Origin: a virus
Virus record (IMG/VR): IMGVR_UViG_3300027704_000116
Span: 1 to 29,233 of that record
Reading direction: 5' to 3' (one strand)
DNA length: 29,233 bases
Shown: positions 1 to 29,233 of the stretch, piece by piece
Numbering within the stretch: the stretch's first letter is position 1
Layout of the letters: every line of letters starts with the position of its first letter
Notes under the pieces: generated by a model
What the model saw: the letters and a program-made list of their open reading frames with translations, nothing else
Told to the model about the DNA's origin: nothing
Databases searched by the model: none
Made by a program: the position numbers and the translations under genes

Positions 1-77
1 TCCTTGTATTTGTGAAACGTTAATTTATACATTAACTTGTTCCATGCATGCTGCAATTTATCAATAAATTTTTTCAT
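1..77 (-). CDS. small basic protein, C-terminus beyond window edge
   Basis: A reading frame starts at ATG (77-75), four bases after the stop of the preceding 40-residue gene, and runs open to the window edge. The visible 25 residues begin MKKFIDKLQHAWNKL and are basic and amphipathic, with tryptophan and leucine spaced as in a helix. Tight spacing in the same operon direction supports it as a gene. The protein is incomplete and I do not assign a function. A small membrane-active lysis protein is possible from position and amphipathicity, but no transmembrane segment is visible. Confidence 0.5.
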   Translation of the reverse strand, partial: MKKFIDKLQHAWNKLMYKLTFHKYK

Positions 78-81
78 AGGT

Positions 82-204
82 TTATTTTTTTTTAGTATGA
101 TCGAAGCCTTTTTTCTTTAATTCTAAATGCTCTTTCATTGTTTTAACAAACTTAACCGTACCACCACTACCAAACATCTTGTGAGGTTTAAATTTTTTTT
201 CCAT
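82..204 (-). CDS. small basic phage protein of unknown function (40 aa)
   Basis: ATG at 204-202 opens a 40-codon frame ending in TAA (84-82). It begins one base after the stop of the upstream 83-residue gene, which supports translation by coupling. The protein starts MEKKFKPHKMFG and ends in a Lys-rich tail, with a central segment of the form TMKEHLELKKKGFDHTK. Short proteins with this 'eHLxLKKKGyxHt' ending recur, to my knowledge, in marine phage structural modules, but no function is established. It is net positive and probably helical, so nucleic-acid or virion association is a guess only. Confidence 0.65.
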   Translation of the reverse strand: MEKKFKPHKMFGSGGTVKFVKTMKEHLELKKKGFDHTKKK

Positions 205-205
205 A

Positions 206-457
206 TTATTTTTTTTTAAATCTACTTACTCTACCTTTAGTATTTTTTTCTCTTTGAGCAGCTTTTATTTCGCTCTCTGACAACTCACTATATGTAGTAG
301 CTGTTTTCTTATTTATTCTTTTTGTAGGTCTGAATAAGTTTTCACCTTTGCTATAATCTTTATTGCCTTTAGGTGTTTCCCATTCTTCTTTAAACCAACG
401 TCTAAGCGATGCTCCCTTCTCTGTTTTTTTAACTTTTCTTAATGGTGATTGATACAT
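206..457 (-). CDS. DUF5872-like small basic protein (83 aa)
   Basis: An 83-residue, Lys/Arg-rich protein. It has the pattern SLRRWFKEEW near residues 17-26, then FRPTKRINKKTATTYSELS near residues 42-60. This resembles the DUF5872 family found in phages and large algal viruses: an RWF-x-x-x-W block, then an RP-T-K-R block, then an xTxxEls block. The function of the family is unknown. Its ATG overlaps the stop of the upstream 44-residue gene by one base (TAATG), so the two are translationally coupled. The family call is from memory of the motif pattern and has not been searched. Confidence 0.65.
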   Translation of the reverse strand: MYQSPLRKVKKTEKGASLRRWFKEEWETPKGNKDYSKGENLFRPTKRINKKTATTYSELSESEIKAAQREKNTKGRVSRFKKK

Positions 458-591
458 TATTTTTTATTTTTTCTACATTTAGCTATCATTCCACTAGCGT
501 AAGCTGATGGAAATACTTTGTGAGCTGCCTTAGCTTTGTAATAACATGCATCTTTTAGCATGAATGGGGACGAGGTTACTTTTTTTATCAT
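457..591 (-). CDS. PSAYASG-motif microprotein (44 aa)
   Basis: ATG at 591-589 opens a 44-codon frame ending in TAA at 459-457. It starts two bases after the stop of the upstream 210-residue gene and overlaps the next gene by one base. The protein contains DACYYKAKAAHKVFPSAYAS followed by GMIAKCRK. This is the 'C-x-K-x-K-x-x-x-KVFPSAYASG-x-x-x-KCRK' motif that recurs in small phage and algal-virus proteins of unknown role. Cysteines flank the motif (C16 and C39), which could form a disulfide or bind metal. The motif match makes this short frame very likely a real gene. No biochemical function is known to me. Confidence 0.75.
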   Translation of the reverse strand: MIKKVTSSPFMLKDACYYKAKAAHKVFPSAYASGMIAKCRKNKK

Positions 592-593
592 GT

Positions 594-1226
594 TTACTTA
601 TTTTTAATTCTATTAGACCATTTCTCTCCTTTTTTTAATCTAAAGCCACTAGTTAAAACGCTTTGGCTTAAAGCTTTATCTACTTCTTTCATACCAAGCA
701 GGTTTGGGAAATTTTTCAAAACACGTGCTCCACTAAGAGCTATAGAGCCTTTACCTAGTAAGCCTATTTCAGATACCGGGTTTTCAGAATCCATGTGAGG
801 TGAAACTTTTTTGATAATATTTTTAACATTTTTACTTTCTATAGAAGGTATTTGATATCTCCCTTGACTGTCATATCCACGTTCAGTTTTTCTTACTATT
901 TTATCGATGGTTCTAATTATACCACCTCTTTTGGCTAACTTATTTTCAGTTAACTTCTTGTATACTGGGTGGTCTTTGTACTCCTTTATTCTTTTCGTAG
1001 TTATAGATCCTACTCCTTTTGAGATATTACTAGGGTTAACTTTTTTTTGAGTTTTACTGTCTATAGCTAAGCTAGTGTTTATATAAGCTTTTGAATTGTT
1101 TGTTAGTTCGTTTCTGTAGGAATTTGTTAAGTTTTTGTTCAAACCTACCATTTTGTTCCATTCGTCAGCACATTTCGGCTGGCCTTTTCCCCCACAAGGA
1201 CCTTTTTTAATTTTTTTAGTGCTCAT
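594..1226 (-). CDS. basic hypothetical protein (210 aa)
   Basis: A 210-residue protein rich in Lys, Asn and Ser. It begins MSTKKIKKGPCGGKGQPKCADEW by residue 23, with a short two-cysteine segment (GPCGGKGQPKC). There is no signal peptide and no membrane segment. The middle (residues 75-140) is highly basic (TTKRIKEYK, KIVRKTERGYD), and the end is basic as well. The leader TAAATAAATAAAAATG fits a Bacteroidota-type start. It lies six bases after the M15 peptidase gene in the same operon. I do not recognise the family. Its charge and late-operon position suggest a minor virion or DNA-associated protein, but that is inference. Confidence 0.75.
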   Translation of the reverse strand: MSTKKIKKGPCGGKGQPKCADEWNKMVGLNKNLTNSYRNELTNNSKAYINTSLAIDSKTQKKVNPSNISKGVGSITTKRIKEYKDHPVYKKLTENKLAKRGGIIRTIDKIVRKTERGYDSQGRYQIPSIESKNVKNIIKKVSPHMDSENPVSEIGLLGKGSIALSGARVLKNFPNLLGMKEVDKALSQSVLTSGFRLKKGEKWSNRIKNK

Positions 1227-1232
1227 TTTTAT

Positions 1233-1616
1233 TTATTTAGTTGTTTTACTCCATCTTGCTCTGTAGTCTCTGATATCTACATGTGTAAATGTATTGTAAA
1301 TTCCAATACCACCTAGTTCAAAGGTTTCACTTTTCATTAAATCGTCTACTATTTGAGCCATTTCTTTAGGCTTAATTGACTCAGACTTTATATCAGCAGC
1401 TTTACCTACTAAATGCTGTGAGTTTGTAGATCCTCCAACATCTGAGTTATGCTCTTTACAGCGATAAGCATTAGTTAGATCTAATCTACCTACAAAGTCT
1501 CTTAGAACCTGCAAGTTGTCTGCTAATTCAATTATGTTTTTCTTTACAAACTCAGGCATTTTACACCCACATTTGCATTCAAACTCTTCTAAATTAAAAT
1601 TATTTGTTAACTTCAT
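1233..1616 (-). CDS. M15-family peptidoglycan peptidase (endolysin-like)
   Basis: A 127-residue, single-domain protein of the peptidase M15A type (zinc DD- or L,D-peptidases that cut peptide cross-links of peptidoglycan). The zinc site is visible: SQHLVGKAAD gives H68 and D75 in the family's SxHxxGxAxD motif, and THVDIR gives H112. D114 follows in the HVD motif, and the substrate-side motif AYRCKEHN lies at residues 50-57. The N-terminus carries an ECKCGCK cysteine cluster (residues 13-19), usual in phage members of this family. There is no signal peptide or holin beside it, so export would need a holin elsewhere, or the enzyme could be carried in the virion. Its start overlaps the stop of the 2718-residue gene by one base (TAATG). 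Family assignment is strong; lysis versus entry role is open. Confidence 0.9.
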   Translation of the reverse strand: MKLTNNFNLEEFECKCGCKMPEFVKKNIIELADNLQVLRDFVGRLDLTNAYRCKEHNSDVGGSTNSQHLVGKAADIKSESIKPKEMAQIVDDLMKSETFELGGIGIYNTFTHVDIRDYRARWSKTTK

Positions 1617-4600
1617 TAATATCCAGATATTTTTCCTTGGGAATTAACTGTTGATCTTTTAATACCCGTTTTTTTCGCCTTAGATTTAGATTTAGTTTTT
1701 GATTTTTTCTCAGTCAATCCTAATTCCCATTCATTCCAACCCATTAGCAAAGCGATTCTTTCATAAGTTGCAACCTCTGAATCTGAAGCAGCTTTTAGGT
1801 TATTTAACTTCTTTACAGCTCTATCAAGCGGTACGTTTGTAAAGGCGGAAACAGCATTACCACCTGCTAAAAACCCTGGATTATCTAAACTAAAACCTTT
1901 AGTTTTAATTTCATCCATGTTCCAAGAAGCAGTTCTACCTGCTGATTGTAGTTTTTGTATTTTAGATGCAATAGGTGGTGATATCCTTAATACGTCTAAA
2001 ATTTTATCTTGGTATTTAGGATTTTTCGTCTTTGAAGCCTCATAAAGCTTTATACTCGTATTTTTTACAACGGTAAATACAGCTCCCAATAAACCAGTAC
2101 CTCTAGCTATAGAATCAACCATCCCATTTATCACTTTTGGTACTTTTTCTTCTAAAATGCTTTCGTCTTCTTCTTCATCTTCAAACATTAAAGCAAACAA
2201 AGCTTGTTGCATAGTACTAAAAACTAGATTTTGTGCAACACCATAATATAATATCTTAGACAAATTAGTTTTATTGTCGCCTCGACCATTCTTAATGTCA
2301 CTAGCGGCTTTTTTTATTATACGTGCATATTGAGCAGGTGTGTTAGCGAAAGCTAGTATAATACGCCCTAATGGACCAGCTTGCTGTTGACTAATTTTAT
2401 CAGGCCTACTTGATTGCTGAGACTCTTCTGCTACTTCTCTAAAGTCCTGCATTGCTTGTTTGTTTGCAGCTATAGGATTCATACCTCCTTTTACTAGAGA
2501 TTTAATTCTATTTCTATAGAAAGTAGATCCACCAGATGCAATAGCAAAACTATCTGCTAGTTGAGTTGGTGTAAAACCTAGTTTAAGTAGTTTATTTATA
2601 ACACCTCTTACTCCACTCTCTTTAGCTACATTAGCAATGTCTTCTTCATTTATATTTATCTTTAAACCGTCACGTCTTTCAAGTAAAAACTCAGAATTCC
2701 ACAATGTTTTAAAGTCACTCCAGTATTGAGGTTGATTAGCAAATGCTTTACCAGCGGCTATAACATTATTGTCACCAAAATCTATAAAGTTCACTGCAGA
2801 TATAAGCTGTAAAGCAGCAGACCTAGTGTTGAAAAACATAATAGCAGCAGTAGATCCATTAATCCAGTCAGTAAAACGTCCAGTTGTAGTATCACCGCCA
2901 TAGGTTCTGTTTCTACCAGTCTCCATCCTATGTAATACATTCTCTATAGCTACTCTATAAGATTTACCATAAGCAGCTTCTAGCTTGTTTAGATTTTCAA
3001 CAGAAAATATACTGTCAACATTTTGTTTCCATACCCCTAGATAGTCTGCTCTACCAGTGGTGTTTAAAGCCTCTAACAAGTCAGTGGTAATAGTACCAGT
3101 GACCCATGTTTCCGAAGGTGATACATACGCTCTACCTTTATTAAGTTTCATTATTTCTTGAGCAAATAACTGCAGCTTAGGATCAGAGTCTACTAAAGAA
3201 ACTAACTCAAGTGCGTCTGCCTCAGATAACCCTGGCACGTCTTTACCTATTTGATGCCATATATACACGCGTACAGCTTGCTCTCTTGTGAAATCACTAC
3301 CTTTTGCTGTTTTTTTAAGATTTCTAGGTACTATTTTTAAATCTTTTTTCAAGGCTTTAAAGTCTCTACCTAGATTGTTTCTATCTCTAGTTATATTTGC
3401 AACCCCTTTAGCGAAAGGATTTAATAAATTATCTTTATACCATTTCATTTGAGAGTCTCCAAGAGTACCTTTACCTAAAGTAGCGTATAATAAACCTACG
3501 AAATCTTCAGCTGCCGGTGGTATAAAGAAATTAAATTTACCTTTTTTCTTGCCTCTTAAAGCAGCTTTTACAGATGCAAATGTTTTATTAGAAGCAATAC
3601 CGGTTTTATTTTCTATTATATCATTAAACTCTTTATCGAGTTTAGAATCTGCTGCTTTAGAGAATTGAAGTTCAGCTTGATTAATCTCGTCATCTAGCTC
3701 ACCCATTCTATCTAAAACATCTTGATTTGTAAAATCACCTGTTAGCCTTTGTGATTCAGGTAACATGTCATTATTAGATTTCGCAGCTTTATCTACAGAT
3801 TTGCTAAGCTGAATATAAGACTTTTTAATGTCCTCTAATTCAGCCATCCTGTCAATAATAACATCACTAACTCCATCTGTAATTCTTTCCGCGTAATACT
3901 CAGTTGATTTATTTAAAGCGGAAACAATTTGTGATCTTTCTTTTATTAGAAATATATTTTTTTCAGTTACTTTTGGTTTTTTAGGTGATTTACCATATTT
4001 ACCAACTAATATTTCCTCCTTTATATATCTATTTTCGCTTAACCTTTCATGTGAAACAGTGCGTTTTGTAACAATATCACCTGTTTTTAAATCTTTAACG
4101 TTAGATACTGATGAAATAAACTCTCCATTATTATATATACTTTTCAATTCTACTACAGCTCGCCCACCATCGTTCATTTTGGTGTTTTCAACTACTGTTG
4201 ATCTTAATAATTGACCATCTTTATTAAAAACTTTTTTATAAATAATATTTTTATCTGCATCATAAAGTGAGAAATTTGATTTCCTGCTCATAAAGTCACC
4301 TTCACCGTATCCAGTAATATCTATCCTACCCACAGAATCCATTGAACCAATAATCTTATACCCTGTAGCTTTATCATTACCTAGGCTAATTTTTAAGTCA
4401 GTAGTAGGGCTATCAAATCTATCCCACCATTGAGGATCTACTTCATAGTCATAAACACCAAGATCTGTCATTTCTGGGTCTCCTTCACCTCCGTCTCTAA
4501 GAGATAATAATTTACCGTTTTGAAAAGCTATTTTATAACCTTCACCTAGACCATCTACGTTGTACTGTTTCCAATGTGTCCATGCATTGAACATTTCATC

Positions 4601-7600
4601 TTTAGGATCAACAGGTTCCATAACAAACCACCTTTTCATGTTTGGCTTGTAGACAATAAACCAGCTCGTTTGTTGCTCAGCCAACTTCTTAGCTTCTAAT
4701 TTAGTTGGAAAGCTATCAACTGCCTTTTCTTTAGTCCTTGCTATTAAACACCAAGGATTAGCGTTTTCACCCCAAAAACTATCAACTATGCTTCTAACAG
4801 CTTCTTGGCCTTTTCTGGAGTCTACAACGTTATAAATAACTACACCGTCACCCATTTCCTGCTTATTGCTAAGCTGCGGTACGTTATCTGGATTTATTTT
4901 TTCCGTTCTAACTTCTTTAGTGAACTTGTTTATTAACTCATCTGGGTTTGGATAAGCATACGGATCTATTTTATTTTTATCAGACAATCTAATAACCTCT
5001 TCTATTTTATAACCATCTTCAGGAAATATAGTATAACCATTAACCGTATAATATAATGCTAATTTTTTGTACTTAGGTTTTTTGTTTTCTTGAACATTTA
5101 ATTCATTAGCCCATTCAAATAAGTTTTCAACTTGTTTAGGTATGTCTTTTAGATCTGGTCTTTTTTTCCTTAAAATACTCTCGTACTCAGCTCTTTTTTT
5201 CTTAGAGAACTGTATTTCTAACAAAGAATTATGATTGCTACCAGGTTGTAAGCCAAGATTGTTTATTATTTCTTGCTCTCTTACTACTCCTTCAATATTT
5301 TTACTAAACATTAAACTAGATTTACCAGCACCTAAATCGGCTTTAGCCTGATTACTATCTAACTTAGATCTACCAACAGTATTGATTACATTGTCGATGT
5401 ATATCTTAGTCAATCCAGTCAGTACACTTCCAAACTCAGTTCTAGCTTCACCTTTAATAGGTATACTTAAAGTACCTTTGTTTATTCCAATTAAGCTTTG
5501 TATTTTAGCTACAGAACTAGGTGATATATTACCTGTAAATTCAGGTTTTAATTTATAAACATCTGTCTGAGTAGTTTTACCAAGACTTCTTCCGTTTGGA
5601 CTAGATACACCAGGAATTGCACCATCTACTTTATCGTAAAATATTGCTAAAACCTTAGGATTAATACCTATTGATCTTCCGTAAGTATCTCTAGATACAT
5701 CTATAGTTTCACCCTGCTCATTTATAACTGTCTCTTTAGTAGCTATATTGTAATCTGGCATTGTTTTTATAAACTTTCTAACATCACTATCATTCTTGAA
5801 TACGTTCTGCAGAGAATTAGCCTCTGAAGACCCACCGCTTTTATCGTATTTTAATGTAGCGTTACCTCTAGCTTTCTTGCCACTTATACTAAATATAGCC
5901 TCAGACACTTTGTCAAAGAATTTGTTGTTTAAACTTTTGAAGTTAGGTCTTTCACCTTCTTTTATATCTATTACGCTTTCTACAGCTTCTAGTATTGAAG
6001 GGTCACTTATAGGACCAAAGCTTGTAGCTTTTATCATCTTCTGAGTAGAATCTTTTAAATCACTAGGTTTGCTATCGCTTCCATATAACGTGTTAACATC
6101 ACCTGACATTTCTTTAACAGATCCAACACCACCAGCTTCTACATCAAGACTTTTATCAGCTATCTTTTTAAACTTCTCGTAAGTCTGCTGAGCTTTAGGT
6201 GCCATGTTATTTGTAACCCAAGTAGAAAACTTAGATTTACTTGGATCAAACGATTCAACTACACGAGGGAAAAACTCTCTTAAATAATCTTTAATTTCGT
6301 TTCTATCATAATCTCCTTTTCTTGTGTCGTATTTTATAGCTTTTAAAGCTAAAGCGTCGAATGAGTCTACTAAATCAGCTTTGGCTAAAGCTTTTTCTTT
6401 TCCAGTTATTTTAGGATCTTTTGATTTTATAGTTTCTATTAAACCTTCGTTATCGTATACTTTTTTAGGAGCTGATTTTTCTTTAGTTGAAGATTCTTTT
6501 TTAACACTAGGTTTTTTAGCTTGTCTTATTTTTAATTCTAAGTTAGATTTTTGAGCATCAAAGTCTCCTTCGTCCATCTCAAATTCTCTGTCTATTAAAT
6601 CTTCTAGTTCAGTATTAAGTTCTGAAACTGATTTAGATAAGCTAACACCGCTAACATTACTATCTCCATCTTTACCGGCAAGTGCTTTTAAAGATCCTTT
6701 AAAACTACCCTTACTGTAAGCTTTGTTATAATCTTTTATAAAGTTTATAACTCCTTCAGCTTTATCAAATCTTATGTTTTTCAGGCCTAAGTCTTGAAAA
6801 ATTCGTCTAAAGAAATCCTGTATTTTTGTTATACTAGACTCATTTAGTTTTACCTCTTTGTTAGTTACAGCCTCTGAAAATAAAGGAAGAATTTCTTCAA
6901 AGAACTTGTCAATAGTAATTTTATCATCAGTAGCATAGCTTTCTATACGTGCTACTATTCTTGAAGAAGATGAAGAGGATGCTAGTATTTCTTTTAAAAG
7001 CAATTCACCAGCCTGTTGAACTAGCTCTGGTTTTGATGACAGGGAAGCTTTTAGGAATTTATGTAAAAACTCATGTTGACCAGTTGTAACAACTCTATCA
7101 CTAAGCGCAGAAGCTTTGTTTACAACTAAAATTTCTTTACCATCTACAGTGACTACAAATGTTCCATAAGAGTCTTTTGATTCTTTAGCATATTCCTTAG
7201 ATTCACCAACGCTTATTAAAAATTTTTCCAGCTTATCATCGGCAGACCCATCTTGATCGTCCTCAAATATTTTGGTTTCATCTACTTTTTGACCAATAGA
7301 ATTTAGAGACTTTGCAAAATTACTTACATCTTTGTCAAATCTTTCAGTTATACTTCTTTTTATACTGCTATTTTCTATTTCACTATCAATTTCTTTAATT
7401 CTATCGTTTATAGGACCATGAAAAGAAGAGTCTGTGTTTTTCTTTTTCTCTATTAATTTCTTTTTCTGAATTAATAATTCTATCTGATCGGATGAAACAT
7501 TTTCTGGAGCTGTATTCATGACGCTAGCAACATCTCTAACGAACACTCTGGCTTTATTTATATCTTCTATAAGGCTAGGATCTGTAGCTGTCTCTAGCAT

Positions 7601-9772
7601 GGTTTTAAAGTATAAATCTGTAGATTTTAAATTGTTAAATATACCTTTATATATTTGAGATTTCTGAGCGTTATAAGTATTTTTAGCACCAGTAAGACCA
7701 ATACCACCACTAAGCATAAAGGTTCCAGCTATTAAGTTTATTTGCTCATCAACGAATTCATTTTGCTTTAATGCACCTAAGCCAAAAGCCATGTCTGTAA
7801 TAATGTTCATTCCAAAAGTAACCTCTTCTTCAAAAAATTCTTTAAACATATTTCCTGTATATGTTTTTACTGCTGCTTTAGTACTTTCTTTAGTAGTCAA
7901 TCCTTTTAAAGAATTAAATAATGCGTTTTTTATTTCTTTACCAGCACCACCTTTTATAAACTTATAATCAGGCATTATAGCTTGAACCAAGCCTTCTGTA
8001 AAAGAAACAGTTGTAGCATATAAATCCCCAGCAGGACCACTTAAACCTTTTTTGTTTGCTTCTATAGAATTATTCAAAATAGTCATCCTAAAAGCCGCAT
8101 CACTAGATATAATAAGGTTCTTCATGTTTTGAGCAGACTTTGTTACAGCTCCTGCTTTGGTATAATTTGAAAGCATTTTACCTAAACCCTCTCTATACCC
8201 TGTAAATTTACCTTGTTTTACATTTCTGATTATCTCAGCTGTAAAAGGAATCATATTAAAAGCTGTTTTACTCCATGCTCTAGCACTAAACTCCTTAAGG
8301 TTACCTTCACCATCTGTGATGTTAAATTTTTCATCCTTAGAGTCTGGAACCACGTTAAAGTTTAATAAATCACCCCAAGTATCCCTCATAGAGTCAAAGC
8401 TACTATAAGTGTCATCATCCGTAAACAAGTCTCCAAATGCAGTTGTTACAAAAACAGGGAATCCAACAACTGTTTGGCCAGCTAGTTTCACCATTTCTTG
8501 AGCAGCGCCTCCTACTTGATCAACAGCCCAGTTAAAAACTCCATCACCGGAAAAAGCTTCTGTGTATTTTTTTACATCATCAGTTAATTTAAAATTACTT
8601 TTCAAAGCCATTCTAGCTATATCTACACCCCATTGAGCGTTTATAACTTCTTGACTCTTATCTAAAGACTCTTGTTTACCCTTATATCTATCAGAAGTTT
8701 GCTTAAACGTGTCTTTTAGAGAGTTGTATTGTTCGAATAAACCATTATATTTATCTACAGTCTCTTGAGTGTAGCCAGTTGCAGGTTTATTGTTTTTTAT
8801 AAGATTCATACTTCTAACTAAGGATGATTCTTGTCTTTTTAAATCACCAAAAACATCTTCAGTTTCTAGTTTTAAAGCATCGTATTCTTTAACTAATTCC
8901 TTACGTACTTCTAATATTTTAGGTATTCTGTATTTATTTATTAAAGCTTCCTTGTCCTGCAAGTTCATCTTGCCATACGCTAACTTTTGTAAAGTTCTAA
9001 CGTCTTCACCTCCAGCAATAGCTCCTTCTAAACTTTCTTCAAGCTCTATTACTTGTGAAGGCACGTCGGTTTTAGCATCGTTTATCCAGTTACCAGAAAT
9101 AGATTGCAGTCCTTGTTTAAAAAGTCCTTGAGAAAAAGGAGTATCAAAAGTGTTACTCGTATTTCCCGTGTCTTTTCTTAGTTGTTCTATAGCTTTATCT
9201 TTTAATTTAAAGTTATCATCAAACTTATATATTTGCTCTTTTTCAGCTTTAGCTTCTTCATCAAATTTGTCTGACTGGTCATCTATATATTGCCTAGCAT
9301 CTTCCCAGGTATCAAACACATCACCTTCTAAACCGTCTTCCGCGTAGTTAGTTGCTAATTTAATTAATTTTTGTTTAGCTTCAGGCGTTTTCTCTAATGT
9401 CTTCTTTATTTCTTCATAATCTGTTATAACAACTCCAGAGCTATTTTTTTTACGCAGGGTTTCACCCATTGGACCTTTTTCAATATAGTCATCATCAGTT
9501 AAATCCATTATAGAACCAGGTTTATTACCTGTTCTTTGCTCGTAGTTGAAACTAGCCTGCTTGTTTGACAGTGGCTCCAAAGAACCATTTTCCGATGCTG
9601 AATCCATAGCTGTTACACTTGCATCCTCCGTTGCAACAGCTTCTGTCTTTACTGGTTTAACTTCTTCTTCAATTAGCACAGCTCCTTCAAATTGTTCAGA
9701 ACTTTTAAAATCTTCAAGTAAATTTTCAGGTACATTAATTAATTTACCTGATTTCAATCTATAGTATGGCAT
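1616..9772 (-). CDS. giant polyvalent internal virion protein with zincin motif (2718 aa)
   Basis: A 2718-residue protein that fills 28% of the window. The N-terminus MPYYRLKSGKLINVPENLL matches the 'YrLknGk-x-x-VPe' opening common to very large marine phage virion proteins. Visible parts are:
- a hydrophobic stretch near residues 427-448;
- an HEFLH zinc metallopeptidase motif at 900-904, with E967 in FSEA as a plausible third ligand;
- a Lys/Ser-rich linker near 1060-1110;
- a sigma-70 region 2-like helix block (FDPSKSKFSTW at 1175-1185);
- an unrecognised WCLIAR/WxHW module near 1674-1770;
- a helical C-terminal third with FFNTRSAALQ at 2312, NVPLDRA at 2646 and GWNEWELG near 2679, followed by a Lys/Ser-rich tail.
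Its position after the internal proteins suggests it is packaged and ejected like T7 gp16 or other polyvalent proteins. No lytic transglycosylase motif is visible. The peptidase might mature the virion or act in the host; both are inference. Confidence 0.85.
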   Translation of the reverse strand: MPYYRLKSGKLINVPENLLEDFKSSEQFEGAVLIEEEVKPVKTEAVATEDASVTAMDSASENGSLEPLSNKQASFNYEQRTGNKPGSIMDLTDDDYIEKGPMGETLRKKNSSGVVITDYEEIKKTLEKTPEAKQKLIKLATNYAEDGLEGDVFDTWEDARQYIDDQSDKFDEEAKAEKEQIYKFDDNFKLKDKAIEQLRKDTGNTSNTFDTPFSQGLFKQGLQSISGNWINDAKTDVPSQVIELEESLEGAIAGGEDVRTLQKLAYGKMNLQDKEALINKYRIPKILEVRKELVKEYDALKLETEDVFGDLKRQESSLVRSMNLIKNNKPATGYTQETVDKYNGLFEQYNSLKDTFKQTSDRYKGKQESLDKSQEVINAQWGVDIARMALKSNFKLTDDVKKYTEAFSGDGVFNWAVDQVGGAAQEMVKLAGQTVVGFPVFVTTAFGDLFTDDDTYSSFDSMRDTWGDLLNFNVVPDSKDEKFNITDGEGNLKEFSARAWSKTAFNMIPFTAEIIRNVKQGKFTGYREGLGKMLSNYTKAGAVTKSAQNMKNLIISSDAAFRMTILNNSIEANKKGLSGPAGDLYATTVSFTEGLVQAIMPDYKFIKGGAGKEIKNALFNSLKGLTTKESTKAAVKTYTGNMFKEFFEEEVTFGMNIITDMAFGLGALKQNEFVDEQINLIAGTFMLSGGIGLTGAKNTYNAQKSQIYKGIFNNLKSTDLYFKTMLETATDPSLIEDINKARVFVRDVASVMNTAPENVSSDQIELLIQKKKLIEKKKNTDSSFHGPINDRIKEIDSEIENSSIKRSITERFDKDVSNFAKSLNSIGQKVDETKIFEDDQDGSADDKLEKFLISVGESKEYAKESKDSYGTFVVTVDGKEILVVNKASALSDRVVTTGQHEFLHKFLKASLSSKPELVQQAGELLLKEILASSSSSSRIVARIESYATDDKITIDKFFEEILPLFSEAVTNKEVKLNESSITKIQDFFRRIFQDLGLKNIRFDKAEGVINFIKDYNKAYSKGSFKGSLKALAGKDGDSNVSGVSLSKSVSELNTELEDLIDREFEMDEGDFDAQKSNLELKIRQAKKPSVKKESSTKEKSAPKKVYDNEGLIETIKSKDPKITGKEKALAKADLVDSFDALALKAIKYDTRKGDYDRNEIKDYLREFFPRVVESFDPSKSKFSTWVTNNMAPKAQQTYEKFKKIADKSLDVEAGGVGSVKEMSGDVNTLYGSDSKPSDLKDSTQKMIKATSFGPISDPSILEAVESVIDIKEGERPNFKSLNNKFFDKVSEAIFSISGKKARGNATLKYDKSGGSSEANSLQNVFKNDSDVRKFIKTMPDYNIATKETVINEQGETIDVSRDTYGRSIGINPKVLAIFYDKVDGAIPGVSSPNGRSLGKTTQTDVYKLKPEFTGNISPSSVAKIQSLIGINKGTLSIPIKGEARTEFGSVLTGLTKIYIDNVINTVGRSKLDSNQAKADLGAGKSSLMFSKNIEGVVREQEIINNLGLQPGSNHNSLLEIQFSKKKRAEYESILRKKRPDLKDIPKQVENLFEWANELNVQENKKPKYKKLALYYTVNGYTIFPEDGYKIEEVIRLSDKNKIDPYAYPNPDELINKFTKEVRTEKINPDNVPQLSNKQEMGDGVVIYNVVDSRKGQEAVRSIVDSFWGENANPWCLIARTKEKAVDSFPTKLEAKKLAEQQTSWFIVYKPNMKRWFVMEPVDPKDEMFNAWTHWKQYNVDGLGEGYKIAFQNGKLLSLRDGGEGDPEMTDLGVYDYEVDPQWWDRFDSPTTDLKISLGNDKATGYKIIGSMDSVGRIDITGYGEGDFMSRKSNFSLYDADKNIIYKKVFNKDGQLLRSTVVENTKMNDGGRAVVELKSIYNNGEFISSVSNVKDLKTGDIVTKRTVSHERLSENRYIKEEILVGKYGKSPKKPKVTEKNIFLIKERSQIVSALNKSTEYYAERITDGVSDVIIDRMAELEDIKKSYIQLSKSVDKAAKSNNDMLPESQRLTGDFTNQDVLDRMGELDDEINQAELQFSKAADSKLDKEFNDIIENKTGIASNKTFASVKAALRGKKKGKFNFFIPPAAEDFVGLLYATLGKGTLGDSQMKWYKDNLLNPFAKGVANITRDRNNLGRDFKALKKDLKIVPRNLKKTAKGSDFTREQAVRVYIWHQIGKDVPGLSEADALELVSLVDSDPKLQLFAQEIMKLNKGRAYVSPSETWVTGTITTDLLEALNTTGRADYLGVWKQNVDSIFSVENLNKLEAAYGKSYRVAIENVLHRMETGRNRTYGGDTTTGRFTDWINGSTAAIMFFNTRSAALQLISAVNFIDFGDNNVIAAGKAFANQPQYWSDFKTLWNSEFLLERRDGLKININEEDIANVAKESGVRGVINKLLKLGFTPTQLADSFAIASGGSTFYRNRIKSLVKGGMNPIAANKQAMQDFREVAEESQQSSRPDKISQQQAGPLGRIILAFANTPAQYARIIKKAASDIKNGRGDNKTNLSKILYYGVAQNLVFSTMQQALFALMFEDEEEDESILEEKVPKVINGMVDSIARGTGLLGAVFTVVKNTSIKLYEASKTKNPKYQDKILDVLRISPPIASKIQKLQSAGRTASWNMDEIKTKGFSLDNPGFLAGGNAVSAFTNVPLDRAVKKLNNLKAASDSEVATYERIALLMGWNEWELGLTEKKSKTKSKSKAKKTGIKRSTVNSQGKISGY

Positions 9773-9787
9773 ATTGTTTTACTTTTA

Positions 9788-11371
9788 TTAACTTCTTTTT
9801 GTAACTTGATTTCCTCTTTTTTGGTCAACTTTAAAAACCTCAGCTTCGTTTTTTTCTTTTTCAAGCGCTTCAGCTTCTGCTTTTGCTTTAGCATCAGCTT
9901 TTTCTTTTGCTTTTGCTTCTGCCTCTTTTTTCTTTTTATCTAACTTAGACGATCTAAAGCTAGTATCATTTCTTAAAGCGTCTTCATATCCTTTTTGTTC
10001 TTTTTTTGATAGAATAGATGTACCTTTAGTTCTTTCTGAAGCTCTTAAAAGATTTAAATAAAACCTATTTCTATCTGTAGAGTCGTTCATTTTGTAAACT
10101 ACATCTTTTGTAAGTTCAGGATTATCTTTATCGTAATCACTAACAGACTCTTTACCAATTGTTATTGTATTTTTTTCTCGATTAAATATTGGTTTTACAC
10201 CAACATATTCTTGATACATACCAATAGGGTTTTTCTTCACTTCATTATAAAAATCTTTACCACTGTTAATATCATTAAAAGAATCTTCAGCGCTTTCTCC
10301 TTGTTTGCCAGTGTATTTATAAGGCTTTTTAAGATACTCAGCTTGGTTAGCTACAAATTTAGTAGCTGCGTTAGTTATAGCATCTTGATAACCTTCTTGA
10401 TTTAATGCTTCTGGTGATTTATCATCTTTATCAAAAATAAACCATTCTTTTGTTTGAGGAATTTCATCTGGCATGTTGCCGTCTTTATCAGGTGTTCTTA
10501 ATACATTATTATACAAGGCTATAGCATCGTTGGAAGATAGTCCTGATATTACGTTGGCTCTAACTCCTTTTTTTATGCTATCTTCAAATTTTTTCCTATT
10601 TGGCAATACACCAACAGCTCTTCCATTTTCGTATATCTTTTCACCTCCTTTATATATTTCGTTATTTGAATCAGCGAAATTAAATAATTCATTAGTAAGA
10701 CCTTGTTTTTTAAAGGAATCGACAGAAGGCTGCCAGTCTGGCACAAATTGCGGTAGCATTGAATCGTTTGATGGATCAAATACTTTACCTCCATTTTCAT
10801 AAGTTATTACTATGTTATTACTACCATCGCGAGTATAAAGAGCCGTTGTTTTAGACATAATACCGTCTGGGGTAGAATTGTAAAGACCTTCGTAAACTTT
10901 AAGCTCTTGGCCTTTAGAAATACCCCCCATAGTTCCAATAGGTAAAGCATACGCTGTATTAAAGGTAGTTTGTTTTCCAACATACTCTTCAGCAGCCGGT
11001 CTAGCTGCATCTCCTACAGTATTTGCTGTAGCTATTATTTGATTTTGATCAATAGATCTAGTTGGATTTTTTGATTCAATTTCATAAGCCTCATTAATAA
11101 TCCCTTTTGCGCCTGTGCCATAATCCACTGTAGGGTACTTTAAATCGGTCCTCATAGCAGAAGAAACGTTTTTATTTCTTTCTTTTATTAAACTATTCAA
11201 CCTAACTGTTTCTTGTGCTGCTCTTTTTTCTTTTTCTTGCTGTTCTTTAGCGTCGGCTGCTTTTACGGAATTAACGTAATTACCAAAAGATCCTGCAATT
11301 GTTTTCTGCAGGTTGGCATAATGCTGACCGGTTTGAGTGTCTACTACTTGTGTTGGATTTCTATAACTCAT
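9788..11371 (-). CDS. probable internal virion (ejection/cargo) protein (527 aa)
   Basis: A 527-residue soluble protein without signal or membrane segments. Residues 1-85 are helical and charged (KEQQEKEKRAAQE). The middle is mixed alpha/beta. Residues about 470-515 form a Lys/Ala/Glu repeat tail (KKKKEAEAKAKEKADAKAKA), likely a long helix or coiled coil. It lies between the small helical internal protein and the giant polyvalent protein. In podoviruses that interval holds internal core or ejection proteins (T7 gp14-gp15-gp16, P22 gp7-gp20-gp16), so I infer the same role. The start follows an A/T-rich leader (TTAAAAAAATAAATAATG). No enzyme motif is visible, and the family is not one I can name. 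Confidence 0.7.
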   Translation of the reverse strand: MSYRNPTQVVDTQTGQHYANLQKTIAGSFGNYVNSVKAADAKEQQEKEKRAAQETVRLNSLIKERNKNVSSAMRTDLKYPTVDYGTGAKGIINEAYEIESKNPTRSIDQNQIIATANTVGDAARPAAEEYVGKQTTFNTAYALPIGTMGGISKGQELKVYEGLYNSTPDGIMSKTTALYTRDGSNNIVITYENGGKVFDPSNDSMLPQFVPDWQPSVDSFKKQGLTNELFNFADSNNEIYKGGEKIYENGRAVGVLPNRKKFEDSIKKGVRANVISGLSSNDAIALYNNVLRTPDKDGNMPDEIPQTKEWFIFDKDDKSPEALNQEGYQDAITNAATKFVANQAEYLKKPYKYTGKQGESAEDSFNDINSGKDFYNEVKKNPIGMYQEYVGVKPIFNREKNTITIGKESVSDYDKDNPELTKDVVYKMNDSTDRNRFYLNLLRASERTKGTSILSKKEQKGYEDALRNDTSFRSSKLDKKKKEAEAKAKEKADAKAKAEAEALEKEKNEAEVFKVDQKRGNQVTKRS

Positions 11372-11395
11372 TATTTATTTTTTTAATCTTTTCAT

Positions 11396-11497
11396 CTAAC
11401 TTAAAGTTCCGTAACTTTGAGAAGCAGTACCCCCCATTGTTGAGAAGTCAGGCATTACCATACCTCCCACAGTTTCACCAGGTGTAGCTGGACCTAC
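11396..11497 (-). CDS. -1 frame C-terminal extension of the small internal virion protein
   Basis: Directly after the slippery site at 11503-11497, the -1 frame is open for 33 codons and ends at TAG (11398-11396). It encodes VGPATPGETVGGMVMPDFST and then 13 more residues ending YGTLS. Read through a -1 shift at AAG (re-read AAA, also Lys), the product would be 259 residues instead of 226. The extension fills most of the otherwise unexplained 122-base gap before the next gene, and its Gly/Pro/Ser/Thr-rich sequence reads naturally after SSFGGK. A lost G in the G5 run (natural mutation or assembly error) would give the same picture. Confidence 0.6.
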   Translation of the reverse strand, partial: VGPATPGETVGGMVMPDFSTMGGTASQSYGTLS

Positions 11498-12174
11498 TTT
11501 CCCCCAAAGGAACTCATATAACTACCTCCAATAGATGCTAAACTACCAACCATACCTGTTATAGCGCCTGTTCTATCTGAACTAGCTTGAGACTCCCTTT
11601 GCGCTTCACCTGATATTTGAGCTGATAATCTATCCATTTGAGCAGTGTCTCTGCTTTCTTGAGCACCAAATACAAATTGTTTTCCTTGAGCTTCAGCTGA
11701 CTGTATCCTTTGAGCCTCTGACATTTTCTGTTGTTGCAGCTGTTGTTCTCCTTGCGCTCTTAGTTTTTCGTTTTGAGCTTCTTGAGCTTCTATACTTGCA
11801 GATACACCTTTCTTGCTTTGTAAAGCTGCTTGAGCTAAAGCTGTTGCTCCACCTGCACTTGCGCCCGTAGCTCTAACAGTATCTAAAGTATTAGCTAGCG
11901 ATATATCAGCTTCTTCTACCTGCATCTCAGCTGCTTGAGTAGCAACACTTAGATTAGCCATAGGATTACTAAGCATAGAAGATAAATCTTTTACATCTTC
12001 AAAAGGGTTTATAATATCTTGTCTGTCGTTAATTAATGCATTTAAAGATCTTTGAGCCGCTGCTTTTTCAGCTGCTGCTTTTTGTTCTGCTCTTTTCGCT
12101 GCGCTACTTCCGAATAAGCCGCTAACAAAAGATATAGCTCCTGAGATTAACGGTACTGCTAATGGTACTGGCAT
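11494..12174 (-). CDS. small helical internal virion protein, zero-frame form (226 aa)
   Basis: A 226-residue Ala/Gln-rich protein. It begins with a hydrophobic segment (PLAVPLISGAISFVSGLFG, residues 4-22). A long helical region follows with Gln/Glu/Ala repeats (residues 25-195), and it ends with a Gly/Ser-rich, mildly hydrophobic stretch (GAITGMVGSLASIGGSYM). A hydrophobic start plus an Ala/Gln-rich coiled coil is the architecture of small podovirus ejection proteins such as T7 gp14 or P22 gp7, which help form the channel across the host envelope. The position between the tail genes and the larger internal proteins agrees. The zero-frame product ends FGGK at TAG (11496-11494), directly after a lambda-type slippery heptamer, so a 259-residue form is probably also made. 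Role is inferred from shape and order. Confidence 0.75.
   Translation of the reverse strand: MPVPLAVPLISGAISFVSGLFGSSAAKRAEQKAAAEKAAAQRSLNALINDRQDIINPFEDVKDLSSMLSNPMANLSVATQAAEMQVEEADISLANTLDTVRATGASAGGATALAQAALQSKKGVSASIEAQEAQNEKLRAQGEQQLQQQKMSEAQRIQSAEAQGKQFVFGAQESRDTAQMDRLSAQISGEAQRESQASSDRTGAITGMVGSLASIGGSYMSSFGGK
11497..11503 (-). promoter_or_regulatory. candidate -1 ribosomal frameshift heptamer G GGA AAG
   Basis: On the minus strand the codons read TTT GGG GGA AAG TAG. The heptamer G GGA AAG is in the correct phase for tandem -1 slippage (GGA to GGG, AAG to AAA) and is identical to the phage lambda G-GT site. The next codon is a stop, which stalls the ribosome and can raise slippage. 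Only a weak possible hairpin (CCAG/CTGG) lies just downstream. Confidence 0.6.
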
Positions 12175-12196
12175 AGTTTATATTTTATTTTTCATG

Positions 12197-13642
12197 TTAA
12201 TATGATGATTCTACAAAGTTAGAAGATACTGCAAATAAGTCTTTTGGACCACCTACGTTAGTCACACTATCTGTAGATACGGTGACTGTTGCAAAATATC
12301 CTTTTATACCGCTAATTTCCATTCCCCATAGTATCTCACCCTGGGTAGCTGCGCTATTGTTTACTAAATTTGCAAAATATTTGTTTTCTTTTCTATCAAA
12401 ACCCGCTCTATTTATAGGGGGGGTTAATGCTGCAGGATAAACAGCGCCGGCATCATCGTAAGAGCCTTGAACGTAACTAAATACGTTTAAAGTTTTGTCA
12501 TTTGTGGATTCATAAACTGTTCCGTATAAGTCAAGACCAGTAGCATCGGATATAAAACTATCAACTTGCCAACCATTACTGCCTTCGTAATTAACTGTTT
12601 GGAAAACTTTAGACATGCTAACCTTAGGGTTAAATACAAAAGTTATAGAAGACTTAGTTGTAGTCCCGTAAAAAGAACCTCTTGGTGATGTTTCGTCATA
12701 ATGAGCCCACAAGCCTTTAATTGTCCCGTCTGCGTTAGCGCCTACTGTATATAATTTATTTCTTAAACTAAGTACTTGTTCTGGATTATAAGTAAAAAAG
12801 CTAGTCCAACCTAATACATCTTCGTCAAAGCAAAGAGTATTAAATTCAGTTGTGTTTACTTTTTTAGTTGATAATATATACTGTTTATTGTGAACATCCC
12901 ATCCACCTACTATAGATCCAACATTCCCGTTTAAATCATCGTCTATTTTGTTTAAATCGTCTCTAAAGTAATCTCTCATACCGTAGTTTGATATTTCAGT
13001 TATACCATCCATAGATAACCTTAAAATAGCATTGTTGTTTTTATCAGAAAAATACTTTCTATAACCGTAAGCAGCAAAACTACCTGGGTCTCTACTTATT
13101 CCAAACTTACCAGCGTAAGGCATTATTGTTCCTATAGTAGTATTAACGTTAGTAATACTTCCACCGCCTTCAGCTGAGTATATAGCGTCCTTATCTATCA
13201 AAGCTCTAGACACTTTAGATTCTTGGAATATAAGTAAATTAGTGTCTTCTGCATATAACTTTTGTATGCTTCCATTAGCTGGATCAGCGCTTTTAGTTAT
13301 TTCTTGACCAACTGAAAATACGTTAGTATTGTTTATACCTGTCCTGGAATTGAATATACCGGAATATATTAATGAATTTGATCTAATAGATGCTTCTGGA
13401 AAATCTTCTACCAAGAAAGCTTTAACACCATAATCAACATTAGTGTTATTATAACCACCTCTTATTCTAGACTCTTCAATACTCCAGTTGTTAGCAGCAC
13501 TAGCAACACCGCCTCTAGAATAACCTTCTAAAGAAGTAGGTATTCCTCGCGAGCCATCCCATATAGGTTGTTGGTTCGATTGATCTACAGTCTTTTTTAA
13601 CAAGAAAGTGTTGTAAAATTTTACTTCTATAATAGCTGCCAT
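12197..13642 (-). CDS. tail protein, beta-rich (nozzle/muzzle-like second part)
   Basis: A 481-residue beta-rich protein with no membrane segment. Several blade-like segments suggest a propeller (LLIFQESKVSRALID, KYFSDKNNNAILRLSMDG, NKQYILSTKKVNTTEFNTLCF). Recurrent aromatic-Gly-Trp motifs occur (VLGWTSF, GLWAHYDE, EILWGMEISG). It lies 30 bases after the 1419-residue tail protein and before the internal proteins, where podoviruses encode tail nozzle components (T7 gp12, P22 gp10). It may form the same tail part as the preceding gene, perhaps as the split C-terminal half of a longer ancestor. The minus strand contains an intact C7 run inside codons for TPP, and the frame is not disturbed. The specific tail role is inference. 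Confidence 0.65.
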   Translation of the reverse strand: MAAIIEVKFYNTFLLKKTVDQSNQQPIWDGSRGIPTSLEGYSRGGVASAANNWSIEESRIRGGYNNTNVDYGVKAFLVEDFPEASIRSNSLIYSGIFNSRTGINNTNVFSVGQEITKSADPANGSIQKLYAEDTNLLIFQESKVSRALIDKDAIYSAEGGGSITNVNTTIGTIMPYAGKFGISRDPGSFAAYGYRKYFSDKNNNAILRLSMDGITEISNYGMRDYFRDDLNKIDDDLNGNVGSIVGGWDVHNKQYILSTKKVNTTEFNTLCFDEDVLGWTSFFTYNPEQVLSLRNKLYTVGANADGTIKGLWAHYDETSPRGSFYGTTTKSSITFVFNPKVSMSKVFQTVNYEGSNGWQVDSFISDATGLDLYGTVYESTNDKTLNVFSYVQGSYDDAGAVYPAALTPPINRAGFDRKENKYFANLVNNSAATQGEILWGMEISGIKGYFATVTVSTDSVTNVGGPKDLFAVSSNFVESSY

Positions 13643-13672
13643 ATATACATAATTACTTAATTTTTGTTTTTA

Positions 13673-14095
13673 TTACTTTAAGTGAGCAGTTAGTTCCAAT
13701 GGCTGCCTTTGATATAACTTATTGAGTTCCACATTGTCTCCTAAACCAGAAGCTATCAATCCACCTATAACGTAATTGTGTTCGCTGTCTTTTTTGTTTC
13801 CATCAATTTCTAAATTGTAAAAGTTTTTTACATATTCTTCAGATACCTTGCCTTGAGAAGCTAAAGAAACCCATTCGTCGTTTATAAATATAGGGTGATT
13901 TTGTTCTCCTGTTATTCCATTAATTTTAACAACTTTAGCATCACTGTTAACTATATGTTTTAAAGCTTTTGTTACAACGCCCTTAACAATTAAACTATCT
14001 TTAAAGGATTTAACTTCATCACCAACTTCTATAAGGTCAATGCTTTTAAAATGGCCGTCATACATTTCAACTTCGTCTCCTTCAGTAAAGCAGCA
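13673..14095 (-). other. Hint (Hedgehog/intein) autoprocessing domain
   Basis: These are the last 140 residues of the tail protein. The block opens with CCFTEGDEV, then DGHFKSIDLIEVGDEVKSF, as in Hint block A. TGEQNHPIF (residues 1341-1349 of the protein) is the block B TxxH-type motif. The module closes with HNYVIGGLIASGLGDN. The usual intein end (His-Asn followed by Cys, Ser or Thr) is missing. I therefore expect N-terminal cleavage or thioester chemistry rather than splicing. Domain identification is by motif only. Confidence 0.75.
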
Positions 14096-17000
14096 CGTAC
14101 TTCCTCCAGTTGGGTTTCCAGGAACAGTTGTTCCGTTTAAATAACTTATTTGCCTATCATCTCCACAACATTGGCTACACCAAGTTTCAACAGCTGGATT
14201 CCCGCTACAATCAGTGTAGTTAAGAGTAGCGCCTCCTCCAAATGTATTGCTAGAGTATCTAGTTACGGTTATGCAGCTGTCTTCTGTTAAAATTACATCA
14301 AAAGTACATATTGAAGTAGCTGGACCAGCATCTGACAACACCAAAGTAACAGTATATGTTCCAGGTGTATTGAAAGCGGCTGGCTTAGATACCACACAAC
14401 TAAAAGGAGTGTTAGGATCTGAAGCGCTCCAGTTGGTTGTTGTCTGTATAAATGCGGGAGAAACAGCGGATCCGCTAGAATCTACTGTTGATATTGAGAA
14501 AGATAAGCCTTCGTATATACCTAAATAAATTCCTGTTGGAGTGTTGTCAGATATATTAGCGCCGTTTACTCCGTAGAAAGTTTCTACAATAACATCCCCT
14601 GTCGTACCTTTATTTATAGTACTAGGGCAGCTTTTAGGGGTTGGAGGGTTGGTATTTGTAACATACGCTGGATCAATATTTCCAAGAGCCGCGTACTCTA
14701 TTAGCTGAGTGCTAAATTCAGCACCGGCACTATCTAGCGTGACAACTGTGAAATAAAATATAAAGCTTTTATTTTGTATGCCGTTAATACCATAAACCCA
14801 GTCAAAATTATTACTTGAAGGAGCTACCGTGTTAACTTTGTATGAACCATTCCCTTCGTCTGAAAGACTAAACCTTGGAACTGCAACAGCAAAAACTTCT
14901 ACAGGAGTAGTTTCCAATGTTTTAACGCTCGTTAAGGTAACAGAGCTTATAGATGCATAAGGTATTGTTGCGCCAACAGCGTCTAATATAGTAAAACCAG
15001 CGGCTCCGGTTATTGATTGAGGATTTGATACGGCTTCTGTGAAAGTTCCAGTTGACCATCCACCAAGCGAACCAGCTCCGTTAGATTCATTTAGTATTAA
15101 AGTATTTAATTCACTAACTGATCCAGAGCTTGAAGACTCCCAAAATATATCTAAATTTGACTCTACAGGTGTAGTTTCAAATACAGCTAAACTATATTCA
15201 GAAGAAGCGTTTTGCGCTGTAAAAGTTAGAAATGTATTATCTGAAAGAGACTGTTGTTTATCAACTACCAAATCCGTAGTGCCGTTGTAGCTAACAACTT
15301 GCGTATTTTCAGCTACACCAACCCCTCTAACAATATCGCCAGGCAAAGGAGTTCCTTGTACGTTATCTATTAATATAGTTGTTGCATTAGTTGTCGACGT
15401 AGAGGTAGAGGCATTTGAAGCGGTTGTAACTACACCAAACTTTTTTTGTGTAGATATCTTAGATATCAAAGGGTTTGATTCTATTTCGTAAAAATCAGTT
15501 GTAGCTATATATTGTAAATCATCATCAGCGTTAAACAAGTCGTTATTTGTAGCTATCGTAGACACTGTACTAGAAAATCTACCTGGGAAATATTGTGAAT
15601 TAGCAGTTGGTATAGCGTTAGAATTGTTTTCTACTCTACCAAACAACTGAACACTACTTCTAAATTGTTTTTGTTGTGGCCCTACTTCTGATAAATCTCT
15701 AGGTACTTTATTTATATTGTCATTTAAAAGAACAGCAAAAGAAGTTTTTCCAAGTTCTAGCGTGTTGTCTCTAGGATAAGCTGCGAGAACACCAGGTAGA
15801 TATACATTGTAATATTCTTGTTCTGTTTGTTTAACCACAATCTTATAAGAATACCATCCTAAAGGATTGTAAAGAGAGCTAGTGGTATCGCCTTCATAAA
15901 CCCCAGGTTCATTAGTAGTTGTATTTGCTGTTTGCCCACTCAAAACGCTGTTAAACAAAACTTTCAACGAATCACCTGCCCAGTTATAAGAATCTGTACC
16001 ACTGGCTCTATAAGGTGAGTATATAGTAGACCCCACGTATTGCAATCCACCTATGTTTATACTAGTTAAAGAGTTAGACAGTATTACGCTAGAAGATCTT
16101 CCAAATTTATCTGAAAGAACAACGCCTACTTGATAGTTTCTATTTTGCTTTAAAGAATGATTAGGGTACTCAGTAATACTTGTTGTATTTATTTCGTCAC
16201 CAACAGGTTTAACTGTTAGCGTATAATTTGATGCTGGTAGTGTTTGTATTTTGTTTGTTTCTAATGCAGACCCACTCCAAGAAACTATTTTTGATCCAGC
16301 AGCTATGGAAGCGCCTGTTAGAACTCCTCCAACAATTACAGTTCCGGCAATTATAGTAGCGTTTATAGTAGTAGTTCCATTTCCACCTAAATTAGTAACA
16401 TTTAAAGTGCTTACATTTAGATTGAAAGGGCTTTTTTCTGATATAAGTAAATTATAATCTAAAGAAACCGGGGGAGTGTGTTTATCTTGGAAATTACTAT
16501 AAACTACCCTATTGCTTATAACCTCTTGACCAAAAGCTTTTACGGGAACTTTGTCGTATACTCTAATTAACTCGTCCGCTGGAAGCGTTTTAAATGGTTT
16601 TTTGGATTGATAATTATAAATGTAACTATTGCTATCGCCAACAGTGTCAGCTTTTACAGTAGTCATGTCTATAGTGTCTATAACCTTAACAGCTAAAGCA
16701 TCTGATTCTTTGTAAAGTATATCTATAGAAATAATTCTTAATGGGTTTGTGCCGGTAGAAGTAATTTCCCCTTTAGTAAAAGGAAGAGGTATTACTAGTA
16801 ATGTTTTATTAACTTTGTTTTCCATGAATTCTACTATAGTGCTTCTATAAGCGGCAGATTCATCATCAACGTCTATGTTAAAAGGGTTTGGTGCTGGTTG
16901 GTTATACATGAAGTACCCATCTTGCTTTGGTGTAAATGCTGTCTGTGTAAAGGGCGAGAATATAGAATATTCACCATCTTCAAACTGAAACCTATAAGCA

Positions 17001-17932
17001 AATCTAACAAATTTATCTTCTAAAAAATTAGGATCACCATTATATGTTGGATCAAAATACTTATTATATTTGAATATTAATTCTAAATCAGCCAGTTGAC
17101 CTGTAAAAGGACCTATTGCTATAGATGTAGTAACTTGGTTAGTTTGTAAAGAAGCCACAGTAGCACCTGTATTTACTAAAACAGGTGGGTTTTGTGATAC
17201 ATCAACGTAAGCTATAGTAGCTCCAATTGGGATATCTCCACTAACTGTACTAGATAGTAGAGGTATTGTCGTGCTGGCTACAGTAAGCTCGCCCGTAATA
17301 TTACCTGTTCCTCCTCCTGGATAAAACTTGCTAACAACATCGTACAATGTAGTTTCATAGCTGCCAGGTGCTAAATCACTTTCTCTATAAAGTTCTATTG
17401 ATTGATATGGATTGTACTTAGCTACTGATATTTGATCTTCAATTGAGTAATATGTACTGCTTTCAAGAGCTCTACTTAAGTTTATTTTTCTAGGCTGATT
17501 TCTATTATCCGTCCAAAACAGTAAATCTTCTAAAACATTTATACCATATATCTTGTTCAATGTTGAGAAGTTTAAAAAAGCGCCTTGTACTAAAATGCTT
17601 GAAGCGTTTGTTAAAGTGTTGTAGGCTATTATAAAATTCTTAGCATCCTTATCATAAGCTGCAGCGGTGTTATTTGTAAGAAAAACATACATAGTATCAT
17701 TAAGCTCATTAGCTAAGCTGCCTATGCTAGTTAACCCGTTTATTCCAGTAAGAGTAAAAAAGTTAACAACTAAACCGTTTCCTAAAGCATTTTCTAAAGA
17801 ACCTACACCTGCACCTTCTGATTTACTTACTTGAGTGTTTATAGCATTTCTGTACTCGCCCGAAGGTAACAGTCTAGCGTCCAAGTCTTTATTCATCTTG
17901 GACTTTATAAAAGCATTTTTAACCTCTCCCAT
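13673..17932 (-). CDS. large tail protein with PKD-like, Cys-rich and C-terminal Hint domains (1419 aa)
   Basis: The N-terminus contains LLPSGEYRNAINTQVSKSEG (residues 21-40), a block I associate with tail nozzle or tubular proteins of marine and flavobacterial phages. WTDNRNQPRKINL at about residues 139-151 is a typical propeller blade sequence. The chain is beta-rich, with three similar Gly/Val-rich modules near residues 211-270, 525-570 and 850-885. After these come:
- a PKD/Ig-like segment (FNTPGTYTVTLVLSDAG, about 1187-1203);
- a Cys-rich segment with C1220, C1242, C1252, C1255 and C1256;
- a Hint domain from C1280/C1281 to the end.
It is five bases after the connector-like gene. The gene order supports a distal tail component, probably a nozzle with host-contacting domains. 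The Hint domain suggests that the mature protein is cut near residue 1280. Tail role is fairly certain; exact position in the particle is not. Confidence 0.8.
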   Translation of the reverse strand: MGEVKNAFIKSKMNKDLDARLLPSGEYRNAINTQVSKSEGAGVGSLENALGNGLVVNFFTLTGINGLTSIGSLANELNDTMYVFLTNNTAAAYDKDAKNFIIAYNTLTNASSILVQGAFLNFSTLNKIYGINVLEDLLFWTDNRNQPRKINLSRALESSTYYSIEDQISVAKYNPYQSIELYRESDLAPGSYETTLYDVVSKFYPGGGTGNITGELTVASTTIPLLSSTVSGDIPIGATIAYVDVSQNPPVLVNTGATVASLQTNQVTTSIAIGPFTGQLADLELIFKYNKYFDPTYNGDPNFLEDKFVRFAYRFQFEDGEYSIFSPFTQTAFTPKQDGYFMYNQPAPNPFNIDVDDESAAYRSTIVEFMENKVNKTLLVIPLPFTKGEITSTGTNPLRIISIDILYKESDALAVKVIDTIDMTTVKADTVGDSNSYIYNYQSKKPFKTLPADELIRVYDKVPVKAFGQEVISNRVVYSNFQDKHTPPVSLDYNLLISEKSPFNLNVSTLNVTNLGGNGTTTINATIIAGTVIVGGVLTGASIAAGSKIVSWSGSALETNKIQTLPASNYTLTVKPVGDEINTTSITEYPNHSLKQNRNYQVGVVLSDKFGRSSSVILSNSLTSINIGGLQYVGSTIYSPYRASGTDSYNWAGDSLKVLFNSVLSGQTANTTTNEPGVYEGDTTSSLYNPLGWYSYKIVVKQTEQEYYNVYLPGVLAAYPRDNTLELGKTSFAVLLNDNINKVPRDLSEVGPQQKQFRSSVQLFGRVENNSNAIPTANSQYFPGRFSSTVSTIATNNDLFNADDDLQYIATTDFYEIESNPLISKISTQKKFGVVTTASNASTSTSTTNATTILIDNVQGTPLPGDIVRGVGVAENTQVVSYNGTTDLVVDKQQSLSDNTFLTFTAQNASSEYSLAVFETTPVESNLDIFWESSSSGSVSELNTLILNESNGAGSLGGWSTGTFTEAVSNPQSITGAAGFTILDAVGATIPYASISSVTLTSVKTLETTPVEVFAVAVPRFSLSDEGNGSYKVNTVAPSSNNFDWVYGINGIQNKSFIFYFTVVTLDSAGAEFSTQLIEYAALGNIDPAYVTNTNPPTPKSCPSTINKGTTGDVIVETFYGVNGANISDNTPTGIYLGIYEGLSFSISTVDSSGSAVSPAFIQTTTNWSASDPNTPFSCVVSKPAAFNTPGTYTVTLVLSDAGPATSICTFDVILTEDSCITVTRYSSNTFGGGATLNYTDCSGNPAVETWCSQCCGDDRQISYLNGTTVPGNPTGGSTCCFTEGDEVEMYDGHFKSIDLIEVGDEVKSFKDSLIVKGVVTKALKHIVNSDAKVVKINGITGEQNHPIFINDEWVSLASQGKVSEEYVKNFYNLEIDGNKKDSEHNYVIGGLIASGLGDNVELNKLYQRQPLELTAHLK

Positions 17933-17937
17933 TTAAT

Positions 17938-19161
17938 TTATGATTTTATCCATTTAGATTTACCTCTCATTACTTGAACTATTTCATCAAGTTTTATATT
18001 AGATAATCTTATTTTAGCATTTCTAAGTTTTGAAACTTTTTCCCTGTTTAATCTATTTATTACATATTCAGGTTGACCTGACCTAGAAGCCATAACAGCA
18101 TAATGCATATAAGCGTACATAGCCTCTTCCGCCATCTTAGGAACCTTAGTATCAAGATCGTAAGCTAAACCATCAGAAATATACTCTAAAATGATTAAAG
18201 CGCTTGCTAGATTATTTGAAAAAGACATTTTTCCTTCTCTATGATTTATAGTAAACCAACCATTAGTTTGAGAGTACTGTGGATCAAGTCCATATAGTTG
18301 ACCTTGCCCTATACCTCTACTATTATCATAACCATCGTAGTCAAAATTTATTTGACGCAGGTTATTAGCTTGGCCATTTAATAAATTATCGTCAGCAGCA
18401 GCCCATCTAGCTTCTGTTATCGATGTTCCTTCTAAGTTTTCACCGAAGTTATCTTGAGTTGGCACTCCAAGACCGTCCTGTAAAGGCATCGACCCAGGGT
18501 TGATAGTTAAATTATTAGCTGGATATATAGGTCTTTTAACTCCCATGCTATCAATCCAAGACATCTTAACGTAGTTAACGTAATCTTGAGGTATTACCAC
18601 ACTAAGACTAGGTGGTATATTTAATTCTTGAGATTTAATACTATTAAGAGTGTCATAGCTAAACTCCTGCATTGCTCGCTTTGCGTGGAATATAAGGTCA
18701 GTTCTTTTAACACTAGGTATATTTTTACCCGCCCCGACGTAAGCAACTTGAAAGTTGTTTATTACATCGTTTAATTTTATGTACGAATAGTCATCATAAT
18801 TTTCTTCAACAGCAGTTCCAACAGCGTCTCTGTTTCCATAGTTACCGCCGTCTAGTCTTTTAAGTTGAACTACTATACTATCGTTTACACCTAAACTAGG
18901 TATAGCTATAGTATTACCTACAACAGTATAAATTGTTGTTATTTCTGTATAAGTTAAAACACCTGGAACAGCCTTATATAGTTTAAAGTTATTTAAAGCA
19001 TAGTTTGTGTCAAGCGGATTCCAAGCGTTAGCACCGCCAAATACTAAGTTAGTGTCAAATGTAGTGGTGAAGTTTTGATTAGCACCACCAACAACAGCCA
19101 CCGCTAGGAATTTTTGAGAACCCGCGTAATACTGTTCATTAGTTTCTGTTATAAGTCCCAT
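17938..19161 (-). CDS. head-tail connector or tail adaptor with T7-fibre-like N-terminal domain (407 aa)
   Basis: Residues about 10-105 form a beta domain with the pattern FxTTFDTNLVF ... YTVVGNTIAIPSLGVNDSIVV. This resembles the N-terminal particle-binding domain of T7-type tail fibres. From about residue 125 a helical region follows (IFHAKRAMQEFSYDTLNSIK, then PPSLSVVIPQDYVNYVKMSW), a pattern I know from connector or tail-tubular proteins of environmental podoviruses. The C-terminus is helical and basic (REKVSKLRNAKIRLSNIK). It lies between a smaller connector-like gene (3 bases away) and the large tail gene (5 bases away). I infer an adaptor ring joining head to tail. The combination of a fibre-like and an adaptor-like region suggests that it may also anchor appendages. 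Confidence 0.65.
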   Translation of the reverse strand: MGLITETNEQYYAGSQKFLAVAVVGGANQNFTTTFDTNLVFGGANAWNPLDTNYALNNFKLYKAVPGVLTYTEITTIYTVVGNTIAIPSLGVNDSIVVQLKRLDGGNYGNRDAVGTAVEENYDDYSYIKLNDVINNFQVAYVGAGKNIPSVKRTDLIFHAKRAMQEFSYDTLNSIKSQELNIPPSLSVVIPQDYVNYVKMSWIDSMGVKRPIYPANNLTINPGSMPLQDGLGVPTQDNFGENLEGTSITEARWAAADDNLLNGQANNLRQINFDYDGYDNSRGIGQGQLYGLDPQYSQTNGWFTINHREGKMSFSNNLASALIILEYISDGLAYDLDTKVPKMAEEAMYAYMHYAVMASRSGQPEYVINRLNREKVSKLRNAKIRLSNIKLDEIVQVMRGKSKWIKS

Positions 19162-19164
19162 TTA

Positions 19165-19911
19165 TTAACTTTTTTTATTTATTTCTTGTGATTGAACCTG
19201 TTGAGCGGCTACCTGTATAACGGTAGGATCTTCTATTACCAAACCGGCATAGAATAATACTTTTAATATAACTGTTGTTTGCTCTGAAGACATTAATTCA
19301 AAGTCTAAAGAAGATAAAGCATTGTAAGTGTACTGGCCTAATGTAGTTCCTACATCAAACCCCCAAGTAACATTACGTGGTTGTCTAACATAGTTAATTT
19401 CTAAATTATTTACAATAGAAGATGGGCTAACAAATATTTTTTGATTTTCATATAAGTAGGTGGGAAAAGATAGTGTTGACGCTGTTAGCGGTGATCTTTG
19501 AATATTATAAAAAGTAGTTCTTCCGAGTCTTTCTAGCTCTACGATAGAATTAGTAACAGAAGTATAAACTACTTCGCCTAATTGATGCACGGAAGTGTTA
19601 TCGCCAAAGGCATCTACGGTTGGAAGTGTAAAGTGTGCAGGTATCGTTCCTGCGGTTGCTACAAACGTAGGGGCTCCAAAAGTTTTAAATACAGATAATT
19701 TTTCATCTATACTCGCTATCCTATCAGCGTAATCAACATCCGCTTGTGGAACTCTAAGTTGTTGGTTTAAATCAGAGAAGTATTGTTCAAATATTTCTAA
19801 CTGAACTTGATTAGCTATACTATTAAATTCAGTAGGGGTCATATAACCTCTCTGCTCTTTGTTTAATAGTAACAAAACAGTTCTGTATACTGTATTTACA
19901 TTTATTGCCAT
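19165..19911 (-). CDS. head-tail connector/tail stabilisation-like protein (248 aa)
   Basis: A 248-residue protein. It opens with helices (NVNTVYRTVLLLLNKEQRGY, then MTPTEFNSIANQVQLEIFEQ), followed by beta segments and a C-terminal helix (SSEQTTVILKVLFYAGLVIE). The 'LNKEQRGYmTPxEFNxxAnQxQxEIFExYF' block is one I associate with conserved connector-region proteins of marine podoviruses. By order and size, it would occupy the place of P22 gp4 or T7 gp11, the ring beneath the portal. There is no signal or membrane segment. It is the first gene after the hairpin at 19934-19953 and is preceded by a long A/T leader (AATAAATAAACAAAAATG). Function is inferred from order and fold pattern. Confidence 0.65.
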   Translation of the reverse strand: MAINVNTVYRTVLLLLNKEQRGYMTPTEFNSIANQVQLEIFEQYFSDLNQQLRVPQADVDYADRIASIDEKLSVFKTFGAPTFVATAGTIPAHFTLPTVDAFGDNTSVHQLGEVVYTSVTNSIVELERLGRTTFYNIQRSPLTASTLSFPTYLYENQKIFVSPSSIVNNLEINYVRQPRNVTWGFDVGTTLGQYTYNALSSLDFELMSSEQTTVILKVLFYAGLVIEDPTVIQVAAQQVQSQEINKKS

Positions 19912-19933
19912 TTTTGTTTATTTATTATAATAC

Positions 19934-19953
19934 GGGCCCGAGTTAACGAGCCC
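19934..19953 (-). terminator. GC-rich hairpin after the head-accessory gene
   Basis: In the 59-base gap between 19971 and 19911, the minus strand reads GGGCTCGTTAACTCGGGCCC. It can pair as a 7-bp stem (one G-U pair) around a 6-base loop, and flanking ATA/TAT can extend it past one bulged G. It is conspicuously GC-rich in AT-rich DNA. No uridine run follows, so it may be a weak attenuator or an RNA-processing/stability element rather than a full terminator. Confidence 0.5.
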
Positions 19954-19970
19954 TATATTAATATTACATG

Positions 19971-20792
19971 TTATTTTAAGTTTTTCTCCACTGACCTAAA
20001 AACTTCTACACCTTCGTCGGTTTTAAAGTAAGCAGCCATTGCAGAATAAGGATTCTCATCGAAAGGAACTGTCATTAACTTTCTTCCAGTTGAGGCCCAA
20101 GTAAATGTTCTTTGATCTTGAGATAACACTATTACACCAGCTTCAGAAGCTCTAATAGCTACATTTCTAAGCTGAACGTTTTCGTCATTAGCTAAATCTA
20201 GGAATAGTATTGGATTGTTCTTAGCAAACAACAGTAAATCTCTTTTAAGCTCCTTAGAACTCATCTTACTAACCCCAGATCCTAGTTCTACCCTCATGAT
20301 AGCTTCAGCTTGATCTATTTCCATTTCTCTAGCCGATAATAAAGCATCAATTTGAAGATCTAATACATCTAAGTCATCTTCAGCTTCTTCAGCGGCGCTA
20401 AACTCTTCAAATATTCTTCCTTTTAAAGGGTGGTATATTGAAAGTAGTTTTTGCAGGTTTTGCATTTCTTTTGGTACTCTTAAATCGCCATCAGCAAACT
20501 GTATGTGACCTAATGTACATTCTCCTTTTTGTTCGTCTACTAACGGAGATGATTGATTAGTAGCGTATCTTATTTCTCTTTGTATACCTGTTGCTTTGTC
20601 AAAATATAATAGCGGATGCTTTCTAGTGTGACGACACGGTATTGTTAGAGTAAGAGGGCTTTTATTGCCTCTTAAATAATAAATTCTATCTTTAATTTCC
20701 CAAGTTGGTTTACTTGGCTGAGCAGCCTTAACAGGTTGTGCTTTAACTTGAGGCGCTACCTCAACTTTTTTAGCTTGTGCTTTTGTAGCCAT
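19971..20792 (-). CDS. conserved unknown protein downstream of the capsid gene, possible head accessory (273 aa)
   Basis: A 273-residue protein. Its low-complexity Ala/Lys/Val/Gln/Pro N-terminus (residues 1-30) is followed by a compact region with YYLRGNKSPLTLTIPCRHTR and REIRYATNQSSPLVDEQKGE. A helical region follows (residues about 130-200), ending near KNNPILFLDLANDENVQLRN. I recall similar proteins directly after the capsid gene in environmental marine phages, but no function is known to me. A capsid decoration or head-completion role is inferred from position only. The gene stands apart from the operon pattern: 134 bases before it and 59 bases after it are noncoding, each containing a hairpin. 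This suggests that its expression is adjusted separately. Confidence 0.65.
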   Translation of the reverse strand: MATKAQAKKVEVAPQVKAQPVKAAQPSKPTWEIKDRIYYLRGNKSPLTLTIPCRHTRKHPLLYFDKATGIQREIRYATNQSSPLVDEQKGECTLGHIQFADGDLRVPKEMQNLQKLLSIYHPLKGRIFEEFSAAEEAEDDLDVLDLQIDALLSAREMEIDQAEAIMRVELGSGVSKMSSKELKRDLLLFAKNNPILFLDLANDENVQLRNVAIRASEAGVIVLSQDQRTFTWASTGRKLMTVPFDENPYSAMAAYFKTDEGVEVFRSVEKNLK

Positions 20793-20795
20793 AAT

Positions 20796-20809
20796 ATGAT
20801 ATAATATAA
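20796..20809 (-). repeat. 14-base A/T repeat upstream of the head-accessory gene
   Basis: The minus strand reads TTATATTATATCAT ending three bases before the ATG at 20792. The same 14 bases precede the scaffold-like gene (23602-23589). The element could be a start-region or promoter-like sequence, but it is low complexity. Confidence 0.3.
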
Positions 20810-20870
20810 ATGTTTATTTAATGACAATAGCCTGTTACTATAATATATACTAGCTAATGTCACATAAGAG

Positions 20871-20908
20871 TAATAGTTACCCCCGTAGTTTTAACGAGGG
20901 TAATTACT
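20871..20908 (-). terminator. long hairpin after the major capsid gene
   Basis: The gap holds an inverted repeat 18 bases after the capsid stop. The inner stem pairs ACCCTCGT with ACGGGGGT (8 bp, one G-U) around a 7-base loop. The outer arm pairs TAGTAATT with AACTATTA, with one mismatch and one G-U, giving about 16 bp. No T-run follows. It shares CTCGTTAA with the hairpin at 19934-19953. Its probable role is attenuation or transcript protection after the capsid gene. Confidence 0.55.
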
Positions 20909-20926
20909 ACATTAATTTTGAATCTT

Positions 20927-22369
20927 TTAGATTCCTTTGAATAATACAAAGTTGTTAGCAGCTTGAGTTACTAAACATCTTTCAGATAGGAAGTTTACTT
21001 CCATTGCATCCAAAGTAGATGTTGTTGCTCCACCAGCAGAACCAGTTAACCAAGATTTCATACGTCTATCATCAGATGCAGACGCTCTATATCTTACGTG
21101 TAAGAAAGGTCTTCTAATGTTAGTTCCTAAAATTTGATCATATACTGTAGATGTTCCAGCAGGTACTAATACTCCTTCAACAGAAGATATACCAGTTGAA
21201 GCTCCACGAGTAGATGCGTCATTTAAGTATTTCCAGTCAGTTTTGTAAAAGTCATAAGAACCTCTTCTAAATCCTGAGAATCCTAAGTTCAAAGCCATTT
21301 CTTCTGAATTTTCGAATAAACCAAAAGCAGTACCCCCAGCAAATCCACCAGAAATCGCAGCTAACATATCGTCAAAATCTAAAGATGTTTGTCTTTGTAA
21401 AAATAACATGTTCTCTTCAATTGCTCCTTGTGTATCTAAGTTCTTTAAGATAGCATCAAATTCGTCTAATCCAGCAGCAGCAGTAAATCCTACTTCTACG
21501 TTTCCACGAGTTTGGATAGCAGCAAATAAACCTTGTGATCCAGGATTTGTTGCATTAGTTGCGGCAATTTGATTATACTCACTTTCTACCATACTCATTT
21601 CTAAATAGTCTTCAAAACGTAATCTTGTTTCAGATTCAGCTTTTAAATACCATAAGTACCCAGATGTCCCGTCTTCAGTAGCAACTTCTACCCATCCAAT
21701 TTGTGACATATCAGAGCCAGAAATTGTATACTGATTTCTTAATATAATAGGAGAGTTAGAATATTGTGTGAAAGATGGAGTAACTGATACTCTAGCTCCA
21801 GTAGCAATGTTAGATCCTTTTGCATAGTCAGAACCGTATACAAATACTTTGATACCTGTTCCTAAAGCTACTGCAGCAGCAACTAAATTTCCAACAAGAC
21901 CAGTGTTGTCATAAGCTTGTACTGTAAAGTTTCCACCCGCACCAGGTACAGAAGCAGTTACAATAGCTTTAGACTCAGCTCCATTTGCAGGATTTAAAAG
22001 TACTACTGTATCGTTTACAGATATAACATTTGTATCAGCAGCACCAACCGCGATAACGTTTGTAAATGACGCACCAACTGCAACGTTTGCAGCAACAGAT
22101 ACTCCATTGTAAGAAATATGTAATCTATTTTGTTCAGACCAAATTACTTGATCAGACGTCATTGGCATTTCAGCGCCAACCATTTTTAAGAATCCAGATA
22201 ACGTTCTGTTTCCATAACGCTCTACTTCTTGTTCATAAATTTCAGGTAAATACTGTTGAGCAAAGTTGTTTGCGCCAGCGCCAGCTCCGTTAAATTGGAG
22301 GTAGTTACTCTGTAAAGGTTGTTGTAATTGACTCGGTTGAATTGAACCGAATTGTGGAGTTAAACTCAT
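20927..22369 (-). CDS. major capsid protein, HK97-fold candidate (480 aa)
   Basis: A 480-residue protein encoded after the scaffold-like gene and before the connector genes. It contains FAQQYLPEIYEQEVERYGNR (residues 36-55), followed by TLSGFLKMVGAEMPMTSDQVIW, a block I recognise from major capsid proteins of environmental marine podoviruses. Residues about 92-180 form a Val/Ala/Gly/Asn-rich beta segment that looks like an inserted surface domain. The rest alternates helix and strand, including RLRFEDYLEMSMVES (spine-helix-like) and a C-terminal RPFLHVRYRASASDDRRMKS. Codon use is somewhat richer in GC, as expected for the most highly expressed gene. A hairpin follows the stop. HK97 fold is inferred from order, length and pattern, not from a search. 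Confidence 0.85.
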   Translation of the reverse strand: MSLTPQFGSIQPSQLQQPLQSNYLQFNGAGAGANNFAQQYLPEIYEQEVERYGNRTLSGFLKMVGAEMPMTSDQVIWSEQNRLHISYNGVSVAANVAVGASFTNVIAVGAADTNVISVNDTVVLLNPANGAESKAIVTASVPGAGGNFTVQAYDNTGLVGNLVAAAVALGTGIKVFVYGSDYAKGSNIATGARVSVTPSFTQYSNSPIILRNQYTISGSDMSQIGWVEVATEDGTSGYLWYLKAESETRLRFEDYLEMSMVESEYNQIAATNATNPGSQGLFAAIQTRGNVEVGFTAAAGLDEFDAILKNLDTQGAIEENMLFLQRQTSLDFDDMLAAISGGFAGGTAFGLFENSEEMALNLGFSGFRRGSYDFYKTDWKYLNDASTRGASTGISSVEGVLVPAGTSTVYDQILGTNIRRPFLHVRYRASASDDRRMKSWLTGSAGGATTSTLDAMEVNFLSERCLVTQAANNFVLFKGI

Positions 22370-22381
22370 AATAATTGTTTT

Positions 22382-23590
22382 TTAGTTAAATTTATTCTTT
22401 TTAATACTTAGTTTTGAAGAATTAGGACTACTAATCGATTTAACTTTAAATCCACCTATGAAACCATCATTGCCTTTGGTAGCTCTAGGACTATCTTTTA
22501 GGTTTTTAGATTTGTTAACAACGTCGCGGACAGCGTCAGCTTTACCTTGTTCATAGAAATGATTTACAATTGCATCTCCATTAGAAGCCATGTATAAAGC
22601 CTTGTGATAGCCTTTTGCGTCATTCATAACACCTTCTTTATTTAGGAACTTACCTACAAAGTTGTTGATGTCAGATTGATCGGTTGCAACTTTATTAGAA
22701 TCTTGTACTCCATACCTAAATTTCTTACCACTGACATCGAAATCAAAACCTTTGAATTCATCAGAAAAGTATTTGTTTGTATTGGACTTAAACTCTAAGT
22801 GTTGCTGTTCAGCAGTCTCTTGGTCTTTATTGAATCTGTTAAAAAAGTCTGTAGCTTTTTGCTGCTCTTGAGTAACGCCCGGTCTCAACTTGATCTCGTC
22901 GTAATATTTACTCTTTGTGCTTTCTAAAAAGTTTTTAGCTTTTGCAACTTCTTCTTTAAACGCAATCTTCTTTTTGCGTATATCTCTTTCCTCGTCTAGA
23001 TCTTCATCATATTCGTAATCTTCTAAGATTAAATCTAAGTCTTCAGACTCTAAATAAGGTTTTGTTTTTTTATAATATTCTTTTAATAAAACACTTTCAT
23101 CAATATTTGAATAATCAGCGTTTAGTCTAACGTAATCCTCGACTGTTCCTCCTGTGTCTTCCATAAAGCTAACTAGCTTTTCAACATTTTCCGGTAGTTT
23201 TCTACCTAAAACTTTTTCGTCTCTTACAGCTTCTTGAGCTTGTTTAGTTACCTGCTTTATTTCTTCGTCAGTTACTTCTTGTAAAGGCGTGAACTTGGTA
23301 ACAACATTTTTAGAGGGCTCTTCGTCTCCTTGTCCCACTTCTTGCAATCCCACTTTGGGTTGTTCTGTGAGTAGCACAGGTTCCTCTGCTTCTTGCTTTT
23401 GAACGGCATTTTCTTCAGGTTTTAATGTGTCGTTAGGAATTACTACTTTAGTAACTTCTTCTTTGTTTTCTAACACAGGCTCTTTAATGCTAACCTTTGT
23501 TATAGCCGTAGCTTCTTGACTTAACTGTTTAGGCTTAGTACTTTTCCCTTTTAAAGAAAACTCACCTTCCTGTTTAGTTGCTTCTTCCAT
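22382..23590 (-). CDS. acidic scaffold-like head assembly protein (402 aa)
   Basis: A 402-residue, strongly acidic, hydrophilic protein between portal and capsid genes. Residues 1-115 are low complexity (Glu/Lys/Val/Thr/Pro) and probably disordered. Residues about 160-240 are helical and acidic (LILEDYEYDEDLDEERDIRK). The C-terminus is basic (KLSIKKNKFN). An acidic disordered N-terminus, a helical core and a short basic C-terminal segment are the arrangement of podovirus scaffolding proteins, whose C-terminal basic end binds the capsid protein (T7 gp9, P22 gp8). No protease motif is present. It ends 12 bases before the capsid gene. The scaffold role is inferred. Confidence 0.7.
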   Translation of the reverse strand: MEEATKQEGEFSLKGKSTKPKQLSQEATAITKVSIKEPVLENKEEVTKVVIPNDTLKPEENAVQKQEAEEPVLLTEQPKVGLQEVGQGDEEPSKNVVTKFTPLQEVTDEEIKQVTKQAQEAVRDEKVLGRKLPENVEKLVSFMEDTGGTVEDYVRLNADYSNIDESVLLKEYYKKTKPYLESEDLDLILEDYEYDEDLDEERDIRKKKIAFKEEVAKAKNFLESTKSKYYDEIKLRPGVTQEQQKATDFFNRFNKDQETAEQQHLEFKSNTNKYFSDEFKGFDFDVSGKKFRYGVQDSNKVATDQSDINNFVGKFLNKEGVMNDAKGYHKALYMASNGDAIVNHFYEQGKADAVRDVVNKSKNLKDSPRATKGNDGFIGGFKVKSISSPNSSKLSIKKNKFN

Positions 23591-23602
23591 GATATAATAT
23601 AA
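23589..23602 (-). repeat. 14-base A/T repeat at the scaffold-like gene start
   Basis: The minus strand carries TTATATTATATCAT, its last two bases being the first two of the ATG at 23590. It is identical to the 14 bases just upstream of the gene starting at 20792. Chance is possible in such A/T-rich DNA. Confidence 0.3.
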
Positions 23603-23625
23603 TTAAATAGTTAATTTTGATAGTG

Positions 23626-26022
23626 CTAAAAATTCTCTAGCCCGAAACCTCCTAGGGTATCATTTCCGGATGACTCAAAATTTGTTGGTAATGAATCATT
23701 TTGTCTTTGTGATATTAACTCTGATTGTTGAGTTGCTTGTATTTTAGTTCTTTCGTCTTTTCTATCCTCGATCTCTTTTTCTTTCGATCCTTCAGAGTTA
23801 GCTTTGACTTGAGCTAGTTTCATTTGATAACCAAACTCTTCAGCCATTAAACTCCTTTTTATCTCAGCTTCAGCTTGCATTCTTTGTATTTCAAACTGAG
23901 ACTTAGCTTGCTCAATACTTACTTTCTCAGCGGTTATAGCTTGTTGCTTTTGAACTTCGTTCATTGCTGCTTGCTCTGCTTGTTGAGCGTTTGCTTGCGC
24001 TTGTGCTTGTATATTTGCTTGCTTTTGTTTTTGTTCTCTTTCTAGTTTTTGATTTTGTCTAAGCTTTAAAAACTGATTAGCTAATTTTTGGTTTTTAATG
24101 TTTCTAATATCTATAGCATCCGACAAAGCTATAACACCTGTCTGTAAAGCCATTTGAACATTTTGTTCTAATAAAGCTTTTTCATGCTCTTCAGGTTCAA
24201 TTTGTATGTATATACCAAAATCATGTATTTGTAAATTCATTAACTCTTCTAAAGTTTTAACGTTAAAAGAACTAATAGAATTCCTTAAAGCGTTATGTAA
24301 CAGCGGGTTGTCTATAACATCCGCAACCTTTAAACTTATATTTTCGCATACTCTTAAAGTTACATAAAGCATAGAATCCAATAAATGCTTTGTAGCTACA
24401 TTAGAAGCGTTTGCTGCTAGTTTTTGAACACCAACCAAAGCATCTTTATCTGTTTGACTACCGTCTCTAGCTTCGTTTAAACCGGTTACATCTCTAATCA
24501 TCTGTAAGTAATATTGATACGTACCAATAAGACTTTGTATTTTAGCTTGTCCAGAAGAAGAACTTAATTCTTGAATAGGTATTTTACCTGCATTTATGCC
24601 GCCTTCTTGAGTAAGTGATCTACCTACTATGGAACCTGTTTGAAAATACATATTTAAAGCTTCAGCCGGGTTATAGTTAGTACCATTACCTAGATCCACT
24701 TCAGCTAAACCATCCATATCCAGGAATACACCATCCGGCACTATTCTAGACATCACCTGTTGAAGTTTAAGATGCGTTAGTTGAATCATATCAGCAAAAC
24801 CTGTTATTCTACTAACTATAGATTCTATTCTACCTCTGTACATTCTAGGAGCAGATATGCAATAATTCATTTCAACTTTTGTTGAGTCAGCTGTTGGTCT
24901 TGTCATATTTTCAGCCAACTCCCAATTTAACATATAATTATTACCTAATACTTTTGCTCCTGTATATAAAACCTCTATGGTTCTATAAACTCTTTCAAAG
25001 TTGTCATTAGGCGGTGGATTAAATTCATCAGTTTTTTCTAAAGCTTTTTCTAAACCTTGTTCTGTTTTTTTAATCTTAAAAACCTGATTCATGTATGTCT
25101 TATACTCAAAGTACATTACTTGAACCGTATTGCTATCGTAGTTACCCCAGTTTTGTAAGTACTGAGAATTACCAGGCATTTTTTGTATTTTTAACAACTC
25201 CTCTTCAGGTATGTCGGGAAATTGTTTTTTTAATTCAGGTATAGTTATTGATTTAATTTCTCCGGCATAATATATATCTTCAAAATTAGGATCTTCTGTA
25301 TATGAATAAACCAAATTAGCTGGATCAACATATTCAATCTTTATACCTTCAGTAGGGTCAAATCTAGTTTTTGCAGCGGTAATACCTATTACAGTTAAAT
25401 CACTAGCTATTCTTTTCTTTGTTTCATCGTACTTGTTAGCAGCTAAAACATTTGATATAACCTCTTCTTCGGCTATTTCAATGCTTTGCTTATAGTTGAG
25501 TTGCATGTGCAAATCTAGTTCATCCTTGCTCTCAGGTAATCCAGCTATATCGCCTGTAGAAGACAAATCAATATCCATTTGCTGCTTCATATTTACTAAG
25601 GCAGCTTTAGTAGCTATATCTTTTTCTATAGCTTTAGCATAATCTGTTTTAACTTTTACAGAAAAAGGATCTTGCGCGTAGGTGGTTATATCGTAAGATT
25701 TATTAGACATACCGTTAACAACTATATCAACAAATTTTGATATAACAGGAACTGGTTTCCAGTCTAAATTAAGATAAGACAAATCACCATTTATAGACAA
25801 TTCATCTTTATACTTTTGAATACTTTGCTCTCCTCTAGCATACTGCCTAAGTTGGTGAAAGCTGTTATAGCTTTGTGTATATCTATTACCAGATCGACCC
25901 CCTTGAAACCATTCTTGCTCGATAGCCTGCGCAACTTGCATACCATATTCGTAGCTTGATTTTTCTTCGTCGCTAACTACTTGGCTAGGAAATGAACTGT
26001 TACTATTAGTCTGTATTCTCAT
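23626..26022 (-). CDS. portal protein (798 aa)
   Basis: A 798-residue protein directly downstream of the large terminase gene (adjacent, no gap) and upstream of the scaffold and capsid genes. The N-terminal region contains FHQLRQYARGEQSIQKYKDE, then SINGDLSYLNLDWKPVP and SKFVDIVVNGM, a pattern I know from portals of marine and crAss-like podoviruses. A helical region near residues 385-530 with RIESIVSRITGFADMIQLTH matches the wing/stem helices of portals. Residues about 653-770 are a Gln/Ala/Lys/Glu-rich coiled coil that would form the barrel crown inside the head, a feature of large podoviral portals. Its role is the dodecameric DNA channel that docks the terminase and connector rings. Identity is from order, length and architecture. 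Confidence 0.85.
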   Translation of the reverse strand: MRIQTNSNSSFPSQVVSDEEKSSYEYGMQVAQAIEQEWFQGGRSGNRYTQSYNSFHQLRQYARGEQSIQKYKDELSINGDLSYLNLDWKPVPVISKFVDIVVNGMSNKSYDITTYAQDPFSVKVKTDYAKAIEKDIATKAALVNMKQQMDIDLSSTGDIAGLPESKDELDLHMQLNYKQSIEIAEEEVISNVLAANKYDETKKRIASDLTVIGITAAKTRFDPTEGIKIEYVDPANLVYSYTEDPNFEDIYYAGEIKSITIPELKKQFPDIPEEELLKIQKMPGNSQYLQNWGNYDSNTVQVMYFEYKTYMNQVFKIKKTEQGLEKALEKTDEFNPPPNDNFERVYRTIEVLYTGAKVLGNNYMLNWELAENMTRPTADSTKVEMNYCISAPRMYRGRIESIVSRITGFADMIQLTHLKLQQVMSRIVPDGVFLDMDGLAEVDLGNGTNYNPAEALNMYFQTGSIVGRSLTQEGGINAGKIPIQELSSSSGQAKIQSLIGTYQYYLQMIRDVTGLNEARDGSQTDKDALVGVQKLAANASNVATKHLLDSMLYVTLRVCENISLKVADVIDNPLLHNALRNSISSFNVKTLEELMNLQIHDFGIYIQIEPEEHEKALLEQNVQMALQTGVIALSDAIDIRNIKNQKLANQFLKLRQNQKLEREQKQKQANIQAQAQANAQQAEQAAMNEVQKQQAITAEKVSIEQAKSQFEIQRMQAEAEIKRSLMAEEFGYQMKLAQVKANSEGSKEKEIEDRKDERTKIQATQQSELISQRQNDSLPTNFESSGNDTLGGFGLENF

Positions 26023-28233
26023 TTATTGTATCATTTTTGATGATGCGCCTTTGTTGTCGTATTTCTTTATACCTAAATTTATACTCCTGTATTCTTTCTT
26101 AGTTGATGGTATGTATCTATTCTTGTTACACGCCATTAAAGCTAATCCAGAGCTTATAGATGCATCATGCTTTGTTCTATTGTTTATATTAAACCTTGCC
26201 CAGTCTTCTAATGTTCTTTGAAAATACATATCACCATAACCTCCATCGGTTTTACCAATACTAGTATTTATATATGTTTCTATAGCCGCTGCATGGGCTT
26301 GTTTTATATCTTCACTAGAGTTAGGTATTCCGCCTATTTCTTTTTCTGTTATTGATAACTTATTCCAAACTTTATCAGGTCGATTCATAGAGTAACCTCT
26401 ATAACCTCTTCTTTTGAAATGATATAATAGTCTAGGTTTATTATTTTCGCATAATATTGGCATGCCGTAGAATATACAAGCCATTAACACATCTTCAAAA
26501 AATATTTCAGCAGTTTGAGGTCTAGCTATATATTCTAAAAAGAAATGATTAGGAGGTACGTCCTCCATGCTAAACTTAGTCAAACCGTGTAAAGACCCAT
26601 TAGATCCTCTTCCATCAACTGTACCTGATATATCATAACTGTCACAGCCAAACGCTCCGCAGTGTTCGTTTGCTGGGTATTTACTCCCATTTCTTACTAT
26701 CACACGGTTTTGTAGATTAACAGGTGGAACCCAAGATATTTTAAACCTACCATCTTTATTTGGTATAAATATAACGCTTGAATCTAACTTACCATCTTGC
26801 CATTGAAAACTACCAGTAGTAACTATTGATGTGTTTCTAAGGTCAACATTGTAATCTATTTGCTCGTATATTTTCGTCAGGTTAAATAAAGACTCTTTAG
26901 CTTCGTCTCTGAATGCATGCTCTTCAGTTCTTGGAAATTGTCTATAAAATTCATTCAACCCGTCTTGGTCATCTTTTAATCCTTCTACTTCATTCTTCCA
27001 AAACTCTACAACACCTAATGTTATTTTATCACCAAATGTATCTAAAACTTCTTTTTTGGGTGTATCGAATACAGGAAACCCATAAGAATCAATGTATCCC
27101 TCGTAGTTCCATTCCATAGGTATGAACAAAGAATAGAGTCCTGAGCTAGTCTGCCCGTTGCGGTTTCTCTTTGTAACGTCTGATCCATGGTATAGTTTTT
27201 TAAAGTTTTCACCACCTTTATCTAAAGCATTTGATGTTGAACCCATCATACACTTTCCAATAATTCTAGAACCTAATCTTAACGTTGTTTTGGTAACCCT
27301 CCAGTTGTTGAGGATGTTGTTCGGCCTTTCCCACTTACCGCTCTCATCGTGGACGAGTAGTTTGAGTTTCTCCCCATCATAGGCGTTATCACCCGTGTTT
27401 TTCCAGTCAATCGTGGTATCAAGACCCGTGAGTGTTTCCGTTTGTACTTTCGAATCGAGTCCTCTACGGGTAAGCTTGGATGCGGGCACACGATAGGCAA
27501 GTTCGGTTTTGGGCCTGTCCATTCCGTCCTGAATCGGTTTAAAGAAAAACGGGTAGTTAACACTAATGGGTACAACTTTATCTGTGAACATCTTTTTCGC
27601 ATCGGCTCCAGATTTGGACAAAATCCCAAACCGTGAATCGCTTGATATGGTTGCCATGTTAACAGCCTCCCCTGACGCCATGAATGAAAAGCCTGAACGT
27701 CTGTTCTTGAGATATGACATACCATAACATCTTTTGTCTGCTTTGCAAGCCTCCCAGAATAAATAGAATAATCTATTGGACTCTCTAAAATCTGGCTTCC
27801 CAATATCAATTTTGGACCATTGCAAGTACATGTACTGAGTACCAGTAATATAAGTAGGCTTGTCTTTGTTAAAAAACCAATAACCTTTTTCACGCCTTTG
27901 AAATTCTTCTTCAATATAATCATACCATTTTTCTTTAAATTGTTCAGAGTAATTCTTCCAATCAAAAACAGTTTTAATATTTTTTAATTCTTTGGGATAC
28001 TCAGCTGCCACCCATTTGTTACCTTCACTTTTAACTACGTTAGTAGCTTTAGGTAAGGCTACTACTAGATTTTGTATTTCATAAATCTCCCCAATTTCAC
28101 CGGTTTTACTAATAACCACCATGTCATGATCTTCATCATAACCGTATTTCCATTTCTTAAATTTATTATTTCTATTTAAGACCTTGGCTTTAACGTGGTT
28201 AGGTAAAATTTTGTATAATGACTGCTCGTACAT
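26023..28233 (-). CDS. terminase large subunit (736 aa)
   Basis: The packaging ATPase and nuclease. It has:
- a deviant Walker A at residues 176-183, KNRRSGFS: Phe replaces the usual P-loop lysine and a lysine opens the motif, as in lambda gpA (KSARVGYS);
- Walker B LLVHDE with D296-E297;
- a coupling motif GSTSN at 331-335;
- a C-terminal RNase H-like nuclease with D531 (GCDSYD), E596 (ILCENN) and D690 (KHDASISSGLALM).
The N-terminal 125 residues form an extra domain beyond short terminases. The stop is adjacent to the portal start, and the ATG overlaps the stop of the upstream small gene by one base (TAATG). The tract 27301-27720, which encodes residues 172-311, is GC-rich with unusual codon choice compared with the rest of the gene. 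Confidence 0.93.
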   Translation of the reverse strand: MYEQSLYKILPNHVKAKVLNRNNKFKKWKYGYDEDHDMVVISKTGEIGEIYEIQNLVVALPKATNVVKSEGNKWVAAEYPKELKNIKTVFDWKNYSEQFKEKWYDYIEEEFQRREKGYWFFNKDKPTYITGTQYMYLQWSKIDIGKPDFRESNRLFYLFWEACKADKRCYGMSYLKNRRSGFSFMASGEAVNMATISSDSRFGILSKSGADAKKMFTDKVVPISVNYPFFFKPIQDGMDRPKTELAYRVPASKLTRRGLDSKVQTETLTGLDTTIDWKNTGDNAYDGEKLKLLVHDESGKWERPNNILNNWRVTKTTLRLGSRIIGKCMMGSTSNALDKGGENFKKLYHGSDVTKRNRNGQTSSGLYSLFIPMEWNYEGYIDSYGFPVFDTPKKEVLDTFGDKITLGVVEFWKNEVEGLKDDQDGLNEFYRQFPRTEEHAFRDEAKESLFNLTKIYEQIDYNVDLRNTSIVTTGSFQWQDGKLDSSVIFIPNKDGRFKISWVPPVNLQNRVIVRNGSKYPANEHCGAFGCDSYDISGTVDGRGSNGSLHGLTKFSMEDVPPNHFFLEYIARPQTAEIFFEDVLMACIFYGMPILCENNKPRLLYHFKRRGYRGYSMNRPDKVWNKLSITEKEIGGIPNSSEDIKQAHAAAIETYINTSIGKTDGGYGDMYFQRTLEDWARFNINNRTKHDASISSGLALMACNKNRYIPSTKKEYRSINLGIKKYDNKGASSKMIQ
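27301..27540. other. GC-rich, codon-shifted tract inside the terminase gene
   Basis: By hand count this tract has 121 G/C of 240 bases (50%), whereas the 60-base blocks on either side (27241-27300, 27541-27600) each have 21 of 60 (35%). Enrichment continues at 27601-27720 (55 of 120). Codons shift too: the residues NNILNN near 305-310 are AAC AAC ATC CTC AAC AAC, not the AAT/ATA/TTA usual in this phage. The reading frame is intact. Confidence 0.8.
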
Positions 28234-28508
28234 TATTTAGATCTACCTTCAGCGAATCCTTTAAAAGCTTTTTCTTCTCTAGCTTCTTTAGGTTTCTCGT
28301 TAAGAATATTGTCTTCTTCATCTATACGTTTAAGTATTTCAAAAGCATCAAATATTGCTAATTTTTTAGTAGCAGCTGCATTTTTAAGCTTGTCTGCTGT
28401 TAAATCATCATCTGAATCTACAATAAGTTCTTTAGCTACCTTTACTAGTTCCGCTATCGCGATGTGCCCAGCTTGGATTATACTCAACTTGGTTTCCTTG
28501 GTGTTCAT
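28233..28508 (-). CDS. small protein upstream of TerL, candidate terminase small subunit (91 aa)
   Basis: A 91-residue helical, charged protein. It has IIQAGHIAIAELVKVAKELI (residues 10-29), then DDLTADKLKNAAATKKLAIF, then an acidic/basic tail ending EGRSK. Its stop overlaps the terminase ATG by one base, and its start lies 77 bases inside the preceding GroES-like gene. Short helical proteins just before the large subunit are commonly small terminase subunits that bind DNA and set packaging initiation. No helix-turn-helix is clear, so this is a position-based guess. No in-frame Met after residue 1 would shorten the overlap. Confidence 0.65.
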   Translation of the reverse strand: MNTKETKLSIIQAGHIAIAELVKVAKELIVDSDDDLTADKLKNAAATKKLAIFDAFEILKRIDEEDNILNEKPKEAREEKAFKGFAEGRSK

Positions 28509-29058
28509 ATTTGATTACAATATCATTAGATTTCATACAGAAAACTCTCTGCTCATCAACGATAAAATCCCATTCACTGTTAGGAGTAAATCCTACAACG
28601 TCACCTGGGTTAATATTAAGTGCTTTTAAGGAGTTATTACCATACTTTAGTATACCAATAAGCTTTTGCTCTTTATCGTTCGTTAGAATGTCTTCATTTT
28701 TTAGAGGCATTACAAAACATCTGTCTCCAAATGATTTCCAATCCTCTGTATTTTTATACAAATATATTTGGTCTACAGCACAGAAATATAAATCATCTTT
28801 AAAGTATGACCTACTATTTTTCTTTACACCTTTCATGTCGTAGAATACTCTAAAAACATTGTGGTGTATTAACACTATATCTCCTTTTTGTATACTTGTT
28901 TTGAATGCTTTTGGCGTTTCTATTACAACAGCTAAGTTGTTAACAGATTTAAAACTTTCTATCTTAGTATTTAAAACTAAAGTTTTGTCACCAATCTTTA
29001 TCTCGTTTTCATATCTATCACCAAGAGGTTTGATGATGAAGTCGTACAAGCTCTTCAT
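28432..29058 (-). CDS. tandem GroES/Cpn10-like co-chaperonin protein (208 aa)
   Basis: The first half (residues 7-103) has a Cpn10 layout: FIIKPLGDRY (like GroES 'IRPLhDRV'), a central strand LAVVIETP, then IQKGDIVLIHHNVFRVFY (like 'VKVGDIVxF'), and LYFCAVDQIYLYKN (like 'EsDILAVIE'). The second half repeats this: GDRCFVMPLK (111-120), QKLIGILKYG (131-140), ININPGDVVGFTPNSEWDF (147-165) and VFCMKSNDIVIKYEHQ (172-188). A tail YNPSWAHRDSGTSKGS follows. A role with host GroEL in folding capsid proteins is the natural reading by analogy to T4 gp31 and GroES-like phage proteins. The GroEL-binding mobile loop is not clear in either half. Its last 77 bases overlap the next gene. Fold assignment is moderate; function is inferred. 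Confidence 0.65.
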   Translation of the reverse strand: MKSLYDFIIKPLGDRYENEIKIGDKTLVLNTKIESFKSVNNLAVVIETPKAFKTSIQKGDIVLIHHNVFRVFYDMKGVKKNSRSYFKDDLYFCAVDQIYLYKNTEDWKSFGDRCFVMPLKNEDILTNDKEQKLIGILKYGNNSLKALNINPGDVVGFTPNSEWDFIVDEQRVFCMKSNDIVIKYEHQGNQVEYNPSWAHRDSGTSKGS

Positions 29059-29231
29059 TAATACTCTAAATCGTATTCAACAGATATTGCCATGTTAGAA
29101 TTAAATTTCTTCCATGGCATTACCTCATCTTCTTTTTTAATGTATATACTGTAAGAGTTTGATTCTTGATCGTGTAGTATAGCTGTAATAGTATGTCCAC
29201 CATAAACATTCTGCCCAACTGCGTAATGCAT
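29058..29231 (-). CDS. small conserved protein of unknown function, possibly truncated by window edge (57 aa visible)
   Basis: ATG at 29231-29229 opens a 57-codon frame that ends in TAA at 29060-29058, overlapping the GroES-like gene's ATG by one base (TAATG). The protein contains VGQNVYGGHTITAILHD, then a beta-rich middle, and ends MPWKKFNSNMAISVEYDLEY within its last 20 residues. The 'WKxFnxNmxisxEY' ending looks familiar from small genes next to phage GroES-like genes, but I cannot name the family. The frame is open up to the window edge, so the true start may lie outside. Confidence 0.6.
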   Translation of the reverse strand: MHYAVGQNVYGGHTITAILHDQESNSYSIYIKKEDEVMPWKKFNSNMAISVEYDLEY

Positions 29232-29233
29232 GG

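Follow-up and report, generated by a model that had tools for sequence, protein, structure and literature searches.

A sigma-like segment in a giant protein of the virion module

Whether a protein carried in a phage particle could bring part of a sigma factor into the host cell is the question raised by the window analysed here, a virus record of 29,233 bases. A sequence-only reading of it had proposed a sigma-70 region 2-like segment close to a metallopeptidase in one virion protein. The sigma-like peptides that it quoted are indeed present in one minus-strand ORF of 2,718 aa, at aa 1164-1201; the interval given for them, 6195-6430, corresponds to aa 1115-1192, and the last peptide extends 25 bases past it. 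Our preferred explanation, to which we give an even chance, is that the segment belongs to a diverged sigma region 2 (sigma2) domain of a giant, probably ejected protein, and that this domain would dock on the host polymerase and steer early transcription. The parts of the giant protein are as follows:

1616-9772, minus strand: giant ORF (2,718 aa), with which the large genes of the virion module end
6533-7255, minus strand: zincin-type metallopeptidase region (aa 840-1080)
7061-7075, minus strand: HEFLH (aa 900-904)
6137-6451, minus strand: sigma region 2-like domain, helical, about 105 aa (aa 1108-1212)
5288-6010, minus strand: domain directly after the sigma2-like one (aa 1255-1495)
1619-3631, minus strand: C-terminal module, present in nearly all members of the family (aa 2048-2718)

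The family was fetched using the first 480 residues of the C-terminal module as query. This conserved module recovered at least 585 relatives of the giant protein, a family large enough that many environmental viruses would be concerned, and 80 loci were retrieved from these. In a tiling of 78 related giants together with the window and L010, the N-terminus and the middle were variable, whereas the zincin, the sigma2-like domain and the C-terminus formed conserved blocks in that order, with the variable middle before the C-terminus; most of the giant protein evolves fast. The contigs of the relatives L221-L226 had been assigned to MAGs of Aliivibrio, Woesearchaeota and Cryomorphaceae, and are probably phage contigs in these bins. 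One contig of 129,537 bp (G005, with L010 and L011) has both the giant gene and the sigma gene twice, about 62 kb apart, and looks as if two related phage genomes had been joined. The variable middle of the L004/L014 giant protein contains, by eye, a DFDDT motif, which we take to resemble HAD-type phosphatases and which suggests exchangeable effector domains in this part.

HMM searches that were iterated from the window segment, and the family alignment A4, found the sigma2-like domain in 63 of the 78 related giant ORFs (E < 1e-3), a count that includes the proteins that built the profile; there are 74 distinct giants among the 78, and 59 of these have the domain. A4 holds 53 sequences, from 56 rows: it omits L001 (the window itself), L016 (a duplicate of L005), L009 (loop insertion) and L077 (long insertion), and includes an added window row. 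A scan of viral contigs with the domain of L062 gave 131 matching stretches, 80 of which were kept, some of them at already-known loci. No similar place was found in annotated phages for the whole giant protein (at 1e-5) or for the segment of L011, a divergent copy, nor in phages or plasmids for the L062 domain; 14 phage records matching the window segment had E values of 2-9 and were taken as chance. A Pfam scan of the whole 2,718-aa protein gave nothing below E 0.49.

The metallopeptidase claimed as a neighbour holds up well. The H, E and H of HEFLH are invariant in all 35 aligned sequences, as is an E further downstream (E960 in the window) which is likely the third zincin ligand. The zincin region was detected in 77 sequences, and matched zinc endoproteases of the PDB weakly (E 0.15). 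The sigma2-like domain comes after the HExxH motif in every one of the 57 members having both, at a distance of 146-362 residues (median 168; 208 in the window). The model of the domain that follows it (aa 1255-1495), built in the same way as that of the sigma2-like domain, was confident (pLDDT 84.9, pTM 0.84) and found no fold match in the PDB, which makes it a candidate for a new fold.

The hallmark motif within its family

The segment had been recognised by its likeness to FDPxKGxKFSTYA, regarded as the hallmark of sigma region 2. The peptides and the motif lie as follows:

6260-6283, minus strand: LREFFPRV (aa 1164-1171)
6218-6256, minus strand: ESFDPSKSKFSTW (aa 1173-1185)
6170-6217, minus strand: VTNNMAPKAQQTYEKF (aa 1186-1201)
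6218-6250, minus strand: motif FDPSKSKFSTW (aa 1175-1185), placed on RpoD F419-Y430

Only the window phage has FDPSKSKFSTW in exactly this form. The closest relatives read YKPGDSKFSTW, YNPSEAKFSTW and YKPDESKFSTW, and near relatives retain [FY]xPxxxKFSTW; the 'FDPxK' half of the proposed hallmark is not conserved. In the two closest relatives the motif stretch has 78-83% identity, against mostly at least 94% in the flanks. Since the exact motif is private and its stretch is less conserved than the flanks, it has to be judged via the family. In distinct phage ORFs totalling 528,219 residues, FDPx4-5FST[YW] was found a single time, and in none of 50 shuffles, and [FY]xPx3-5FST[YWF] eight times against a shuffled mean of 0.1, these eight rows being one position in the window and its relatives; the third pattern counted was picked after the family had been seen, and is not independent evidence. 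A chance motif was rejected on the family-level evidence, whereas the lone Pfam match over 16 residues described below would not stand. In one relative (L009:6001-6486, plus strand) an insertion of about 40 residues sits precisely within the loop of the hallmark motif.

Profile similarity to sigma region 2

As a sigma-70 region 2-like segment the domain was supported in part: a profile match to sigma is present, but it is weak and stays below the Pfam threshold. Sigma70_r2 matched the window segment alone with E 0.024 over 16 residues and 15.0 bits, the gathering cut-off being 24, and appeared at E up to 1 in only 2 of the 53 family members, below the cut-off. PF25310 (VG15) was found in 3 of the 53, also below cut-off, with a best E of 0.00079, against 0.00056 in another search.

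When the A4 profile was compared with 177,635 PDB sequences, the top four were sigma factors of distinct groups, all aligned through region 2 (8x6g, E 0.0043; 6pfv, 0.033; WhiG 7lq4, 0.077; ECF RpoE 2q1z, 0.22). The window clade (A7, 12 sequences) gave two hits only, both to ECF sigma factors (E 1.1 and 1.5); the mixed set without the FST motif (A6, 23 sequences) had 8x6g first, at E 0.16; and the A5 clade (18 sequences) gave 7xpm at E 0.037, and antichymotrypsin (0.12) ahead of sigma (0.17). The profile of the downstream domain of the same protein reached histone H2B at E 0.0038, a hit that we took as chance because the modelled fold of that domain matches nothing; with such a value coming from an unrelated profile, the E of 0.0043 alone could be chance as well.

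The domain profiles were also scored with hhalign against a sigma2 reference profile built from 12 of 13 fetched sigma factors (FecI, poorly recovered by the profile, was omitted; a scan of viral contigs for sigma factors returned only near-copies of RpoD and was left unused). The scores were 29.8 for A4, 29.3 for A7, 23.5 for A5 and 23.2 for A6, and 27.9-28.0 for an enlarged set of about 70 non-redundant domains, with 6.7-8.5 for the reversed-profile control. The phages' own genuine sigma reached 77.5 with the same reference, compared with 23-30 for the domain of the giant protein, so that the relation of the latter to sigma2 is a remote one. In a decoy test, 134 profiles were seeded from stretches of the giant-protein and neighbour genes and built in one manner, and the 105 with at least five members were kept. 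The three profiles holding the domain (seeds: window, L062 and L052) ranked 1, 2 and 3 of the 105, with scores of 31.4, 25.5 and 25.4; the best others had 20.1 and 16.3, and the median was 10.0. One of these three reads PLAAY in place of KFST. A profile match to sigma, the lack of which would count against the sequence-only reading, is thus seen both in the four top PDB hits and in these ranks, and the similarity above the decoys is that of a remote member of the region 2 superfamily.

Predicted structure of the domain

The AlphaFold2 model of the domain (pLDDT 80.8, pTM 0.70) has helices at aa 1109-1116, 1124-1145, 1157-1165, 1168-1174, 1182-1190 and 1193-1212. In Foldseek searches of the PDB, sigma chains, read from titles and chain letters, made up all but one of the 50 matches listed, with a best E of 0.085 and none at or below 0.001. 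With VIA-align 2 all the 50 matches listed were sigma chains, at Z 6.5-7.8, a range about which VIA-align warns for helical models and which can arise by chance; one family nevertheless fills the list despite the modest Z. For example, nearly the whole model was aligned to SigmaA domain 2 (4x8k_A; Z 7.3, rmsd 3.5, 94 aligned), over SigmaA residues which presumably span regions 1.2-2.4. Phage sigma factors were also repeatedly near the top of a fold search against BFVD. A fold unlike the region 2 helix bundle had been named as an argument against the proposal; the predicted fold instead retrieves sigma domain 2, and agrees with the region 2 fold at modest scores.

Each of these lines is weak alone. 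Taken together, the profile, decoy and fold comparisons make a sigma2 fold likely, as judged from profile similarity and the predicted structure, and true homology to sigma2, rather than convergence, is probable.

Promoter-reading residues and the clamp-facing helix

The hhalign register places RpoD F419 on F1175, F427-S428-T429-Y430 on F1182-S1183-T1184-W1185, D403 on E1159 and Q406 on D1162. RpoD W433, W434 and Q437, which we take to be the residues reading the -10 element, correspond to N1188, N1189 and P1192 in the window, where the residues for -10 reading are therefore absent. ECF sigma factors are also without the Trp pair. The domain does not qualify as a plain sigma-70 factor: the Pfam match is sub-threshold, the Trp pair is Asn-Asn, and no region 4 was found, either in the Pfam scan of the whole giant protein or in the downstream domain, which has no fold match.

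T4 gp55 is described as binding the clamp helices through three acidic residues, which lie in its helix H3 (PMC7892883). On the helix presumed to face the clamp here, counted in the 49 of 53 sequences that could be anchored, acidic residues number 3.8 against 2.6 expected in A5 and 2.8 against 2.3 in A6, a slight excess, and show no enrichment in the window clade A7 (2.4 against 2.3). One clade retains acidic residues together with both glycines of the region 2.2 helix. Given the excess in A5, the slight one in A6 and none in the window clade, these alignments make docking on the polymerase plausible for only part of the family.

Gene neighbourhood and transcription context

Among the neighbour genes, PHROG matches identify a terminase, a portal and structural proteins of the virion. 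The capsid protein resembles a crassvirus capsid only below threshold (E 0.0048), so that 'crAss-like' is used here as a loose label. The giant gene stands at the end of this module, beside an M15 peptidase/endolysin and two smaller proteins:

9788-11371, minus strand: 527-aa protein adjoining the giant gene; no PHROG at E up to 1, no Pfam at E up to 0.01
11494-12174, minus strand: 226-aa protein with hydrophobic N-terminus; no PHROG at E up to 0.01, only phrog_12304 at E 0.46

By their position, the first could be a second internal or ejection protein and the other possibly a small one of the same type. A giant multi-domain protein with a zincin, in a virion gene module, is what is expected of the polyvalent or ejection type, and from its place in the module and by analogy with the literature on polyvalent proteins it is probably packaged and ejected. 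Elsewhere in the window, a 1,419-aa virion protein (13673-17932, minus strand) ends with a Hint (Vint) domain at residues 1281-1402 (E 3.8e-9), perhaps a module by which a structural protein cleaves itself, and a co-chaperonin GroES-like protein (28432-29058, minus strand; phrog_13932, E 3.5e-21) is encoded near the terminase gene.

The related contigs have sigma genes of their own. A Sigma70_r2 match in a separate ORF was found in 18 of 20 (e.g. L193, L194 and L195), in 12 of them above the Pfam cut-off; these stand-alone ORFs measure 237-274 aa, with one exception at 95 aa, and the FDP..FST motif is absent in the copies read. Weak region 4 matches occur in 6 of the 20, none above cut-off. 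The three fragmentary contigs that carry the nearest relatives and L004 gave no Sigma70_r2 match at E up to 10. The giant's domain is not specially close to the phages' own sigma, and its simple derivation from that gene was rejected, since its scores with a profile of their region 2 (12.9-17.8) are below the 20.1 that the best decoy reached with the general profile.

A crude scan of ORFs longer than 250 aa in three contigs (62.7-64.6 kb), a reading by ORF length in contigs which may be incomplete, showed no RNA polymerase that was obviously the phage's own; judged by where they lie and how they begin, the ORFs above about 1,000 aa appear to be the giant gene and large proteins of the virion. 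This fits dependence on the host polymerase, without proving it. In PhicrAss001, by contrast, cargo proteins associated with RNA polymerase are described (PMC10172136), and N4 ejects a polymerase of its own (PMC12633501).

What the domain may do

In the preferred explanation, the giant multi-domain protein would travel in the virion and enter the cell with the DNA, in the manner of polyvalent or ejection proteins. In the cytoplasm the adjacent zincin might trim it, and the domain would dock on the clamp helices of the beta-prime subunit of the host RNA polymerase, the surface used by sigma70 region 2 and by the T4 late sigma gp55. It would so help to bring or redirect polymerase to the incoming phage DNA, before the phage makes its own stand-alone sigma factor. 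The docking step taken separately is tentative, and we consider it possible rather than probable.

The alternative that survives best, although we regard it as unlikely, is that a sigma2-derived helical domain has been reused as a structural spacer or as a packing or ejection element, making no contact with RNA polymerase. The loss of the promoter-reading residues, the lack of acidic enrichment on the docking helix in the window clade, the long insertion tolerated by one relative in the hallmark-motif loop and the fast evolution of most of the giant protein agree with a spacer; the constant place of the domain after the zincin (57/57) and the clade that keeps the acidic residues and both region 2.2 glycines argue against it.

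That an unrelated small helical bundle has a loop which happens to read FDP..KFSTW is improbable. Every single score is modest and a chance E of 0.0038 arose elsewhere in the same protein, as convergence would allow, but profiles from three seed proteins, including the one with PLAAY for KFST, beat 102 others, and profile and fold searches point to the same family.

It is more improbable still that the domain is a decoy, occupying the clamp helices so that the host's sigma factors cannot reach the core when the phage enters. A docking surface could persist without promoter-reading residues, and for their other genes the phages possess a genuine sigma factor; against this, early phage genes would still need a polymerase, none obvious having been seen in the three contigs.

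Finally, a functional promoter-specific sigma for early phage genes, similar to T4 gp55 and fused to the ejection protein, is very unlikely. The alignment to SigmaA (over what we assume to be regions 1.2-2.4), the absence of the Trp pair from ECF factors too and the example of gp55 discussed below speak for it; that no region 4 or helix-loop-helix partner was found, and that the next domain has no known fold, speak against it.

Strong promoters resembling those of the host are the usual explanation for how phages that lack a virion polymerase begin transcription in a hostile cell. If the preferred explanation is true, a sigma2-type domain that arrives together with the DNA would offer a further way to start transcription, and a directly testable one: a virion-borne factor for transcription recruitment, unlike either the virion polymerases of N4 and crAss phages or a polymerase-modifying enzyme such as T4 Alt. 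The full proposition, that a widespread group of uncultured crAss-like phages without an obvious polymerase inject a zincin-fused sigma2 module engaging host RNA polymerase at entry, is doubtful at present.

Comparison with known systems

In the open-access literature we recognised no description of a virion or ejected protein that contains a sigma-type domain. In overall design the giant protein resembles the polyvalent proteins of phages and conjugative elements, predicted to be injected (Iyer et al. 2017, PMC5512222): these are also giant and multi-domain, with a zincin, a variable middle and a conserved terminal module. Their transcription modules are described there as N4-like RNA polymerases and modifying enzymes, unlike the domain found here, and the word 'sigma' has 0 occurrences in the main text of that survey.

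The N4 virion RNA polymerase gp50, according to PMC12633501, is likewise a giant ejected protein with an HExxH domain and a large helical C-terminus, but it carries the polymerase itself. A relation between the two was rejected: the zincin, sigma2, downstream and C-terminal alignments had no profile similarity to gp50. Among phages, phiKZ GP68 and AR9 gp226 are divergent factors of sigma-like type whose N-terminal domain resembles region 2 (PMC7618050); they are subunits of phage-encoded non-virion polymerases, and do not belong to a virion protein acting on the host polymerase.

With sigma-70 region 2 (PF04542) the domain shares the predicted helical arrangement, the F/Y-x-P and F-S-T-aromatic positions and the register of regions 2.2-2.3, and it differs in scoring below the Pfam cut-off, in having no Trp pair and in lying inside a 2,718-aa protein. 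The precedent for a sigma2-type domain working without region 4 is T4 gp55, which, as described in PMC7892883, binds the clamp helices and reads a -10-like element, and to which our domain is likened by that description; gp55 is small, free and devoted to late transcription, whereas here the domain belongs to a giant, presumed virion protein.
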